From: Saxibacter everestensis | Lineage (GTDB): Bacteria; Actinomycetota; Actinomycetes; Actinomycetales; Brevibacteriaceae | Direction of reading: 5' to 3' | DNA: 64,000 nucleotides | Assembly (NCBI RefSeq): GCF_025787225.1 | Contig: NZ_CP090958.1 | Location: 2,900,550 to 2,964,549 of the forward strand | Shown here: positions 1 through 64,000 of the stretch, piece after piece | How positions within the stretch are numbered: the first letter of the stretch is position 1 | Layout: every line of letters starts with the position of its first letter | The notes under the pieces: generated by a model | Seen by the model: only the letters and a program-made list of their open reading frames with translations | What the model was told of the DNA's origin: nothing | The model's database searches: none | Program-made: the position numbers and the translations under genes

Positions 1-1367
1 CGGCCGTGCCACGGAGCGGTGCCGAGCACGAGCGCCCGGACAACCTCGGGGTCATGGCTCACGATGGAGCCCACCAGGCTGCCCCGGCCTCGACCCGCCA
101 GCCCGATCGCCTCGTCGATGTCGCGGTATGGCAGCAGCGACGCCACCGGGCCGAATGCCTCCACATCGTGCGGCGCGTCGGTCCAGGCGTCGTCGAAAGT
201 AAGCAGGGTGGGCGGAACGAAGGCACCAGAGTCGAAGTCCGCGCCCACCGGTTCAAACGGCTCGAGGCCACCGAGCACGATGCGGCCTTCGGCGGACAGC
301 GACTTCAGCGATCGCCGAACCTCATCGCGCTGCGCCGAGGAGATCAAAGGGCCCATCGTGACGCCATCCGTGCGCGGATCACCGACCACGATCCGGTCCT
401 GAACCCGCTTCGCCACGGCATCCGCGACCGCCTGCAGTTGTTCACGGGGAACGATGGCGCGGCGGATAGCGGTGCACTTCTGCCCCGCCTTCACGGTCAT
501 CTCGCTGACAAGCTGCTTGACGTACAGCTCGAACTCCGGCGTCTCGGGCGTGGCATCCGGACCGAGGATCGAATAGTTCAGCGAATCGGCTTCGGCCGTG
601 AAACGCACCCCGCCACCGATGACGTTCGGATGCCGGCGCAGCCTCGCGGCGGTCGAGGCCGAGCCGGTGAACGCCACGACGTCCTGCTCGCCGAGGTGGT
701 CCAGGAAGTTGTGGACCGAGCCACAAATCAGCTGACACGATCCCTCGGGAAGGATGCCGGAGTTGATAATGTCGGCGACGACGGCCTGGGTCAGCTGTGC
801 CGTGGACGACGCCGGCTTCACCACCGTGGGCAGCCCGGACAGGAACGATGGGGCAAGCTTCTCCAGCATGCCCCACACCGGGAAGTTGAAGGCGTTCACC
901 TGCACGGCCACGCCCTTGAGCGAGGTGTAGATGTGCTGGCCGAGGAAGGTGCCTCCGCGGCTAAGGCCCTCCAACTCGCCATCGAGGTAGACGGTGTCAT
1001 TCGGCATTTCGCGACGGCCCTTCGAGCTGAACACGAACGTCGTCGAGATACCGCCATCGATGTCGACCTGGGCGTCCCGCTTGGTGGTGCCGGTGGCGTA
1101 CGACAGCTCGTGATACCTGGCCGTGCGCTCGTTCAGGTACTGCGCCATCGCCTTGAGCTTCATCGCCCGCTGATGAAAGGTGAGCCGCGCAATTGCCGGA
1201 CCGCCAACAGAACGCGCATAGTCGAACACATCAGCCAGGGCGAGCCCATCGGCTGACACCAGATGTGTCGTCTCTCCCGTCGAGGCATCGACGACCGCAG
1301 TCGTCCCGTCCGGGTTTTCCGGCGTCCACCATTCGCCCCTGACGTAGCTAGGCAGGATTTTCGTCAT
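1..1367 (-). CDS. paaZ: PaaZ-type ring-opening aldehyde dehydrogenase (phenylacetate pathway), 3' end cut by window
   Basis: The minus strand is open from an ATG at 1367 to the window edge, giving about 455 residues. These form the aldehyde dehydrogenase part: FTGSAST in the NAD-binding region, the EADSLN segment with the general-base Glu, and GQKCTAIRR carrying the catalytic Cys. In the family this part oxidises the ring-opened semialdehyde of oxepin-CoA, and a C-terminal MaoC-like hydratase opens the ring. The hydratase part would lie outside the window, so bifunctionality cannot be confirmed. The start follows a GTGAGGA-like ribosome site, 43 bases after the upstream dehydrogenase gene. 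The three preceding genes encode the beta-oxidation-like enzymes of the same pathway, which supports PaaZ over a generic aldehyde dehydrogenase. Confidence 0.88.
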   Translation of the reverse strand, partial: MTKILPSYVRGEWWTPENPDGTTAVVDASTGETTHLVSADGLALADVFDYARSVGGPAIARLTFHQRAMKLKAMAQYLNERTARYHELSYATGTTKRDAQVDIDGGISTTFVFSSKGRREMPNDTVYLDGELEGLSRGGTFLGQHIYTSLKGVAVQVNAFNFPVWGMLEKLAPSFLSGLPTVVKPASSTAQLTQAVVADIINSGILPEGSCQLICGSVHNFLDHLGEQDVVAFTGSASTAARLRRHPNVIGGGVRFTAEADSLNYSILGPDATPETPEFELYVKQLVSEMTVKAGQKCTAIRRAIVPREQLQAVADAVAKRVQDRIVVGDPRTDGVTMGPLISSAQRDEVRRSLKSLSAEGRIVLGGLEPFEPVGADFDSGAFVPPTLLTFDDAWTDAPHDVEAFGPVASLLPYRDIDEAIGLAGRGRGSLVGSIVSHDPEVVRALVLGTAPWHG

Positions 1368-1410
1368 GATTCCTCACTTCGGTAACGAGCTGCTTGACGT
1401 AGCGGGCGTT

Positions 1411-2292
1411 TCAGTCCTGGGGCCAGCTGTAGAACCCCTGGCCGGACTTCTGCCCGAGGTGGCCGGCCGCCACCGTGTCGCGCAGTAGCTGCGGCGGAGC
1501 GAACCGATCACCAAGCTCGCCCTGCAGGTACTCGGCAATAGCAAGGCGTACGTCGAGTCCCACGATGTCGGTTAGCCTGAGCGGCCCCACCGGGTGTTTG
1601 TACCCGAGTGCCATCGCGGCATCGATGTCTTCGGCGGTCGCTACGCCTTCCTCAAGCATCCGGATGGCCTCGAGCCCCAGCGCAACTCCGAGCCTGGAAC
1701 TGGCGAATCCCGGCACATTGCGGACCGTCACCGGTGTCTTCCCCAGCGCCCGAACCCAGCCCTGGGCGGTTGTGGTGACTTCACCCGTGGTCTGCGACCC
1801 GATAATGATCTCGATCAGGGAGCTCGCTGGCACCGGATTGAAGAAGTGCAGCCCGAGAAAGCGCCCCGGCGAAGGGACCGCCGCACCCAGCTCGTCGATG
1901 GAAATCGAGCTTGTGTTGCTGGCCAGCATCGCGCTGTCGTCAACGACAGCCGCCGCGCGGCCCAGCACTGAAAGCTTGAGCTGCACATCCTCGGGAACTG
2001 CCTCCACAATCAAGCCGGCACCGCGCAGCGCGCCGTCGTCGCTGCCCGCGCTGAACCGAGCCATCACGGAGGTCACAGGGTCGATGCCGTCCCGAGGTTC
2101 GCTGAGTTTTCCGCGATCGGCGCTGCGTTGCACGTTGCCGCGCACCGTCAGTTCGGCACGTGCGGCCGCCTGTTTGTCGACCTCGATCAGGACCACATTG
2201 CATCCGGCCAGCAGAAAGGAGTGCGCTATTCCTGCGCCCATCCTGCCGCCGCCGAACACACCGATCGTTTCCGGTAATGGAACGGCCGTCAT
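1411..2292 (-). CDS. paaH: 3-hydroxyacyl-CoA dehydrogenase (PaaH-like)
   Basis: This 293-residue protein has the N-terminal Rossmann motif GVFGGGRMGAGIAHSF, the LHFFNPVP segment with the catalytic His, and a C-terminal dimerisation domain containing KTPVTVRNVPGF and LTDIVGLD. It should oxidise 3-hydroxyadipyl-CoA (or a similar 3-hydroxyacyl-CoA) to the 3-keto form with NAD. Its ATG overlaps the stop of the upstream enoyl-CoA hydratase gene (ATGA), so the two are translationally coupled. Length is normal for the single-domain family. Function within phenylacetate degradation is inferred from the operon; a general fatty acid role is possible. Confidence 0.87.
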   Translation of the reverse strand: MTAVPLPETIGVFGGGRMGAGIAHSFLLAGCNVVLIEVDKQAAARAELTVRGNVQRSADRGKLSEPRDGIDPVTSVMARFSAGSDDGALRGAGLIVEAVPEDVQLKLSVLGRAAAVVDDSAMLASNTSSISIDELGAAVPSPGRFLGLHFFNPVPASSLIEIIIGSQTTGEVTTTAQGWVRALGKTPVTVRNVPGFASSRLGVALGLEAIRMLEEGVATAEDIDAAMALGYKHPVGPLRLTDIVGLDVRLAIAEYLQGELGDRFAPPQLLRDTVAAGHLGQKSGQGFYSWPQD

Positions 2293-3047
2293 CTTAGATC
2301 CTTCTTCCGGTTCAGAAAGGCCGTCATCCGGCGTTCCTTTTCCTCGGTTTCAAACAGCACTGCCTGGGAGATTTCGTCGATCAGCGGATGCGCGTCCCGC
2401 GGCGCGTGCAGTGCGCGCTTGGTCAGTTGCACGGCGAGCGGAGCCTGCCGGGAAATCTTCTCGCACAGCGATTCGGCGGCCGCGTCGAGTTCGTCACTCG
2501 GAACCAGTTCATTGAGCAGGTGCAGTTCAAATGATTCTTCGGCATTGAGCACCCGACCCGCCAGCAGGATTTCCTTGGCCTTTGGTTCACCGATAAGCTC
2601 CGCCAGCCGCCAGCTTGCCCCGGCTCCGGCGATGATGCCCAGTCCGGTTTCCGGGTTCCCGATCCGGGTGCGCGGGCTGCCGATCCGGAAGTCGCAAGCG
2701 TAAGCTAGTTCGGCGCCGCCGCCGAGGGCGTGGCCGTCAATCACCGCGATGGTGGGCATCGGCAGTTGCTGGATTCGGACGAACAGCCGTGCGTTGATAC
2801 CACGCAATGCGTCTGCCCTGCGCCGTTCGCGCAGTTGACCGATGTCGGCGCCCGCCGCAAAGATGCCTGCCGAGCCGGCGATGGTCAGAACGCGCGGATC
2901 GGACTCCAGCAGAACGCAGACGCGATGCAGTTCTTCCGCCATTTCACTATCGATGGCGTTGCGTACCTCGGGCCGGTTCAGCCTGATGTGGATGCCATTG
3001 TCGGTTTCACGCATGATCAGCGTGTTGAAGGCTGCCTGATTGCTCAT
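2289..3047 (-). CDS. Enoyl-CoA hydratase/isomerase family protein (PaaF/PaaG-like)
   Basis: This 252-residue crotonase-fold protein has the oxyanion-hole segments AGIFAAGADIGQL and VIDGHALGGGAELAYACDF, followed by NPETGLGIIAGAG, which carries the Glu expected at the hydratase active site. It would hydrate 2,3-dehydroadipyl-CoA or isomerise the ring epoxide in the phenylacetate pathway. Whether it is the PaaF or PaaG paralogue cannot be decided from one gene. It lies 12 bases after the thiolase gene and overlaps the dehydrogenase gene by 4 bases, in a four-gene operon. Confidence 0.85.
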   Translation of the reverse strand: MSNQAAFNTLIMRETDNGIHIRLNRPEVRNAIDSEMAEELHRVCVLLESDPRVLTIAGSAGIFAAGADIGQLRERRRADALRGINARLFVRIQQLPMPTIAVIDGHALGGGAELAYACDFRIGSPRTRIGNPETGLGIIAGAGASWRLAELIGEPKAKEILLAGRVLNAEESFELHLLNELVPSDELDAAAESLCEKISRQAPLAVQLTKRALHAPRDAHPLIDEISQAVLFETEEKERRMTAFLNRKKDLR

Positions 3048-3059
3048 CTGTCTGCGTCC

Positions 3060-4238
3060 CTACACGCGTTCGATCAGAAGCGCCGAGCCCTGGCCCACGC
3101 CGACGCACATGGTAGCCAGGCCGCGCTGAGCGCCGGCCCGTTCCAATCGGCCAAGCAGCGTGACGACGAGGCGGGTGCCGCTGCATCCCAGTGGATGCCC
3201 GAGCGCGATTGCCCCACCGTCGGCGTTCACGATCGCCGGATCAAGTCCGATTCCGCGGATGCAGGCGATCGACTGGGAGGCGAATGCTTCGTTGAGTTCG
3301 ACAGCGTCGAGATCGCTCGCGTTCCAGCCTGCGCGCCGCAGCACCTTTTCGGTTGCTGGGATCGGGCCGAGGCCCATCACCTCAGGGTCTACGCCGGCAT
3401 TGGCCGCGGCCACGATCCGGGCGCGGGCGACCAGACCGAGTTCACGGACGGCTCGCTCGCTGGCGATCACCGTGGCAGCCGCGCCATCGTTGAGCGAACT
3501 GGAATTACCTGCGGTCACCACCCCTTCGGCGTGCACGACGGGCCGCAGTTTTGCCAGCCGGTCAAGCGAGGTGTCGGCCCGCGGCCCCTCGTCGGTGTCG
3601 ACGATCGTCTTGCCGGTATCCACGCCAAGAATCTCATCGGCGAAACGACCTGCCTGGATCGCGGTCAGCGCCCGCTGGTGTGAACCGAGAGCGAACTCGT
3701 CGAGCTCCTCGCGACTGAGCCCTTCGCGTTTGGCGACTTCTTCTGCGGTTTCCGGCATCGAGAATGTGGTCGGGGACTCGAATCGTGGGTTGGAGAACCG
3801 CCAGCCGATCGAGGTATCAAAGCTCGCGCCCGGCTTGGCGAACGCCCGGGTCGGCTTCTCGGTTACCCAGGGCGCCCTGGTCATCGACTCGACGCCTCCC
3901 GCTACGACGATGTCGGCATCCCCGGCCGCAATCATCTGCCGGGCGGTGGCCAGCGCGGTCAGGCCAGACGCGCACAGCCGGTTGACGGTGAAGCCCGGGA
4001 TGGAGGTTGGCAGCCCGGCGAGCAGTGTCGCCATCCGGGCGACATTACGGTTGTCTTCGCCGGCTTGATTGGCAGCACCGAACACGACCTCGTCGATCCG
4101 CTCCGGGTCGACACCCGATCGTTTGACTGCCTCGCCAAGCACGGCAGCGGCCAGGTCATCCGGGCGAACGGCCGACAGCGCCCCGCCGTAACGCCCGATC
4201 GGCGTCCGGACGCCGGAAACGATCATTGCCTGTTCCAC
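3060..4238 (-). CDS. 3-oxoadipyl-CoA/acetyl-CoA thiolase
   Basis: This 392-residue thiolase has the acyl-accepting Cys in VNRLCASGLTALA, NEAFASQS with the active-site His region, GHPLGCSG, and a final MCVGVGQG with the second Cys. The GTG start at 4238 is preceded by GGAG at a good distance; an ATG four codons later is an alternative. As first gene of the operon leading to paaZ, its likely reaction is cleavage of 3-oxoadipyl-CoA to succinyl-CoA and acetyl-CoA (PaaJ/PaaE/PcaF role). Substrate is inferred from context. Confidence 0.88.
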   Translation of the reverse strand: MEQAMIVSGVRTPIGRYGGALSAVRPDDLAAAVLGEAVKRSGVDPERIDEVVFGAANQAGEDNRNVARMATLLAGLPTSIPGFTVNRLCASGLTALATARQMIAAGDADIVVAGGVESMTRAPWVTEKPTRAFAKPGASFDTSIGWRFSNPRFESPTTFSMPETAEEVAKREGLSREELDEFALGSHQRALTAIQAGRFADEILGVDTGKTIVDTDEGPRADTSLDRLAKLRPVVHAEGVVTAGNSSSLNDGAAATVIASERAVRELGLVARARIVAAANAGVDPEVMGLGPIPATEKVLRRAGWNASDLDAVELNEAFASQSIACIRGIGLDPAIVNADGGAIALGHPLGCSGTRLVVTLLGRLERAGAQRGLATMCVGVGQGSALLIERV

Positions 4239-4353
4239 GAAACCACTCCACGATGAGTTTGACGACTGTCGGGCCGGTCCCTTTCGGGGCCACCGCCATG
4301 ATAACCGACTAATCGTTCAGTAATACAACCGGGCGCTGCCCGCAGCCTGATCT

Positions 4354-4716
4354 TTACTTGATATTGTCCAGTGCCGATGCGGCTATTTTGAGCGCCTCGT
4401 CGCCAGGAGTGCCGGTCTTACGGGCTTCCTCGGCAAAGCGCTGCGCCGCTTTGAGTAACCTTCGCCGGCCGTCATCGGCGCCGACCGAAACGAACGAGCC
4501 CTGCCGTCCGCGGGTCTCGATCACACCGTCTTCCTCAAGTACCCGATAGGCCTTCGCTACCGTGTTCACCGCAAGTCCAAGTTCTCCGGCGAGGCCGCGT
4601 ACTGTTGGCAGCTTCGTCCCAACGGCGAGTTCGCCGGAACGGACCTGCTCGACAATCTGCCGCCGGATCTGCTCAAAAATGGGCGTCTGCGACGCCGGAT
4701 CGTTGGCAATTTTCAC
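4354..4716 (-). CDS. GntR-family regulator, YtrA type
   Basis: This 120-residue protein starts with a GntR winged helix (PIFEQIRRQIVEQVRSGEL, then LPTVRGLAGELGLAVNTVAKAYRVLEEDGVIETRGRQGSFV), followed by only about 45 residues. That length fits the YtrA subfamily, which lacks a large effector domain. The GTG start at 4716 has GGAGC upstream. It lies 40 bases after lldD on the same strand, so it probably belongs to the mqo-lldD unit. YtrA regulators often control membrane transporters; its target here is unknown. Confidence 0.85.
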   Translation of the reverse strand: MKIANDPASQTPIFEQIRRQIVEQVRSGELAVGTKLPTVRGLAGELGLAVNTVAKAYRVLEEDGVIETRGRQGSFVSVGADDGRRRLLKAAQRFAEEARKTGTPGDEALKIAASALDNIK

Positions 4717-4756
4717 TTCAGTGCTCCCCGCTGGTCAGGGCAGATGTTGGCGCTGG

Positions 4757-5971
4757 TCAGCGCCGGTACATCCGGACGTGCTCGGGCCTGAGCTCGGCGA
4801 TCGATGTCACGCCGAGTAGTTGCATGGTGCGTTTGATCTCCGCCGACATCAGTTCGATCATCCGGTCGACGCCCTCGCGGCCGCCGGCCATCAGACCATA
4901 GAGGTAGGCCCGGCCGACCAGGACGAAATCCGCTCCCACGGCCAGTGCCGCGACGATGTCGCCGCCGCTCATCACACCGGTGTCAAGGATAATCTCTGCC
5001 CGGTCACCAAGGGCGGCGCGCACATCGGGGACAATGTGCAGCGGGATCGGCGCCCGGTCGAGCTGACGGCCCCCGTGGTTGGAAATCACTACGCCATCGG
5101 CGCCATGGTCGACGACCTTGACCGCGTCCTCGACGGTCTGGATGCCTTTGACGAACAGCTTGCCGTCCCAGACCTCGCGGAGCCAGTCCAGATCCTCGAA
5201 GGTCAGCGTCGGGTCGAACATCTCGTTGATCAAGTCGGCAACTGTTCCAGAGAATTTGCTCAGCGAGGCGAAGCTCAGCGGTTCGGTGGTGAGGAAATTG
5301 ATCCACCACTCCGGCCGATAGGAAGCGTCGAGCACTGTCTTCAGGGTGAGCGCAGGCGGAATGGTCATCCCGTTGCGCACATCTCGCTGACGGGATCCGG
5401 CCACAGCGGTGTCGACGGTCACCATCAGCGTGTCGTAGCCGGCCTGCTTGGCCCGTTCGACCAGGGCCATGCTCTTGTCGCGGTCTTTCCACAGGTACAG
5501 CTGGAACCAGCGCCGGCCATCGGGCCCCGCGGTTGCAACCCCCTCGACCGATGTGGTGCCCATCGTCGACAGGGTGAAGGGGATTCCGGCCGCATGCGCT
5601 GCCTGAACTCCGGCGACTTCACCTTCGGCGTGCATCATCCGGGTGAATCCGGTCGGGGCGATTGCGAAGGGAAGCGCGCTGCGTCCGCCTGCTATCGACG
5701 TCGACAGGTCGACATGCGAGACATCTCGAAGCACGCCGGGACGGAATTCAAGGTCGTGGAACGCCTCACGGGCTCGGCGCAGGCTGACTTCCTGTTCGGC
5801 CGCCCCATCCGTGTAGTCGAAGGGAGCTTTCGGCGTGCGTCGTTTGGCGATCTTCCGGAGGTCCCAGACGTTGGCCGCTCCGGCAAGGCGGGCACGGCGA
5901 AAGTTCAGGTCAGGCGCCTTGAACTGCATCAACGGCCGTAGTTCGGCCCACTTCGGAAAACGCCGCTTCAC
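4757..5971 (-). CDS. lldD: FMN-dependent L-lactate dehydrogenase (quinone), LldD
   Basis: The 404-residue protein belongs to the FMN alpha-hydroxy-acid dehydrogenase family. It has FDYTDGAAEQE near the N-terminus, PFAIAPTGFTRM, the FMN/substrate segment SNHGGRQLD with the catalytic His, and a C-terminal LDTGVMSGGDIVAALAVGAD phosphate site. The N-terminus (MKRRFPKWAELRPLMQFKAP) resembles corynebacterial LldD from memory of the family. The GTG at 5971 is preferred over the TTG at 5995 because GAAGGGG sits six bases upstream of it. It oxidises L-lactate to pyruvate with electrons to menaquinone at the membrane. It follows mqo closely, so both quinone-linked dehydrogenases are probably cotranscribed. 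A pre-mycofactocin synthase is a related alternative, but no mycofactocin genes are nearby. Confidence 0.88.
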   Translation of the reverse strand: MKRRFPKWAELRPLMQFKAPDLNFRRARLAGAANVWDLRKIAKRRTPKAPFDYTDGAAEQEVSLRRAREAFHDLEFRPGVLRDVSHVDLSTSIAGGRSALPFAIAPTGFTRMMHAEGEVAGVQAAHAAGIPFTLSTMGTTSVEGVATAGPDGRRWFQLYLWKDRDKSMALVERAKQAGYDTLMVTVDTAVAGSRQRDVRNGMTIPPALTLKTVLDASYRPEWWINFLTTEPLSFASLSKFSGTVADLINEMFDPTLTFEDLDWLREVWDGKLFVKGIQTVEDAVKVVDHGADGVVISNHGGRQLDRAPIPLHIVPDVRAALGDRAEIILDTGVMSGGDIVAALAVGADFVLVGRAYLYGLMAGGREGVDRMIELMSAEIKRTMQLLGVTSIAELRPEHVRMYRR

Positions 5972-6012
5972 ATGTATCCCCTTCGATGACGCCAACGGAT
6001 CACGCTGGCTCT

Positions 6013-7518
6013 TTAATGCTGTGGCGCGTGGAGTCCCAGCACCTCGTCGGTGCGCTTGGTCACTTCGGAAAGCAACTCAGGGTTCTCATTGAGCCGTTTG
6101 CCGTATGAGGGAATCATCTTCCTGAACTTCGGCTCCCACTCGGCGGCCTTCTCTGGGAAGCATTTCGTCAGCAGGCCCAGCATAATCGGAACCGCAGTCG
6201 AGGCTCCTGGCGAGGCGCCGAGCAGCGCCGCGATCGAGCCGTCCGCGGCGCTGATTACTTCAGTGCCGAATCCGAGGGCGCCCCCTCGGGCGGCGTCCTT
6301 CTTCATGATCTGCACCCGCTGGCCCGCGGTGATCAGGTCCCAGTCTTCCGGACGCGCGTCTGGGACGAATTCCCTGAGCGACTTGAACCTGGCCTCCTTC
6401 GACTGAACCAGCTCACCGACCAGGTACTTCACCAGGTCGAAGTTGTCGCGGGCGACGGCAAGCATAACGCCGAGGTTGGAGGGGCGAACCGAGGTGGGCA
6501 GGTCGGTGACCCTGCCCTTCTTCAGGAACTTCGGCGAGAAGCCGGCGTAGGGGCCGAATAGAAGGTATGACTTGCCATCGACAACGCGGGTGTCGAGGTG
6601 TGGAACGGACATCGGCGGGGCGCCAACGGCGGCCTGGCCGTAGACCTTGCCCTGATGGCCGGCCACTACCTCGGGATTGGCTGTGCGCAGGAACTGGCCA
6701 CTGACCGGGAAGCCGCCGTAGCCACGTCCCTCCGGGATGCCGGATTGCTGGAGCAGGTGCAGTGCCCCGCCGCCGGCGCCGACGAAGACGAACTTCGCCT
6801 GGGTGAAGGTCTTCTTTCCGGACTTGTTGTCCTTGACGGTGACACGCCAGCCTTTACCCCGCCGCTTTACCGAGGTCACCTTATGGCCTTTGCGGATCTC
6901 GACGCCGTTGCTTTCGGCATAGTCGAAGAGCTGCCGGCTGAGCGAACCGAAGTCGACGTCGGTGCCGCCCGCGATCCGGGAGATCGCGATCGGGGTGGTG
7001 TCCTCCCGATTTTTGAACATCAGCGGCAGCCACTCGGCCTGCTGAGTCCGGTCCTCGGAGATCTCCAGATCGGCAAACAGCGGGTTCTGTTTCAGCGCCT
7101 TGTGACGGGAGTTGAGGTAGGACACGCCCTTGTCGCCGGTCGCGAAGCTGATGTGCGGAACGGGATTGATGAAGCTCGACGGAGAGCTGATCCGACCGGT
7201 CTCCACCAGGTGTGCCCAGTATTGCCGTGAAACGTGGAATTGCTCGTTGATCGCCAGCGCCTTGGTGGTGTCAACGCTGCCGTCGGCATTCTGCGGCGTG
7301 TAGTTCAACTCACAGAGCGCGGCGTGGCCGGTTCCCGCGTTGTTCCACGGGTCGCTGCTCTCCTGCGCGAGCGCATCCAGCTGCTCGTAGACGCGGATTC
7401 TCCAGTCGGGCTGCAACTCCGTCAGGAGTGCCCCCAGGGTGGCGCTCATGATGCCACCACCGATCAAAACGACATCGATCTCGTTCTGGCTTTCGTCTTG
7501 GTTCAGCAACCGACTCAC
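6013..7518 (-). CDS. mqo: Malate:quinone oxidoreductase
   Basis: This 501-residue FAD protein opens with VVLIGGGIMSATLGALL (dinucleotide-binding motif) and continues with EQLDALAQESSDPWNNAGTGHAALCELNYTP segments typical of Mqo. It has the full family length. It oxidises malate to oxaloacetate on the inner membrane face and reduces menaquinone, replacing or supplementing malate dehydrogenase. A GTG at 7518 is the start. Only a short gap separates it from lldD, consistent with one transcript for malate and lactate oxidation. Confidence 0.93.
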   Translation of the reverse strand: MSRLLNQDESQNEIDVVLIGGGIMSATLGALLTELQPDWRIRVYEQLDALAQESSDPWNNAGTGHAALCELNYTPQNADGSVDTTKALAINEQFHVSRQYWAHLVETGRISSPSSFINPVPHISFATGDKGVSYLNSRHKALKQNPLFADLEISEDRTQQAEWLPLMFKNREDTTPIAISRIAGGTDVDFGSLSRQLFDYAESNGVEIRKGHKVTSVKRRGKGWRVTVKDNKSGKKTFTQAKFVFVGAGGGALHLLQQSGIPEGRGYGGFPVSGQFLRTANPEVVAGHQGKVYGQAAVGAPPMSVPHLDTRVVDGKSYLLFGPYAGFSPKFLKKGRVTDLPTSVRPSNLGVMLAVARDNFDLVKYLVGELVQSKEARFKSLREFVPDARPEDWDLITAGQRVQIMKKDAARGGALGFGTEVISAADGSIAALLGASPGASTAVPIMLGLLTKCFPEKAAEWEPKFRKMIPSYGKRLNENPELLSEVTKRTDEVLGLHAPQH

Positions 7519-7679
7519 AGCTTCTTTCGCTCATCCTTCGCACAACGGGGCTCAGCAATCGGACTTTACCGCGCTGCGCGCATCCACCGCTAATCCTCTT
7601 AGCAGCCATTGCACTGGCTGCTCTCGCCGCGACGACGGCTCCGGCACCACTCGTTGACGGCAGTTGAGCCGCAGCCCGC

Positions 7680-8255
7680 TCAGGATTCCTCCCGCAGCCT
7701 CGGCTCGGTACGGTTCCTCGGCACGATTCCGTGCTTGTCTTCATAGAACTCGCGAATGCGTTCCATGTCCTGCGAAATATCCGAGGGATGGATAGTCGGT
7801 CCGAGCCCTCCGGTTTTCGTCGGCTTGTCGATAAACCCCAGGACGAGCGGGATCCCTGCCGTTTCGGCTATCCGGTAGAAACCGGATTTCCAGAATGCCC
7901 CGCGCGCTCTGGTGCCTTCCGGCGCGATCACCAATAGGAATCGCTCACCGGCCTGGATGCGCTCGACGATCTCGGAAACAACCGTCGACGGGTTTTCCCG
8001 ATCCACCGGGATGCCGCCCGTTGCCCGGCTGAGGTATCCCAACGGGCCCTTGAACAGTGTGTGCTTGCCGAGGAACTTCACCGGGAGGCCGGCATGGCCG
8101 GCAATCGCGAGCATCGCAAGGTAATCCCAGTTCGAGGTATGCGGCGCGCCGACAAGAATTGCCACATCCTCCTTGGGCGGGTCGCCCACGAAAGACCAGC
8201 CCGTTGCGGTCCAAAGGCGCTGAATCAGTCGCCGCAGCGGGGTCCGGGGAATCAT
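7680..8255 (-). CDS. 1-acyl-glycerol-3-phosphate acyltransferase family protein (PlsC-like)
   Basis: This 191-residue protein has the acyltransferase HX4D box as HTSNWD (about residues 38-43) and the acceptor-binding EGTR box inside APEGTRARG. There is no obvious transmembrane helix, and the protein is shorter than typical PlsC. It probably transfers an acyl group to a lysophospholipid or a related polar lipid. It is transcribed away from the LPXTG gene and towards mqo. The acceptor is not readable from sequence. Confidence 0.8.
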   Translation of the reverse strand: MIPRTPLRRLIQRLWTATGWSFVGDPPKEDVAILVGAPHTSNWDYLAMLAIAGHAGLPVKFLGKHTLFKGPLGYLSRATGGIPVDRENPSTVVSEIVERIQAGERFLLVIAPEGTRARGAFWKSGFYRIAETAGIPLVLGFIDKPTKTGGLGPTIHPSDISQDMERIREFYEDKHGIVPRNRTEPRLREES

Positions 8256-8303
8256 CCGCCAAGGCTACAGGTTTACCGCGCCCTTCCTTGTCCACCGTAG
8301 TGC

Positions 8304-8340
8304 TTTTCCACAGGGACTACACCAGGCACGGTTATCCACA
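8304..8340. promoter_or_regulatory. Pair of DnaA-box-like sequences in a divergent promoter region
   Basis: TTTTCCACA (8304-8312) and the perfect consensus box TTATCCACA (8332-8340) sit in the same orientation, 28 bases apart, between the acyltransferase and LPXTG genes. Another perfect box lies at 20582-20590. Isolated boxes occur by chance, so DnaA control is only a possibility. Confidence 0.3.
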
Positions 8341-8391
8341 ATTTCCGTGCAACGCGATTCGAGTGGGACCTTCCGCTGTTGCATCAGTGAC

Positions 8392-10191
8392 ATGAAATCA
8401 CTCATTCACTCCCTGCGCCGAGTAGCCGCTGTGACGGCTGGCGCCTTAATCACCAGCATCGCGTTGACCGGGTTCGCCGGACTGGCGGCCGCGGACACAC
8501 CTGATGACATCGTCGGGCATGGTCGCTGGCACAATTCCGGATCCGACAGAACCTGGTATGGCAGCTACCGGACCATCGCCGAGGACAAACCCTGGGCCTG
8601 GTGCCTGGATGCCGGCCTCGCCACCCCGTACCGCGCGGCGTTCAAGAACCAGAAGCCGACGAACATCAAGGCGCCGGAACTCGCGTATATGCTGGCCCGC
8701 TCGGAAGCCGACACCACGACGGCGAACCATGTCGCCCTCAGCGCCCAGGTGAAACTCAGCAAGGCGCTGCCGCACCGGCACAGCATCCGGGTCGTCGAAC
8801 CACGCGAGGCGAACTCCGGCTGGGGCGACGCACAGAAGATCTTCGATCGGCTGAGCCGGGAGGCCAAGGCCTACGCTGGGCCCTACAGCGTGCGGACCTC
8901 CGTCGCGAAAGACACCGACACCACGGGCACTACCAGCTTCTCGTTACGGTCAGCCTCCGATCAACCAATGGCCGGATATGACTATGCCGTCGACATCGAC
9001 GGGCCGGCCGAGTTGCTGGTGGCAGCTCCGGCACCCGCTGCGCTAACCGGCAAGACCACCGAATCGAAGACAACTATTCCGCTGAGGTTCACCGGCTCCG
9101 GAAAGGTCACCGTGACGGTCACTGTGCGCGGATTGCCGGCCGATCACGTGCAGCTGTACAAGCCGAAGTCCAAGCACGCGAAGAAGATTCAGAACGTCGT
9201 CACCTCTGCTGCGTCGACTAAGGCGAAGGGCAGCGCCGGCCTCAAAGTTGTCCTGCCAAGCACACCGCGGGTAACCACGGAGATCTCGGCCAAGCGACCG
9301 GAACCAGGCGCGCCCGTCTCGGACAAGTTCACGGTTTCCGGTCTGACCGGCAGGCAGAAGGTGGACGTGGTTCACACTCTGTGGTCCTCACCAGTCAAAC
9401 CGAAAGAATCCACATCGCCGGCACCGGAGGCCAAACAACTCGGCAGTGTTACCTCGCAAGGAGTCGGGAACGGCACCCACAACTCGCCGGAGATCACCGT
9501 GCCTGATGATTTCGCTGGTTGGCTGTACTGGACCGAACGGATAAAGCAGACGTCTACCACCAAGGAATGGAACGGCAGGCACGGACTGAGTGACGAAACT
9601 GGATTCGTCGCCTGGCGACCTCAGATCAGCACCAAAGCCTCGTCCAGTGCAGCCGAGCCTCCTGCGACAGTCTCTGATCAGGGCCGCATCGTTGGCGCCC
9701 GGCCGGGTTCAACGCTCACCGTGACAACTACCGCCTACGGTCCGCTTGAGCGGGAGCCGGAACCATCGGACCTGGCGCCGGAGCACACCGCGATCCTGAA
9801 ATCCTGGAAGCAGGAAGTACAGATCGGCGATGACGGCACAGGAAACTACAACACGCCGGAGCTGACAATCGACAAGCCGGGGTACATTACGTTCGTGGCG
9901 AGCATCGCAGCCGACGACGTGCACAAAGCATGGACTTCCCAGTTCGGCCAACCCGAAGAGACTGTGCAGCTCGAAGCTCCGCCGGAGGGTGGAGCGCAAC
10001 CGGAAAAGGAGTCTCCGCCGGATAAACAGACGAAGCCAGAATCCCCGCAGCCGCAAAAGTCTCCCCAAGCCAGGCCGGAGCTGCCAAAGACCGGGCCAGC
10101 CGGAGCGTGGATACTTGTCGGACTCGCGATCGCGGTCCTCGGGGTCGGAGTCCTCGCCGTAGGGTTCAGCAGCTCGCGGCGAGCAGAGTAA
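8392..10191 (+). CDS. LPXTG cell-wall-anchored surface protein, possible thioester-like N-terminal domain
   Basis: The preferred start is the ATG at 8392, which gives 599 residues with a signal peptide: a basic MKSLIHSLRR, a hydrophobic core, then GLAAADTP. The C-terminus has a Pro/Lys/Glu-rich spacer, LPKTG, a hydrophobic helix and the tail SSSRRAE, a complete sortase sorting signal. The mature protein should therefore be covalently attached to peptidoglycan. The first 150 mature residues include WAWCLDAG and, later, YMLARSEADTTTANHVALSAQ. This spacing recalls Cys/Gln thioester adhesin domains of actinobacteria, but the match is not decisive. The middle has several beta-rich, Ig-like stretches. 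An upstream ATG at 8347 in the same frame would bury the signal peptide. No sortase gene is visible nearby. Confidence 0.8.
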   Translation: MKSLIHSLRRVAAVTAGALITSIALTGFAGLAAADTPDDIVGHGRWHNSGSDRTWYGSYRTIAEDKPWAWCLDAGLATPYRAAFKNQKPTNIKAPELAYMLARSEADTTTANHVALSAQVKLSKALPHRHSIRVVEPREANSGWGDAQKIFDRLSREAKAYAGPYSVRTSVAKDTDTTGTTSFSLRSASDQPMAGYDYAVDIDGPAELLVAAPAPAALTGKTTESKTTIPLRFTGSGKVTVTVTVRGLPADHVQLYKPKSKHAKKIQNVVTSAASTKAKGSAGLKVVLPSTPRVTTEISAKRPEPGAPVSDKFTVSGLTGRQKVDVVHTLWSSPVKPKESTSPAPEAKQLGSVTSQGVGNGTHNSPEITVPDDFAGWLYWTERIKQTSTTKEWNGRHGLSDETGFVAWRPQISTKASSSAAEPPATVSDQGRIVGARPGSTLTVTTTAYGPLEREPEPSDLAPEHTAILKSWKQEVQIGDDGTGNYNTPELTIDKPGYITFVASIAADDVHKAWTSQFGQPEETVQLEAPPEGGAQPEKESPPDKQTKPESPQPQKSPQARPELPKTGPAGAWILVGLAIAVLGVGVLAVGFSSSRRAE

Positions 10192-10200
10192 CCGCCGGAT

Positions 10201-10244
10201 GGCCCGGCTCGGGTCTACTGCGAAGAGCAGACCCGGGCCGGGCC
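10201..10244. terminator. Strong hairpin after the LPXTG gene
   Basis: Two 16-base arms (GGCCCGGCTCGGGTCT and AGACCCGGGCCGGGCC) pair with one G-T wobble around a 12-base loop. No T-run follows, as is common for actinobacterial hairpin terminators. Confidence 0.75.
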
Positions 10245-10270
10245 GTCGCCGCGATAGCTGAATGGCTTTC

Positions 10271-10310
10271 GTGATCGTTCACTTTTTGGTTCACTAGGAG
10301 GACTGATCAC
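10271..10310. promoter_or_regulatory. Repeat cluster upstream of galT (possible operator)
   Basis: GTTCACT occurs twice in direct orientation (10277-10283 and 10289-10295), enclosed by an inverted GTGATC (10271) and GATCAC (about 10305). It lies some 80 bases before the galT start. It could bind a sugar-responsive repressor, but no regulator gene adjoins the operon. Confidence 0.35.
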
Positions 10311-10385
10311 CTTTTCAGGCAGTGGGAACGCCGTGTACTAGGGCATTGTTCCAGTCTCATTGCCTTACCCCTGGAGGACGACGCT

Positions 10386-11528
10386 GTGCCGAATGAGCAA
10401 GAAGTGAACGTGCACATGGTGCGGAAGACGACGAGTCGGTTGGCCGATGGACGTGAGCTTATCTACTTCGATGACACCGAACCGTACGTCTCGGCAGCGG
10501 CAGTCCGGGAGGCCGTTGATGTCCGTCCGCTCAGTCCCAGAGAGCCTGCACCGCGTTCCGCTGCCTCGACCAGGCGCGATCCGGTCAGCGGCGAATGGGT
10601 GACGATTGCCGCACACCGGATGGACCGCACATTCCTTCCTCCCGCCGACGAGTCACCGTTGGCGCCCACAGGTCCTGGCCAAAAGGTGCCGGGGGAAATT
10701 CCTGATACCAGTTACAACGTCGTCGTCTTCGAAAACCGGTTTCCTTCGCTTGAAGGGCCGCCGACAACCTACCGCGACGAGCCGTTGCGGCAGGAACGTT
10801 CAGCCTCAGGTCGCTGCGAGGTGATCTGCTTCACCGACAACCCGGCAACCAGCTTCGCCGAGCTACCGCTCTCAAGGGTCCGCACAATCGTCGAGGCACT
10901 GACCGACCGGACCCGGGAGCTCTCGGCGCTTGACGGCGTCCGCCAGGTTTTCCCCTTCGAGAACCGCGGTGAGGAAATCGGGGTCACGTTGCATCACCCG
11001 CACGGCCAGATCTACGCCTACCCGTTCCTCCCGGCTCGGACCCAGGCCCTGGTTGAACAATCCATTCAGCACAAACAGCAGACCGGGCGAAAACTGCTGG
11101 ATGATGTCGTCGCCGTCGAATGCGCCGAAGGCACCAGAGTAGTGCTGGAGACCGAACACTTCGTCGGGTTTGTGCCGTTCGCCGCCAAATGGCCAGTACA
11201 TGTCCAGCTGCATCCGCGCCGTGACGTGGCCGACCTGACTGAGCTTCGCGACGAGGAACGCGCCGATCTTGCCGTCGCCTATCGTGAACTGCTTCGCCGT
11301 CTCGACCGGTTCTTCGACCGTCCCCTGCCGTACATCGCTAACTGGCAGCAGGCTCCGGTCGGCGAGGGACGTGACCACGGACGGCTGTACATCGAATTGT
11401 TCTCCCTGCTCCGCTCGCCGACGAAGCTCAAGTATCTTGCCGGGTCCGAGTCCGCCGCCGGAGCCTGGATCAACGACACAACGCCCGAGGCAATCGCCGA
11501 CCGGCTCCGCGAAGTGGCCACACAGTGA
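10386..11528 (+). CDS. galT: Galactose-1-phosphate uridylyltransferase
   Basis: This 380-residue protein has the family N-terminal signature RRDPVSGEWVTIAAHRMDR (about residues 60-80) and the active-site HPHGQIYAYPF, in which the second His forms the uridylyl intermediate. It exchanges UMP between UDP-glucose and galactose-1-phosphate in the Leloir pathway. The GTG start at 10386 follows GGAGGA. The end overlaps galK by four bases (GTGA), so the two are coupled. No galE or galM is visible in the window. Confidence 0.93.
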   Translation: MPNEQEVNVHMVRKTTSRLADGRELIYFDDTEPYVSAAAVREAVDVRPLSPREPAPRSAASTRRDPVSGEWVTIAAHRMDRTFLPPADESPLAPTGPGQKVPGEIPDTSYNVVVFENRFPSLEGPPTTYRDEPLRQERSASGRCEVICFTDNPATSFAELPLSRVRTIVEALTDRTRELSALDGVRQVFPFENRGEEIGVTLHHPHGQIYAYPFLPARTQALVEQSIQHKQQTGRKLLDDVVAVECAEGTRVVLETEHFVGFVPFAAKWPVHVQLHPRRDVADLTELRDEERADLAVAYRELLRRLDRFFDRPLPYIANWQQAPVGEGRDHGRLYIELFSLLRSPTKLKYLAGSESAAGAWINDTTPEAIADRLREVATQ

Positions 11529-12775
11529 CCCCTCACCCCCTGATCGTTGAGGCCGAAGAGGCGCAGCCGGACAAGCTGCGGCAGCTGTTCCGTGAAACCT
11601 TCCGCCAGGAGCCCGAAGGGATTTTCCGGGCGCCGGGCCGGATCAATCTGATCGGTGAGCATGTCGATTACAACGCCGGACGCTGTATGCCGATGGCGCT
11701 GGAACACTCAACATTCCTGATCGCCCGCCGCCGGTCCGATGGCCTGCTGCGGGCCACCACCCGGCTATCCGACTCCGGATTGAGCCGGATTCCGGCCCCG
11801 GTGACGGTTCCTTTGAATGGGCTGACGCCGGAACGCTTGTCCCTGCCGGTCGAAGCCGGCTGGGCGCGGTACGTGATCGGCGTACTGTGGGCGCTGATCG
11901 GACAGGGCCACGAGGACGTAGCGGCCGGAATGGACCTGCTCGTGGTCGGCAATATTCCGCTGGGCGCCGGACTGTCCTCGTCGGCGGCGCTTACCTGCTC
12001 AACCGCACTCGCATGTTCCGAACTGTTCGGCCTGGGGCTGTCCGACGACCACGGCAGAACAGTCCTGGCACAGGCTGCGGTTACCGCCGAGAACGAGATG
12101 GCCGGAGCGGCTACCGGCGGAATGGATCAGGCAATCTCGCTGCGTGGCAGCGCGGGCCATCTCATGCTGCTGGACTGCCAGGACTTCAGTACCCGACAGA
12201 TTCCGTTCGACGCCGATGGCGCCGGGCTGAGTGTTCTGGTGATCGATACCCAGGCGCCGCACCGGCTGGTCGATGGTCAGTACGCCGAGCGTCGTTCGAC
12301 CTGCGAACGTGCCGCAGCCTCCCTCGGGCTCTCGAGCTTAAGGGAAGCACATGGCAAACCGGTCGATGAGGTTCTAGCCGGACTCCACGACGATGTCTCG
12401 ATCCGCAGAACGCGGCACGTGCTGAGCGAAATGGACCGGGTCGACGCCTGCGAAAGACTTCTTGACGAGCACCCCCTGAATGAAATCGCCGACAGAATCG
12501 GCGAGCTGATCAGCGGGTCGCACAGGTCACTTCGGGACGACTACCAGGTCTCATGCCCCGAACTCGACACTGCGGTCGACGCCGCCATGTCGGCGGGGGC
12601 GCTAGGCGCCCGGATGATCGGTGGGGGCTTTGGCGGCTCAGCAATCGCCTTGATTCGTCGGACGCAACTCGACGATGTCGTGCAGGCGGTTTCCGATGGG
12701 TTCGTTCGCCATCGGTTCACCGAACCGCGTTTCCTGCTCGCCCGCCCAGCCGACGGGGCGCGCCGCCTGGCCTGA
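11525..12775 (+). CDS. galK: Galactokinase
   Basis: This 416-residue GHMP kinase has the galactokinase signature GRINLIGEHVDYN (about residue 38), the ATP loop PLGAGLSSSAAL (about 145) and the C-terminal GGGFGGSAIAL. It phosphorylates galactose at C1 using ATP, supplying GalT. Translation starts at a GTG overlapping galT. The stop codon lies inside the first copy of a 24-base tandem duplication (12771-12818). The gene converges on an acetyltransferase gene with only 33 bases between them. Confidence 0.94.
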   Translation: MTPHPLIVEAEEAQPDKLRQLFRETFRQEPEGIFRAPGRINLIGEHVDYNAGRCMPMALEHSTFLIARRRSDGLLRATTRLSDSGLSRIPAPVTVPLNGLTPERLSLPVEAGWARYVIGVLWALIGQGHEDVAAGMDLLVVGNIPLGAGLSSSAALTCSTALACSELFGLGLSDDHGRTVLAQAAVTAENEMAGAATGGMDQAISLRGSAGHLMLLDCQDFSTRQIPFDADGAGLSVLVIDTQAPHRLVDGQYAERRSTCERAAASLGLSSLREAHGKPVDEVLAGLHDDVSIRRTRHVLSEMDRVDACERLLDEHPLNEIADRIGELISGSHRSLRDDYQVSCPELDTAVDAAMSAGALGARMIGGGFGGSAIALIRRTQLDDVVQAVSDGFVRHRFTEPRFLLARPADGARRLA

Positions 12776-12818
12776 GCTGGTGGGTCAGGCTTGGCCTGAG
12801 CTGGTGGGTCAGGCTTGG
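12771..12818. repeat. 24-base tandem duplication at the end of galK
   Basis: The unit CCTGAGCTGGTGGGTCAGGC plus TTGG occurs twice head to tail (12771-12794 and 12795-12818). The first copy contains the galK stop codon, and the second runs into the 3' end of the convergent acetyltransferase gene. It looks like a recent replication-slippage event. Confidence 0.9.
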
Positions 12819-13435
12819 GCGGCCTGACGTCGCTTCGCCAATCTGAACTCGAGGCCGCTGCGGACCATGGGCCATTCGTGCTCCAGGATGGAAAACACCA
12901 CTGTGTCCCGGAGCACGCCTTCACTGGTCCGGGTGTGATTGCGCAGAACGCCGTCCTGCTTCGCACCGAGCCGGCCAATGGCCTCCCGTGACTGGTGGTT
13001 GAGCCAGTGCGTGCGGAATTCGACCGCAGGGCAGCCGAGGGTTTCGAAGGCATGGCGGAGCATCAACAGCTTGGAATCAGGGTTACTGCCGCTGCCGTGC
13101 GAAGAAGCGGCGTTCCAGGTGGAGCCGATCTCAACGCGGGGCGTCGCCGAATCGATGTTCATGTAGGTGGTCATTCCGATCACCTCGCCGGCACCTCCAG
13201 TGGACGGGTCTATCAGGCGAGTGGTGAAGGGAAGCATGGAGCCGGTGTCCTGCAACTTCAGCCGCCGGTCGATTTCCGCCGCCATTTCCTCAGGCGCCGG
13301 AACGCTGGTGTACCAGAGCTTCCACAGTTCGCCATCCCGGGCGGCCGCCACCAAAGCGTCGTGGTGGTCCTGGCTCAGCGGTTCCAGAACAACGTACTCT
13401 CCGGTCAGCGTGGTGGGTTCGATGACAGTCACCAA
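12809..13435 (-). CDS. GNAT acetyltransferase, RimJ/RimL-like
   Basis: This 208-residue protein shows the RimJ/RimL pattern: an N-terminal TTLTGEYVVLEPLSQDHHDAL, a central GEVIGMTTYMNID strand, WNAASSHGSGSNPDSKLLMLRHAFETLGC, where the acetyl-CoA pyrophosphate loop is expected, and EFRTHWLNHQSREAIGRLGAKQDGVLRNH. Such proteins acetylate N-terminal amines or small amines. The acceptor cannot be read from sequence. The C-terminus is repetitive at DNA level because it abuts the galK tandem duplication. Confidence 0.82.
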   Translation of the reverse strand: MVTVIEPTTLTGEYVVLEPLSQDHHDALVAAARDGELWKLWYTSVPAPEEMAAEIDRRLKLQDTGSMLPFTTRLIDPSTGGAGEVIGMTTYMNIDSATPRVEIGSTWNAASSHGSGSNPDSKLLMLRHAFETLGCPAVEFRTHWLNHQSREAIGRLGAKQDGVLRNHTRTSEGVLRDTVVFSILEHEWPMVRSGLEFRLAKRRQAAQA

Positions 13436-13548
13436 GCCATGCTAAATGATGAGCATGCGCCCTGCCGGAATAAAAGTGTTCGAACCTTGTTGTGCGAATT
13501 ACCCGGTCGTTTAACCGCCGGCCACACGCACTTTTACAAGGAGGTCTC

Positions 13549-14115
13549 ATGACTGAGGACATCACGGGTAAGAGGATCGCATTTCTGCTCACCGACGGAG
13601 TCGAGGAAGTTGAGCTGACCAGCCCCTGGCAGGCAGTGAAGGACGCCGGTGGCATACCGGTATTGGTCTCGCCGAAACCGGACACCGTCACGGCCAATAA
13701 TCACGACACAGAGGCTGGCGGCAGCTACCCAGTCGACGTACGGGTTTCGATCGCAAATGCCGAGGAGTACGACTCACTCGTCCTCCCGGGAGGCGTCGTC
13801 AACGCCGATTCGCTGCGGACCGACAAGGACTCGGTGGCCTTCACGAAGGCCTTCTTCGAGGCCGGCAAGCCCGTGGCCGCTATCTGCCACGCTGCCTGGA
13901 TCCTGATTGAGGCTGCAGTCGTCGAGGGCCGGGAGCTGACCTCGTACCCCAGCCTGGCGACCGACCTTCGGAACGCGGGCGCGCGCTGGGTCGATGAGGA
14001 AGTCGTCGTCGATAATGGGCTGACTACGAGCCGCAGCCCGGCCGATCTGCCGGCCTTCAACGCCAAGCTGGTTGAAGAGACCTGGGAAGGAAAACACTCG
14101 GGCCAGACCGCCTGA
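13549..14115 (+). CDS. DJ-1/PfpI family protein (type 1 glutamine amidotransferase fold)
   Basis: The ATG at 13549 follows AAGGAGG seven bases upstream and gives 188 residues; earlier in-frame starts lack such a site. The nucleophile elbow AAICHAAWIL (about residues 100-110) carries the Cys-His of PfpI-type proteins. GVEEVELTSPWQAVKDAGG near the N-terminus carries the conserved Glu. Members act as glyoxalases, deglycases or general stress proteins; the true reaction is uncertain. It is a single-gene unit closed by a terminator. Confidence 0.85.
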   Translation: MTEDITGKRIAFLLTDGVEEVELTSPWQAVKDAGGIPVLVSPKPDTVTANNHDTEAGGSYPVDVRVSIANAEEYDSLVLPGGVVNADSLRTDKDSVAFTKAFFEAGKPVAAICHAAWILIEAAVVEGRELTSYPSLATDLRNAGARWVDEEVVVDNGLTTSRSPADLPAFNAKLVEETWEGKHSGQTA

Positions 14116-14138
14116 TCCCACCAGGTTCCCTGGCAAAA

Positions 14139-14184
14139 GGGGATGGCCTCCGCGCTCCGGGTGCGAGGCCATCTCCCTTTTTTT
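14139..14184 (+). terminator. Rho-independent terminator after the PfpI gene
   Basis: GGGGATGGCCTC pairs with GAGGCCATCTCCC (one bulged base) and is followed directly by seven T residues. It lies between convergent genes and mainly serves the plus strand. Confidence 0.88.
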
Positions 14185-14237
14185 CTCTGCCCAGGCGCAG
14201 GCGGCAGGCCCAGCGCCTGTTCAGACTCCGCCAGGTT

Positions 14238-14489
14238 CTAGTGCAGCGCGGGGATGATGAAGTAGACGCCCAGCAGTACCGCAAAGCCACAAACAGCGAA
14301 GCAGGCGAACCCTGCCGCACGCAGCGACTTGTTTCGCGGGGACATCGAGACACCGTTCGCGGCGTCGACCTCGGCTGAGTCAGAGCTGATCGCCAGTAAT
14401 CTGACCCCGACCGCGAAGATCGAGACGACGGTAGCCGAGGACACCACGGTCACGACCAACACGATCAGAAATGCGAACCAGTCAATCAT
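14238..14489 (-). CDS. Small two-helix membrane protein coupled to pit
   Basis: This 83-residue protein has two predicted membrane helices (residues about 5-34 and 59-80) with a short acidic loop between them. It overlaps the phosphate transporter gene by four bases. Small proteins of this kind follow pit genes in other actinobacteria; a subunit or assembly role is a guess. No catalytic motif is visible. Confidence 0.72.
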   Translation of the reverse strand: MIDWFAFLIVLVVTVVSSATVVSIFAVGVRLLAISSDSAEVDAANGVSMSPRNKSLRAAGFACFAVCGFAVLLGVYFIIPALH

Positions 14490-15739
14490 CGCGTTTCCTT
14501 CCGGTCGCCGGCTACCGCATTTCCTTCGGCAGCCGCCTGCCGCTTCTCAGCGGCCTGTTGCTTCTTGAGCGCGGCGGCTTCACGGCGACGCTGTTTCTTG
14601 GACTTGATCTTCACCGCATCACCGGCGTGCTCAACGTCGCTGAGTTGCGGTTCGTCCGTATGCTGCCGACGCGATCGAAGGTAGATGCCAAGTATCACAC
14701 CGACGCCGAGCACGGCGTCGATTGCGATTCCGATTGTGCCGAGATGCGCGATGAACGCCGTGATAGCGCCGATCACTCCTGCTGCCGGCAGGGTGAACAG
14801 CCAGCCAACCGCGATTCGGCCGGCGGTGCGCCAACGGATCGATGCGCCACGGCGACCGAGGCCGGATCCGATCACCGAACCAGATGCGACCTGCGTGGTG
14901 GACAGCGCAAACCCCAGATGCGATGACGCCAGAATCGCCGCGCCCGTGCTGGTCTCGGCGGCAAGGCCCTGTGCCGGCTTTACTTCGGTGAGGCCGGTGC
15001 CGAGCGTCTTGATGATTCGCCAGCCGCCGGCATAGGTACCGATGGCGATGGCCAGCGCACAGGCGGTGACCACCCAAAGGTGCGGACCAGTTCCCGCCGT
15101 CTGGAATCCACCGGCGATCAGCACAAGCGTAATGACGCCCATGGTCTTTTGCGCGTCGTTGGTGCCGTGCGACAACGCCACCAGCGACGACGAGAAAACC
15201 TGTCCGTACCGGAAGCCGCCACGACTGTTCGGTTTGGAGTCACGACGCGTGATCGCATAGGCGAGTTTCGTGCTCAGGTAAGCCGCAAATCCGGCAACAG
15301 CCGGTGCCATGAAGGCAGGAATAATCACCTTGGAGAGCAGGACGCCATAATCGATGGACTGAAGCCCCGCGCCCACAATGGCTGCTCCGATCAGGCCGCC
15401 GAACAGCGCGTGCGAAGAGCTCGACGGCAACCCGAGCAGCCAGGTAATCATGTTCCAGACGATGGCCCCGATCAGGCCGGCGAAGATCATTTCCGGAGAG
15501 ATCAGCACCCCGCCATCGCCTTCTCGGATGATGCCGCCGGAGATGGTTTTGGCGACCTCCGTGGATAGGAATGCGCCCACGAGGTTCAGCACCGCGGCCA
15601 GCGCCACCGCGGTCTTCGGCTTGATCGCGCCGGTCGCAATGGGAGTTGCCATCGCGTTGGCCGTGTCGTGGAAGCCATTCGTGAAGTCAAAGAAGAGCGC
15701 TAGTGCGATGACTAGCGCCACCATTAAGGCGAGATCCAA
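14486..15739 (-). CDS. pit: Inorganic phosphate transporter, PiT family
   Basis: This polytopic protein carries both PiT signature repeats: FDFTNGFHDTANAMATPIATGA near the N-terminus and VALSHGTNDAQKTMGVI in the middle. It has a lysine-rich C-terminal tail. It imports divalent metal-phosphate with protons. The start is uncertain. A TTG at 15739 gives MDLALMVALVIALALFFDFTNG, which matches the usual N-terminus; GTG at 15811 or ATG at 15724 are alternatives, and none has a strong ribosome site. A possible PHO box lies upstream, and a small membrane protein is coupled downstream. Confidence 0.9.
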   Translation of the reverse strand: MDLALMVALVIALALFFDFTNGFHDTANAMATPIATGAIKPKTAVALAAVLNLVGAFLSTEVAKTISGGIIREGDGGVLISPEMIFAGLIGAIVWNMITWLLGLPSSSSHALFGGLIGAAIVGAGLQSIDYGVLLSKVIIPAFMAPAVAGFAAYLSTKLAYAITRRDSKPNSRGGFRYGQVFSSSLVALSHGTNDAQKTMGVITLVLIAGGFQTAGTGPHLWVVTACALAIAIGTYAGGWRIIKTLGTGLTEVKPAQGLAAETSTGAAILASSHLGFALSTTQVASGSVIGSGLGRRGASIRWRTAGRIAVGWLFTLPAAGVIGAITAFIAHLGTIGIAIDAVLGVGVILGIYLRSRRQHTDEPQLSDVEHAGDAVKIKSKKQRRREAAALKKQQAAEKRQAAAEGNAVAGDRKETR

Positions 15740-15878
15740 ACTTGCGACCCAATCTTGAGAGTTGCTTGAGAGCGGCTCGGAGTAAACCTGTTGCTGACCT
15801 GGGCGAGCCACCAGTCGGCGATGTCGACTTGCGCGACGTCAGTACTGCTAAAACGCCTCGCTCACTGTACCGCGAATC

Positions 15879-15900
15879 GTTCATCTTCTGTTCATTCCAT
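15879..15900. promoter_or_regulatory. Possible PHO box upstream of pit
   Basis: Two direct 11-base units, GTTCATCTTCT and GTTCATTCCAT, are exactly adjacent. They match the GTTCAYY-type PhoP direct repeats known from streptomycetes. The site lies about 140 bases upstream of the likely pit start, in the 358-base gap shared with the divergent YjbR gene. I see no other recognisable element in that gap. A phosphate-starvation response is inferred. Confidence 0.45.
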
Positions 15901-16097
15901 TTTTCGCCCATCAGGCGTACTTCACGCCTGTCCCGGCCATTCCCGCAGCGATGCAGGCGGCTCGAACCACACGCCGCACCGCAGCGCGAGTTCAGCGGTG
16001 TTGTACACGTTCATCTGACGGCAGCTGTTCGAAGCCGATGCCACCTTCGAGCAATTCGTCCCTCCCGGATGGCCCAGGTCGGCGATAATCTGATCCG

Positions 16098-16496
16098 GTG
16101 GACCCAAAACAGTTGCGAGATGCCTGCCTCCGCTTTCCCGGTGCGTTCGAGGACTTTCCGTTTGGGCCGGAGGCTTCGGTCTTCAAGGTGCGGGCAGATA
16201 GCCGAACCGCGAAGATGTTTGCGCTGTCGTCTCTCGACGCCGTTCCGTTAAGCGTGAGCTTGAAGTGCGAGCCGGCGCTGGCGGAAAGCCTCCGCGCAGG
16301 CTATCCGGAGATCACCGCCGCCTATCACATGAACAAGTCGCACTGGAATGGCGTGGACTGCGCCGGGAACCTGGAGAAGCAGATGATCATTGACATGATC
16401 GAGGACTCCTACGACCTGGTTGTTGCATCCCTGACCGCACGGCAGCGCGAGGGTCTCGACTGGAGACGGGTCGTCGAAGACGGTGCGATCGACTAG
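16098..16496 (+). CDS. MmcQ/YjbR family protein
   Basis: This 132-residue protein has the family pattern LRDACLRFPGAFEDFPFGPEASVFKV at the N-terminus and KCEPALAESLRAGYPEITAAYHMNKSHWNGVDC in the middle. YjbR proteins have a CyaY-like fold and are annotated as DNA-binding, although the function is poorly known. The GTG start at 16098 follows a gap shared with pit. It is probably a single-gene unit. Confidence 0.85.
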   Translation: MDPKQLRDACLRFPGAFEDFPFGPEASVFKVRADSRTAKMFALSSLDAVPLSVSLKCEPALAESLRAGYPEITAAYHMNKSHWNGVDCAGNLEKQMIIDMIEDSYDLVVASLTARQREGLDWRRVVEDGAID

Positions 16497-16552
16497 GCAG
16501 CGCCGCTGCGTGAAACCTGATTCATTCCGCGACACGGATTAGCTGGATCCCG

Positions 16553-16672
16553 GTCAGACTGTTCGTCGCTCTGGAACCGGCCCATGTCATCCTGAACGAT
16601 CTGGAGCAGGCACTGGAGGCGGTCGACGTCGGAGAATCACGAACCCAAGCGGTCTGGTTGCGCGACAAGTGA
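16553..16672 (+). pseudogene. Relic of a 2'-5' RNA ligase family gene (thpR N-terminus)
   Basis: A 39-codon open stretch ends at TGA 16672 and begins (V)RLFVALEPAHVILNDLE, the characteristic N-terminus of LigT/ThpR cyclic phosphodiesterases. No ATG, GTG or TTG stands where the start should be; the codon is GTC. The two HxTx motifs and the rest of the roughly 180-residue protein are missing. It therefore looks like a truncated, non-functional remnant. The match rests on a short segment. Confidence 0.5.
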
Positions 16673-16706
16673 GTTGTAGCATTTGAACACCGAAGGGAGT
16701 GTTGGC

Positions 16707-17357
16707 ATGGCGACTGTCAGGGAAGCTCTATCAGCAACACTGCGGCTGAATCACCTGGACTTCCAGCTGGAGATCATTGCCGATGCCGATGCAACGACGG
16801 TACGCGGCTACTGCGATCTGGAAACCGGAACCGCCTGGACGCGTTCCAGCTTCGAATTCGAGAACGAAGCAGCGGCGTCCGGGGAGAGCATCCACACCGA
16901 TGGCGTCTTCTATCAGAGGGGCGATGCCGAAGACGATGATTGGATGGCCTTATCGCTTCCCTTACCACCGGTAGCTGTCGTCGTCCCCTTGTTATGGCTG
17001 TTCGGCGCGGACGAGGACACTGTCCTCTATTCGGACTCACCAATGACGGTGCAGGCATCACGCTCCAAGGCAATCGCCTCCACGCCGAGCCAATGGCGAT
17101 TGGCGTTTCGAGAGAGCCTGGAGGAAGATTTCGACGGCGTCCTCGGACATACTTTCCCGCTTGAGATTGAGATCAGCGAGAATCCGCTGCACGTCGCCTC
17201 GGTGACATTCATGGCCGCGGGAGGCGAGAGCTACCAAGGAACACTGAAGATCAGTCCCACGACGCGGAAGACAATCGACGTTCCGCGGGTCGCCCCGATT
17301 GATACCGCCGAGAACTACGTGACGCTGCTAACCGACGAGGATAAATCGAGCCGATGA
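16707..17357 (+). CDS. Unknown protein coupled to the luciferase-like/hemerythrin gene
   Basis: The ATG at 16707 has GGGAG upstream and gives 216 residues. I recognise no family. A run such as VRGYCDLETGTAWTRSSFEF followed by GVFYQRGDAEDDDWMAL loosely resembles the strand pattern of LppX/LprG-type lipid carriers, but there is no signal peptide or lipobox, so that is only a structural hint. A hydrophobic PPVAVVVPLLWLFG lies mid-protein. The stop overlaps the next start (ATGA), so it is translated with the flavin/hemerythrin protein and may act with it. Confidence 0.7.
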   Translation: MATVREALSATLRLNHLDFQLEIIADADATTVRGYCDLETGTAWTRSSFEFENEAAASGESIHTDGVFYQRGDAEDDDWMALSLPLPPVAVVVPLLWLFGADEDTVLYSDSPMTVQASRSKAIASTPSQWRLAFRESLEEDFDGVLGHTFPLEIEISENPLHVASVTFMAAGGESYQGTLKISPTTRKTIDVPRVAPIDTAENYVTLLTDEDKSSR

Positions 17358-18916
17358 CGGACTACGGACATGAACTGCAGTTCGGGATCTTCCCGACGCC
17401 GGACGCGAGCCAGGCGTGTCAGACAATTGAGCTCGCCAAGCTCGCCGATGTGAGCGGTCTCGATCTCGTCACGGTTCAGGATCACCCCTACCAGGCAAAA
17501 CACTTCGACGCCTGGACCTTGCTCTCGGTGATCGCGGCGCAGACCAGCGCGGTCCGGGTCGCGCCGAACGTCGCCAACCTGCCTCTGCGCTCCCCCGTCG
17601 TCCTGGCGCGGTCGATAGCGACGCTGGATCGGTTAACCGGTGGCCGGGTCGAACTTGGCCTTGGCACCGGCGCGTTTTGGGACGCCATCGTGGCAGCCGG
17701 GGGCGAACGGCTCGCGCCAAAGGAAGCGGTCGACGCATTAATTGAGGCGATCCAGGTGATCCGAGGCGTGTGGGGCACCGGTTCGGTCTCCGTCGATGGG
17801 AAGCACCACCACGTCAAGGGGCTGCACGCTGGGCCGTCCCCGGCGCACGATGTCGGAATATGGCTCGGTGCCTACAAGCCGAGAATGCTGCGGGTGACCG
17901 GTCGACTCGCTGATGGCTGGATTCCGAGCATGGGCTACGCCGATCATGCAGACCTGGGTGGCATGAATGCCGCAATCGACGAGGCCGCAGTGGCGGCAGG
18001 TCGCGGGCCACAGGCCATCCGCCGGATCTACAACGTCGTCGGCCGGTTCGGATCGGAATCAGGCTTCCTCCTGGGCACGCCCGGTAACTGGGCGGAGCAA
18101 CTGGCCACCCTTGCCCTCGACGAGGGGATGAGCACCTTCATTCTTGGCACCGACGACCCCACGGTGGTCAGGAGGTTTGCCGATGAGGTCGCGCCGGCCG
18201 CCCGTGAGCTCGTAGCGCAAGAACGGGCTCTCCTCGCTGGTTCGGCGGCTCCGGCCGAGCGGACGGAAGTATCTGCCGGAGCGAACTCGGAGCATCGAGC
18301 ACCGCTTGCGGCGACTCCAACTCCGGACGACGGCATTAGGCTGAGTTCCGCCGTCCCCTGGGACGAATCCTCACGACCGGTCATCCAGCGGCCGAACGAC
18401 GACTTCTACACGCCTGAGCAGCAGGCCCAGCCCCAGCACCTGATCGACATTCACGACCAGCTCCGAGCCGAGCTCGAGCAGCTCCGTGATGTGCTGGCGC
18501 AGGTGCGGCAGGGACAGCTGAACGTCGGCGCGGCCCGGTCGGTGATCAACACCATGACCATGCGCCAGAACAACTGGACGCTCGGCGCCTACTGCGAGTC
18601 GTACTGCCGGATCGTCACCGGGCACCACACCCTGGAGGACCGGAGCGTCTTCCGGCACCTGCGGCGGTCGGAGCCGAAGCTGGCCGACGTTCTCGACCGG
18701 CTGGAAGAGGAACATCACGTCATCGCCGACGTGCTCGAACAAGTCGATCGATCCCTTGTCGAGCTCGTTGCGGACAAAGGATACGACGTCGAGGGCGAGG
18801 TAAAGTTCGATGACTTGCAAGCGGCGATCGACCTGCTCACCGACACTCTGCTGTCTCACCTGGCGTACGAGGAGCGTGAGCTGTTGCATCCGCTGGCACA
18901 GCACGGGCTCAGTTGA
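17354..18916 (+). CDS. Fusion of LLM-class flavin oxidoreductase and hemerythrin domain
   Basis: Residues about 1-295 form a luciferase-like TIM barrel of the F420/FMN type: FGIFPTPDASQA, VTVQDHPYQAKHFDAWTLLSVIA, LDRLTGGRVELGLGTGAFWDAI, and GTPGNWAEQLATLAL. After a low-complexity linker (about 295-350), residues 355-520 carry HHE iron-ligand motifs: GHHTLEDRSVF, EEEHHVIADV and LSHLAYEERELLHPL. The N-terminal half should reduce or oxidise a small molecule with F420 or FMN. The hemerythrin half should bind a di-iron centre that senses or carries O2, NO or peroxide. Joining both in one 520-residue chain suggests oxygen-linked or redox-sensing control. The cofactor and substrate are unknown. Confidence 0.88.
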   Translation: MTDYGHELQFGIFPTPDASQACQTIELAKLADVSGLDLVTVQDHPYQAKHFDAWTLLSVIAAQTSAVRVAPNVANLPLRSPVVLARSIATLDRLTGGRVELGLGTGAFWDAIVAAGGERLAPKEAVDALIEAIQVIRGVWGTGSVSVDGKHHHVKGLHAGPSPAHDVGIWLGAYKPRMLRVTGRLADGWIPSMGYADHADLGGMNAAIDEAAVAAGRGPQAIRRIYNVVGRFGSESGFLLGTPGNWAEQLATLALDEGMSTFILGTDDPTVVRRFADEVAPAARELVAQERALLAGSAAPAERTEVSAGANSEHRAPLAATPTPDDGIRLSSAVPWDESSRPVIQRPNDDFYTPEQQAQPQHLIDIHDQLRAELEQLRDVLAQVRQGQLNVGAARSVINTMTMRQNNWTLGAYCESYCRIVTGHHTLEDRSVFRHLRRSEPKLADVLDRLEEEHHVIADVLEQVDRSLVELVADKGYDVEGEVKFDDLQAAIDLLTDTLLSHLAYEERELLHPLAQHGLS

Positions 18917-19003
18917 GCCGCCTCGGCTACGCGCCGTGTGAGCTGGACGACCTCCAACCGAGGGCAAACTGGCAGTTTCTGCCACAAAGCGTAGACTGCT
19001 TGC

Positions 19004-19576
19004 ATGACATCGTCACGCCGGTCGGCGGCGTTGCTGAGCGCGTCTGAAAGCTGCGTCGATGCTTTCGTCGAGCGGGGCAACCCATCTTTAACGATCACCG
19101 AGCTTGCTTCGAGGGCAGAGATTTCGGAGCGCACGTTCTATCGGTACTTCGCCACGAAGGAAGAGAGCATTCGCCCCGTCCTCGACGAAGGCAACCGCGA
19201 GCTGTTGTCATCCCTGCGCGACCAGCCGACGGAGCATGGCCTCAGACCGGGACTTGCTGCCGCATTCGTACACACCATGGGCGAGTCATTCGAACGCCGG
19301 ACCCGGGCCCTGATGCCGATCATCTTCGGTGATGCCGCGCTGAAGCGGGTGTGGCAGGCAGCGTCCTTCGAGACGGCGGACCTGATCCGGCCCGAAATAG
19401 CCCGTCTGATCGACGAACCGGAATCGGCAGCACGGGCCACCGTCGTCGCCGGCCAAGCCGTCGTCGCGATTGTCGTTGCATTGCAGGAGGTCGCCCGCAA
19501 CCAGACGCCGGCCGCCACTGCGATTGCTCACGCCCTTGAGGCGTCCTCACACCCGCACTTCGCGCGGATCAAATAG
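19004..19576 (+). CDS. TetR-family regulator
   Basis: This 190-residue protein has an N-terminal helix-turn-helix LTITELASRAEISERTFYRYFATKEESI and a variable C-terminal ligand domain. It lies 20 bases upstream of a short-chain dehydrogenase on the same strand, which is its most likely target. The ligand is unknown. The start at 19004 gives the full domain; no strong ribosome site distinguishes it from nearby codons. Confidence 0.85.
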   Translation: MTSSRRSAALLSASESCVDAFVERGNPSLTITELASRAEISERTFYRYFATKEESIRPVLDEGNRELLSSLRDQPTEHGLRPGLAAAFVHTMGESFERRTRALMPIIFGDAALKRVWQAASFETADLIRPEIARLIDEPESAARATVVAGQAVVAIVVALQEVARNQTPAATAIAHALEASSHPHFARIK

Positions 19577-19587
19577 GTACGAACTAA

Positions 19588-20367
<780 letters not shown>

Positions 20368-20401
20368 CGCCCGACCACGGCCAAAGGCCGCCGAGCAGAA
20401 A

Positions 20402-20446
20402 GAAGGGCCCCTGGCCAGCGTTTTCGCTGGTCAGGGGCCTTTCTTC
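20402..20446 (+). terminator. Rho-independent terminator after the SDR gene
   Basis: GGCCCCTGGCCAGCG pairs with CGCTGGTCAGGGGCC (one wobble) around TTTT, followed by TTTCTT. A lone perfect DnaA box lies further on, at 20582-20590; otherwise the gap to the next operator is featureless. Confidence 0.92.
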
Positions 20447-20635
20447 GTGCTCCTAGCTGCACAAGGTTCAAACTCGCGGCGCGCTCAGCGTCGACCTTGC
20501 GCTGACGGGTCATCGGCACCGTGGTTCCGCACAACGGCGAGACCTCGGAAGGCTGACGGAATCACTCCTGCGCCCGTCGCCTTATCCACATGAGAAGCTC
20601 TTCTATTTTCTCGCGGGAGAACTGTAATTGACCCG

Positions 20636-20672
20636 TACCCCCTATGGGTATAGGTTATACCCCGTCGGGGTA
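20636..20672. promoter_or_regulatory. CsoR/CstR-like double operator upstream of the MFS-UspA operon
   Basis: TACCCCCTATGGGTATA (20636-20652) and TATACCCCGTCGGGGTA (20656-20672) are adjacent G/C-tract palindromes of the TACCCC-spacer-GGGTA type bound by CsoR/CstR/RcnR repressors. They end 30 bases before the MFS start, where they would block initiation. The same motif recurs at 24575 and 31024. Confidence 0.65.
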
Positions 20673-20702
20673 CGCCGACACAGGTTCTCAGGAGGAAATC
20701 AC

Positions 20703-22133
20703 ATGTCTACCCACCCGCCCAGATCGTCAGCGAAGCGGTGGCTCGGCCTGGTGCTAATCGCCACGGCGCAGTTCGTTGTCATCATGGACACCTCGATCAT
20801 CGGTGTCGCCCTGCCCGATATTCAAAGAGATCTCGGCTTCACGCCGGAGTCCCTGTCCTGGGTGTTCAACGCCTACGTGGTCGCCTTCGGCGGCCTACTC
20901 CTCCTGGGAGGTCGCCTTGCGGATGTCTTTGGCGCGCGCAAGATATTCGTGCTGGGCTGGATCATCCTGATCGCGGGATCGGTACTGGCGGGAGCCGCCA
21001 GCAACGTCGGACTCGAAATCGCGGGACGCGCTATCCAGGGCGCCGGATCCGCAATGATCGCGCCAGCCGCGCTCACTCTGCTGATGATGCTCTTTGGCGG
21101 CACCTCCGATCTCCCCAAGGCCTTCGCGGTTTACGGCGCAGCAGCACCGATCGGCGGCACAGCCGGAGTCTTCCTCGGCGGGGTGTTGACCGAGTATGCG
21201 AGCTGGCCTTGGGTCTTCTACGTCACGATTCCGATCGCGGCCTTCGTCCTCGCATTTACGGCAACGGCGCTCCCCCGCACCCTCCGGAAGGAGTCAGGGT
21301 CGATCGACATCGGCGGCGCACTCACAGTGACAGGCGGACTCGCCGCGGTCGTCTACGCCGTTGTCAATGCACCGGAGGGCGGTTGGCTCACATTGCCCAC
21401 CCTCGGCGTGCTGGCCGCAGGCATCGTACTGCTGGTGATTTTCTTCATCATCCAGGCACGAAGCCGCAATCCACTGCTGCGACTCAGCCTGCTTCGCGCA
21501 CCTCTGCTTGGTGCCGCGAATGGTGCTCAGCTACTGCTGGGGGCGGCCTGGGTATCCATGTGGTTCTTCCTGAACCTGTATCTCCAGCAGGTTCTCGGCG
21601 CGGGTGCCTTCGCTGCCGGCGCCGCACTACTTCCGATGACCGGCCTTGTCGTTCTCGTCATGGTCGCGTTGGCTCCGCGCCTTCAGGAGAGATTCGGCGC
21701 GAAATCGCTTATCGTCAGCGGCCTCCTCTTATTGGCGGCCGGGCTCGTGTGGCTTTCCTTCGTTCGTCCGGACGGCAACTACGCGGCCGATGTTCTGCCC
21801 GCATCGCTCCTGGCGGCCCTCGGAATGTCACTAGCGTTCGTTCCCTCGCTCGGTACCGCCATCAACGCGGCACCTCCGGCCGAGACCGGCGTTGCCTCGG
21901 GACTGGTGAGCACGAGCTACCAGATCGGATCCGCGCTCGGACTCGCGGTGCTCACGGCGATCGTCTACGGCATCTCCGGAACCGACCCCTCCCGAGTAGA
22001 GCTGACCCAGGGATATTCGGCCGCCTTTATCGGCGCAGGAATACTCGCCCTGGTCGGAGCAATCATCACAGCCATTGCGATGACTAAGCCCCGGGCGTCT
22101 GTTCCTACGGACGATGAATCAATCTCGGTCTAA
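20703..22133 (+). CDS. MFS drug-type transporter, 14-TM (DHA2/EmrB-QacA)
   Basis: The ATG at 20703 has AGGAGG upstream and gives 476 residues. The N-terminal helices contain VVIMDTSIIGVALPDIQRDLG and the conserved loop GGRLADVFGARKIF; 14 hydrophobic segments are apparent. The family exports drugs, dyes or other toxic compounds with protons. A CsoR-like operator overlaps the promoter region, and a universal stress protein gene follows, so the exporter is probably induced by copper or a reactive sulfur species. The substrate is not readable from sequence. Confidence 0.87.
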   Translation: MSTHPPRSSAKRWLGLVLIATAQFVVIMDTSIIGVALPDIQRDLGFTPESLSWVFNAYVVAFGGLLLLGGRLADVFGARKIFVLGWIILIAGSVLAGAASNVGLEIAGRAIQGAGSAMIAPAALTLLMMLFGGTSDLPKAFAVYGAAAPIGGTAGVFLGGVLTEYASWPWVFYVTIPIAAFVLAFTATALPRTLRKESGSIDIGGALTVTGGLAAVVYAVVNAPEGGWLTLPTLGVLAAGIVLLVIFFIIQARSRNPLLRLSLLRAPLLGAANGAQLLLGAAWVSMWFFLNLYLQQVLGAGAFAAGAALLPMTGLVVLVMVALAPRLQERFGAKSLIVSGLLLLAAGLVWLSFVRPDGNYAADVLPASLLAALGMSLAFVPSLGTAINAAPPAETGVASGLVSTSYQIGSALGLAVLTAIVYGISGTDPSRVELTQGYSAAFIGAGILALVGAIITAIAMTKPRASVPTDDESISV

Positions 22134-22172
22134 CAGGCAGCCCAACCAGCAACGACTAGAAGGGAAACACCC

Positions 22173-22670
22173 ATGTCCACTCCAAAACTGCTAATCGCCT
22201 ACGACGGGTCACCCAACGCACAGTGTGCGATTCACACCGTCGCAGGCCTTTTCCCAGGCGCGACAGCGGTGCTGCTCTATGCCCGCCAAACAATGGAGGG
22301 CTTCGCAGCGCACCTGGAAGGGCATCCGGCACTCGAGAAACTGCAGGGCCTCGACGCCGCGGCGCTCGACGCTTCGGAACAGATTGCGGCCGATGGCGCG
22401 CAACTGGCCCGCAGCCTCGGCCTGATCGCCGAGTCGCTGATCTCCTCCACGATGGCCACAGCATCCGAAACCATAGTGGACACCGCCGAGGAACTGAATG
22501 TCGACCTGATCGTGCTCGGTTCCCGCGGCTTGCGTGGCTTCAAAGCGACCTTGCTAGGGAGCACCTCGGCGAGCGTCCTTCACCATGCCACCCGCCCGAC
22601 CCTCGTGATTCCTTCGGATTCGGTGGCTGTGGCTCGCCGCAACAGCCGGGTAGCAGCGGCCACAGAGTAG
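22173..22670 (+). CDS. Universal stress protein UspA family
   Basis: This 165-residue single Usp domain starts LLIAYDGSPNAQCAIHTVAGLF and ends with the ATP-binding motif GSRGLRGFKATLLGSTS, then HHATRPTLVIP. The glycine-rich loop predicts the nucleotide-binding subclass. It follows the MFS gene by 39 bases with GAAGGGAA upstream, and is closed by a perfect inverted repeat. It probably shares the CsoR-like control of the MFS gene. Confidence 0.88.
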   Translation: MSTPKLLIAYDGSPNAQCAIHTVAGLFPGATAVLLYARQTMEGFAAHLEGHPALEKLQGLDAAALDASEQIAADGAQLARSLGLIAESLISSTMATASETIVDTAEELNVDLIVLGSRGLRGFKATLLGSTSASVLHHATRPTLVIPSDSVAVARRNSRVAAATE

Positions 22671-22689
22671 GACATCGCCAGCGTCGGGA

Positions 22690-22731
22690 CTGTCGGATCT
22701 GTCAGGCAGCGATGCCTGACAGATCCGACAG
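22690..22731. terminator. Perfect 19-base inverted repeat between uspA and the FAD oxidoreductase gene
   Basis: CTGTCGGATCTGTCAGGCA is followed by GCGA and its exact reverse complement. No T-run follows. It probably ends the MFS-UspA transcript; its perfection and its position 18 bases before the next start would also allow an operator role. Confidence 0.6.
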
Positions 22732-22749
22732 CAGTGTTAAATTTGCCCG

Positions 22750-23844
22750 ATGAGTGGGCCAGCCGAGCGGGTGCGACGACGTATCGCTGTAGTCGGCGCC
22801 GGAGTCGTCGGAACGGCACTCGCCTATTATCTCGCTCGGGACGGCGCGCAGGTTCTGCTCATCGATGAACGACATGCCTGCGGAGGTGTCACAAAGGACT
22901 CATTCGGGTGGGTCGGCCTCTCCGCTTCCGCATCTGACCCAGACCAGGCGGCTTTGCGCCATCTCGCGTCGACCGACCTCGATCGCATCGAGGACGAGCT
23001 CCCCCTCCCGGTTTCGCTTCGCCGGAACGGAGCGCTGTCCTGGTCCGCTGAACGAGGAAATCCTGGCTCAGTCCCGACTTTCCACCAGGAACCGACTTCA
23101 TCGGTTCGCATCGTCAGCCGTCCCGAGATTCAGAAACTCGAACCGAGCCTGATCAATCCTCCTCAGTCAGCCGTGTTCGCCGAGAACGACGGAAGCGTCG
23201 ACCCCGTCGCGCTGACGTTGTCCCTCCTCCGAGGGGCACAGCACTTCGGAGCGACCCTATCGCCGGAAACCCGCGTGCGCGAAGTACACATATCCAACGG
23301 CAGAGTCAGCGGACTGCGGACCGTGACCGGCACGATCGACGTCGATACGGTTGTCCTCGCCGCGGGCACGGAAACGACCGGACTCGCACGCACCGCCGGC
23401 GTGCGCGTACCGATCAATCCGTCGCCATGCATCCTCATGCGGTTCACCACGCCGAAACGCCTCCTGAACCGGATCGTCTCAGGCCCGGAGTTTGAGTTCC
23501 GGCAAGCTACCGACTCGATGCTGCTCGCGGCCGAGGACTATGTCGACGACTCCCCAGAAAACGGACCCGAAGCACTCGCGCGGCTGACTCTCGAAACTAT
23601 CCATAACGAGATCGCCGGCTCACGGGACGTCGCCCTCTCAACCGTGTCTGTCGGTCGCCGCCCGATTCCCGAAGACGGCCGCCCGGTCATTGGAAGCGCG
23701 GCGGTGGGCGGCCTGTACGTCGTCTCAGCCCATGCTGCGGTCGCGCTTGCCTGCGGTATCGGTCGCTTGGCGGCGGAAGAGATCATTCAGGACCGCGAGC
23801 TCGAAGCCCTCAAGCCGTTCCGGCCCGCTCGATTCGCGGGGTGA
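22750..23844 (+). CDS. FAD-dependent oxidoreductase, DAO family
   Basis: This 364-residue protein starts with an FAD Rossmann motif, VVGAGVVGTALAYYLARDG, and ends with GRRPIPEDGRPVIGSAAVGGLYVVSAHAAVALACGIG, the usual DAO C-terminal flavin contact. That suggests oxidation of an amino acid or another small secondary amine (glycine/sarcosine oxidase type). It follows the 19-base inverted repeat and is on the same strand as the MFS-UspA pair. The substrate is unknown. Confidence 0.85.
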   Translation: MSGPAERVRRRIAVVGAGVVGTALAYYLARDGAQVLLIDERHACGGVTKDSFGWVGLSASASDPDQAALRHLASTDLDRIEDELPLPVSLRRNGALSWSAERGNPGSVPTFHQEPTSSVRIVSRPEIQKLEPSLINPPQSAVFAENDGSVDPVALTLSLLRGAQHFGATLSPETRVREVHISNGRVSGLRTVTGTIDVDTVVLAAGTETTGLARTAGVRVPINPSPCILMRFTTPKRLLNRIVSGPEFEFRQATDSMLLAAEDYVDDSPENGPEALARLTLETIHNEIAGSRDVALSTVSVGRRPIPEDGRPVIGSAAVGGLYVVSAHAAVALACGIGRLAAEEIIQDRELEALKPFRPARFAG

Positions 23845-23846
23845 TC

Positions 23847-23894
23847 AACGCGGCGACTGCTCGGCCGAGTAACGCGGCGACTGCTCGGCCGAGT
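23847..23894. repeat. 24-base tandem duplication just after the FAD oxidoreductase gene
   Basis: The unit AACGCGGCGACTGCTCGGCC plus GAGT occurs twice head to tail, starting two bases after the TGA stop of the oxidoreductase gene. It is similar in size and position to the one at the galK end. Confidence 0.88.
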
Positions 23895-23976
23895 AGGAGC
23901 CCGATGGGCTGACTCGAATCACCGAGAGAATTTTGGGGCGCCCGAGTTGCAGTCTCGCCGTCATCCGCCGTGTGTC

Positions 23977-24501
23977 TTAGTCGGGCCTACCCGGCGTGAG
24001 CCCTGCCATGAGGTTGAACGCTCCGGTGAGGATGTTGAGTGCAACGATGCCGACGACATCGGCGATCTCGCGGTCGCTGAAGCCGTGAGCCCGGAGGTTG
24101 TCGACCTGCTCGTCGGTGATAGCGGTGGGCTCTCGGTAGACCTGGACGCCGAGGGCAATGATCGCGGTCAGGGAGGAATCGGCAGACGACCCCTCGTGAG
24201 CCAGCTCAATTTCCTCTTCGCTGATGCCGAGCGACCGAGCGGCAGCGACGTGCGACTGAAGGCACAGACCGCACCCCTGTTGAGCCTGTACGGCAATGGA
24301 GATGCGTTCGCTGATCTTGCGATCCAGTTTGGCGCGCCTCAGGGCTCGGCTGAGTTGGAGATATCCGCCGAGCACGGCCGGCGAATGCGCCATCGTTGAC
24401 ACCATGTCACCGACCTGACCATGCCGGTCAACCAGTTCGCCGAGCAGATCGCGCGAGGCGCCTACGGCAGTCTCGGGAGCGAGGCGGGAAAGACGGGGCA
24501 T
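23977..24501 (-). CDS. AhpD-like carboxymuconolactone decarboxylase family protein
   Basis: This 174-residue protein has the redox CXXC and following His of AhpD-type proteins in QGCGLCLQSHVAAARSLG (about residues 75-90). Such proteins act as peroxidases or thiol-disulfide partners. A CsoR/CstR-like operator lies about 75 bases upstream (24575-24598), so it is transcribed separately from the MFS gene upstream. Thiol chemistry fits both copper stress and persulfide detoxification. Confidence 0.85.
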   Translation of the reverse strand: MPRLSRLAPETAVGASRDLLGELVDRHGQVGDMVSTMAHSPAVLGGYLQLSRALRRAKLDRKISERISIAVQAQQGCGLCLQSHVAAARSLGISEEEIELAHEGSSADSSLTAIIALGVQVYREPTAITDEQVDNLRAHGFSDREIADVVGIVALNILTGAFNLMAGLTPGRPD

Positions 24502-24574
24502 GGTGACTCCTTGGTGTCTCGAATCGATCTGGGGCGAAGGTCTGATGTCAGATCTCGTGATAGTACTTCGATAC

Positions 24575-24598
24575 TACCCTATACCGGTACGGGGTATC
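24575..24598. promoter_or_regulatory. CsoR/CstR-like operator upstream of the ahpD-like gene
   Basis: On the minus strand it reads TACCCCGTACCGGTATAGG, matching the TACCCC-spacer-GGTATAG pattern of the 20636 site. Outer half-sites TACCC and GGGTA are also symmetric. It is one of three related sites in a 10 kb span. Confidence 0.55.
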
Positions 24599-24638
24599 AT
24601 AGCCAGGCAGCACAGTGCATGCACGGAGGGTGAATCAC

Positions 24639-25886
24639 CTACGTCATCGACTGATGTTTTGGGGTTTTCGCGGGCCTGCGCGGCAAATCGTCCGGATGCG
24701 GAAGGTCGGGAATGCGGATGCGCTTCACCGTTGCGACCGCGCAGAGTACGCCGATCACAGCTCCCAGGGCCATCATCGCTCCCTGGAGGGAGATGAGCGG
24801 AACGAGCAGGCCGGCGATGATCGTGGGCACGCCGAAGGCGAGGTAAGAGACGGTGTAGATGACGGCCATTACCGCCGCGCGTTCGGCCGGATCTACCCGT
24901 GGCATAAGTGTCTTCAGAACCCCCATGAAGGCCGTTCCAAACCCAGTTCCCACCACCGCGACGGTGACCAGGTAGGCAGGGAAAGAGTGCAGGGCCAGGG
25001 CTCCCAGGTTCAGTGCGGTGCCGATGCCGAGAGCGGATGTCCCATAGACACTGACGACGCGGGCCGAGCTGCGATGGAGCAAAACGGATGCGATTATTCC
25101 TGAAACCGCGAAGATGGGAATGGTGATGCTCTGCTGCGCGTGCGTCGTCGCGCCGAACTCGATCTTGACAACAGAAGATCCGAGCGCGAGGAACAACCCG
25201 TTCGTCGCCCAGCCAGCGATGATGGCGGGGACGGCCACCTTGAGCGCACGGCGCATCTTTGCGGGAACAGCAGGCCGCGAAATGGTGCTCGCGACCCGGA
25301 GGCGCACCGAGCGCGTTGCCGCTGGCGTCGCCCACACCAGTGCGGCGATCAGAAGGAACACAACAGTGAGCGAACCGAACACGGCGCCGGTGGGGTTGGC
25401 CAGGAGGTCTAGGACGATCGCCGCCGTGATCGCGCCGATCCCGAGCCCGGTCATGGCCGCGATCGTGTTCCACAGCGAGGCAGCCTCCGATTGCTTGGGA
25501 GGCGCGAAGTCGACAACCATCGCAGACAAGGCCGGGAGCAGCAGGCCCGCGGCGATCCCTTGGAGCGACCGGGCCACGAGCAGCATGGTCAAGCTATCCG
25601 ACTGCCAGAACACCACCAGGCTCACGGCCAGCAGCACGGACCCGACCGTGATGACAGGACGTCGACCGACGGCGTCCGAGATTGCCCCGGTGAGCAGCAG
25701 CGCCGCGAGCATGGTGAATGCGTAAACAGCGAATATCAGCGTCGTCGCGACAGGCGGCAACCCCAGCTGCTCGGCGAACCGCGGGTAGAACGGAGAGGGT
25801 GCACTGGCTGCAACCATCAGCAGGATGGTCGCTGCGATAGCGAAACCGAAGCTTCTGCGGTGACCCGCAGCTGTGTAGGCCGGCAT
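24639..25886 (-). CDS. MFS transporter, 12-TM, last gene of the copper operon
   Basis: The ATG at 25886 starts one base after the stop of the upstream FAD reductase gene and gives 415 residues with about 12 membrane helices. An in-frame upstream extension to 25991 would overlap that gene and lacks helices. SDAVGRRPVITVGSVLL is the conserved MFS loop, and RSLQGIAAGLLLPALSAMVVDFAP follows. It appears to be the last gene of a minus-strand operon that starts with copZ. A role in metal or metallophore export or import is inferred only from position. Confidence 0.85.
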   Translation of the reverse strand: MPAYTAAGHRRSFGFAIAATILLMVAASAPSPFYPRFAEQLGLPPVATTLIFAVYAFTMLAALLLTGAISDAVGRRPVITVGSVLLAVSLVVFWQSDSLTMLLVARSLQGIAAGLLLPALSAMVVDFAPPKQSEAASLWNTIAAMTGLGIGAITAAIVLDLLANPTGAVFGSLTVVFLLIAALVWATPAATRSVRLRVASTISRPAVPAKMRRALKVAVPAIIAGWATNGLFLALGSSVVKIEFGATTHAQQSITIPIFAVSGIIASVLLHRSSARVVSVYGTSALGIGTALNLGALALHSFPAYLVTVAVVGTGFGTAFMGVLKTLMPRVDPAERAAVMAVIYTVSYLAFGVPTIIAGLLVPLISLQGAMMALGAVIGVLCAVATVKRIRIPDLPHPDDLPRRPAKTPKHQSMT

Positions 25887-25887
25887 T

Positions 25888-27039
25888 TTAGGAGCGTGCC
25901 TCGTGGAGGCGCTGGCTCCATTGGTAAACCGCGCCAACCGCGTCGATGCCGCTTGCGCCGACCACGGTGTCACCCTGCTCGTGCAGAACAATGAAATCCT
26001 CGGTGTCCTCGACGCGCGTGTCGGGGTGTCCGGTGTAACCGACTCCGGAGATCATCTGCCCATAGATCATGGCCATGTAGGCGCTTCGAGGCCGGTACGG
26101 GCCCGGGTCTTCACCTCGGCCTTGCTCGTGGAGCAGCATCTGAGCGGCGTGTGTTCCTTGCGCGGCCCCATCGTCCCAATGGTCGATGCGCCACGTTCCG
26201 AGGTAGTCGTCGTGATGCTCGGCTACGCCTCCGGCCGCGTAGACGCTTCCGAGGCCGTGCACGCGGAGCCGGTCGTCTACGACCACCCCTTCGCGCCAGG
26301 GCGCAGGAGCTAGGGGTTTCGTGCCGAGGGCGAAAATGACGAGGTCAACGATGAGGTCGGTTCCGTCGTCGAGGTCAACGACCGTCGCATCCGTTTCGGG
26401 ATGAACCCCTTTGATAGTGCGGCCGAAGTACGTGGTCACGCTGGCCTGATGATCGGCTGCGATGCGCTCGGCAACCGGCCTGCCGAATGTGGCGATCCCC
26501 GGTATTCTACTGCGGGCGATCAGGCTTATCCGGTGACCTTGAGCCTGCAGCGCCGACGCGGTCTCAGACGCGGTAAGTCCGGCGCCATAGATCGCAATTC
26601 GCGCCGGTCTGCCACACGCGCGGACCGCCTCCCTGATTCGCACGGCGTCCTCTAGCGAATGCAGGGCGATCAGAATTCCGGCCTCTTCGGCATGTTCCGC
26701 GCCCGGCACATCGGCGTCCAAGCCGCGCGCTCGGCTTCCGGTCGCGACGATAAGTGAGTCATAGGCAATCGCTGCGCCAGAGGCCAACCGAATCTCGCAG
26801 GTTTCAGGATCGACGTACTCGGCAGTATCTGCGATGAAATCGGCTTGCGGCATGGGCAGCCGAATGAGCTCGGGAGCGGCTAAACCGTATGCGACACCTT
26901 TGATGAGCATGCGCGTGTACGGGGTCTCGTCAGTTTGCCCGACGATGGTGGTCGTGATGTCATCCCGACCGGCGAGGGCGCGAGCGGCGGCAGTGCCCGC
27001 CGCTCCGGCGCCAAGTATCACGGCATGGTTTGCGGACAT
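25888..27039 (-). CDS. FAD/NAD(P) disulfide-reductase-like oxidoreductase (ferredoxin reductase type)
   Basis: The ATG at 27039 follows GGAGAA and gives 383 residues. There are two dinucleotide-binding motifs, ILGAGAAGTAAARAL at the start and IAIYGAGLTASETASALQAQG at about 150, plus VATGSRARG and a final flavin segment, VYAAGGVAEH. No redox CXXC pair is present, so it fits the ferredoxin-reductase/NADH-dependent class rather than mercuric reductase. Its place between the YHS gene and MFS gene of the copper operon suggests a redox role in metal handling, which is inference. Confidence 0.83.
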   Translation of the reverse strand: MSANHAVILGAGAAGTAAARALAGRDDITTTIVGQTDETPYTRMLIKGVAYGLAAPELIRLPMPQADFIADTAEYVDPETCEIRLASGAAIAYDSLIVATGSRARGLDADVPGAEHAEEAGILIALHSLEDAVRIREAVRACGRPARIAIYGAGLTASETASALQAQGHRISLIARSRIPGIATFGRPVAERIAADHQASVTTYFGRTIKGVHPETDATVVDLDDGTDLIVDLVIFALGTKPLAPAPWREGVVVDDRLRVHGLGSVYAAGGVAEHHDDYLGTWRIDHWDDGAAQGTHAAQMLLHEQGRGEDPGPYRPRSAYMAMIYGQMISGVGYTGHPDTRVEDTEDFIVLHEQGDTVVGASGIDAVGAVYQWSQRLHEARS

Positions 27040-27161
27040 GTGTTGCGTTCTCCAATTTCGGGTGAGTGGCTGCGGCGGTGTGAGCGTTGCCATCAGGTCC
27101 GTTCCGGTCAGCGGAGTTCGCGGCGCACGAGAAACGGGCCGCGAACTCCGCGTCCGTGCTG

Positions 27162-27431
27162 TTACTTCAGGTTGGCGGCGTACTTGGCGGGGTCCGAGTC
27201 GAAGGCTGGGCCGCATCCGGCGCAGCAGAAGTAGTACCGCTCGCCCTCGTGGTCGCGATACAGACCGGCCGCTTCAGCAGCCATCTTGCTGACGGGAGTG
27301 CCGACCATGACCGGACAGGTGGTCATATCGTCGCTCGCGCCGCCGAGCAGATTCCTACCATTGCCCGCCGCTGCAGGGTTGGGCGTGCTCGTGCTGCAAC
27401 AGCTGGAGGTCACTAGGAGGTCGTTCGTCAT
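27162..27431 (-). CDS. YHS-domain metal-binding protein
   Basis: The ATG at 27431 gives 89 residues. The N-terminus has CC (SSCCSTST). The YHS domain fills the C-terminal half: CPVMVGTPVSKMAAE, then YYFCCAGCGPAFDSDPAKYA, where the clustered Cys residues are expected to bind metal. YHS domains accompany copper ATPases, sometimes as fusions; here it is a separate gene directly after copA. It is probably a copper chaperone or sensor. Confidence 0.85.
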   Translation of the reverse strand: MTNDLLVTSSCCSTSTPNPAAAGNGRNLLGGASDDMTTCPVMVGTPVSKMAAEAAGLYRDHEGERYYFCCAGCGPAFDSDPAKYAANLK

Positions 27432-27481
27432 TACGGGTGAGTCCCTTCGTATTTTCTGTGCGATGGTGTGGGGCCAAAGCG

Positions 27482-29752
27482 TCACTGCTTGGCGACGCTT
27501 TTGAACCCGCGCAGGCGCAAACTGTTGCCGACGACGAAGACGCTGGATAGTGCCATCGCAGCCCCTGCGAGCATGGGGTTGAGCATGCCGAGCGCCGCGA
27601 CGGGAATCGCTGCGACGTTGTAGGCAAATGCCCAGAACAGGTTGGTCTTGATCGTTCCGAGCGTCTTGCGGGACAGGCGGATCGCGTCGGCCGCGCTGCG
27701 CAGGTCGCCGCGCACCAGAGTGATATCGGACGCTTCGATCGCGACATCGGCACCGGTGCCCATTGCAAGGCCGAGGTCGGCTTGAGCGAGGGCGGGGGCG
27801 TCGTTGACGCCATCGCCGATCATCGCGACGGTCTTCCCCTCGCTCTGCAGCCGGGTGACAACGTCGACCTTGTCCTTCGGGAGGACTTCGGCGATGACCT
27901 CCTCGACGCCCACCTCTGTGGCGATCTGCCGGGCGACTGCTTCGTTGTCACCGGTGAGCAATACCGGGGTCAGGCCGATCGCCTTGAACTGTGCGATCGC
28001 TTCCGCGCTGGTCGGCTTGACCGTATCGGCCACGACGAGGATGCCTCGCGCCTGGCCGTCCCAACCCACCGCGACGACTGTCTTGCCTTCGCCCTCGGCG
28101 CGCGCCTTAGTGGAAACCAGTTCGCGGCTTAGCTTCTGAGACCACTCGGCGAGCAGTGACTCACGGCCCACCAGTACGGCGTGGCCATCGACAACGCCCT
28201 GCACACCCTTGCCTTCGACGTTCGCGAAGTCCTCGGGGGTCAGCAGTGCACCGACCTCCTGCGTTGCACCCTTGGCGATCGCCTGCGCGATCGGGTGCTC
28301 CGAGGCATCCTCCAACGCACCGGCCAGCCGCAGCAGCTCGGCCCGATCGGTGCCCGGCTCAACGACCACATCGACGAGCGTCATCTTGCCGGTTGTGACG
28401 GTGCCGGTCTTGTCCAGCACGACAGTGTCGATCTTGCGGGTCGATTCCAGCACCTCTGGGCCCTTAATCAGCACACCCATCTGCGCGCCGCGGCCGGTGC
28501 CGACCAGCAGCGCCGTCGGTGTTGCCAGGCCGAGTGCGCAGGGGCACGCGATCACGAGCACGGCGACCGCAGCGGTGAAAGCCGCCGTCACCGGGAATCC
28601 AGCACCAAGCCAGCCGCCGAGTGCGGCGAACGCGATCACAATGACGATCGGCACGAACACGCCAGAGATCCTGTCGGCCAGGCGCTGCACTTCGGCTTTG
28701 CCGGTCTGGGCGTCCTCGACGAGCTTGGCCATCTGCGCCAATTGCGTGTCCGACCCGATCCTGGTCGCACGCACCACGAGCCGACCGCCCGCATTCGTTG
28801 TAGCCCCGGTGACGGTGTCACCCTCTGCAACCTCAACCGGGACAGCTTCGCCCGTGAGCATCGATGCATCCACCGCGGAGGTCCCGGAGACCACGACACC
28901 GTCGGTGGCGATCTTCTCCCCCGGACGCACGATGAACTCGTCACCGACCCGCAGGTCCTCGACGGGAACTTTCGTTTCGATGCCGCCGCGCAGTACCGAC
29001 ACCTCTTTCGCACCGAGTTCGAGCAGTGCTCTCAAGGCTGCGCCGGCCTGCTTCTTGGACCTCTTCTCGAAGTACCGGCCGGCGAGGATGAACATCGTAA
29101 CTCCGGCGCCCACCTCGAGGTAGATGTTCGCCGCACCATCGGAGGGGGCCAACGCGAACTCGAACGCGTGAGTCATACCTGGTGTTCCCGCGGTGCCGAA
29201 GAACAGCGCGTACAACGACCAGAGGAACGCAGCGGAGGTGCCCATGGAGATGAGAGTGTCCATCGTCGCGGCGCCGTGCTTGAGGTTCGTCCACGCTGCC
29301 TTGTGGAACGGCCACGCCGCCCACAGGATGACCGGGGCCGCCAGCGCCAGCGACGCCCACTGCCAGTAGACGAATTGCAACGCGGGGATCATCGCCATCG
29401 CGATCACTGGCACGGTCAACACGATCGCGCCGATCAGGCGATTGCGCAGTGAGATGAGCTCCGGGTCCGCGTCGTCGGCGTCACCGGATGATGCGCCGTC
29501 CTTCTTACTGCCCGTGGGCGCCGGCACCGCTGCGGTATACCCGGTCTTCTCGACCTCGGCAATCAGCAGCGCCGGGTCGTACCCATCCGGCACGGAGACC
29601 TGGGCCTTCTCGGTCGCGTAGTTCACGGTCGCGGTGACACCGTCGATCTTGTTCAGCTTCTTCTCTATCCGCATCGCGCAGGAGGCGCAGGTCATCCCGC
29701 CGATCTCCAACTCGACGCCTGTGCCCACGCTCGGGGGTGCTGATGTGCTCAT
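27482..29752 (-). CDS. copA: Copper-exporting P1B-type ATPase
   Basis: This 756-residue protein has one N-terminal HMA domain with GMTCASCA, the transmembrane metal site CPC in [13 protein letters not shown], phosphorylation motif DKTGTVT, the HP locus in EHPIAQAIA, and the hinge [16 protein letters not shown]. Near the C-terminus, [23 protein letters not shown] is present, as in Cu(I) pumps. It exports Cu(I) from the cytosol using ATP. The start follows AAGGAA. It is third in the copZ operon, with 50 bases or so before the YHS gene. Confidence 0.94.
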
Positions 29753-29823
29753 GCCGTTATTCCTTTTCTTCCCTGTAGCTGAGGGCTGCAGTCGTCAGTT
29801 GCCGCGTAGGTGAGACCCGAAGG

Positions 29824-30789
29824 TCAGTGCCCGCCCTTGTGCGATCCACCCTCGGTTTCCGTCGCGCCGTCACCGTGGGCGGCATCGAGCACGAACTCGG
29901 CGGTGTGCACCTGGCCGTCGACCTGGAAGTCCAGGTACAGCAGGTAGCGACCGGCGGTCGGGGCCTCTGCGGCGAACGCAATCTCGGGACCGGATGTCTC
30001 GCCGGCCACGGGCTCTTCACCCTCGGCGTGAACGTGCAGATAAGCGAGGTCACCTTCACGCAGCGCGACGAGGTGCCCGAAAGCGCCGAGGTACGGTTCC
30101 AGGGCGGTGACCGGTTGGCCATCACGCGTGACGGTGAGCGTGAGTTCGCTCGCCGAGCCCGCCATCAGGTCGCCATCGAGGGAGACCGTGAAGCCACCGA
30201 CCTCTGAGACCCGGGTCGGATCCGACGCCACGGGAGCGAAGTCTCCCGCCACCTGAACGGTGCGGGTGAGTGTGAGCGAGGGTGCGTCGGCCCCGGCCGG
30301 CGTGAAGTCCGCGAACACGCGGTAACTCCCGGCTTCAGCCCACGACCACGGCGTCGACCAGGTGCCCGTGGATTCGTCGAGTACCGGGTGGACGTGACGG
30401 AATTGGCTGCCATCGGACCGAGCCACGATCAGATGCAAATCTTTGTCGTGCGCGGTCGTGTACTCCGTGACCGGCGTGCCTGACGCATCCTGAATCTGGA
30501 AGCTCAGTTCGCCGGACTCGCCGACGCCCGCAGGCGCTTCGACCGGCGACAACACGTACCCACTGCTGCCGAGTGCGAGGCCCTTCAGATTGTCGGCAGC
30601 GGCGCTCGTCGACTCGCTGACCCCGGTTGCGCCGGAAGCGTGGCCGCCATCGTGACTCTTCATTTCAGTGCCTTTCGTCCAATCGCTCACAGCGCTCGAC
30701 GGGATAGCGGCGCCAGCGATGCCGAATGCACCACCGAACGCCACCACCAGCCCGAGCCCATACACAGCAAGCCGTGCGCCGGCGTTCAT
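29824..30789 (-). CDS. Membrane-anchored extracytoplasmic His-rich copper-associated protein
   Basis: This 321-residue protein has one N-terminal hydrophobic segment (about residues 5-30), with no lipobox seen. A Met/His-rich stretch follows (MKSHDGGHASG), then beta-rich domains with FRHVHPVLDE and YLHVHAEGEEP, ending in a His-rich tail (GGSHKGGH). Proteins of this type sit beside copA in actinobacterial copper operons and probably bind copper outside the membrane. Its ATG overlaps the copZ stop by four bases. No named family could be assigned with certainty. Confidence 0.75.
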   Translation of the reverse strand: MNAGARLAVYGLGLVVAFGGAFGIAGAAIPSSAVSDWTKGTEMKSHDGGHASGATGVSESTSAAADNLKGLALGSSGYVLSPVEAPAGVGESGELSFQIQDASGTPVTEYTTAHDKDLHLIVARSDGSQFRHVHPVLDESTGTWSTPWSWAEAGSYRVFADFTPAGADAPSLTLTRTVQVAGDFAPVASDPTRVSEVGGFTVSLDGDLMAGSASELTLTVTRDGQPVTALEPYLGAFGHLVALREGDLAYLHVHAEGEEPVAGETSGPEIAFAAEAPTAGRYLLYLDFQVDGQVHTAEFVLDAAHGDGATETEGGSHKGGH

Positions 30790-30998
30790 ACTGCCCGCAC
30801 CGCCGAGTAGCCAGCCTCCGTTACGGCCGTCAGAATCTGTGAGTCCTCGACAGAGTCGGAGCCCGTGACAACGAGCCTTCCCGTCTGCGCACTCACCTGG
30901 ATGTCCTGCACACCGGCGATCTCGCCGACCTCTTCACGGATCGACATCTCGCAGTGCCCGCAGGTCATGCCCGTCACCTGATACTCGTTCGTAGCCAT
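30786..30998 (-). CDS. copZ: Copper chaperone CopZ
   Basis: This 70-residue single HMA domain has the metal site GMTCGHC near the N-terminus and the usual beta-alpha-beta-beta-alpha-beta length. It carries Cu(I) to CopA. It is the first gene of the six-gene unit and lies just downstream of a double CsoR-like operator. Confidence 0.93.
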   Translation of the reverse strand: MATNEYQVTGMTCGHCEMSIREEVGEIAGVQDIQVSAQTGRLVVTGSDSVEDSQILTAVTEAGYSAVRAV

Positions 30999-31023
30999 CC
31001 CGAATCTTCTTTCTGTATTCTTG

Positions 31024-31071
31024 TACCCCTACCGGGTATGTGTACATAGATTATACCCAGTGGGGGTATAA
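31024..31071. promoter_or_regulatory. CsoR/CstR-like double operator upstream of the copper operon
   Basis: TACCCCTACCGGGTA (31024-31038) and a longer palindrome at 31051-31071 (TTATACCC, AGT, then GGGGGTATAA) lie 26-73 bases upstream of copZ. The arrangement of two palindromes about 12 bases apart resembles that at 20636-20672. The copper operon is therefore probably repressed in the absence of copper. Confidence 0.7.
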
Positions 31072-31264
31072 AGCAATCAGGGATGGCAAGAGAGATCACC
31101 GTTATGTGATGCAGGAGAATAATCGGTCTCGCACTGGCGATGTTCGAGACATGGCTCAGCGAGTGAGCTGCCGGGGCATTGAATCCGGGAGCAGATGTTG
31201 CAGCGGTGGAAATCCGCGCGCACATAGCTTCGCATGGCGCGCGGCGTCGAGAAGGCAGGGTGCA

Positions 31265-31296
31265 AAAAACCCCGCCACCTACTGGTGACGGGGTTG
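31265..31296 (-). terminator. Terminator of tRNA-Arg
   Basis: On the minus strand CCCCGTCACC pairs with GGTGGCGGGG (one mismatch) around AGTA, then TTTTTT. It directly follows the tRNA 3' end. Confidence 0.9.
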
Positions 31297-31299
31297 ATG

Positions 31300-31372
31300 T
31301 GCGCCTGGAGGGATTCGAACCCCCAACCTTCTGATCCGTAGTCAGATGCTCTATCCGTTGAGCTACAGGCGC
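31300..31372 (-). tRNA. tRNA-Arg (anticodon ACG)
   Basis: The 73-base cloverleaf has acceptor GCGCCTG paired with CAGGCGC, D-arm TAGCTCAACGGATAGAGCA, anticodon loop CTACGGA (ACG), GGTTCGAATCC T-arm and discriminator A. CCA is not encoded. Confidence 0.96.
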
Positions 31373-31733
31373 CTTCAGTTATCCGCTGCGCACAGTTCGC
31401 CGGTTTCTACGAAGCTGGCTGCGCGGCCTTAAAGATCATAGCGATTATTTCTACCTGGCGCTAATCGGTCGCCAGCCACTTTCATCGCAGGGCTTTGAAA
31501 GCTAAATGACGGAGACACGTCATCCTTGCGCAAAAATACGTCAGGTGAATGACGTGAATCGCTCAGTCGTAACCGTTTTGTGATCCAGTTCACCCTAGAA
31601 GAACGGCGAAACGTCGGTTTCCGAAGCCGTCCGCTTCCTACTTTTAAAACAAGCGCAGCACGCGCCGACGGGTTCAAGTTCATCACACTCGAACCGCCGA
31701 CCGCTTCGCATCACCGAACTCAGGAGTTACCAC
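31373..31733. other. Gene-free region upstream of pckG
   Basis: This 361-base gap should hold the tRNA-Arg promoter (leftward) and the pckG promoter (rightward). It ends with AGGAG before the pckG ATG. I see no conserved RNA element, repeat or operator in it. Confidence 0.6.
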
Positions 31734-33569
31734 ATGACACTGCTCGACCACGGACCCGCAGAGGACCTGTTGAACAACGCGCCGACGGACCACGCCAAGC
31801 TACTGTCCTGGGTTACCGAAGTTGCCGAGCTGACCACGCCGGATTCCATTCACTGGGTTACCGGTGACGACAACGAACGAACACAGCTCACCGACGAGCT
31901 CGTCAACGCCGGCACCCTCGTGCGACTCACCAAGAAGAGGGACTCTTTTTACGCGGCTTCCGACCCAGATGACGTTGCCCGGGTCGAGAACCGCACCTAC
32001 ATCTGCTCGGTCGATGAGAAGGATGCCGGACCCACCAATAACTGGATGGCGCCGGCGAAGATGAAGGCCACGATGTCGGAACTCTTCCGTGGCAGCATGA
32101 CCGGCCGCACCATGTACGTCATCCCCTTCGTGATGGGGCATATCGACGCAGCGCAGCCGATGTTCGGTGTCGAGATCACTGATTCGCCGTACGTCGTCCT
32201 CTCAATGCTCGTGATGGCGCGCTCCGGTACCTCGGTACTGAAGGCGATCACGGCAACCGGGGCAGATTTCGTTGAGTGCCTGCACTCCGTTGGTGCGCCA
32301 CTGCAGGATGGCGAAACCGACGTCGCCTGGCCGTGCAACACCACGAAGTACATCAGCCACTTCCCCGAAGAGCGGTCGATTTGGAGCTTCGGTTCCGGCT
32401 ATGGCGGCAACGCGTTGTTGGGCAAGAAGTGCTACTCGCTGCGTATTGCCTCCGCGATCGCTCGCGATGAAGGCTGGCTCGCCGAGCACATGCTCATCCT
32501 GAAGCTGACCAACCCAGCGGGCGAATCGAAGTTCATTGCCGCCGCGTTCCCGTCCGCTTGCGGAAAGACCAACCTCGCGATGATCGAGCCGACCATTCCC
32601 GGCTGGAAAGCGGAAATGCTCGGCGACGATATCGCCTGGATGCGGTTCGGACCGGACGGCCAGCTCTATGCCGTCAATCCGGAATTCGGCCTCTTCGGCG
32701 TCGCTCCCGGCACGGGGTGGAGCACGAATCCCAACGCAATGCGCGCCATCGAAGTAGGCGGCAACGTCTTCACCAACGTCGCCCTGACCGATGACGGCGA
32801 TGTGTGGTGGGAGGGCATGACTGACGAAACCCCCAGCCACCTGACCGACTGGAAGGGCAACGACTGGACGCCGGAGTCTGAGACGCCGGCTGCCCACCCG
32901 AACTCACGGTTCTGCACACCGATCGAGAATGCGCCGATCGTCGCGCCGGAGTGGAACAATCCGAACGGCGTGCCGATTTCCGCCATCCTGTTCGGCGGGC
33001 GCCGGAAGACGACAATGCCTTTGGTCACCGAGACGCTCGGCTGGGCACATGGCGTCTTCATGGGCGCTACGCTCTCATCGGAAACTACTGCCGCAGCCAC
33101 CGGCCAGGTCGGCGTGGTCCGGCGGGATCCGATGGCGATGCTGCCGTTCATCGGGTATGACGCCGGAAACTACTTCCAGCACTGGCTGGACGTCGGGCAG
33201 CGGGACGGCGCCAAGCTGCCGAAGATCTTCTACGTCAATTGGTTCCGCCGCGACGAGAACAACAAGTTCCTCTGGCCTGGCTTTGGCGAGAACTCCCGCG
33301 TTCTGAAGTGGATCGTCGAGCGCCTGGACAATGCCACGGATGCCGTGGAGACGCCCATCGGCTTGGTGCCGGCAGACGGCGCCCTGGACATCGACGGGCT
33401 CGATATGAGCGAAGAGCAGGTGCGGAAAGCCGTCGCGGTCGACGTCGAAGAGTGGAATGCCGAGCTGGATGACATCGCCAACTGGTTCGACTACATCGGG
33501 GACACTCTGCCTCAGGAACTCTGGGAACAACGCGACCAGCTTCGTAATCGCCTCGGCCTGACCGGCTGA
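31734..33569 (+). CDS. pckG: Phosphoenolpyruvate carboxykinase (GTP)
   Basis: This 611-residue protein has the GTP-class kinase loop [12 protein letters not shown] (about residue 280), the ARSGTSVL and VSHFPEE-like segments, and [24 protein letters not shown]. It interconverts oxaloacetate and PEP using GTP/GDP. In gluconeogenic growth on lactate, malate or phenylacetate products, it links the mqo/lldD products to sugar synthesis, including the trehalose pathway of this window. The ATG follows AGGAG. Confidence 0.96.
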
Positions 33570-33885
33570 GACCCAACGGGCCGGTCTCCGCTCTGGCGGA
33601 GCCGTCTGGCCTACGGATGTGTGCGCCGCCGGCACGACCGCGCACACGTCCGCACCGATCCGAGATGGGATCCTGCCAACTGAGCCATGGCAGGGTCCCT
33701 TCTCTGTTCCAGCCGGCGGCGCCTCAGTCGGCGTCGCTTTGGGGAAGATGCCGCGATGTGACCAATATCCAGTCGCACGCTGTGGCGGCGATGGAATAGC
33801 CGGCCTTAAGCTTGAATTGAACCTGTAGAAACCATCCCGGCTGGCAACGGCGTCGACGGGCCTTCACCCGCTCGAGAGAAGACTC
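33570..33885. terminator. Intergenic region after pckG with terminator
   Basis: At 33667-33699, GGGATCCTGCCA pairs with TGGCAGGGTCCC (one wobble), followed by TTCTCTGTTC. A smaller CTCCGC/GCGGAG hairpin lies at about 33586-33602. The remaining bases up to the MFS start hold nothing I recognise. Confidence 0.8.
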
Positions 33886-35115
33886 ATGTCAGCGCAGAAC
33901 GACCTTGCCGTCGCCCCGCAAGCCTCTGCCATGCCTTCGAAAACCGTCGGCTTGGCCCTGTTCGCCCTCGCGATGGGCGGGTTCGGCATCGGGACCACCG
34001 AGTTCGCCACGATGGGAATCCTGCCGCAGATTGCCGATGGGCTGCAGACCTCGATCCCGACCGCCGGCCACGTTATCGCGGCCTACGCTCTGGGCGTCGT
34101 CGTCGGCGCACCGCTGATCTCTGCGCTCACCGCCCGCCTCACCCGGCGCACCCTACTGCTCATCCTGATGGCAGCGTTCATCGTCGGGAACACGGCGTCG
34201 GCGTTCGCACCGTCAATCGGCACGCTCATCCTGGCAAGGTTCATTTCAGGCCTGCCGCACGGCGCCTACTTCGGCGTCGGATCGGTGGTCGGCTCGCACC
34301 TGGTAGGACCCGGACGAAAGGGCCGCGCGGTATCGCTGATGATGGCCGGGCTGACTATCGCCAACATTTTCGGCGTACCCGCGGCCACCGTGATGGGCCA
34401 GCAGTTCGGCTGGCGCAGCACGTTTCTCGTTGTCGGTGCCATCGGCCTGCTGACATTCCTGGCTCTGTGGCGCTGGGTTCCCAAAATCTCGGCGCTCGGC
34501 GGGACCAGCATCCGCCAGGAGCTTTCCGCCTTCCGCCGCCCCCAGGTGTGGATGACGATCATTACCGGGGCAGTCGGATTCGGCGGCATGTTCGCGGTCT
34601 ACAGCTACATCGCCCCGATGATGACCGAGGTGTCAGGGCTACCCGAAGCCGTCCTGCCACTCGTGCTCGCCATCTTCGGTCTCGGGATGACTGTCGGCAA
34701 CCTGATCGGCGGACGCCTGACCGACCGCTCGGTCAACGCGGCGATGTACACCGGCTTCGGCTCGACCGCCGTCGTGATGGCGTTGTTCGGTCTGACCGCC
34801 GCATCCCCGTGGGCCGCAATCCCGCTGGTGTTCCTGATTGGCGTCACGGCACAGATCCTGGGTCCGGCCGTCCAGGTTCGGCTGATCGAGGCGTCGCCGG
34901 AAGCCCCTTCGCTCGCGGCGTCGATGTCGCATTCAGCCCTGAACATCGCCAACGCCGGCGGTGCCTGGCTTGGCGGCCTCGTGATCGCCCTCGGCTGGGG
35001 CTACCTCTCCCCGGCCTGGGTCGCGGTCATTCTCTCGGTCGCCGGCATCGGCCTGTTCGCCATCGCCGCTTCGATGCAGCGTCGCTCCGCCCAGCCTGCC
35101 TCCGCGGTGCAGTAA
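33886..35115 (+). CDS. MFS transporter, AraJ/Cml-like (DHA1)
   Basis: This 409-residue 12-TM protein has the N-terminal segment GGFGIGTTEFATMGILPQIADGL typical of the AraJ/PbuE/chloramphenicol-exporter branch, and a conserved loop, ARLTRRTLLL. It probably exports a drug, sugar or nucleoside-like compound. The ATG at 33886 has GAGAAG upstream. It is a single-gene unit between pckG and the formaldehyde dehydrogenase gene; nothing ties it to either. Confidence 0.85.
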   Translation: MSAQNDLAVAPQASAMPSKTVGLALFALAMGGFGIGTTEFATMGILPQIADGLQTSIPTAGHVIAAYALGVVVGAPLISALTARLTRRTLLLILMAAFIVGNTASAFAPSIGTLILARFISGLPHGAYFGVGSVVGSHLVGPGRKGRAVSLMMAGLTIANIFGVPAATVMGQQFGWRSTFLVVGAIGLLTFLALWRWVPKISALGGTSIRQELSAFRRPQVWMTIITGAVGFGGMFAVYSYIAPMMTEVSGLPEAVLPLVLAIFGLGMTVGNLIGGRLTDRSVNAAMYTGFGSTAVVMALFGLTAASPWAAIPLVFLIGVTAQILGPAVQVRLIEASPEAPSLAASMSHSALNIANAGGAWLGGLVIALGWGYLSPAWVAVILSVAGIGLFAIAASMQRRSAQPASAVQ

Positions 35116-35331
35116 CGCAGTAAATACGGGTCGCAGCACAGACATGTCGCCGCCTTGGCGAGCTCGGCTCTGCCCCGTTGTCTTGCGGGCCCGCACCCCT
35201 TACTGATTTCACACTTTGGGGCTACGTTTGTTGCTAGTTCGTCACTCTCGATCCCACGACGCAAGGATCAGGTACCACGGACATCTTCCGCTACTCGAGT
35301 GCGAACTCAGCCTATGAGGAAGGGTAGAAAC

Positions 35332-36549
35332 ATGCTAGGGAACAGAGCCGTTGCCTACAAGGGGCCCGGAGAAGTCGACGTTATTGATATCGACTACCCC
35401 ACCTTCGAACTGAAAGACGGGCCGGGAGTTAATCCGGCAAATGTGGGACGCGAAGTCCGCCATGGCGCAATACTGAAAACCGTCAGCACCAACATCTGCG
35501 GATCAGATCAACATATGGTTCGGGGCCGGACCACAGCTCCCAAGGATCTCGTCCTCGGCCACGAGATCACCGGTGAAGTTGTCGAAACCGGGCCGGATGT
35601 CGAATTTATCAAGGTCGGAGATATTGTCTCGGTGCCATTCAATATCGCCTGCGGTCGTTGTCGAAACTGCAAGGAACAGAAGACCGGCATCTGCCTTAAC
35701 GTCAATCCTGACCGGCCCGGCAGCGCCTATGGATACGTGGACATGGGCGGTTGGGTTGGCGGCCAGGCCGACTATGTCCTGGTTCCGTATGCGGACTGGA
35801 ACTTGCTGAAGTTCCCGGACCGCGATCAGGCTCTGGAGAAGATTCTCGACCTGACCATGCTTTCCGATATCTTTCCGACCGGGTTCCATGGAGCAAAGAC
35901 CGCCGGGGTCGGCGTCGGATCGACCGTGTATATCGCAGGAGCCGGACCAGTCGGTTTGGCGGCTGCCGCCAGCGCGCAATTGCTTGGCGCCGCGGTGGTC
36001 ATTGTCGGCGATCTAAACGAATCCCGGCTCGCGCAGGCGCGCAGCTTCGGCTGCGAAACGATCGACGTTTCGAAGGGTGACCCGGCAAGCCAGATTGAAC
36101 AGCTTCTCGGCGTTCCTGAAGTCGACTGCGGCGTGGATGCTGTCGGCTTCGAGGCACACGGCTATGGCGAGGACGCAGCCGCCGAAGCACCGGCGACCGT
36201 CCTGAACTCACTGATGGGTCTCACAGCGGCCGGTGGTGCACTTGGTATCCCGGGGCTCTACGTCACAGGAGACCCCGGCGGTGTGGATGAAGCCGCAAAG
36301 GTTGGTTCACTTTCGCTGCGCTTCGGACTCGGATGGGCGAAGTCTCACGCCTTTACCACGGGACAATGCCCGGTGATGAAGTACAACCGCCAGTTGATGA
36401 TGGCAATCCTGCACGACAAGGTCCAGATAGCAAAGGCTGTCAATGCTCAGCCAATCAGTCTGGAAGACGCCCCACGCGGCTACGCCGAGTTCGATGCAGG
36501 AGCAGCCACCAAATACGTTCTGAACCCGCATGGATACCTAAATGCCTGA
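35332..36549 (+). CDS. fdhA: Glutathione-independent formaldehyde dehydrogenase
   Basis: The ATG at 35332 follows GAGGAAGG and gives 405 residues starting MLGNRAVAYKGPGEVDV. The Zn-alcohol-dehydrogenase hallmarks are present: catalytic-zinc Cys in NICGSDQHMVRGRT, GHEITGEVVETG, structural-zinc Cys cluster CGRCRNCKEQKTGIC, and NAD loop GAGPVGLAAAASA. The sequence is very close to the Pseudomonas putida FdhA type, including WAKSHAFTTGQ near the C-terminus. It oxidises formaldehyde to formate without glutathione, with tightly held NAD; dismutation is also known in the family. Confidence 0.92.
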   Translation: MLGNRAVAYKGPGEVDVIDIDYPTFELKDGPGVNPANVGREVRHGAILKTVSTNICGSDQHMVRGRTTAPKDLVLGHEITGEVVETGPDVEFIKVGDIVSVPFNIACGRCRNCKEQKTGICLNVNPDRPGSAYGYVDMGGWVGGQADYVLVPYADWNLLKFPDRDQALEKILDLTMLSDIFPTGFHGAKTAGVGVGSTVYIAGAGPVGLAAAASAQLLGAAVVIVGDLNESRLAQARSFGCETIDVSKGDPASQIEQLLGVPEVDCGVDAVGFEAHGYGEDAAAEAPATVLNSLMGLTAAGGALGIPGLYVTGDPGGVDEAAKVGSLSLRFGLGWAKSHAFTTGQCPVMKYNRQLMMAILHDKVQIAKAVNAQPISLEDAPRGYAEFDAGAATKYVLNPHGYLNA

Positions 36550-36627
36550 GCCGCAGGGTAACTTCATGCCGTCCGGGTTTTGAAAGGTTCGCGGCGAATC
36601 GATCAGAACCGCAAGGACACGTGAATA

Positions 36628-36821
36628 TTTGTCATTCATCTAACACGTCTGGTGGGTAAGTTAACCGATTCAACAGATTCATCCACAGCCGCGCAACCCC
36701 TACATCGGAATGTATGGTGTCGGCGTGCATGCATTGGGTTTACAAACCACGAACGGCAAAAAGCCCCGCTTCACCGTTGAATACGCGGTGAAGCGGGGCT
36801 TTCAAAACGCGGAGACGGTGG
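36628..36821. repeat. Copy A of the duplicated tRNA-Ser 3' flank
   Basis: Bases 36759-36821 match 37160-37222 at 61 of 63 positions; the match covers a terminator hairpin and the last 12 bases of tRNA-Ser. Bases 36628-36684 match 37061-37117 at about 41 of 57 without gaps. No tRNA body follows this copy, so it is a detached 3' end. Confidence 0.85.
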
Positions 36822-36827
36822 TGTGTA

Positions 36828-36950
36828 GTTACCGAACAACGCGTATCCCAGACGGAGGCCGCCCGCCGATACAACGTCAGTCGACCCTGGGTCCACGAAC
36901 TGATCCGCCTGGATCGCCCGTGCACCCGGCTTCATCGGCGATGGCCGGTG
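36828..36950 (+). pseudogene. Relic of a transposase helix-turn-helix (IS481/integrase-like)
   Basis: Reading from 36828, the plus strand encodes VTEQRVSQTEAARRYNVSRP followed by WVHELIRL. This is the pattern of the N-terminal helix-turn-helix of IS481/IS3-type transposases. After about 28 residues the similarity decays, and no DDE domain or start codon is present. It is a short degenerate insertion-sequence remnant lying between the two copies of the tRNA-Ser flank. Confidence 0.5.
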
Positions 36951-37047
36951 CCCAATGACACAGTAAGTGCGTTCGGCGGCGGTTAAAGCACCCCTACTCT
37001 GGCATTCGAGCACGGCTGGCCATGCCGAACTTACCGCAAACCCTTGC

Positions 37048-37082
37048 GACGTGTTAAACGTTTGTCGTTTTTTTAACACGTC
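37048..37082. repeat. 11-base inverted repeat in copy B of the flank
   Basis: GACGTGTTAAA and TTTAACACGTC are separated by 13 bases that include a T-run. It lies at the outer edge of the second flank copy. Copy A keeps only the right arm (TAACACGTCTG), so the symmetry is either lost in A or new in B. Confidence 0.7.
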
Positions 37083-37222
37083 TGCCAGATAGGTTAAAGG
37101 ATGTAACAGGACCATCCCCCTCAGGAACCGCACGCGCCAGGGGTGCGATCACCGATGTCAAAAGCCCCGCTTCACCATTGAGTACGCGGTGAAGCGGGGC
37201 TTTCAAAACGCGGAGACGGTGG
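37061..37222. repeat. Copy B of the duplicated tRNA-Ser 3' flank, joined to the intact tRNA
   Basis: This is the second member of the direct repeat described at 36628-36821. Here the repeat is continuous with the complete tRNA-Ser gene, so this is likely to be the original and 36628-36821 the derived copy. Confidence 0.85.
37161..37203 (-). terminator. Terminator of tRNA-Ser(GCU)
   Basis: AAAGCCCCGCTTCACC pairs perfectly with GGTGAAGCGGGGCTTT around an 11-base loop. It lies eight bases after the tRNA 3' end. Confidence 0.92.
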
Positions 37223-37299
37223 GATTTGAACCCACGGTCCCCTATTGGGGACTCCACCTTAGCAGGGTGGTGCACTCGGCCTGACTATGCGACGTCTCC
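37211..37299 (-). tRNA. tRNA-Ser (anticodon GCU)
   Basis: This 89-base class II tRNA has acceptor GGAGACG paired with CGTCTCC, anticodon stem CCACC/GGTGG with loop CTGCTAA (GCT), a long variable arm GTCCCCAATAGGGGAC, T-arm GGTTCAAATCC and discriminator G. Confidence 0.95.
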
Positions 37300-37469
37300 A
37301 GTAGGCGTTGCCGGATAAGACTATCGGGTATCCAGCCCCGGCCGCAAAACGTGGCCTCCCGCACGTCATTGCACGCCTGGCAGCACCGGCGAAGTATCGT
37401 AGACGAGGAACCATCACCTCGCCCTCACCCTGGCGCCCTCTGGCCCAGGAACACCCAGCAGGAGAAACA

Positions 37470-39134
37470 TTGGCAGAGAACGAATCGGATGAAACCGATC
37501 GTACTGCTGGCGCGCGCCACAAGATCCGGGTATCAGCCGCGCGAAACCGCGGTCGGCACAACACCGGCAAGGGCGAGTACTTTCCGCGCGTCGTCACGTG
37601 GACAACCGTCGGCACCTTCATCCCCGGCGTTGCGCTGATAGCAGCCGGAAGGAAGAAGCTCGGCGGTCTGATCCTCGGGTTGTTCATTGCCGGGCTGATA
37701 GTTCTCGGTGCGTTCGTGCTGATGACCGGCCCGATGAAGTTCGCGCTCAGTATGGCCGCCAGCCCGGACACCCTGTTGTTCCTGGCCATTGCGCTCGGCA
37801 TCGGCCTCGCCGTCTGGGCAGCGATCATCATCGTGTCGTACCTGGTGCTCCGGATTCCCCGGCAATTCACCGCCGGGCAACGCGTGCTGGGCGGCATCCT
37901 CGTCGTTTCTTTGGTCGTCATCGTCGGCTTGCCGACCGGCGTGGCCAGTTACTACAGCATGACCCAGCGCTCACTTCTGCTTAACGTTTTCCAGGCACCG
38001 GACAGCGCCGGTAGTAAACAGGCACTGGACAAGGAAGACCCCTGGAAGGACAAGAAGCGGGTCAATGTGTTCCTGATGGGACGCGATGACGGGGCCGGGC
38101 GCACCGGCGTCCGCCCGGACACACTGATTGTCGCCTCGATCGACACGCGCTCCGGCGAAACGACTCTCTTCAGCGTTCCGCGCAACCTGGCGTTCCCGCA
38201 TTTCCCCAAGGACAGCTCACTGGCTAAGCACTTTCCACAGGGATTTACCGGCTACGGCTCTGCGGAGAGCCTGATCAACGCCGTCTGGACCTGGTCATCG
38301 GAAAACCCGGACCTCGTCGATGCGCCGAAGGGCCAGGAGACCGGGCTGTACGCCACAATGCAGGCAGTCAGCGGATCGCTCGACCTGGACATCGACTACT
38401 ACGCAACCGTGAATCTCAAGGGATTTGAGGATGTCGTCGATGCGATCGGCGGCGTGAAGATCGATGTCGAACGACGGATTCCGATCGGCGGCGGCACCAA
38501 TATGAAGACCGGCGGCAAGAACGCCGTCACCGGATACATCGAGCCTGGCGATCAGAAGCTCAACGGCAAGACCGCGCTCTGGTACGTGCGGTCCCGCGAG
38601 GGCTCGGACAATTACGACCGGATGTGCCGTCAGCAGCGGATGATCAAGACCGTGCTCGGCCAGGTTCAGCCGGCATCGTTGGCCACCGCGTTCCCCCGGC
38701 TGGCCGGGTCGGCAAGCAAGAACATCGAGACCGATATACCGCAGCAAGACCTGCAGGCGTTTGTTGGACTCGCGCTCAAGGCGCAGGACGCCGGCGTGGT
38801 CAGCGCCCAGATCAACAACGATGTGACCAGCACGGTCAACCCCGACTACGACGAGCTGCACAAGTGGGTGAAGAAGAAGCTAGGCGAAGAGCCGAAGAAG
38901 CCTAAGTCGTCCGAGGAATCGGCCGGCTCGGGCAAGGAGTCGGGCAACGACTCCGACAAGGAGCCAAACGACGAGGCGTCTGGAGAATCAGATCAGCCCG
39001 CCTCCGAGGAGACCGAGCAGGCTAAGAAGGGCGAATCGGAGCCGACGGAGTCCGCTCCCGAGCCGGGCGAGGAAACCGCGGACGGCAAGTGCTACCCGCG
39101 CGGCTATAACCCCAACGAGGCCGCTACGCCATAG
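37470..39134 (+). CDS. LytR-CpsA-Psr (LCP) family cell-wall glycopolymer ligase
   Basis: The TTG at 37470 with AGGAG seven bases upstream is the likely start (554 residues); a longer reading from 37308 would run through the tRNA flank. Four hydrophobic segments (about residues 40-160) are followed by the LCP domain: RVNVFLMGRDDGAGRTGVRPDTLIVASIDTRSG, SVPRNL, and LWYVRSREGSDNYDRMCRQQRMI. LCP enzymes transfer teichoic acid, arabinogalactan or capsule precursors to peptidoglycan. The C-terminal 90 residues are Glu/Lys/Ser-rich and probably lie in the wall. The family usually has one helix, so four is unusual. Confidence 0.88.
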   Translation: MAENESDETDRTAGARHKIRVSAARNRGRHNTGKGEYFPRVVTWTTVGTFIPGVALIAAGRKKLGGLILGLFIAGLIVLGAFVLMTGPMKFALSMAASPDTLLFLAIALGIGLAVWAAIIIVSYLVLRIPRQFTAGQRVLGGILVVSLVVIVGLPTGVASYYSMTQRSLLLNVFQAPDSAGSKQALDKEDPWKDKKRVNVFLMGRDDGAGRTGVRPDTLIVASIDTRSGETTLFSVPRNLAFPHFPKDSSLAKHFPQGFTGYGSAESLINAVWTWSSENPDLVDAPKGQETGLYATMQAVSGSLDLDIDYYATVNLKGFEDVVDAIGGVKIDVERRIPIGGGTNMKTGGKNAVTGYIEPGDQKLNGKTALWYVRSREGSDNYDRMCRQQRMIKTVLGQVQPASLATAFPRLAGSASKNIETDIPQQDLQAFVGLALKAQDAGVVSAQINNDVTSTVNPDYDELHKWVKKKLGEEPKKPKSSEESAGSGKESGNDSDKEPNDEASGESDQPASEETEQAKKGESEPTESAPEPGEETADGKCYPRGYNPNEAATP

Positions 39135-39150
39135 AACTGCACGGTACGAA

Positions 39151-39183
39151 AATGCCCCCGACGACAGACTCGCCGGGGGCATT
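39151..39183. terminator. Bidirectional terminator between LCP and MFS genes
   Basis: AATGCCCCCG and CGGGGGCATT form the stem, with ACGA/TCGC inside it and a short loop. T- and A-rich bases on both sides suit the convergent genes. Confidence 0.85.
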
Positions 39184-39198
39184 TCATTCGGGTGGGGC

Positions 39199-40437
39199 TT
39201 AGCTTGCGTCCGCGGCGGTCAGCACGGTCGCCTCTTCAGCCGAGACAAGCTCGTGGTCGGCATCGATGTGCGCAATGGCACGCCGTCCGATCAGCAGGAC
39301 AACGATTGAGACCAGCACGGCCGCCGCACCCAGCCAGTACGGGGCGCCGGCGCCTGCGGCAGCGGCAATGACGCCGGCAAAGGCCGGAGCCAACGCCCCG
39401 CCAACGAAGCGAACGGCACTGTACGCCGAGGAGGCAACCGGGCGTGGCAGATCGGTGGCATTCATCACCGACTCGGTCAGGACTGTATTCACTACGCCGA
39501 GGAACAAGCCGCCCACGACAATGCACACGATGAGCACCGGCCGTGCGGCAACGTCGAGCGCCATTACGGCAAGGTCGACCGAGAGCAGCAGCATCATTGC
39601 GTAAAGCACCTTCTGTCGGCCGAAACGCCTGGTCAGGATCGGTGCGACGAATACCGAGGTAATGGCGAGGCCGATTCCCCAGCCGAAGAAGACAAGCCCG
39701 AGCTGTTGTGCGCCGAGCTCGAGCGGGAACGGGCTGTAGGCCAACAGGATGAAGAAGCCAAAGTTGTAGAACAAGGCGGCGATTCCGAGCGTGAGCAGCG
39801 CAGGGTTGCGCAGGGCGCGGAACGTGGAGGTGATGCCCACCGGCTCGGGCTTCGCCGCCGGCTTACCAAGGAGCGCGACAATGCCGATGAAGCCGATCGC
39901 CATCAGCACCGCCGTGCCGATGAATGGCCCGCGCCAGGAGATGCCGCCCAGCAGACCGCCGAGCAAAGGGCCCACCGCGATACCGAGACCCAGTGCGGCC
40001 TCGTACAAGATGATCGCGCTGTCCACGCCGCCACTCGCTGCACCGACAATCGTGGCAAGCGCGGTCGAGATGAACAAAGCGTTGCCGAGGCCCCATCCGG
40101 CGCGGAATCCAATAATCGCCTCCACGCTGTTCGAGGCACCGGCGAGCGCGGCAAATACGATGATCAGCGCCAGCCCGATCAGCAACGTCTTCTTCGCCCC
40201 GATCCGGCTGGAGACCCAGCTGGTGAAGAGCATCGCGATGCCGGTGATGAACAGGTAGCTGGTGAAAAGCAGCAATGCCTGGGTCTGCGTCGCGCCCAGG
40301 TCCGCACTGATCGCCGGCAGGATCGGGTCGACCAAACCGATTCCCATGAAGGCGATCACGCTGGCGAAGGCTACCGCCCACACCGCACGTGATTGCTTGA
40401 ACATCTGCCTGAAACTGTGGGTTGAAGAGCCGCTCAC
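39199..40437 (-). CDS. MFS transporter, 12-TM (DHA1)
   Basis: The GTG at 40437 has AAAGGA five bases upstream and is preferred over the GTG at 40458, giving 412 residues. VIAFMGIGLVDPILPAISADLGAT and SSRIGAKKTLLIGLALIIV mark the first helices and the conserved loop. It probably exports a small toxic compound. It lies downstream of a MarR gene on the same strand, 116 bases away, and may be controlled by it. Confidence 0.85.
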   Translation of the reverse strand: MSGSSTHSFRQMFKQSRAVWAVAFASVIAFMGIGLVDPILPAISADLGATQTQALLLFTSYLFITGIAMLFTSWVSSRIGAKKTLLIGLALIIVFAALAGASNSVEAIIGFRAGWGLGNALFISTALATIVGAASGGVDSAIILYEAALGLGIAVGPLLGGLLGGISWRGPFIGTAVLMAIGFIGIVALLGKPAAKPEPVGITSTFRALRNPALLTLGIAALFYNFGFFILLAYSPFPLELGAQQLGLVFFGWGIGLAITSVFVAPILTRRFGRQKVLYAMMLLLSVDLAVMALDVAARPVLIVCIVVGGLFLGVVNTVLTESVMNATDLPRPVASSAYSAVRFVGGALAPAFAGVIAAAAGAGAPYWLGAAAVLVSIVVLLIGRRAIAHIDADHELVSAEEATVLTAADAS

Positions 40438-40553
40438 TTGATTCCTTTCTGGCACCACAAACTACGCAGGCGTCCTGTCGAAGCTGCGGTGGTGACTTTC
40501 GTGGTTATGAATATGTGCTGTCCGGCAGCTGCCGGAACCGTCAGGCGATACCG

Positions 40554-41039
40554 CTATCCGGTTTCCTCGTCAGCCGGAGGCGTTCGGCCCTTCTCTGTCA
40601 GCAGGCGGTGCTGGATGGCGACTGTCTCGGCAAGGATCGCCCGTTCTTCCACCGAAAGCGTCTCGAGCCGCGGGCCTATCGCATGCGCGATCCCGGTCCG
40701 TAGCTCCGCCAATGTCCGCCGGCCGCTGTCCGAGAGGCTGATCAACACCGCACGCCCATCCTCGGGATCGGACACCCGCTCGACCGAGCCTGCCTTCTCC
40801 AGGCGCTGGAACATGGCTGTCGCGGTCGGCTGCGAACACCTGTCCATCACGGCGAAATCTCCCACCCGCATCGGTCCATGCTCTTCGAGTACCGCGAGCG
40901 CACGCCATACAGCGCTTGGTACAGTGGTTTCAGCAAGGCGGGCAGCTGCCCGAGTCAGCCGCGACGACATCACGACGAGATCGATGGCCAGCTGATCGGT
41001 GTCCGACCGCCGCGGGGGAGAATTCTCCGTAAGGCTCAT
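40554..41039 (-). CDS. MarR-family regulator
   Basis: This 161-residue protein has the MarR winged helix: LAVLEEHGPMRVGDFAVMDRCSQPTATAMFQRLEKAGSVER and the wing SDPEDGRAVLISLSDSG. A perfect operator-like palindrome begins ten bases upstream of its ATG, so it probably represses itself and the divergent FAD protein. No Cys appears in the expected redox position at the N-terminus. Confidence 0.9.
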   Translation of the reverse strand: MSLTENSPPRRSDTDQLAIDLVVMSSRLTRAAARLAETTVPSAVWRALAVLEEHGPMRVGDFAVMDRCSQPTATAMFQRLEKAGSVERVSDPEDGRAVLISLSDSGRRTLAELRTGIAHAIGPRLETLSVEERAILAETVAIQHRLLTEKGRTPPADEETG

Positions 41040-41048
41040 GTTCCCAGT

Positions 41049-41069
41049 TTACATAGATACCCTATGTAA
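41049..41069. promoter_or_regulatory. MarR-type operator
   Basis: TTACATAG and CTATGTAA form a perfect inverted repeat with a five-base centre. Size and symmetry match MarR dimer sites. It lies in the short gap between the divergent marR and FAD-protein genes. Confidence 0.8.
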
Positions 41070-41132
41070 TGTCCAGCGCTGCTGGCTCGAACATCCGATG
41101 CCCGCCACAACCACAAGGAGTGCAAAATCGAG

Positions 41133-43037
41133 GTGCAGAACGACATTGCTGTCGCCATAATCGGGGCGGGTCCCCGCGGCACCACAGTCTTCGAACGACT
41201 CGTCGCTTACTCCCGTCAGTTTCCGAAGCGCAGCGTGACAATCCACATCCTCGATCCGCACCTGCCCGGAGCAGGTCAGGTATGGCGCACGGACCAGAGT
41301 CGCTCACTGCTGATGAACACCCAGCCGCACGATCAGACAGTGTTTCCAGATAGCAGCGTCAACGTCGAGCTGCGGGAAACCGGCCTTTCAATGGGCGAAT
41401 GGGTCAAGGAAGTTGCCGCCGGCCGCATTGCCGTCGACCCCGAATCCCAGACGGAAGTCCTCAGCCTGCATGCCACCTCGTTCCCGTCCCGCGCGCTTTA
41501 CGGCGCCTACCTGAGTTGGGCGTTCAGGCATCTGCGCGAGACGGCGCCGGAGAACATGACTGTGCGGGTGCACCACACCCGGGTCACCCAGCTTCGCGAG
41601 CTCCTCGACGTCCAGCACCTCACCCTGGACAACGGCAGGTCGCTCGATGTCGACGCCGTGGTCCTCGCTCTCGGTCATCTTCCGGCGCACCTCACCCCCC
41701 TGCAGGAACACTGGGACTCCTTCGCCCGCGAGCACGGCCTCAGCTATCAGCCGCCCTCACTGCCCGCAGACATCGACTGGCGTACGGTGCTTCCTGCTGG
41801 CGAGCCGGTGATCTTCCGCGGCTTCGCGCTCAATTTCTTCGACATTATGGCGCTGAGCACGATCGACCGCGGCGGAAAGTTCGTTCGAGACGACCCAGCT
41901 GGTCAGCTCCGGTACGAGCCTTCCGGTGATGAGCCGATCCTGATTCCAGGTTCCCGCCGCGGCGTGCCATACCGGGCCAAGCCAATCGTCGATAACGTCG
42001 CCCGTCCCGAGTATCAGCACAGATATATCACCGAGCCCGCACTGGCCCGGCTTCGTTCGGCCAGCAATTCGGGCCGGCTCTTCTTCGACAAGGACGTGTG
42101 GCCACTCATCCTCCGGGATGCTCTGCGCGCCTACTATCTCACCTTGCAGCGGGTAGCTCCCGGGGTCTTCGCCCATGACCCAGCCCGGATTTTCGACTTC
42201 CTTGACAGCGATTCCGCTGGAAACCTCTGGGACGACCTGATAGCCGACGTCGTGCCCGAACGCGCGCACCGCTTCGAACTCGGCAGGCTATTGCACCCGC
42301 TGGACGGGAGGAAATTCTCCTCGGCCGCGGAACTGGATGACTGGATGCTCGGCTACCTCGACGAGGATGTCGCCGAGGCACGTCGAGGGGCGGACTCGCC
42401 TGGAAAGATGGCTGCGCTGGCCATCTACACGGCACGCGACCTGGTGAAGGCGCTGATTGTGAATGACGGTCTCGAAGAGTACTCGTTCCTGACCGACGTC
42501 CGCGGCTGGTTCGAGGACTTCGCGCAGTCGGTTGGCTCCGGGCCGCCGCTGCGCAGAATCGAGGAGGTCGCGGCGCTGGCGCGCGCAGGCATCATCAGGT
42601 TCATCGGCCCGGACATGCATGTGGACACCGTGGTCGAGGACGAGGGCGGAGAGGCCTTCTTCGTGGCGTCATCTCCCCAGGTGGCGAACTCCGCAATTCG
42701 TTCCCGCGTCCTGGCAGAGGCAATAGCACCGGCGAACCGGGCCCTGGCAGCCGCGGACTCGTTGCTGGCGGACCTTTTGACCACGGGGGCAGCGCGGGTC
42801 CGGGTCACCCACCTCCCCGAAGGCATTGAGCACGAAGGCACCGGGCTCGACGTCACCGCGAGGCCCTACCGGCTGATCGACGCAAGCGGGCAAGCACACA
42901 AGCACAGGTACGTCATCGGGCTACAACTGTCTTCCGTGCAGTGGGGCACCGCCATCGCAGCCCAACCCGGATCGAACGCGGTAACTCTTCAGGACGCGGA
43001 TGCCCTGGCCCGCGACATCCTCGGGCTCGATCGTTAG
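41133..43037 (+). CDS. FAD-NAD(P)-binding protein (NAD_binding_9 type)
   Basis: This 634-residue protein starts with an FAD-binding VAIIGAGPRGTTVFERLV and an Asp-ending second strand (IHILDPHLPGAGQVWRTDQ), then LLMNTQPHDQTVFPD, features of the HI0933-neighbouring FAD-NAD(P)-binding family. VDAVVLALGHLPA completes the fold. It is expected to be a soluble flavoprotein of unknown substrate. The GTG start at 41133 is 15 bases from AAGGAG, which is rather far. Its promoter shares the MarR operator, so it is probably induced by a small aromatic or toxic compound. Confidence 0.82.
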   Translation: MQNDIAVAIIGAGPRGTTVFERLVAYSRQFPKRSVTIHILDPHLPGAGQVWRTDQSRSLLMNTQPHDQTVFPDSSVNVELRETGLSMGEWVKEVAAGRIAVDPESQTEVLSLHATSFPSRALYGAYLSWAFRHLRETAPENMTVRVHHTRVTQLRELLDVQHLTLDNGRSLDVDAVVLALGHLPAHLTPLQEHWDSFAREHGLSYQPPSLPADIDWRTVLPAGEPVIFRGFALNFFDIMALSTIDRGGKFVRDDPAGQLRYEPSGDEPILIPGSRRGVPYRAKPIVDNVARPEYQHRYITEPALARLRSASNSGRLFFDKDVWPLILRDALRAYYLTLQRVAPGVFAHDPARIFDFLDSDSAGNLWDDLIADVVPERAHRFELGRLLHPLDGRKFSSAAELDDWMLGYLDEDVAEARRGADSPGKMAALAIYTARDLVKALIVNDGLEEYSFLTDVRGWFEDFAQSVGSGPPLRRIEEVAALARAGIIRFIGPDMHVDTVVEDEGGEAFFVASSPQVANSAIRSRVLAEAIAPANRALAAADSLLADLLTTGAARVRVTHLPEGIEHEGTGLDVTARPYRLIDASGQAHKHRYVIGLQLSSVQWGTAIAAQPGSNAVTLQDADALARDILGLDR

Positions 43038-43142
43038 CTGGCGGCCAGCGCTGTGTCAGGCCTCACAGCCCCAGCCGGTAAGTGTTGATCCGGTTTAAAC
43101 GTTAACTACTTTGTTACCGACCCCGATAGAAGGAGACCATCC

Positions 43143-43748
43143 GTGTCAGTTGAGCCAAGCACACTTCCCTCACGCGTTGCGGAGACAAGCGCACCGATCC
43201 TCGATGTTCTGGCCGAGCGCTGGAGCCCCCGGGCCTATGATCCGGCCGGCGAAGTATCGGAACACGCACTGCGCGCGGCCCTCGAGGCAGCCCGATGGTC
43301 GCCATCTGCGGCCAACACGCAGCCGTGGCGGTTCATTGTCGGACGGCGCGGCGACGCGACCTTCGATGCGATCTTCGCGAACCTGCTTCCCGGGAACCAG
43401 AAGTGGGGCGGTTCCGCCGGCGCATTGATCGTGAATGTCGCCGAGTTGCGTGATGAAGAGGGCAACACGCGGGTTTGGGGACACTACGATCTTGGCCAGG
43501 CCGTCGCCCATCTTTCGGTGCAGGCACATCACGACGGATTGCATGTGCACCAGCTCGGCGGCATCGACGCCGAGGGATTGCGAGAGGCGTTCAACATTCC
43601 GGAGAGGTTCGAGGCCGTGTCCGTGACTGTACTCGGGGCGCTCGGCGATGCAGATACCCTCCCGGACGGGCTTCGCGAACGTGAACTCGCACCACGTAGC
43701 CGGCTGCCGCTCGGCGAGATCGCGCTACCCTCGGGTTTCCAGATCTAG
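43143..43748 (+). CDS. Nitroreductase-family protein
   Basis: This 201-residue FMN protein has WSPRAYDP near the N-terminus, ARWSPSAANTQPWRFIV with the FMN-contact Arg/Ser, and GHYDLGQAVAHLSVQAHHDGLHVHQLGG. It would reduce nitro compounds, quinones or similar with NAD(P)H. The GTG start at 43143 follows AAGGAG. It stands alone 105 bases after the FAD protein gene; it may share its induction, but no operator is seen. Confidence 0.88.
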   Translation: MSVEPSTLPSRVAETSAPILDVLAERWSPRAYDPAGEVSEHALRAALEAARWSPSAANTQPWRFIVGRRGDATFDAIFANLLPGNQKWGGSAGALIVNVAELRDEEGNTRVWGHYDLGQAVAHLSVQAHHDGLHVHQLGGIDAEGLREAFNIPERFEAVSVTVLGALGDADTLPDGLRERELAPRSRLPLGEIALPSGFQI

Positions 43749-43758
43749 AACCCTCGCG

Positions 43759-45954
43759 TCATGCCCCCTGCAGCTTCGCCAGCCGGGCCGGTGTCACGCT
43801 CCGCTGGCGGACGACCGCCAGGATGCTCGCCACGACGGCGACGATCAGCCAACCAAATAGCCCGGCCGCGGCGGCCCCGATTCCGGGGCCGCCGCTGGCG
43901 ATGGCCATGATGCCGTCCGTTGCCGGCGTCAGCGGCAGAACTGGCCCGATCGCGTCGAAGAAGCCGGGCACAGCGGAGGTCACTCCGCCGGCAGCGGTCA
44001 GCACGACGAGGACGACTGAGATGAACCGCCCAAACCCGCCGAACCACGCCACCAGCGCATGGTTGATCGCGACGAACGTCGTGCCGGCCAGCAGCGTGAA
44101 GACGAAGACCTCGCACAATCTGCCGAGGGAGAGGCCAAGAATCACCTGGATCAGGATCGTAAGCACGAGGGCCTGCACAGCGGCAATAGCGACGCCGGGA
44201 GCGATTCCCTGCATGGCCAGCATCCACGATGGCTTGGCCGAAAGCAGCGCACGGCTGGTCACAGCACGGACCACAAGGTAGGTGACCAGGGCGCCGATCC
44301 ACAGCGCGATGGCTGTCAGCAGGCCGGCCGCGGTGACGTCGGCGAAGATCGACGGACTGACGCCGGACTGCTTTACCGGCTCGGCCACAACGGTTGACAG
44401 CGTCGACCGCTCGGTGGCGGAATAACTTGGTATCTGCTTGGCGCCCTTATCGAGCCCGTCGGCAAGCTGCTGGCTTCCGGAATCCAGCTGCTCTCCGCCG
44501 TCGGCCAGCTTGCCGATGCCCGCCGAGAACTTGTCGGCTCCATCAGCCGATTGCTCGGTTCCCTTCGCAAGGGCCTGCGCGCCGCCGTCGAGTTTCGCAG
44601 CACCCGTTGCGAGCTGTTTCGAGCCCTCCGCCGCGCCGGAGATCCCGGCCGCCAGATTGGGCATCCCATCCGCCAGCTTCTGCGTGCCCTGGGCAAACGC
44701 GTTGGCGCCGTCGGACAGCTGGCTGCCACCGGCCGCCAGATCATCGGCTCCTGAGGCAAGCTTGCCGACACCCGTGCCGAATTTGTCGACCCCGGCAGCA
44801 TAGCTTCCCGCTCCCGTGGCGAGCTTCTTCGCGCCGTCGGCAGATTGTTCCGCTCCCTGGGGCAGCCGGGTCGACAGTTCCTTGAGCTTTGCCGATTGTT
44901 CGTTCACCCCGAGCTGCTGGCACACCGGATCCGCTGGCGCCGCGGCGCACGCAGAGACGAGGCCCTGAATGACCTTCGACTGCGCCTGCACGCCGGTTGA
45001 AAGGCCGGATAGCCCATCGGCCAGCTCAGTAGCGCCGGATTCCAGGCCTTCCGCGCCATCGGCGAGCTTTGGCACCTGCTCATCGAGCTTCTCCGCCCCG
45101 CCGGCCAGTTCCGAGGCGCCGTCACCGATTCCATCCGCCCCGGAGGCAAGCTCATCCGCGCCGTTGGCCAATTGCCGGGTCTGGGCCGGCAGCTGAGCCG
45201 TGCCGGCTTCCAGTTTCGACAGGCCTTTCGCCAGGCCGCTGACTCCGGCATTCAGCTGCGAGGTGCCTTCGGCAAGCTCTCCGGCTCCCCCGCTGAGCTC
45301 GGTCAGTCCCGAGGCCAGGTCCTGGCTCCCCTGGTCTGCCTGACCGATACCCTTGCTGAGTTCCGAAGCACCATCGGCTAGTTGGCCCGAAGCGTCGGCC
45401 ACCGAGGAGAACTGCTCACCGATATCGTTGAAACCGACATAGATGTTGTCCAGATAGGTTTCGGTAAGCTGCCGGTTCAGGGTCGAGGTCGCCGCGGAAG
45501 CAATCGCCTGGCTCAGTGCAGAGTCGGCCAGCCCCTTCACCTTTGACGTCGTGACCTCAAGCGTGGCCTGTTCGGCGGCCTCAGGCTCGTCTTTCGAATA
45601 CGAGGTGGCGGCGGCGGAGAAATTGCTCGGGATCGTGACGACGGCAGCATACTTGCCGGATTCCACTCCCTGCTTCGCATCATTCTGATCGCTGAGCACC
45701 CAGTCGTAGTTCTCCTGATTGCCACCATCGACAAGCCCGCCGGACAGTTCCCTGCCAAGCGGAACCGTCTGGTCGCCGACCTTGACCGGCTCGTCGAGAT
45801 TCACGATCGCGGCCTGAACGCGGTCGAGACGGTCGGCCGAGTTCCAGTTGGCCCAGACGAAGCCTCCCGCGACAACGAGCGGGATCAGTACCAACCCGAG
45901 GACGGAAAGCCAGGTGACCTTGCGTCCTGCGGCAGGTTCGATAAGCGATGGCAT
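43759..45954 (-). CDS. YhgE/Pip-type membrane protein (ABC-2-like)
   Basis: This 731-residue protein has one membrane helix near residue 15-35, about 450 residues of repeats of the form LADGA-x-x-L-x-x-G (predicted extended helical coil outside the membrane), and about six helices near the C-terminus. This is the YhgE/Pip (phage infection protein) layout. The ATG overlaps the stop of the upstream MMPL gene (TAATG), so both are coupled. Relatives take part in export of virulence factors or cell-envelope stress. The partner MMPL transporter suggests a joint export system. Confidence 0.85.
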   Translation of the reverse strand: MPSLIEPAAGRKVTWLSVLGLVLIPLVVAGGFVWANWNSADRLDRVQAAIVNLDEPVKVGDQTVPLGRELSGGLVDGGNQENYDWVLSDQNDAKQGVESGKYAAVVTIPSNFSAAATSYSKDEPEAAEQATLEVTTSKVKGLADSALSQAIASAATSTLNRQLTETYLDNIYVGFNDIGEQFSSVADASGQLADGASELSKGIGQADQGSQDLASGLTELSGGAGELAEGTSQLNAGVSGLAKGLSKLEAGTAQLPAQTRQLANGADELASGADGIGDGASELAGGAEKLDEQVPKLADGAEGLESGATELADGLSGLSTGVQAQSKVIQGLVSACAAAPADPVCQQLGVNEQSAKLKELSTRLPQGAEQSADGAKKLATGAGSYAAGVDKFGTGVGKLASGADDLAAGGSQLSDGANAFAQGTQKLADGMPNLAAGISGAAEGSKQLATGAAKLDGGAQALAKGTEQSADGADKFSAGIGKLADGGEQLDSGSQQLADGLDKGAKQIPSYSATERSTLSTVVAEPVKQSGVSPSIFADVTAAGLLTAIALWIGALVTYLVVRAVTSRALLSAKPSWMLAMQGIAPGVAIAAVQALVLTILIQVILGLSLGRLCEVFVFTLLAGTTFVAINHALVAWFGGFGRFISVVLVVLTAAGGVTSAVPGFFDAIGPVLPLTPATDGIMAIASGGPGIGAAAAGLFGWLIVAVVASILAVVRQRSVTPARLAKLQGA

Positions 45955-48701
45955 TAACGGGTTCCTTCTGCATTGTGGACACTGAGAGGTTCGTAAGTCC
46001 TGTTGAGGCTCAGACGCAAATAATCTGGCGGTAACAGGTCGGCCAGGGCGCCGGCATCGCCGACACCGATCACCAGTGACTGGCCCGATGCTCCAGAGGT
46101 CACGTCGTAGATCAGGGTGGCGATCGCCTGCCGGGCATCGAAGGACTGCACCCGATCGGCGTCATCGATGAACAGGATGTCGGGACGGCCGTGGTTGGCC
46201 CTCCGGATATCCGTGCACACGTCGCTTTCGGACCGCACAGCGACGAAACCGGTCCGCGAGCGCACCGCGCCCGCCTGCTCCGGCAGCACGAATCCAGCGG
46301 TCTTTGCCCGACCTTCGGTGAACTGCATCCGGCCGGAGAGGCTCAGCATCAACGATGTCTTGCCTGCACCGGGCTGACCTTCGATAACAAGCAGCTCACC
46401 TGGCTGCAGGGCGATATCGACGTCGCTGAACGCCGTACCCAACTGGCTGCGCATGGTAAGTCCTTCGGCATAGATCCGGTGGTTGCTGTCCGGGCTCGGC
46501 CAGGACGCCAGGGACAACTGGTGGTGCAGCGATTCGCCCTCGACGTCGAAGGACGGCAGCACCCGATCCAGCCACTTCGGAAGCCACCACGCGCGCCTGC
46601 CAAGCAGCGCCAGGACTGCGGGAACCAGGGTCATCCGCACCACGAAGGCGTCGACGAAGACGCCGACCGCCAAGCCGAGAGCGATTGCCTTGATCACGCC
46701 TTCGCCCGTCGGCACGAAGGAGGCGAAAACCGCGAACATGATGATCGCGGCGGCCGCCACCACCCGGGATGAGGCGACAAAGCCCGATTCGATTGCCTGA
46801 TGCGCGGATTTGCCGTGCACGTAGTCCTCGCGAATCCTCGCGACCAGGAAGACCTCATAGTCCATCGCCAGGCCGAAGAGCACGCCCATCAGGAGGATGG
46901 GCAGGAAGCTGATCACCGGGCCGACATCCTCGACGTTCAGCAGGTCGGCGAACCAGCCGTACTCGAACACCGCGGCGACCGCTCCGAATGATGCGGCAAC
47001 ACTCAGCAGGTAGCCGATCGTCGCCTTGAGCGGCACCGCGATCGAGCGGAACACCATGGTGAGCAGCACGAGTGAGAGGCCGACGACGAGAATCCCGAAT
47101 GGCAGCAGCGCCTTTCCGAGCCGGTCGGAGACATCGATGCCGACCGCCGTGAATCCGGTGACGGCGGTTTCCACGCCGTACTCATCCTCGAACTGCGGGC
47201 TCATACCGCGGATGTCGGCGACGAGTTGCTTCGTCCCTTCCGAATCCGGTGCGGATTCCGGTATCACCTGGATGATGCCGGTGTCCGCGTTCTCGTTCGG
47301 CGTCGCCAGCGGCACGTCGGCCACGCCGGGAAGGGCACGGATATCGTCCGCGATCCCGTCCATCACGCCGAGCGGGTCGTCCGAGCCGACGATCTCGGCG
47401 GTGACGATGAGCGGACCGTTGTATCCCTCGCCGAAGTTCTCCGAGACCAGATCGTAAGTCGTCCGGGCCGGACTGCCGGCCGGGGCGGAACCATTGTCCG
47501 GCAGGGCCAGGCGAAGGTCCTGGGCCGGAAGTGAGACAACGCCGAGGCCGGCCACGACGATCAGGATTGTGACGATCGGCCACTTGGTGACCACGCGGAC
47601 CCAGACCCGGGCGAGGCCGCCAGCGGCTCGTGGCCCAGTCCCTTCGGCCTGATCCGGCTTCCTCTGCTTGGGCTTCCTCTGCTTGGGCCGCAGTTTGTCC
47701 CCGGCGAAGCCCAGCATGGCAGGCAGCAGAGTCAGCGCAATCAGCACGGCGACGGCGACCGCGAGAGCGGCGGCGATCCCCATCGTGGTGAGAAACGGTA
47801 TGTTGGCGACCGCGAGCCCGCCCAGGGCGATCATCACGGTCAGGCCGGCGAAGATCACCGCCGAGCCCGCCGTGGCGATCGACTGCGCCGCGGACTCCTC
47901 GGCTTCCATCCCATCCGCGAGCTGGTCGCGATGCCGGGACACGATGAAGAGCGCGTAATCGATGCCGACGGCCAGGCCTAGCATGAGCGCAAGCATCGGC
48001 GTCGTGGACGAGATGAGGGTAAAAGCTGTTGCGCCGATAACCATCGCCATCGAGATCCCGACTCCGAGCAGGGCGGTAGCCAGCGGCATGCCCGCGGCGC
48101 GGAACGAGCCAAGGGTCAGCAGCAGGACGACCAGCGCGACGACGACCCCCACGGCCTCAACGATGCTGACGCCCGGCCGGTTCTCTGAGAATGCCTCGCC
48201 GCCGGCCTGGGCTTGGGAGCCGGGGAATTCTTCGACCAACTGGGTCGCCCGCTCCTCCAGCTGCGTCTTGGTCTCCTCGGTGATCTCTGCCTGCGCTCCC
48301 CTGAGTTGCAGGCTGATGATTCCGGCGCCGTCGTCGTCAGAGATTGCACCGTCAATGTTCTCGTCGAACGGGGAGGTGGCGCTTTCGACCTGTGCGATGC
48401 TCTCCAGATCCTTGGCCGTGTCCTCGATGGCGTCCTGGTACCGGGCATCCCTGATCGAGTCGCCGTCCGGCGTCGCGAAAACGAGCTGCGCCGTCGTGCC
48501 GCTCACCTGCGGGAAGGTCAGGCTCAGTGAATCGAGCGCGGCCTGGGACTGGGTTCCGGGGAGCGTGAACTTTTCGTCGAACGGTTTGTTGAAGACGCCG
48601 GCGACCCCGCCGACCAGAACGAGCACCAGCAGCCAGATCGCCAGGGTCCGACCCCGACGGCGGTAGGCGGCCCGGCCGAGCGAATACAGGAAGGAGGACA
48701 A
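45954..48701 (-). CDS. MMPL/RND transporter with C-terminal P-loop ATPase-like domain
   Basis: The TTG at 48701 with GGAGA six bases upstream gives 915 residues, starting MSSFLYSLGRAAYRRRGR. Residues 1 to about 700 are an MMPL transporter with 11-12 helices; PMLALMLGLAVGIDYALFIVSRHRDQ and LPILLMGVLFGLAMDYEVFLVARIRED are the two conserved proton-relay repeats. The last 200 residues have a Walker A GQPGAGKTS and a Walker B ILFIDDADR, and are preceded by LQPGELLVIEG as in ABC ATPases. I see no LSGGQ signature. MMPL proteins export lipids or drugs using proton motive force, so an added ATPase is unexpected. It is coupled to a YhgE/Pip gene and divergent from tetR. Confidence 0.87.
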   Translation of the reverse strand: MSSFLYSLGRAAYRRRGRTLAIWLLVLVLVGGVAGVFNKPFDEKFTLPGTQSQAALDSLSLTFPQVSGTTAQLVFATPDGDSIRDARYQDAIEDTAKDLESIAQVESATSPFDENIDGAISDDDGAGIISLQLRGAQAEITEETKTQLEERATQLVEEFPGSQAQAGGEAFSENRPGVSIVEAVGVVVALVVLLLTLGSFRAAGMPLATALLGVGISMAMVIGATAFTLISSTTPMLALMLGLAVGIDYALFIVSRHRDQLADGMEAEESAAQSIATAGSAVIFAGLTVMIALGGLAVANIPFLTTMGIAAALAVAVAVLIALTLLPAMLGFAGDKLRPKQRKPKQRKPDQAEGTGPRAAGGLARVWVRVVTKWPIVTILIVVAGLGVVSLPAQDLRLALPDNGSAPAGSPARTTYDLVSENFGEGYNGPLIVTAEIVGSDDPLGVMDGIADDIRALPGVADVPLATPNENADTGIIQVIPESAPDSEGTKQLVADIRGMSPQFEDEYGVETAVTGFTAVGIDVSDRLGKALLPFGILVVGLSLVLLTMVFRSIAVPLKATIGYLLSVAASFGAVAAVFEYGWFADLLNVEDVGPVISFLPILLMGVLFGLAMDYEVFLVARIREDYVHGKSAHQAIESGFVASSRVVAAAAIIMFAVFASFVPTGEGVIKAIALGLAVGVFVDAFVVRMTLVPAVLALLGRRAWWLPKWLDRVLPSFDVEGESLHHQLSLASWPSPDSNHRIYAEGLTMRSQLGTAFSDVDIALQPGELLVIEGQPGAGKTSLMLSLSGRMQFTEGRAKTAGFVLPEQAGAVRSRTGFVAVRSESDVCTDIRRANHGRPDILFIDDADRVQSFDARQAIATLIYDVTSGASGQSLVIGVGDAGALADLLPPDYLRLSLNRTYEPLSVHNAEGTR

Positions 48702-48766
48702 GGCATCTCCGCTGGCATAGAGTTTTGGACTGCGGGAGTGACACGTGCATTCGCCACAAACAACTT

Positions 48767-48801
48767 CGATACACAACTGTACTCAATACGATCGTGTATC
48801 G
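48767..48801. promoter_or_regulatory. Candidate TetR operator
   Basis: CGATACAC and GTGTATCG are exact inverted half-sites 19 bases apart, with ACGATCGT overlapping the right half. The site lies about 48 bases from the tetR start and 66 from the MMPL start, in the divergent promoter. Confidence 0.6.
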
Positions 48802-48848
48802 TAAATCCGGAGCCATCTCAGGTCAGATTTCAAGGTAAGAATGGAGAC

Positions 48849-49502
48849 ATGGTGCCAGCGAGTTCCAGCTCCCCGATCACGGCACGCCGCGCGCAGACCA
48901 GGGAGCGGCTGATGTCCGCTGCCATGTCCGTATTCGCGGAGCGCGGAATTCTGGGCGCCAGTGTCGAGGAGATCTGCGATCAGGCAGGGTTCACCCGCGG
49001 TGCCTTCTACTCCAATTTCAGTTCGAAGGACGAGCTGTTCTTCGAACTCGTCGAACATCAGCAGTCAAGGCATGTCGAGGCACTTCGACACATCGTCGAC
49101 ACGGTGCTCAAACCCGCCGGACCACAGACCGAAGAGGCGCAGAACCAGGTTCTGACCCGCGCCATCGACGCTTTCCTTGCGGTGCAGCGCAGCGACCGGG
49201 AATGGGTTCTGGCCCAAAGCGAACTCAAGCTGTACGCCATCCGCAATCCGCAGGTCGCTGCCCGGTACAGCGCCCTGGAGAGTGAGGTCCGGAAGGCCTT
49301 CGGCGACATCCTCAAGGAAGGACTGGAGCTGACCCGCCGGGAGTTCACCGTCTCCTTCAGCGAGGCGATCACCATTCTGGGCGCCACCCACGAACAGCAG
49401 CTCTTTGACGCGCTGATCGATCCGGACGGCACAATGCGGTCGGCCGGCTCGACTAGTTCGCTTTACGACATCCTGGTCGCCATCACCCGCCCGGTGTCTT
49501 AG
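48849..49502 (+). CDS. TetR-family regulator of the MMPL-YhgE operon
   Basis: The ATG at 48849 (or GTG at 48852, which is better spaced from GGAG) gives about 217 residues with ARRAQTRERLMSAAMSVFAERGILGASVEEICDQAGFTRGAFYSNFSSKDELFFELV, a full TetR DNA-binding domain. Upstream in-frame codons would extend into the operator. It is divergent from the MMPL gene and probably represses it. The ligand-binding domain shows no recognised ligand family. Confidence 0.9.
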   Translation: MVPASSSSPITARRAQTRERLMSAAMSVFAERGILGASVEEICDQAGFTRGAFYSNFSSKDELFFELVEHQQSRHVEALRHIVDTVLKPAGPQTEEAQNQVLTRAIDAFLAVQRSDREWVLAQSELKLYAIRNPQVAARYSALESEVRKAFGDILKEGLELTRREFTVSFSEAITILGATHEQQLFDALIDPDGTMRSAGSTSSLYDILVAITRPVS

Positions 49503-49848
49503 AACCCCGCAAGACGAGTTACCTGGATCACGCTGCCGTGAGGCGATTCACGCCGGACGTGAGCCGATTCACGCCGGACGTGAGCCGATTCACGCCGGAC
49601 GTGAGCCGATTCACGCCGGACGTGAGCAAGCTCATGGCAGAACGGCGCCAGGAGCACCGGCCCAGAACCTAAGCTGAATATGTGGCAATGCAAGCAGCAC
49701 CGCCACCATCATGGATCAGCGCAGGCGAGCCCTCTTCACGCGAACGGCGGCTTCACGCTAACGCCGGGACTGCCGCTTTCGCCCGGCCCCGCGGATCCGG
49801 AACAAAGAACATCAGCACCGGCAGTCAATCGAAAAAGGACACATTACT
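49503..49848. other. Gene-free region with four palindromic tandem units
   Basis: Four 21-base units (described separately at 49538-49621) follow the tetR stop. The rest, up to the small ORF at 49849, is GC-rich; an AAAGGA ribosome site appears at its right end. No longer gene fits. Confidence 0.6.
49538..49621. repeat. Four tandem 21-base units, each with GTGA-N6-TCAC symmetry
   Basis: The unit GTGAGCCGATTCACGCCGGA plus C repeats from 49538, 49559, 49580 and 49601; the first copy has GTGAGGCGATTCAC. A partial fifth copy (GTGAGC) follows. Each unit contains an inverted GTGA/TCAC. There are no spacers, so it is not a CRISPR array. Confidence 0.92.
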
Positions 49849-50019
49849 TTGTCACGCACAGCTTCAGCCAAGGGTAAGTCGATCATCAGTCTCTCCATCG
49901 CTGGCCGCAAAATTTTGGACATCCGTTCCGCCGGGAACGCCGCGCGGCGGCCGGTAGGCAGGATGACCGACCGCGAGCGCAGCGAAGTCATTCGTGACGG
50001 CGGAATGTCGCTGATCTAA
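49849..50019 (+). CDS. 56-residue basic small protein, unknown
   Basis: A TTG at 49849 nine bases after AAGGA opens a 56-codon frame: MSRTASAKGKSIISLSIAGR, then KILDIRSAGNAARRPVGRMT, ending EVIRDGGMSLI. It is rich in Arg/Lys/Ser and has no membrane segment. No family was recognised. The good ribosome site and plausible composition argue for a real gene; its shortness leaves doubt. Confidence 0.5.
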   Translation: MSRTASAKGKSIISLSIAGRKILDIRSAGNAARRPVGRMTDRERSEVIRDGGMSLI

Positions 50020-50029
50020 GTCGGCCCAG

Positions 50030-50110
50030 CCGCTCAACTGCTTCGGATCAGAGGTCGGCCGCTCAACTGCTTCGGATCAGAGGTCGGCCGCTCAGCTGCT
50101 TCGAATCAGC
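50030..50110. repeat. 29-base tandem triplication of the response-regulator gene end
   Basis: The string GCCGCTCAACTGCTTCGGAT plus CAGAGGTCG appears twice, followed by a third diverged copy (GCTCAGCTGCTTCGAATCAG) that encodes the last codons and stop of the minus-strand response regulator. The gene's own 3' end appears to have been copied downstream twice. Confidence 0.85.
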
Positions 50111-50739
50111 CCCAGCCGCCGGGCTTTGCTCACGGCGGATGTCCTGGTCGCAACGTCCAGCTTTGTGAAGATGTGCACGAGATGCGACTTCACAGTGGTC
50201 TCGCTCAGGAAGAGTGCCCGGGCGATCTCCGCGTTGGTCTGGCCCTCGGCCACGTGGCCAAGCACCTCGAGCTCCCGTTGGCTCAGATTTGCCCGCGGTG
50301 AGCGCACCCTGTTCATCAGCCGGGCGGTAATTTTCGGCGCGAGCGCCGTCTGTCCCGCCGCCGCCAGCCGGATTGCCGCGAGCAACTCGTCGGGCGGGGC
50401 ATCCTTCAACAGGTAACCGGAGGCTCCGGCCTCCACGGCCCCGAGAATATCGGCATCAGTCTCGTAGTTGGTGAGCACCAAGACGTAGGGCGCGGAATGA
50501 CCGGATTCTGCCGACTCGGTCTGGCTTCGGATCTGTCTGGTGGCTTCCGCGCCGTGCATCTCGCCGCCGAACTGAAGGTCCATCAACACCAGCTCGGCTG
50601 GAATTTCCCGTGCGGCGATGACAGCCGTTTCGGCGCTTTCTGCCTCGCCGACCACCTCGATGTCGTCCTCGGCAGCCAGCAGCGCCCTGAGTCCGGCTCG
50701 CACTATCGGGTGATCGTCGCAAATCAACACCCGGATCAC
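50092..50739 (-). CDS. NarL/LuxR-type response regulator (ChrA/HrrA-like)
   Basis: This 215-residue protein has a receiver domain with acidic pocket CDDHP, phospho-acceptor Asp in LMDLQFG and the conserved Lys in LLKDAPP. The C-terminal LuxR helix-turn-helix is LSQRELEVLGHVAEGQTNAEIARALFLSETTVKSHLVHIFTKL. Its GTG/ATG overlaps the kinase stop by four bases. Together with the divergent ABC exporter it is arranged like the corynebacterial heme-responsive ChrSA-HrtBA locus; heme control is inferred. Confidence 0.9.
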   Translation of the reverse strand: MIRVLICDDHPIVRAGLRALLAAEDDIEVVGEAESAETAVIAAREIPAELVLMDLQFGGEMHGAEATRQIRSQTESAESGHSAPYVLVLTNYETDADILGAVEAGASGYLLKDAPPDELLAAIRLAAAGQTALAPKITARLMNRVRSPRANLSQRELEVLGHVAEGQTNAEIARALFLSETTVKSHLVHIFTKLDVATRTSAVSKARRLGLIRSS

Positions 50740-51926
50740 GCCGCCTCGCTCTCGAACGCCAGCGACACTGCGGCTCCCGCTCCCGGAGCGGATTCGATCG
50801 TCAGCAGTCCACCGACCTGGGCCACCCGTTCCTGCATTGCGGTCAGCCCGAACGACTCTCCGCGCCCGGCTTGTTGTGCCGCAATGGTGCTGTCGACATC
50901 GAACCCGACTCCGTCGTCGACCACGTCGAGGCGGACTTCGTCATCCATGAAGCTCAGAGTAACCGTGGCGTGTTCCGCCTGCGCGTGCTGCACGACATTT
51001 GCGAGCGCACTCTGGGCAACCCGCAGCATGGTGGCTTCCACCGGCATCGGCAGCTCACGGGGTGACCCTGCGACCGTGACCGCTACCGGCACCCGGCTCG
51101 CCGATGAGGTGCCAGCGGCAACGCGGCGCAGGGCCGCGGCCAGGGATTCCTGTTCGAGCGGACGAGGCGTAAGCTCCCGGATGAATCGCCGGGCCTCCCC
51201 CAGGTTGTCCGCGGCGGTCTCCCGGGCCAGCCGGATGTGGTCGATTCCCGGATGTGTGGGGGCCTCCCGTTCCGCGGCATGCAACAGCATCTGGATGCTC
51301 GACAATCCCTGCGCCACGGTGTCGTGAATTTCGCGGGCAAGCCGGGCCCGCTCACCAAGAACGCCCGCCTCCCGCTCACTCGCCGCCAGCTGTCGCTGTG
51401 CGGCGACCAGATCCGTGAGCAGCTTCTCGCGCTCGACGGACTCCCGGTACAACGCCCGGTATCCCAGGCCGATCGCGATCGCCACCAGGGCGCCGACCAA
51501 TGGCCCGACGACTCCGCCGATGGTGAATCCGTTGTGAAAGCCGATCGCGACTATCGCCAGCGTCACCGACAGCGCGACCGCCGCTGGCCCGGCCCAGCCG
51601 GGCAGCAGGTGCAGATACAGAAAGAACAGGGCGAAGACCAGATACGCCGCGTCCGGGCTCCACCAGACCAGGACCAGCCACTCGATCGTCAGCAGGCCGA
51701 GCCACAGCGCGATAGGTACCCGCCGTGTCGCCTGTGTGGATGAAACCAGGAACCCGCCGATGGCATAGCTGGCCGCAAAGACCACCGCCAGGCTGATCGT
51801 CGGCAGCGCCGAACCGGTGTGCTGGTAGGCCGCCCTGATGATGACGACGGCGATCAGGCCGCCGAACAGGATGTGCAGCCCTGCGCGCAGCCCCAGGAAG
51901 ACAGGGGTCAGCGCGGAACGGTTCAT
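50736..51926 (-). CDS. Sensor histidine kinase, HisKA_3 family (ChrS/HrrS-like)
   Basis: This 396-residue protein has about six N-terminal membrane helices (residues 10-165) with short loops, then a dimerisation/phospho-acceptor helix, EIHDTVAQGLSSIQMLLHAAE, and an ATP-binding end with DDGVGFDV and GLTAMQERVAQVGGLLTIESAPGAGAAV. Membrane-embedded sensing suits a hydrophobic ligand such as heme. Transcription of the pair runs away from the ABC exporter genes. Confidence 0.9.
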   Translation of the reverse strand: MNRSALTPVFLGLRAGLHILFGGLIAVVIIRAAYQHTGSALPTISLAVVFAASYAIGGFLVSSTQATRRVPIALWLGLLTIEWLVLVWWSPDAAYLVFALFFLYLHLLPGWAGPAAVALSVTLAIVAIGFHNGFTIGGVVGPLVGALVAIAIGLGYRALYRESVEREKLLTDLVAAQRQLAASEREAGVLGERARLAREIHDTVAQGLSSIQMLLHAAEREAPTHPGIDHIRLARETAADNLGEARRFIRELTPRPLEQESLAAALRRVAAGTSSASRVPVAVTVAGSPRELPMPVEATMLRVAQSALANVVQHAQAEHATVTLSFMDDEVRLDVVDDGVGFDVDSTIAAQQAGRGESFGLTAMQERVAQVGGLLTIESAPGAGAAVSLAFESEAA

Positions 51927-52089
51927 TCAACAAGGCTATCGGCATGATGCCGACGGTTCATCCATCGAAAGTTCGACGGAATTGCCAAACCATCGCCACA
52001 GGAATCCCGGTCGCCCGCACGATGATCGCGGCGAAGGAAAGTACGAGAGTTGAAGTACCACCACATCTAGTTAAGTAGGTTCTTCAACC

Positions 52090-53169
52090 ATGTTCGTCGC
52101 CTGGCGAGACATCCGATTCGCAAAGGGACGGTTCCTGCTAATCGGGACCGTCGTCACACTCATTACCCTCTTGGTCGGCTTTCTGAGCGGCCTGACCGCC
52201 GGCCTGGCCAACCAGAACATTTCTGTTATCCAGCAGCTCGATGCCGACCGTATCGTCTTCTCCGAACCAGCCGACGGCGCGGAGATGTCATACGGCGACT
52301 CGGAGCTGACCCGGGACACCGCCGATGGCTGGGAAGATTCCCCGGGCATCGGCACGGTCAACCCGATCGGCATCAGTCAGACCAAGGCGTCCGGACAGGC
52401 GCAGGCCAGCGTCGCACTGTTCGGCGTGCAGCCCGGATACTCCGGCGATGCCCCCGCCGGAACCGGCAAGCTGGTGCTGTCACAGGCAGCGGCAGCTGAC
52501 CTGGATGCCGCATCGGGAGACTCGATCCGGATCGCGGACGCGGAATTCACCGTCGAGGCAGTCACCGGAGATGCTTGGTACAGCCACACGCCCGTCATCT
52601 GGATGAATCTGGAGGACTGGCAGGACTACGAAACCAGGACCGGCAGCCCCGATGCCTTCGCCACCGTTCTCGCCGTCACAGCGGCGACAGGCGGGAGTTC
52701 AACGGATTTCGACGCCCTCGACAAGCAGGCGGAGACAACGTCAACGACCGTGCTCGGTTCGCTCACCGCGATCGGCTCGTTCCGATCGGAGATCGGTTCG
52801 CTGCTGATGATGGTCGTCATGCTGTTCGGCATTTCGGCGCTTGCTATCGGCGCGTTCTTCACTGTCTGGACGATCCAGCGCCGCGGTGACGTTGCGGTTC
52901 TCAAGGCGCTCGGCGCGTCGAACTCCGCACTGATCCGGGACGCCCTGGGTCAGGCGCTGATCGTGCTGCTGCTCGGAGTCGGCACCGGTATCGGCCTGAC
53001 CGCCGCGCTCGGCGCACTTGCAGGCACCGCGCTGCCGTTTGTGCTGAGCCCTTTCACAACCTTGCTGCCAGCGTGCGCGATGATCGCACTCGGGCTGGCC
53101 GGCGCCGCATTCGCGCTTCGCTCGGTGACCACCGCAGACCCACTCACGGCGTTAGGAAGCAACCGATGA
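52090..53169 (+). CDS. ABC transporter permease, FtsX type (HrtB-like)
   Basis: This 359-residue permease has an N-terminal helix after FVAWRDIRFAKGRFLLIGTVV, a large extracytoplasmic domain (about residues 45-230), and three C-terminal helices including the FtsX segment DVAVLKALGASNSALIRDALGQ. The N-terminus resembles HrtB, the heme-exporter permease, as known from corynebacteria. It overlaps the ATPase gene by four bases. Export of heme is the leading guess; a peptide or lipid is possible. Confidence 0.87.
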   Translation: MFVAWRDIRFAKGRFLLIGTVVTLITLLVGFLSGLTAGLANQNISVIQQLDADRIVFSEPADGAEMSYGDSELTRDTADGWEDSPGIGTVNPIGISQTKASGQAQASVALFGVQPGYSGDAPAGTGKLVLSQAAAADLDAASGDSIRIADAEFTVEAVTGDAWYSHTPVIWMNLEDWQDYETRTGSPDAFATVLAVTAATGGSSTDFDALDKQAETTSTTVLGSLTAIGSFRSEIGSLLMMVVMLFGISALAIGAFFTVWTIQRRGDVAVLKALGASNSALIRDALGQALIVLLLGVGTGIGLTAALGALAGTALPFVLSPFTTLLPACAMIALGLAGAAFALRSVTTADPLTALGSNR

Positions 53170-53861
53170 TCAGCCTTTCAAACATCACTCTGACCTTCCC
53201 CGATGGCGACTCACGGGTGACCGCAATCGACAACGCCTCACTCGAGGTGACCAGGGGAACAGTCACCGGGATCACCGGCCCATCGGGATCCGGGAAGTCG
53301 AGCCTGCTGGCCGTCGCCGCGACCCTGATAGCACCTGATTCCGGGCTGGTGAGCATCGACGGCGTGGATGTCACCGGCATGACGAAGGTCGAAACGGCCC
53401 GGCTGCGCCGCGAGACCGTCGGAGTCGTATTCCAGCAGCCCAATCTGCTGCCATCGCTGACCGCAACCGAACAGTTGACGGTGATGAACGAACTTGGCCA
53501 GCGGAAAAGCCGCCGGCGTCACTTGGTCGTCCAGGCCCGAGCAGCCGAACTACTTGACGCGGTCGGTCTGTCCGGCCAGCGGGACAAGCGACCACATCAG
53601 CTTTCCGGCGGGCAGCGTCAGCGGATCAATATTGCCCGCGCGCTGATGAACGACCCTTCCGTGCTGATCGTCGACGAGCCGACCAGTGCCCTCGACCAGG
53701 AGCGCGGTTCGGCAATCATCGACCTGGTGCTGCAACTGACCGCGGAACGCGAGACGGCGACCATGCTGGTCACCCATGACCGGTCGCACCTTCCGAGGAT
53801 GCACGACGTACTGACCATGACCGATGGCAGGCTGCTCAGGTCGCTCAGCTTTTCACAATAG
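53166..53861 (+). CDS. ABC transporter ATP-binding protein (HrtA-like, MacB/LolD type)
   Basis: The ATG at 53166 gives 231 residues with Walker A GPSGSGKSS, Q-loop VFQQPNLLPSL, signature LSGGQRQRI, Walker B VLIVDEPTSALD and H-loop MLVTHD. It powers the FtsX permease encoded directly upstream. The pair is divergent from the kinase/regulator genes, matching hrtBA-chrSA order. Confidence 0.93.
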   Translation: MISLSNITLTFPDGDSRVTAIDNASLEVTRGTVTGITGPSGSGKSSLLAVAATLIAPDSGLVSIDGVDVTGMTKVETARLRRETVGVVFQQPNLLPSLTATEQLTVMNELGQRKSRRRHLVVQARAAELLDAVGLSGQRDKRPHQLSGGQRQRINIARALMNDPSVLIVDEPTSALDQERGSAIIDLVLQLTAERETATMLVTHDRSHLPRMHDVLTMTDGRLLRSLSFSQ

Positions 53862-53946
53862 GGCGGACCTTGCCCCAGGCCTTGAGGGCTGCCCGTATCG
53901 CGGCTATGTTCAAGGGAGCATAAGAAGCCTGACGAAAGGATTTCTC

Positions 53947-54276
53947 ATGAAGGGCAAGATTCTACTCGCGGCCGGCATTGGTATCGGTTACGTGCTTGGT
54001 ACCCGGGCCGGACGGGAGAGCTACGAGAAACTGAAAGTGCGGGCGCAGGAACTCTGGAGCGATCCCAAGGTTCAGGAAAAGGTCTCCGAAGTCCAACAGA
54101 CCGTTAAGGAAAAGGCCCCGGTCGTGCAGGACCAGGCCGAGCAGGCATTCAGAAAAGCCAGCGAGGGAGTGAAATCGCGGCTGAACCACGACGACGCCAA
54201 ACCGGAGGCTGACCAGGCCGCCAAGCCGGTGGCTGACCAGGGCGAGGTCAAAGATCGCTATGTCGAAAACCTCTGA
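53947..54276 (+). CDS. YtxH-like membrane-associated protein
   Basis: The ATG at 53947 has GAAAGGA upstream and gives 109 residues: an N-terminal glycine-rich helix, LLAAGIGIGYVLGTRAGRESYEKL, then a charged, coiled-coil-like region (VQEKVSEVQQTVKEKAPVVQ). This is the layout of YtxH/general-stress proteins. Function is unknown; similar proteins rise in stress. Confidence 0.8.
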   Translation: MKGKILLAAGIGIGYVLGTRAGRESYEKLKVRAQELWSDPKVQEKVSEVQQTVKEKAPVVQDQAEQAFRKASEGVKSRLNHDDAKPEADQAAKPVADQGEVKDRYVENL

Positions 54277-54433
54277 CCCGGAACATTCCGTTGCTAGTGA
54301 GGACGACATCGTGGCAGAGCTCGGCGTGATCGCCACGGAATAGGAGCTTCAGGGCCGGATTGACTCGGTAGTCAACAAGGAGACCGGGGAGATCCACCCA
54401 GACGCCGAAATGGAACTGTTGGAGAGACTCTAA
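54260..54433 (+). pseudogene. Small ORF with in-frame TAG
   Basis: An ATG inside the end of the YtxH gene opens MSKTSDPEHSVASEDDIVAE, but codon 28 is TAG (54341-54343). The same frame then stays open as ELQGRIDSVVNKETGEIHPD, then AEMELLERL, to a TAA at 54433. The amphipathic acidic character is shared by both halves, suggesting one 57-residue gene broken by a point mutation. It could also be two chance frames. Confidence 0.45.
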
Positions 54434-54437
54434 GCAC

Positions 54438-54495
54438 AACGCAACAGGCACGCGCGCCGGCGAGTAACGTCCTCGGGGCACGTGCCTGTTGCGTT
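54438..54495. terminator. Long inverted repeat with inner direct repeat
   Basis: AACGCAACAGGCACG and CGTGCCTGTTGCGTT are exact 15-base complements 28 bases apart, placed between the small ORF and the methyltransferase gene. From 54484, GCCTGTTGCGTTCTCGG recurs at about 54508 as GCCTGTTCCGTTCTCGG. It may be a terminator. Confidence 0.5.
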
Positions 54496-54556
54496 CTCGG
54501 GGAATGCGCCTGTTCCGTTCTCGGCACGAATTCTTCAGCGAGGAGATAGCAAGGAA

Positions 54557-55318
54557 ATGTCACGAACTTTCGATGATCTGGTGGCTGAAGCCCAGGCGGT
54601 TTCCGTCGATGGCTGGGACTTCTCGTGGCTCGACGGCCGAGCAACGGAGCAACGTCCATCCTGGGGCTACCAACGGATGCTGGCTGAGCGACTGCCGGAT
54701 GCGGCCGCCGCACTGGACATCCAGACCGGCGGCGGCGAGGTGCTTGCCGGGCTTCCGCGGCTGGCCCCGCTGACGGTGGCGACCGAATCGTGGCCACCGA
54801 ACGTTGACAAGGCAACCCGGCTGCTGCATCCGAGGGGTGCCGTTGTGGTGGCAGACGAGGATGAGCCGCCGCTGCCGTTCGCCGACGAGGCTTTCGACCT
54901 GGTGGTCAGCCGCCATCCGGTGACCGTCTGGTGGGGCGAAATCGCCCGGGTGCTCCAGCCGGGAGGGACGTACTTCTCCCAGCAGGTTGGCCCGGCCAGC
55001 GTATTTGAACTGGTCGAGTACTTTCTCGGACCGCAGCCGGAGGAGGTGCGGCGCGGACGGCATCCAGACGACGCCCGTCGCGGCGCGGAGGACGCGGGAC
55101 TGCAGATCACCGAGCTGCGTTCGGAATCGCTACGTACCGAGTTCTTCGACATAGGGGCGGTGATCTACTTCCTGAGGAAGGTGATCTGGATGGTCCCGGG
55201 GTTCACCGTGGACCAGTATCGAGGGCGCCTCGAAGAACTGGACCAGCAGATCCGGCGTGACGGGTCCTTCGTCGCCCACACCACGCGCTTCCTGATCGAG
55301 GCGCGCAAGCCGGAGTGA
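54557..55318 (+). CDS. SAM-dependent methyltransferase, class I
   Basis: The ATG at 54557 has AAGGA directly before it and AGGAG further upstream, and gives 253 residues. ALDIQTGGGEVLAGLP is the SAM-binding motif I in an atypical form (Q-T-G-G-G). DEAFDLVVSRHPVTVWWGEIARVLQPGGTYFSQQV is the motif around the Rossmann beta-4/5 region. The methyl acceptor is unknown. The gene stands alone. Confidence 0.83.
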   Translation: MSRTFDDLVAEAQAVSVDGWDFSWLDGRATEQRPSWGYQRMLAERLPDAAAALDIQTGGGEVLAGLPRLAPLTVATESWPPNVDKATRLLHPRGAVVVADEDEPPLPFADEAFDLVVSRHPVTVWWGEIARVLQPGGTYFSQQVGPASVFELVEYFLGPQPEEVRRGRHPDDARRGAEDAGLQITELRSESLRTEFFDIGAVIYFLRKVIWMVPGFTVDQYRGRLEELDQQIRRDGSFVAHTTRFLIEARKPE

Positions 55319-55447
55319 ATACGGCCGGGCGATGGCGCGTGACATCGCGACTGACAGGTTAAGTTCGATGGATCAGCGTCTTGACGCCCCTACTCTGTCA
55401 CTCGGGCAGCGGGAAAGAACACTCCGAAGCAACACACGGCACACAAA

Positions 55448-55477
55448 GCCCGCCCCGGTCCGAAGACCAGGGCGGGC
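55448..55477 (-). terminator. Terminator of tRNA-Ser(UGA)
   Basis: On the minus strand GCCCGCCCTGGTC pairs with GACCGGGGCGGGC around a TTCG tetraloop, followed by TTTG. It lies about 35 bases past the tRNA 3' end. Confidence 0.88.
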
Positions 55478-55511
55478 TCATTGTGAACGATGTCGCGACT
55501 CATCACAAGGG

Positions 55512-55601
55512 CGGAGAGCGTGGGATTCGAACCCACGGTACGGGGTTCACCCGCACAACGGTTTTCAAGACCGTCACTTTCGGCCGCTCAGTCAGCTCTC
55601 C
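55512..55601 (-). tRNA. tRNA-Ser (anticodon UGA)
   Basis: This 90-base class II tRNA has acceptor GGAGAGC paired with GCTCTCC, anticodon stem ACGGT/ACCGT with loop CTTGAAA (TGA), a long variable arm, T-arm GGTTCGAATCC and discriminator G. The 290 bases to its left in minus-strand terms (55602-55891) hold no gene I can support. Confidence 0.95.
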
Positions 55602-55891
55602 TTGGAGGCTCAAAGCCCGCAGCGGCAGTCCACTGAACGTAGACGACCACTTCGGTAACGAGCATCCGCGCCACCCAGTCTGACATGGAACGGCAGGGAT
55701 TTACACATCACCGTCGGGGCCCGCTGAATGGCATGCCCGATTGCGCCGCGACAAACGCACGTACCTGAAGCTGGCCGAGGCCACCTGCCCCGCCCCGGAT
55801 ACAAGACGCCGCGACCGGGAGGATCAGACACGCGGAACGGCACGCTCGGGCGCGGTCACGTCAAATGGCGCGCCGCCGCTAGCCGCCCGTC

Positions 55892-56407
55892 CTATGGGTT
55901 GGGGATGTTGACGTCGCTTGGCGCCTCGTCCCGAAGCTTTTGGATTTGCTGCTCCAGACGTTCCACAGCCTGATCGTTATTAATGAAGGTGGTGAATCCG
56001 ACGATGACCGCCGCAGAGAGAAGCAGCGCAATCACCGAGAGCACAATCCCGCTGATGGCGACGCCTTTGCCGGTGATGCCTATCCGCTTGGACATCTTTA
56101 CGCCGACGATGCCCAGAATGATCCCGATGATGCTCAGCACCAGTGCAAGCGGTGCGGGCACAACCACCAGAACAATGAGCAGCGCAATCAGTCCGCAGAC
56201 CAGCGAGAACACGGCTGCCGCACTTGTTTTCGCAGGCTTCACCCGCTCCTCGTCGATACGCTGGCTCGGATGCCGGTCGGCGACGCCCGCATTGCGATCG
56301 TCGTCGGTGTCAACCCGCCGGTTCACATCGTCTGCGCCTCGATCACGGTCATGGTCCCGGCGGTCAGGATCCTGGTCCATCGGGTGCGATCCTCTGTTCT
56401 CACTCAC
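55892..56407 (-). CDS. Small membrane protein, DUF4190-like
   Basis: This 171-residue protein has a very polar N-terminus (Asp/Arg-rich, about 55 residues) and then hydrophobic segments: AAAVFSLVCGLIALLIVLVVVP, LSIIGIILGIVGVKMSKR, GVAISGIVLSVIALLLSAAVIVG. The GxxG-rich spacing fits DUF4190. The last 35 residues are polar. Function is unknown; the next gene upstream encodes a PRC-barrel protein on the same strand. Confidence 0.77.
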   Translation of the reverse strand: MSENRGSHPMDQDPDRRDHDRDRGADDVNRRVDTDDDRNAGVADRHPSQRIDEERVKPAKTSAAAVFSLVCGLIALLIVLVVVPAPLALVLSIIGIILGIVGVKMSKRIGITGKGVAISGIVLSVIALLLSAAVIVGFTTFINNDQAVERLEQQIQKLRDEAPSDVNIPNP

Positions 56408-56467
56408 GGCACTCCTCCTTGTACGTCGGATGACTACTTGGTAGAACGTCCCAGCTCGCTACCTCTT

Positions 56468-57337
56468 CTATTGGCGTGAGTCGGTGTCTGTCGTGCCCTG
56501 GCGACCCTGCGGATCGTCGTCGACACGCCGCCCCTCGGCTGGTTCGCCGCCTCCTTCATTTCCTCCTTCATCGACGACCTCCACTTTCTCGCGACTGACC
56601 GGAACATGCATGGTGACCGTCTCCGTGACGACGAACTTGCGCAGCCGCAATCCCTCGGGGCCCCGGTCGTTCCCGGCACCAACCTGATCGCGGCGGCCGG
56701 ATTCCTCGTCGGGCGCTCGCGATGTCCGTTCAAACCTTGACTCGTCCGCTGAGGTATCCCCCGCTTCAGGGGATGATGCGGGTCGTGCGGGAACGGGAGG
56801 AAACGGCCGCTCATCCGCCGCGCCAGAGCCGCGCTCATCCCGCTCGTCCGAATCCAGCCCGCGCTCATCCCGCTCGTCCGAATCCAGCCCACGGTCGTCC
56901 CGGCCATCCGCCGCGCCAGAGCCGCGCTCATCCCGCTCGTTCGAATCCAGCCCACGCTCGTCCCGATCCAGCCCCCGGCCGTCCCGGGCATCCGAACCCT
57001 GCGCTGCCCGCGGCGAATACTCCTGGCCGTAATGCCGGTACAGCTGCTCCTCTTCCTGCGCGCTCAGCGCAGCGTCCTTCGTGTCGATACGGGGCGCGTC
57101 CTTCACCGTGTGTTTATCGAACGGCACCCTGATGGTGTCTCCGGTTATCTCTGCCTGGGACAGCGGAACGAATGATTCCCCCATGCCGAAAAGTCCCGTG
57201 TTCACGGTGACCCACTCCGGCTGGTCGGTCTCATCATCGAGAAAGACCTGCCCGGCCTTGCCGATCTTGTTGCCGTCGCTTCCGACTACCAATCCGCCGG
57301 TGCTGATGAAATCTCGAATCTGGTCGGTCGTGATCAT
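56468..57337 (-). CDS. PRC-barrel protein with Asp/Glu/Arg repeat linker and C-terminal DUF2382-like motif
   Basis: The ATG at 57337 has GGAG seven bases upstream and gives 289 residues. The PRC barrel occupies about residues 1-90 (GGLVVGSDGNKIGKAGQVFLDD, then WVTVNTGLFG and FVPLSQAEI). A linker with repeats of DERGLDSDERDERGSGAAD type follows. A short DUF2382-like piece, LRKFVVTETVTMHVPVSREKVEVV, lies near the C-terminus. Such proteins respond to osmotic or oxidative stress. The DUF2382 part is shorter than usual. Confidence 0.82.
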   Translation of the reverse strand: MITTDQIRDFISTGGLVVGSDGNKIGKAGQVFLDDETDQPEWVTVNTGLFGMGESFVPLSQAEITGDTIRVPFDKHTVKDAPRIDTKDAALSAQEEEQLYRHYGQEYSPRAAQGSDARDGRGLDRDERGLDSNERDERGSGAADGRDDRGLDSDERDERGLDSDERDERGSGAADERPFPPVPARPASSPEAGDTSADESRFERTSRAPDEESGRRDQVGAGNDRGPEGLRLRKFVVTETVTMHVPVSREKVEVVDEGGNEGGGEPAEGRRVDDDPQGRQGTTDTDSRQ

Positions 57338-57536
57338 GTCGTACTCCAAACGCATGGTCGACAGGAACTGGGAAATGTCCCGGTTCACCGTTGGGTCCAG
57401 CTATCAGCAGGTAGATACCCATACTGCCCCGGCGGTAAACATCGGTCCCGGTCAGCGGGACAAGTCGAACTCCCGGGCGACTGCCCAGTAAGGTTGAACG
57501 ACGAGGCCTCGGCCGGAACACCACACAGGAGAACTA

Positions 57537-59726
57537 ATGCAGGTTTGGCCGGGTACCCCCTATCCGCTTGGCGCCACGTACGACGGCTCTGGAACGAATT
57601 TCACGCTCTTCAGCGAAGCAGCCGAATCGGTGGAGCTCTGCCTGTTCGACGAAGATGGCACCGAGACTCGCATTCCGGTCACCGAGTCTGATGCCTACGT
57701 CTGGCATTGCTATCTCCCACAGGTGGAACCCGGCCAGCGCTATGGCTACCGCATTCACGGACCGTACGATCCGAAGCAGGGCCAACGCTGCAACCCCAAT
57801 AAGCTTCTGCTCGACCCCTATGCGAAGGCCGTCGCCGGCGATATCGACTGGGACCAGGCGATGTACTCCTACGAGTTCGGCTCACCGGAAACCCGCAACG
57901 ATGCGGACTCCGCCAAGCACATGATGCACGGCGTCGTGATCAACCCGTACTTCGATTGGCAGGGCGATCGCGCCCCGAAGACTCCCTATTATCAGAGCGT
58001 CATCTACGAAGCTCACGTCAAGGGCCTGACCGCTCAGCACCCCGAGGTCCCGGAGGAACAGCGCGGAACCTACGCGGGCGTCGCCCACCCGGCAATCATC
58101 AGCCACCTGCAGCGTCTCGGCATCACCGCGATCGAACTGATGCCGGTGCACCAGTTCGTACAGGACGACACCTTGCTGCAGAAGGGTCTCTCGAACTACT
58201 GGGGCTACAACACGATCGGTTTCTTCGCGCCGCACAACAAGTACGCCGCAACCGGGAATGCCGGTCAGCAGGTTCAGGAATTCAAATCGATGGTTCGAGC
58301 CCTGCACAACGCGGGTATCGAAGTCATCCTTGACGTGGTCTACAACCACACGGCAGAGGGCAACCATCTCGGGCCAACGATGTCGTTCCGCGGCATCGAT
58401 AATGCGCACTACTACCGGCTCGTCGACGACGATCCCGAGCATTACATGGACTACACCGGCACCGGCAACACGCTGAACGTCAGGCAACCGCACTCGCTGC
58501 AACTCCTGATGGACTCGCTGCGCTACTGGGTGCTGGAAATGCATGTCGACGGCTTCCGCTTCGACCTTGCCTCCGCGCTGGCTCGCGAGTTCTATGATGT
58601 CGACCGGCTTTCGACGTTCTTCGAGCTGGTTCAGCAGGATCCTGTGGTCTCGCAGGTCAAATTGATCGCCGAGCCATGGGATGTCGGCCCCGGCGGCTAC
58701 CAGGTAGGGAACTTCCCCCCGCAGTGGACCGAATGGAATGGGAAGTACCGCGACGTCGTCCGCGACTTCTGGCGCGGCGAGCCTTCGACGATCGGCGAGT
58801 TCGCCTCCCGGATCGCCGGCTCCGCCGACCTGTACGAGAACTCCGGACGCCGCCCCGTCGCCTCGATCAACTTCGTCACGGCTCACGACGGTTTCACCAT
58901 GCACGACCTGGTGTCTTACAACGACAAGCACAACGACGCCAACGGCGAAGACAATAACGATGGCGAATCACACAACCGGTCGTGGAACTGCGGCGTGGAG
59001 GGCCCGACCGAAGACCCTGAGGTGCTCAGCTTGCGGGCCCGTCAGCAGCGCAACCTGATCGCGACCCTGCTGCTTTCCCAGGGCGTGCCCATGCTGCTGC
59101 ACGGCGATGAACTCGGTCGCACCCAGCAGGGCAACAACAACACCTACTGCCAGGATTCCGAGCTGACCTGGATCGACTGGGAGAACGCCGACGAGCCGCT
59201 GATCGAATTCACCGCCGCCATCATGAGATTGCGCAGCGAGCATCCGACGTTCCGGCGCAGCCGTTTCTTCGACGGGAATCCGGTCCGGACCGGCATAGAG
59301 GACCCGCTTCCCGATCTGGTCTGGCTCAACTCGGACGGCGATGAGATGATCACCGACGATTGGAACTCCGGGTTCGGTCGATCGATCGGCGTCTGGCTCA
59401 ATGGCGAAGGCATCCGTGGCGTGGACGACCGCGGCGAGCCGATCACGGACGTGCACTTCATCATGTTCTTCAACGCCAACGATGACGAGGTGAATTTCAG
59501 CCTGCCGAATGAGGAGTACGGTCCTGCCTGGACTGTGGTCATCGACACCGGCGGCCGGAACACCGACGAGGATCGCTGTAAGGCCGGTAGCGCGCTCACG
59601 GTGGATGCCAAGTCGATCGTAGTCCTGCGGGCACACGCCGAGGAGATCGCCGAGGCCGACCACTCGGTGGAGGCATCGCTGGCAGGCCGCACCGTCAATC
59701 TTGCCGAAATCGGCTCCGAAGCATAG
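57537..59726 (+). CDS. glgX: Glycogen debranching enzyme GlgX/TreX
   Basis: This 729-residue protein has an N-terminal isoamylase CBM48 region, then the GH13 core: DVVYNHTAEGN (region I), MHVDGFRFDLAS with the nucleophile Asp (II), LIAEPWDVG with the acid Glu (III) and VTAHDGFTMHDLVSYN (IV). It removes alpha-1,6 branches and supplies linear maltodextrin to the next two enzymes. The ATG follows AGGAGAA. It is first of the tre operon, 19 bases before treY. Confidence 0.94.
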   Translation: MQVWPGTPYPLGATYDGSGTNFTLFSEAAESVELCLFDEDGTETRIPVTESDAYVWHCYLPQVEPGQRYGYRIHGPYDPKQGQRCNPNKLLLDPYAKAVAGDIDWDQAMYSYEFGSPETRNDADSAKHMMHGVVINPYFDWQGDRAPKTPYYQSVIYEAHVKGLTAQHPEVPEEQRGTYAGVAHPAIISHLQRLGITAIELMPVHQFVQDDTLLQKGLSNYWGYNTIGFFAPHNKYAATGNAGQQVQEFKSMVRALHNAGIEVILDVVYNHTAEGNHLGPTMSFRGIDNAHYYRLVDDDPEHYMDYTGTGNTLNVRQPHSLQLLMDSLRYWVLEMHVDGFRFDLASALAREFYDVDRLSTFFELVQQDPVVSQVKLIAEPWDVGPGGYQVGNFPPQWTEWNGKYRDVVRDFWRGEPSTIGEFASRIAGSADLYENSGRRPVASINFVTAHDGFTMHDLVSYNDKHNDANGEDNNDGESHNRSWNCGVEGPTEDPEVLSLRARQQRNLIATLLLSQGVPMLLHGDELGRTQQGNNNTYCQDSELTWIDWENADEPLIEFTAAIMRLRSEHPTFRRSRFFDGNPVRTGIEDPLPDLVWLNSDGDEMITDDWNSGFGRSIGVWLNGEGIRGVDDRGEPITDVHFIMFFNANDDEVNFSLPNEEYGPAWTVVIDTGGRNTDEDRCKAGSALTVDAKSIVVLRAHAEEIAEADHSVEASLAGRTVNLAEIGSEA

Positions 59727-59745
59727 CTAGCACCGAGGACCACGC

Positions 59746-62136
59746 ATGAAGATTCCCAAGTCCACCTACCGCATCCAGGTGCGCCCGTCGTTCGACCTGC
59801 ATGAGGTGAGCCGGCAGGTGGACTACCTTGGCAGCCTCGGCGCGGACTGGGTTTACCTCTCCCCTCTGCTGGCGGCCGAGCCAGATTCCGATCACGGCTA
59901 CGACGTCATCGATCACTCCCGGATCGATGCCAGCCGGGGAGGGGCGGAAGGCCTGGCCGCGGCGGCCAAAGCCGCACACGACGCCGGGCTCGGCGTGCTG
60001 ATCGACATAGTGCCCAACCACGTCGGCACGGCCACGCCCGCGCTGAGCGTCTGGTGGTGGGATCTGCTGCTGCACGGCCGGGAATCGCGGTATGCGGAGG
60101 CATTCGACGTCGACTGGGATTTCGGCAACGGCAAGGTCCGGATCCCGGTGCTCGGCGATGACGACATCCCTCAGCCGGGCGAAAGCCCTCAGGCGGGCGA
60201 CCGTCTCGGTGGTGAGCTGGCGAAGCTGACCGTCGAAACCGGCGATGACGGCACGCCAGTCCTGCGCTACTACGACAATCGTTTCCCGATCGCCCCCGGA
60301 ACACTGCCCGCAGACGGCACCGAGATCGATCCGATCGCAGTGCATGCCAGGCAGAACTACGAGCTGATGAACTGGCGGCGCGCGGACGCCGAGCTCAACT
60401 TTCGGCGTTTCTTCGGCGTCAACACCCTTGCCGGCATCCGGGTAGAAGTCCCCTGGGTCTTCGACGAGTCCCACCAGGAGATCGTGCGCTGGTTCGACGA
60501 GGGTCTTGCTGACGGCCTGCGCGTCGATCACCCCGACGGTTTGCTGGATCCAAAGCACTACCTGGACCAGTTGGCCGAGGCAACCGGTGGAACCTATGTT
60601 CTGGTGGAAAAGATCCTGGAATCCGGCGAGGCTCTGCCGCAGGGTTGGGCAACGGCCGGAACCACCGGCTACGACGCGCTGGCAGATATCGACCGGGTGC
60701 TGGTCGACGGCAAGGGCCAGCAGACGCTCGACGAGCTTGACGCCCGGCTGTGCGGCGGCGAACGTGAGCCGTGGAAAGAACTCATCCACGGCACGAAGCG
60801 GGCTATCGCGGATGGACTACTTCGTTCCGAGGTGCTTCGACTCGCTCGGCTCGCGCCGGATGTCGATGACGCTGCTGACGCGATCGCCGAGCTGATTGCG
60901 AACTTCCCGGTCTACCGCAGCTACCTTCCGGACGGTGCGCAGCACCTGGAAGAGTCAGTCGAGGAATCACTCCGCCGCCGTCCCGAGCTGGAAGGTGTGA
61001 TCACGGCTCTGGTCCCGCGGCTCGGCAACCCGGAAGACCCATTGGCGCAGCGGTTCCAGCAAACATCCGGAATGGTGATGGCCAAGGGCGTCGAGGACAC
61101 GGCGTTCTATCGGTTCACTCGGCTGACCTCGCTGACCGAGGTGGGCGGCGATCCGAGCGAATTCGCGATCACCCCCGATGAGTTCCACCGGCGGCAATGG
61201 GAACGCGAGCAGCAGGCGCCGACAGCGATGACGACGCTTTCCACCCATGACACCAAGCGCGGCGAAGACGTACGCGCCCGGATCGACGTGCTCGCCGAAC
61301 TGCCTGAGGAATGGGCCGGCCTGCTTGCGGAGGTCTCGGGGCTCTCCCCGCTCCCGGACGGGCCGCTCTCGAACCTGATCTGGCAGGCAGTCGTTGGCGC
61401 CTGGCCGATCAGCCGGGATCGCTTGCACGCGTACGCTGAAAAGGCTGCACGCGAAGCAGGAAACTCAACTATGTGGACGGCACCGGACGCGAAGTTCGAG
61501 GGCGCACTGCATGCCCTGGTCGACGCCTGTTTCGACAACCAGAAACTGAACAGCATCCTCACTGAGTTCGTGCACCGGATCGAGCCGTTCGGCTGGTCCA
61601 ATTCGCTGAGCGCAAAGCTGATTCAGCTCACCACGCCCGGTGTTCCCGACGTGTACCAGGGAAGCGAGCTGTGGGAAACATCGCTGGTCGATCCGGACAA
61701 TCGCCGCGTCGTCGACTTCGAGGCACGGCGAGCCCTGCTGGCCGAGATCGATGCGGGCAAACGCCCGGTAATCGACGAGACCGGGGCGGCGAAGCTTCTC
61801 GTTGTCTCGCGGGCATTGCGACTGAAACGAGACCGTTCGGAGCTGTTCTCCGGCTACCGCGCACTGGATGCCGAGGGCCCGGCGCGCGAGCATTTCATCG
61901 GATTCGACCGCGGCGGAGCGCTCACGCTGGCGACGAGGCTGCCGGTCGGACTCACCGGGCGGGCCAGCATCCCTGGCGGGGTGGGCAACACCGGGAGCTG
62001 GGGCACCACAAGCGTCACTCTGCCATCAGGCACCTTCATCGACACGCTCACCGGTCGCACGTTCGCCGGTCAGGCCAGGCTTGCCGATGTATTCGCCGAG
62101 TACCCGGTCGCCCTGCTGGCACCGGAAGGCTTCTAG
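59746..62136 (+). CDS. treY: Malto-oligosyltrehalose synthase
   Basis: This 796-residue GH13 protein has [13 protein letters not shown] (region I), [10 protein letters not shown] (II), [11 protein letters not shown] (III) and [16 protein letters not shown] (IV), matching TreY. It rearranges the reducing-end maltose unit of maltodextrin into an alpha,alpha-1,1 trehalose linkage. Full family length. It sits between glgX and treZ. Confidence 0.94.
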
Positions 62137-62208
62137 TCCGGCAGGATTCACCGGCATCCCGATCACAGGCTTCGCGAACCAGACCCCGAACACAACGAAA
62201 GTGGCGCC

Positions 62209-64000
62209 ATGACACAACGCAATGAGCACTCACATTTCGCCGTCTGGGCGCCGAAGCCCGAAACGGTTTCACTATTCGCCAATGGCGCCAACTATCCGAT
62301 GCATCGGGCGGAAGACGGCTGGTGGACCCTCGACGACCCGAAGACCGCCAACCAGCTGCTCGCGCTGCCTGAGGTCGACTACGGCTACCTGCTCGACGGC
62401 GCTTCCGATCCGCTACCCGATCCGCGCTCACGAAGGCAGCCTGCGGGCGTGCACGAGCCCTCCCGGACCTTCGACGCCGACGCCTTTCACTGGACCGATT
62501 CGGCATGGCTGGGTCGCGACCTCGCCGGTGGTCTCATCTACGAGCTGCATATCGGCACCTTCACTCCGGACGGTACCTTCGATGCCGCCATCGACAAGCT
62601 TCCGCACCTGAAGTCCCTCGGCGTTGACTTCGTCGAGTTACTGCCGGTCAACGCCTTCAATGGCACCCACAATTGGGGTTACGACGGTGTGCTCTGGTAC
62701 GCCGTCCACGAGCAGTACGGCGGCCCGGAAGGCTACCAGCGGTTCGTTGACGCCTGCCATCGGAACGGACTCGGCGTCATCCAGGATGTTGTCTACAACC
62801 ACCTGGGGCCGAGCGGAAACTACCTGCCGAACTTCGGGCCCTACCTGCACACGGCCGCGGTGAACACCTGGGGCGACTCGGTGAATCTCGACGGCCCGGA
62901 CTCCGATGAGGTACGCACATACATCGTTGACAACGCGCTGATGTGGCTGCGCGACTACCACGTCGACGGCCTGCGACTGGATGCCGTGCACGCGCTCGTC
63001 GACAGCCGCGCGGTCCATATTCTCGAGGAGTTGGCAACGGCCGCAGACGAGTTGTCGACCCAGCTAGGCAGGCCGCTGAGTCTGATTGCGGAATCCGATC
63101 TGAACAACCCCCGGCTGTTCACCCCCCGCGCGTCCGGCGGGTATGGCCTGGCCGGGCAGTGGAGCGATGACTTTCACCACGCGGTGCACGTGGCAGTATC
63201 CGGCGAGACAGCGGGCTATTACGCCGACTTCGATTCGCTTGCCGCGCTCGGCAAGGTGCTCACCCGGGGCTTCTTCCACGACAACACATATTCGTCATTC
63301 CGCCGACGGCACCACGGCCGGCAGATCGACACTGTGCACACTCCCGCCTGGCGACTTGTTGTCTGCACCCAGAATCACGATCAGATCGGCAACCGGGCGG
63401 CAGGCGACCGGCTGAGCGCGATGGTCGATCCGGGCGGACTGGCGATCGCCGCGACGCTCAACCTGCTCGGTCCGTTCACGCCGATGCTGTTCATGGGCGA
63501 GGAATGGGGCGCATCGACGCCTTGGCAGTTCTTCACCTCTCATCCCGAGCCGGAGCTCGGCGAAGCTACCGCCCTGGGACGGTTACGTGAATTCGCCGAG
63601 ATGGGTTGGGACGAGTCGCTGGTGCCGAATCCGCAGGACGAGTCGACATTCACCAACTCGAAGCTCAATTGGGATGAGCCGACCGCCGACGGCCATGCCC
63701 GTTTGCTTGAGCTCTACCGGCAACTCGGCAAGTTGCGCAAGGAGCTTCCCGAGCTGCGCGACCAGCGGTTCTCGACACTCGACGTCCGGTTCGATGAGGA
63801 CGAACGCTGGCTGGTGCTGTGCCGGGACGGGGTACAGATCGCGCTGAATTTTGGCACCGGACCCGCCAGGGTACCGCTGCCGCTTGCGTCCGGCGGTCTG
63901 CTGCTGGCCACCGCCGGCGAACCAGCAGAGACAGCAGCGGAAGGCGACGGACCCGATGCAGGCCCGCTGGTGACCCTACCGGGTCGTTCTGCCGCGGTCT
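62209..64000 (+). CDS. treZ: Malto-oligosyltrehalose trehalohydrolase, 3' end cut by window
   Basis: The ATG at 62209 opens a frame of about 597 residues to the window edge, close to the full family length. After an N-terminal CBM48 region ([15 protein letters not shown]), the GH13 core has [14 protein letters not shown] (I), [10 protein letters not shown] (II), [12 protein letters not shown] (III) and [10 protein letters not shown] (IV). It releases free trehalose from the TreY product. No strong ribosome site precedes it; the 72-base gap after treY suggests read-through transcription. The stop is not seen. Confidence 0.93.

Follow-up and report, generated by a model that had tools for sequence, protein, structure and literature searches.

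Predicted control in trans by a chromosomal CsoR of a copper cluster with an MFS exporter and an AhpD-like gene in Saxibacter everestensis

Which regulator acts on a set of TACCC-N5-GGGTA palindromes that precede copper genes in the actinobacterium Saxibacter everestensis and have no gene for a matching regulator in their surroundings? The palindromes lie in a window of 64,000 nucleotides (the whole stretch of DNA analysed). The original prediction placed CsoR/CstR-like operators before an MFS-UspA unit, an ahpD-like gene and a copZ operon, joined these into one regulon, held that no CsoR/RcnR/CstR-type (DUF156) protein is encoded in the window, and proposed copper or persulfide as the signal.

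Four exact copies of the motif can be read directly in the window. Two precede the MFS-UspA unit, TACCCCCTATGGGTA at 20636-20650 and TACCCCGTCGGGGTA at 20658-20672, 22 bp from each other (weight-matrix scores 23.2 and 21.7), and two precede copZ, the proximal TACCCCTACCGGGTA at 31024-31038 (21.5) and, 30 bp from it, the distal TACCCAGTGGGGGTA at 31054-31068, the best-scoring site of the window (28.0). All four show the type-2 pattern, an inverted repeat TAC-X9-GTA with G/C tracts and about five free bases. The site before the ahpD-like gene (24575-24596) is weaker, an unclean, compound palindrome made of two overlapping 15-mers with one mismatch each (17.9 at 24582 and 8.0 at 24575). With a matrix derived from 76 distinct sites upstream of orthologues of the MFS gene (MFS1) in other genomes and from no site of this genome (some of these orthologues share the 15-mer of the window), the next-best score anywhere else in the window is 2.7; the outside matrix thus ranks exactly these sites first. 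The analysis agrees with the proposed operators, the imperfect one before the ahpD-like gene being a candidate, and with a single predicted regulon. Among the 20 distinct permutations of TACCC, each combined with an N5 spacer and its reverse-complement partner, the TACCC half-site yields 4 sites in the window vs 2 for the other 19 together. The signal in the window is weaker at up to two mismatches, where the plain pattern gives 16 matches vs an expectation of 7.2, a count that 1 of 100 shuffles also attained. The attribution to CsoR follows from the match to the CsoR signature TAC-X9-GTA with an N5 spacer, a type-2 operator according to the accessible parts of PMC3902906, and the window sites are accordingly predicted to be type-2 operators of this copper repressor.

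The motif is also rare in the genome. Exact sites with a spacing of 5 occur at only 7 places, namely before csoR, a copB-like gene, MFS1 (two sites) and copZ (two sites), and in one overlap with a tRNA gene; the places ranked highest by the matrix are likewise promoters of copper genes or of the window, a tRNA overlap being the one exception. This exception, a strong match at C1:921402, overlaps a tRNA-Gln gene and was taken as chance. The looser exact pattern, with spacers of 3-7, was found at 10 places vs 4 for the control. Counting with one mismatch was uninformative (48 places vs 65 for the reversed control), so the weight matrix was used instead.

The missing regulator gene is found far from the cluster. 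A PF02583 profile search of the whole genome gave two matches, both outside the window, and tblastn with three CsoR queries detected nothing in the window better than E 0.05, in agreement with the claim that no DUF156 protein is encoded there. One of the two matches is an intact DUF156 gene, csoR (C1:3796436-3796678; PF02583 E 1.1e-30), located ~865 kb from the cluster, which heads a csoR-copZ-copA operon (loci L001 and L013) with the operator TACCCCCTCTGGGTA upstream. The nearest PDB relative of its product is CsoR of Streptomyces lividans (4adz, E 1.2e-31), the alignment with which shows a conserved Cys-His-Cys set of Cu(I) ligands, here Cys46, His71 and Cys75; this ligand motif of CsoR is also named in the accessible text of PMC4938975. 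In its domain, ligands, linkage to copZ and copA, and operator of its own, the protein fits a Cu(I)-sensing CsoR, as far as sequence can tell. The PF02583 search found no CstR-, RcnR- or FrmR-like protein in this genome. Neither outcome named as fatal to the original prediction, a motif frequent outside promoters or a genome lacking any DUF156 gene, was thus observed.

The genes of the cluster would form three units. The copper operon, copZ-orf321-copA-YHS-FAD oxidoreductase-MFS2, lies on the minus strand and encodes the copper chaperone CopZ (30786-30998; PF00403, with NF047957 below cut-off), Orf321 (29824-30789), the copper P1B-type ATPase CopA (27482-29752; TIGR01511 E 1.2e-164), a YHS-domain protein (27162-27485; PF04945), a FAD/NAD(P) pyridine nucleotide-disulphide oxidoreductase (25888-27216; PF07992 E 1.3e-35) and a second MFS protein, MFS2 (24639-25991; PF07690), in the same order as in L095 and L096. 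By alignment and a predicted model, Orf321 is a two-domain beta protein with a conserved His that is probably membrane-anchored; it matches no Pfam or NCBIfam family, its model has a mean pLDDT of 72.7 with residues 1-68 below 50, and the fold search returned generic Ig-like matches with low TM-scores and nothing else among the 50 matches listed.

On the plus strand, MFS1 (20703-22133; PF07690 E 2.4e-49) is a predicted DHA2/EmrB-like exporter, for which TIGR00711 (E 6.3e-62) is the best family model at 209.9 bits, below its cut-off of 230.2, and the nearest solved relatives are EfpA and QacA-type proteins. It is followed by a UspA-family stress protein (22173-22670; PF00582 E 9.8e-21), relatives of which (at least 50% identity) occur in the loci of 16 of the 78 MFS1 orthologues, and by a FAD-dependent (DAO) oxidoreductase (22750-23844; PF01266), whose membership of the MFS-UspA unit is uncertain and which has no counterpart among the neighbours listed for related loci. 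A metal-ligand scan marked Met 28, 128, 286, 312, 320 and 375 of MFS1 as conserved in the clade, whereas conservation of 70% was reached by no His or Cys; since the relatives compared are 60-92% identical, the Met residues are no evidence of copper transport. A sigma-70 scan of the three cluster promoters found none; in other genomes, 13 of 89 sites have a TTGACA-like hexamer (at least 5/6) in the 12 bp preceding them, vs 45 of 4000 random 12-mers, which is no more than suggestive.

The third unit is the ahpD-like gene on the minus strand (23977-24501; PF02627 E 1.7e-11). Its product carries E-X11-C-X2-C-X3-H, which we take to be the catalytic set of AhpD (CMD) oxidoreductases and which is kept in 19 of the 20 orthologues tested, this protein included, making it a putative oxidoreductase of that family. 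Counting the genome itself, a CMD search gave a match in 1 of 59 relatives (E≤1e-20) and in 4 of 396 genomes of the order (E≤1e-35). Operators of this type are contained in 21 of the 22 loci with an ahpD orthologue. In the sister clusters of Galactobacter and Pseudoclavibacter, csoR lies between ahpD and the second MFS gene; the corresponding slot here (24502-24638, defined by gene order and by alignment with L095 and L091) contains no csoR and still contains the operator, which aligns with an exact operator in the csoR-ahpD intergenic region of Galactobacter. We infer that the difference probably reflects a loss of csoR in this genome and not its acquisition by the sister clusters.

The operator before MFS1 is conserved well beyond this species. 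A search found 80 relatives of MFS1, and 78 actinobacterial loci with an orthologue were compared, 59 of which have an exact operator upstream; a matrix score of at least 12 was reached in 67 of the 78, vs 24 of 2144 random 280-bp stretches from the same loci, and the TACCC half-site gave 90 sites upstream of MFS1 vs 1 for the 19 permuted half-sites together. The sited orthologues span 22 named genera, and MFS1 probably belongs to the copper response. The copper cluster is a widespread, mobile actinobacterial module that often has its own csoR. The site is absent at 11 of the 78 loci, including some with copper genes as neighbours (L154, L156, L159 and L160); these loci, the imperfect ahpD site, the moderate tree support and the non-canonical DUF156 proteins of many other genomes (both described below) count against the CsoR reading.

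Components of this arrangement are known from other bacteria. According to the accessible parts of PMC3902906, S. lividans likewise uses type-2 operators, through which one CsoR (CsoR-SLI4375) regulates csoR itself together with copZA operons located elsewhere; the three operators named there precede csoR, copZA1 and copZA2, whereas here the genes for an MFS exporter and an AhpD-like protein have sites as well, and sites come in pairs. Paired sites at preferred spacings and a Cys-His-Cys regulator are shared with the CsoR meta-regulon of gut Firmicutes (PMC4938975, accessible text), in which the spacings are 26, 36-38, 51 or 56 bp, whereas 22-25 and 30-39 bp dominate among the actinobacterial sites, 22-23 bp being a recurrent distance between tandem sites. 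That regulon consists mainly of csoR and copA and leaves copZ unregulated, whereas copZ here is preceded by operators, and the same text nowhere mentions "facilitator", "CMD" or "universal stress". Gene content is shared with the COP module of Tn6516 on the Arthrobacter plasmid pA40H1 (NZ_MH067970.1; PMC6305408, as far as accessible), in which copZ, a gene for a hypothetical protein and copA lie close to an MFS gene and to genes for a DUF156 regulator and a CMD (alkylhydroperoxidase-family) protein. Unlike the cluster here, it retains its own csoR, and its MFS gene matches neither MFS1 nor MFS2; in the accessible text, the operators are undescribed and the CMD and MFS genes are not tied to copper. 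The mostly open-access literature that was searched contained no report naming MFS, UspA or CMD genes among the targets of CsoR, and PMC9436591 lacks all five terms sought in it.

We consider it very likely that a CsoR copper switch works in trans at a mobile copper cluster to which genes for an exporter and for an AhpD-like thiol protein have been added. Computation shows where the sites lie and that they are conserved, identifies the regulator gene and its ligand residues, and finds no csoR where the sister clusters have one; binding, release by copper and control of all three promoters are predicted. Apo-CsoR tetramers would occupy the operators and keep the three promoters shut; upon a rise in cytosolic Cu(I), the metal would bind Cys46-His71-Cys75 and CsoR would leave the DNA, so that chaperone, pump, exporter and thiol protein would be made together. 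With the cluster copy of csoR absent, the single intact csoR of the chromosome would serve in trans.

Other branches of the DUF156 family, CstR and RcnR/FrmR, recognize similar G-tract operators with other ligand sets and signals, and in a CstR persulfide regulon, genes for sulfurtransferases or dioxygenases accompany a DUF156 protein in which the Cu(I) histidine is missing. The operators could belong to a persulfide-sensing CstR-like protein, with MFS1, UspA and the AhpD-like protein forming a sulfur-stress regulon. Compatible with this are the pairing of a CsoR-family regulator with sulfurtransferases and an MFS gene on Arthrobacter plasmids (PMC6305408, accessible text), a weak match of the FAD oxidoreductase to a model for sulfide quinone reductases (34.8 bits vs the cut-off, 525), one of many similar families that it matches, and three genomes with a sited MFS1 (G417, G426 and G428) whose best DUF156 match is a Cys-X-Cys protein without the His, although in G428 a second match scores nearly equally. 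However, the neighbours are copper genes, no rhodanese or persulfide dioxygenase is among the Pfam families and the up to 25 NCBIfam families each listed for the ten cluster proteins, the ligand set is Cys-His-Cys in 62 of the 63 distinct non-fragment CsoR-like proteins collected (a set that leans to high-scoring matches), and none of 7 CstR-like loci (Cys-X-Cys, no His) in other genomes has such an operator within the 2-12 kb examined. As the only full-length DUF156 protein of this genome is Cys-His-Cys, persulfide sensing was rejected for it; of the two signals originally proposed, copper is supported and persulfide is very improbable. Slightly less probable still is control by a second CsoR encoded on an unassembled plasmid: related clusters do travel on plasmids and a Tn3-family transposon (PMC6305408, accessible text), but the assembly is a single 4.05-Mb contig, 98.2% complete, that already includes a suitable CsoR.

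It is improbable, if less so, that the MFS1 and ahpD sites are vestiges, with the cognate csoR lost, the chromosomal CsoR not binding and the genes constitutive. The cluster-type csoR is indeed absent, the surviving CsoR falls in the tree among those of family relatives (the split into chromosomal and cluster groups is moderately supported, 0.79-0.91, and the CsoRs encoded near MFS1 are not one clade), the ahpD site has degenerated, and a locus at 2.24 Mb has two low-scoring sites (11.4 and 9.6). Yet the sites before MFS1 and copZ are undamaged and have the same motif as the operator upstream of the surviving csoR, and a sited MFS1 with no csoR in the locus DNA examined is common (42 of 67), all 42 genomes having a DUF156 gene somewhere. 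In only 24 of these is the best-scoring DUF156 protein Cys-His-Cys; 15 have a Cys-His-His protein and 3 one without the His, so that other genomes often rely on something other than a canonical CsoR. In many genomes the regulator is likely to be the Cys-His-His variant, near 7 of whose 15 genes the DNA read contained no operator. Somewhat more plausible, and still unlikely, is that true operators stand before the MFS gene and copZ alone and the ahpD site is chance, the ahpD-like gene being expressed otherwise, for instance by read-through from the copper operon. The site is imperfect and most ahpD orthologues lack one directly upstream (among 15 loci, it is present in the window, L091, L095 and L160 only; in L180 it lies 50 bp upstream), but its score far exceeds any outside the site group and its position is that of the exact Galactobacter operator.

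With control by the chromosomal CsoR as the preferred reading, the switch itself is already known and the novelty lies in the target list, a drug-pump-family exporter and a CMD protein. The operators before the MFS orthologue would place both in the copper response, with copper as a concrete candidate inducer of the exporter and the CMD gene, and the locus illustrates a case in which the regulator gene is absent and the operators are kept, probably controlled by a different DUF156 repressor. It is tentatively possible that Actinobacteria possess a second, so far unrecognized copper-resistance arm besides CopA, in which a CsoR-operator-controlled DHA2-type MFS exporter and a dedicated AhpD-like thiol protein, with UspA, would deal with a complex of copper or with thiols that copper has damaged; the cluster may move between lineages and be adopted by the copper repressor of the host, whether Cys-His-Cys or Cys-His-His, its operators outliving its own regulator.

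Four clean CsoR type-2 operators (TACCC-N5-GGGTA) are read in the window where they had been predicted: two, 22 bp apart (20636-20672), upstream of MFS1, a DHA2/EmrB-like transporter gene (20703..22133, forward strand) followed by a UspA gene, and two, 30 bp apart (31024-31068), upstream of copZ, which heads the copper operon copZ-orf321-copA-YHS-FAD oxidoreductase-MFS2 (MFS2, 24639..25991, reverse strand). The site predicted at 24575-24598, at the ahpD-like gene (23977..24501, reverse strand; a CMD-domain protein), is present but is not one clean palindrome; it is a pair of overlapping 15-mers, each carrying a single mismatch. With two mismatches allowed, the pattern exceeds chance only mildly (16 observed versus 7.2 expected), unlike the exact sites, of which the window contains four versus two for the 19 other permuted half-sites pooled. 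At 20400-20445, a terminator-like hairpin (GC-rich inverted repeat, then T) is discernible by eye, separating the MFS promoter from the SDR-like gene that precedes it.

The original prediction left these operators without a regulator, a gap that is closed because a csoR-copZ-copA operon with an operator and a Cys-His-Cys CsoR is found about 865 kb from the copper cluster (832 kb from the window end). The genome, a single contig (C1) of 4.05 Mb, encodes one intact DUF156 protein (C1:3796436-3796678), with TACCCCCTCTGGGTA upstream of its gene, and one fragment (C1:2242438). The nearest solved relative of the intact CsoR is that of S. lividans (E 1.2e-31), and Cys46, His71 and Cys75, the Cu(I) ligand set, are all found in it. 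The motif is not common genome-wide: mismatch-free sites with a spacing of 5 occur at only seven places, namely upstream of a copB-like ATPase gene (1644395), csoR, copZ (two) and MFS1 (two), and one overlapping tRNA-Gln. A weight matrix built from 76 distinct sites upstream of MFS1 orthologues in other genomes, applied to 44 of the 48 places that have one mismatch or none, ranks these seven and the ahpD site as the top eight; the other four places have the same 15-mers as two scored places, with the same 2,487-bp spacing, and probably are rRNA copies. The genome's best-scoring operator, at C1:1644395, lies 13 bp before the ATG of the copB-like gene (L016 5187-7418; CPH motif), which may leave the transcript almost without a leader. 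Further downstream, a DUF305 protein is encoded.

The sites upstream of MFS1 are widely conserved. Among the best 80 loci from one genome-contig scan (60-92% identical), two of which were dropped with starts too near a contig end, an exact operator is present within the approximately 250 bp upstream in 59 of 78, and a matrix score of at least 12 is reached in 67 of 78 versus 24 of 2144 random stretches from the same loci. Upstream exact sites with a half-site spacing of 5 number 90, versus 1 for all 19 permuted controls together; spacing 11 yields 6 sites, perhaps from overlapping sites, and every other spacing from 0 to 12 yields 0 or 1. The sited loci span 22 named genera in several orders, with many close relatives, and hence are not independent. 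Copper genes or csoR occur within the DNA examined around MFS1 in 52 of 78 loci; among the 11 loci without a site, L154, L156, L159 and L160 adjoin copper genes. In another set of 28 MFS matches, to which this genome contributes 4, sites lie directly upstream of the window gene (L054), L055, L061, L062, L066 and L073, and just upstream of none of the others. Identity to MFS1 is 64% for L055 but only 34-36% for L061, L062, L066 and L073, so more than one MFS subfamily has come under such operators. In promoters of L089-L168 and related loci, adjacent sites within 75 bp are spaced by 22-25 bp in 13 of 75 pairs and by 30-39 bp in 41 of 75, two preferences that differ by about one helical turn; for CsoR promoters of Firmicutes, pair spacings of 26 and 36-38 bp are reported (PMC4938975).

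The gene order in Galactobacter (L095) is MFS1-UspA, then ahpD, operator, csoR, MFS2, FAD oxidoreductase, YHS, copA and orf321; that of the window is the same minus csoR, and the window ahpD operator aligns with the Galactobacter operator. The order in Pseudoclavibacter (L091) is similar, and its ahpD-like gene (L091 9816-10178) is truncated, even though it adjoins a full csoR and an exact operator. In the CsoR tree, the surviving csoR groups with genes of family relatives (support 0.84-0.91), those of L091, L095, L096, L101, L160 and L169-L171 form a separate group (support 0.79), and CsoRs near other MFS1 genes fall into further groups. Loss of csoR from this cluster would be the simpler, albeit unproven, reading. 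Elsewhere, at 2.24 Mb, lies a degenerate copper locus (L014 6523-8900; C1:2240522-2242900) with two weak operators, a copZ start fused into a copA end, an MFS gene with an open reading frame, a second CMD gene (108 aa) with E-X11-C-X2-C-X3-H, and a 42-aa csoR fragment, which shows 81% identity over 36 residues to a CsoR of genome G003 versus 55% to the surviving CsoR.

Orthologues of the ahpD-like gene are rare: among 396 genomes searched in the order, 4 have one, counting this genome. In 22 loci from other genomes (MFS1 set, 11; plasmid matches, 8 of 10; order-wide search, 3), an operator scoring at least 12 occurs in 21 and csoR in 16; within this set, L172/L177, L178/L179 and L096/L098 are apparent near-duplicates, and the ahpD-like match in L115 is a piece of only 57 aa. 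Only L159 lacks an operator, and it does contain copA and copZ; the site is directly upstream of the ahpD-like gene in a minority of loci only. The E-X11-C-X2-C-X3-H motif is kept in 19 of 20 proteins tested, a set that includes the window protein but not L115, L160 or L177; the exception is the truncated L091. Orf321 (29824-30789, reverse strand), another conserved protein of the copper cluster, has an N-terminal anchor, two Ig-like beta domains and invariant or nearly invariant stretches (HLIVxRxD...HVHP and GHLVALR...LHxH), and matches no Pfam or NCBIfam family.

A distant regulator may not be peculiar to this genome: no csoR is present in the DNA examined around 42 of the 67 sited MFS1 loci, and each of these 42 genomes encodes a DUF156 protein. 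The best-scoring DUF156 protein is Cys-His-Cys in 24 of them, Cys-His-His in 15 (12 Agromyces, 2 Microbacterium and 1 Leifsonia) and Cys-X-Cys without the His in 3. An operator is near 8 of the 15 Cys-His-His genes, with none within the DNA examined for the other 7; in five of the eight (G409, G412, G413, G418 and G422) the operator separates the gene from a divergently transcribed copA, linking the variant to copper. Agromyces loci showing this arrangement are L235, L236, L237, L248 and L251, in genomes whose best match is not Cys-His-Cys; there the Cys-His-His protein is probably a variant copper repressor. No operator was found at seven no-His loci (L231, where the span is only 2.1 kb, L239, L243-L245, L250 and L253). 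Cys-His-Cys occurs in 62 of 63 CsoR-like proteins, a biased sample drawn largely from best-scoring matches (loci from at most 30 places), with most lower-scoring matches left out.

The operator and repressor are of a known kind (PMC3902906), and a Tn3-family transposon has been described that bears a copper module accompanied by a DUF156 regulator and a CMD gene; in the sections of that report consulted, however, the CMD protein is not linked to copper and operators are not reported (PMC6305408). The literature searched, part of it in excerpt, names none of MFS1, UspA and CMD as a target of CsoR. Their predicted regulation and genomic company are the sole grounds for suggesting that MFS1, UspA and the AhpD-like protein may act in copper stress. 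What is new here, as predicted from sequence, is the extension of the CsoR copper regulon by a putative exporter and a putative thiol protein.
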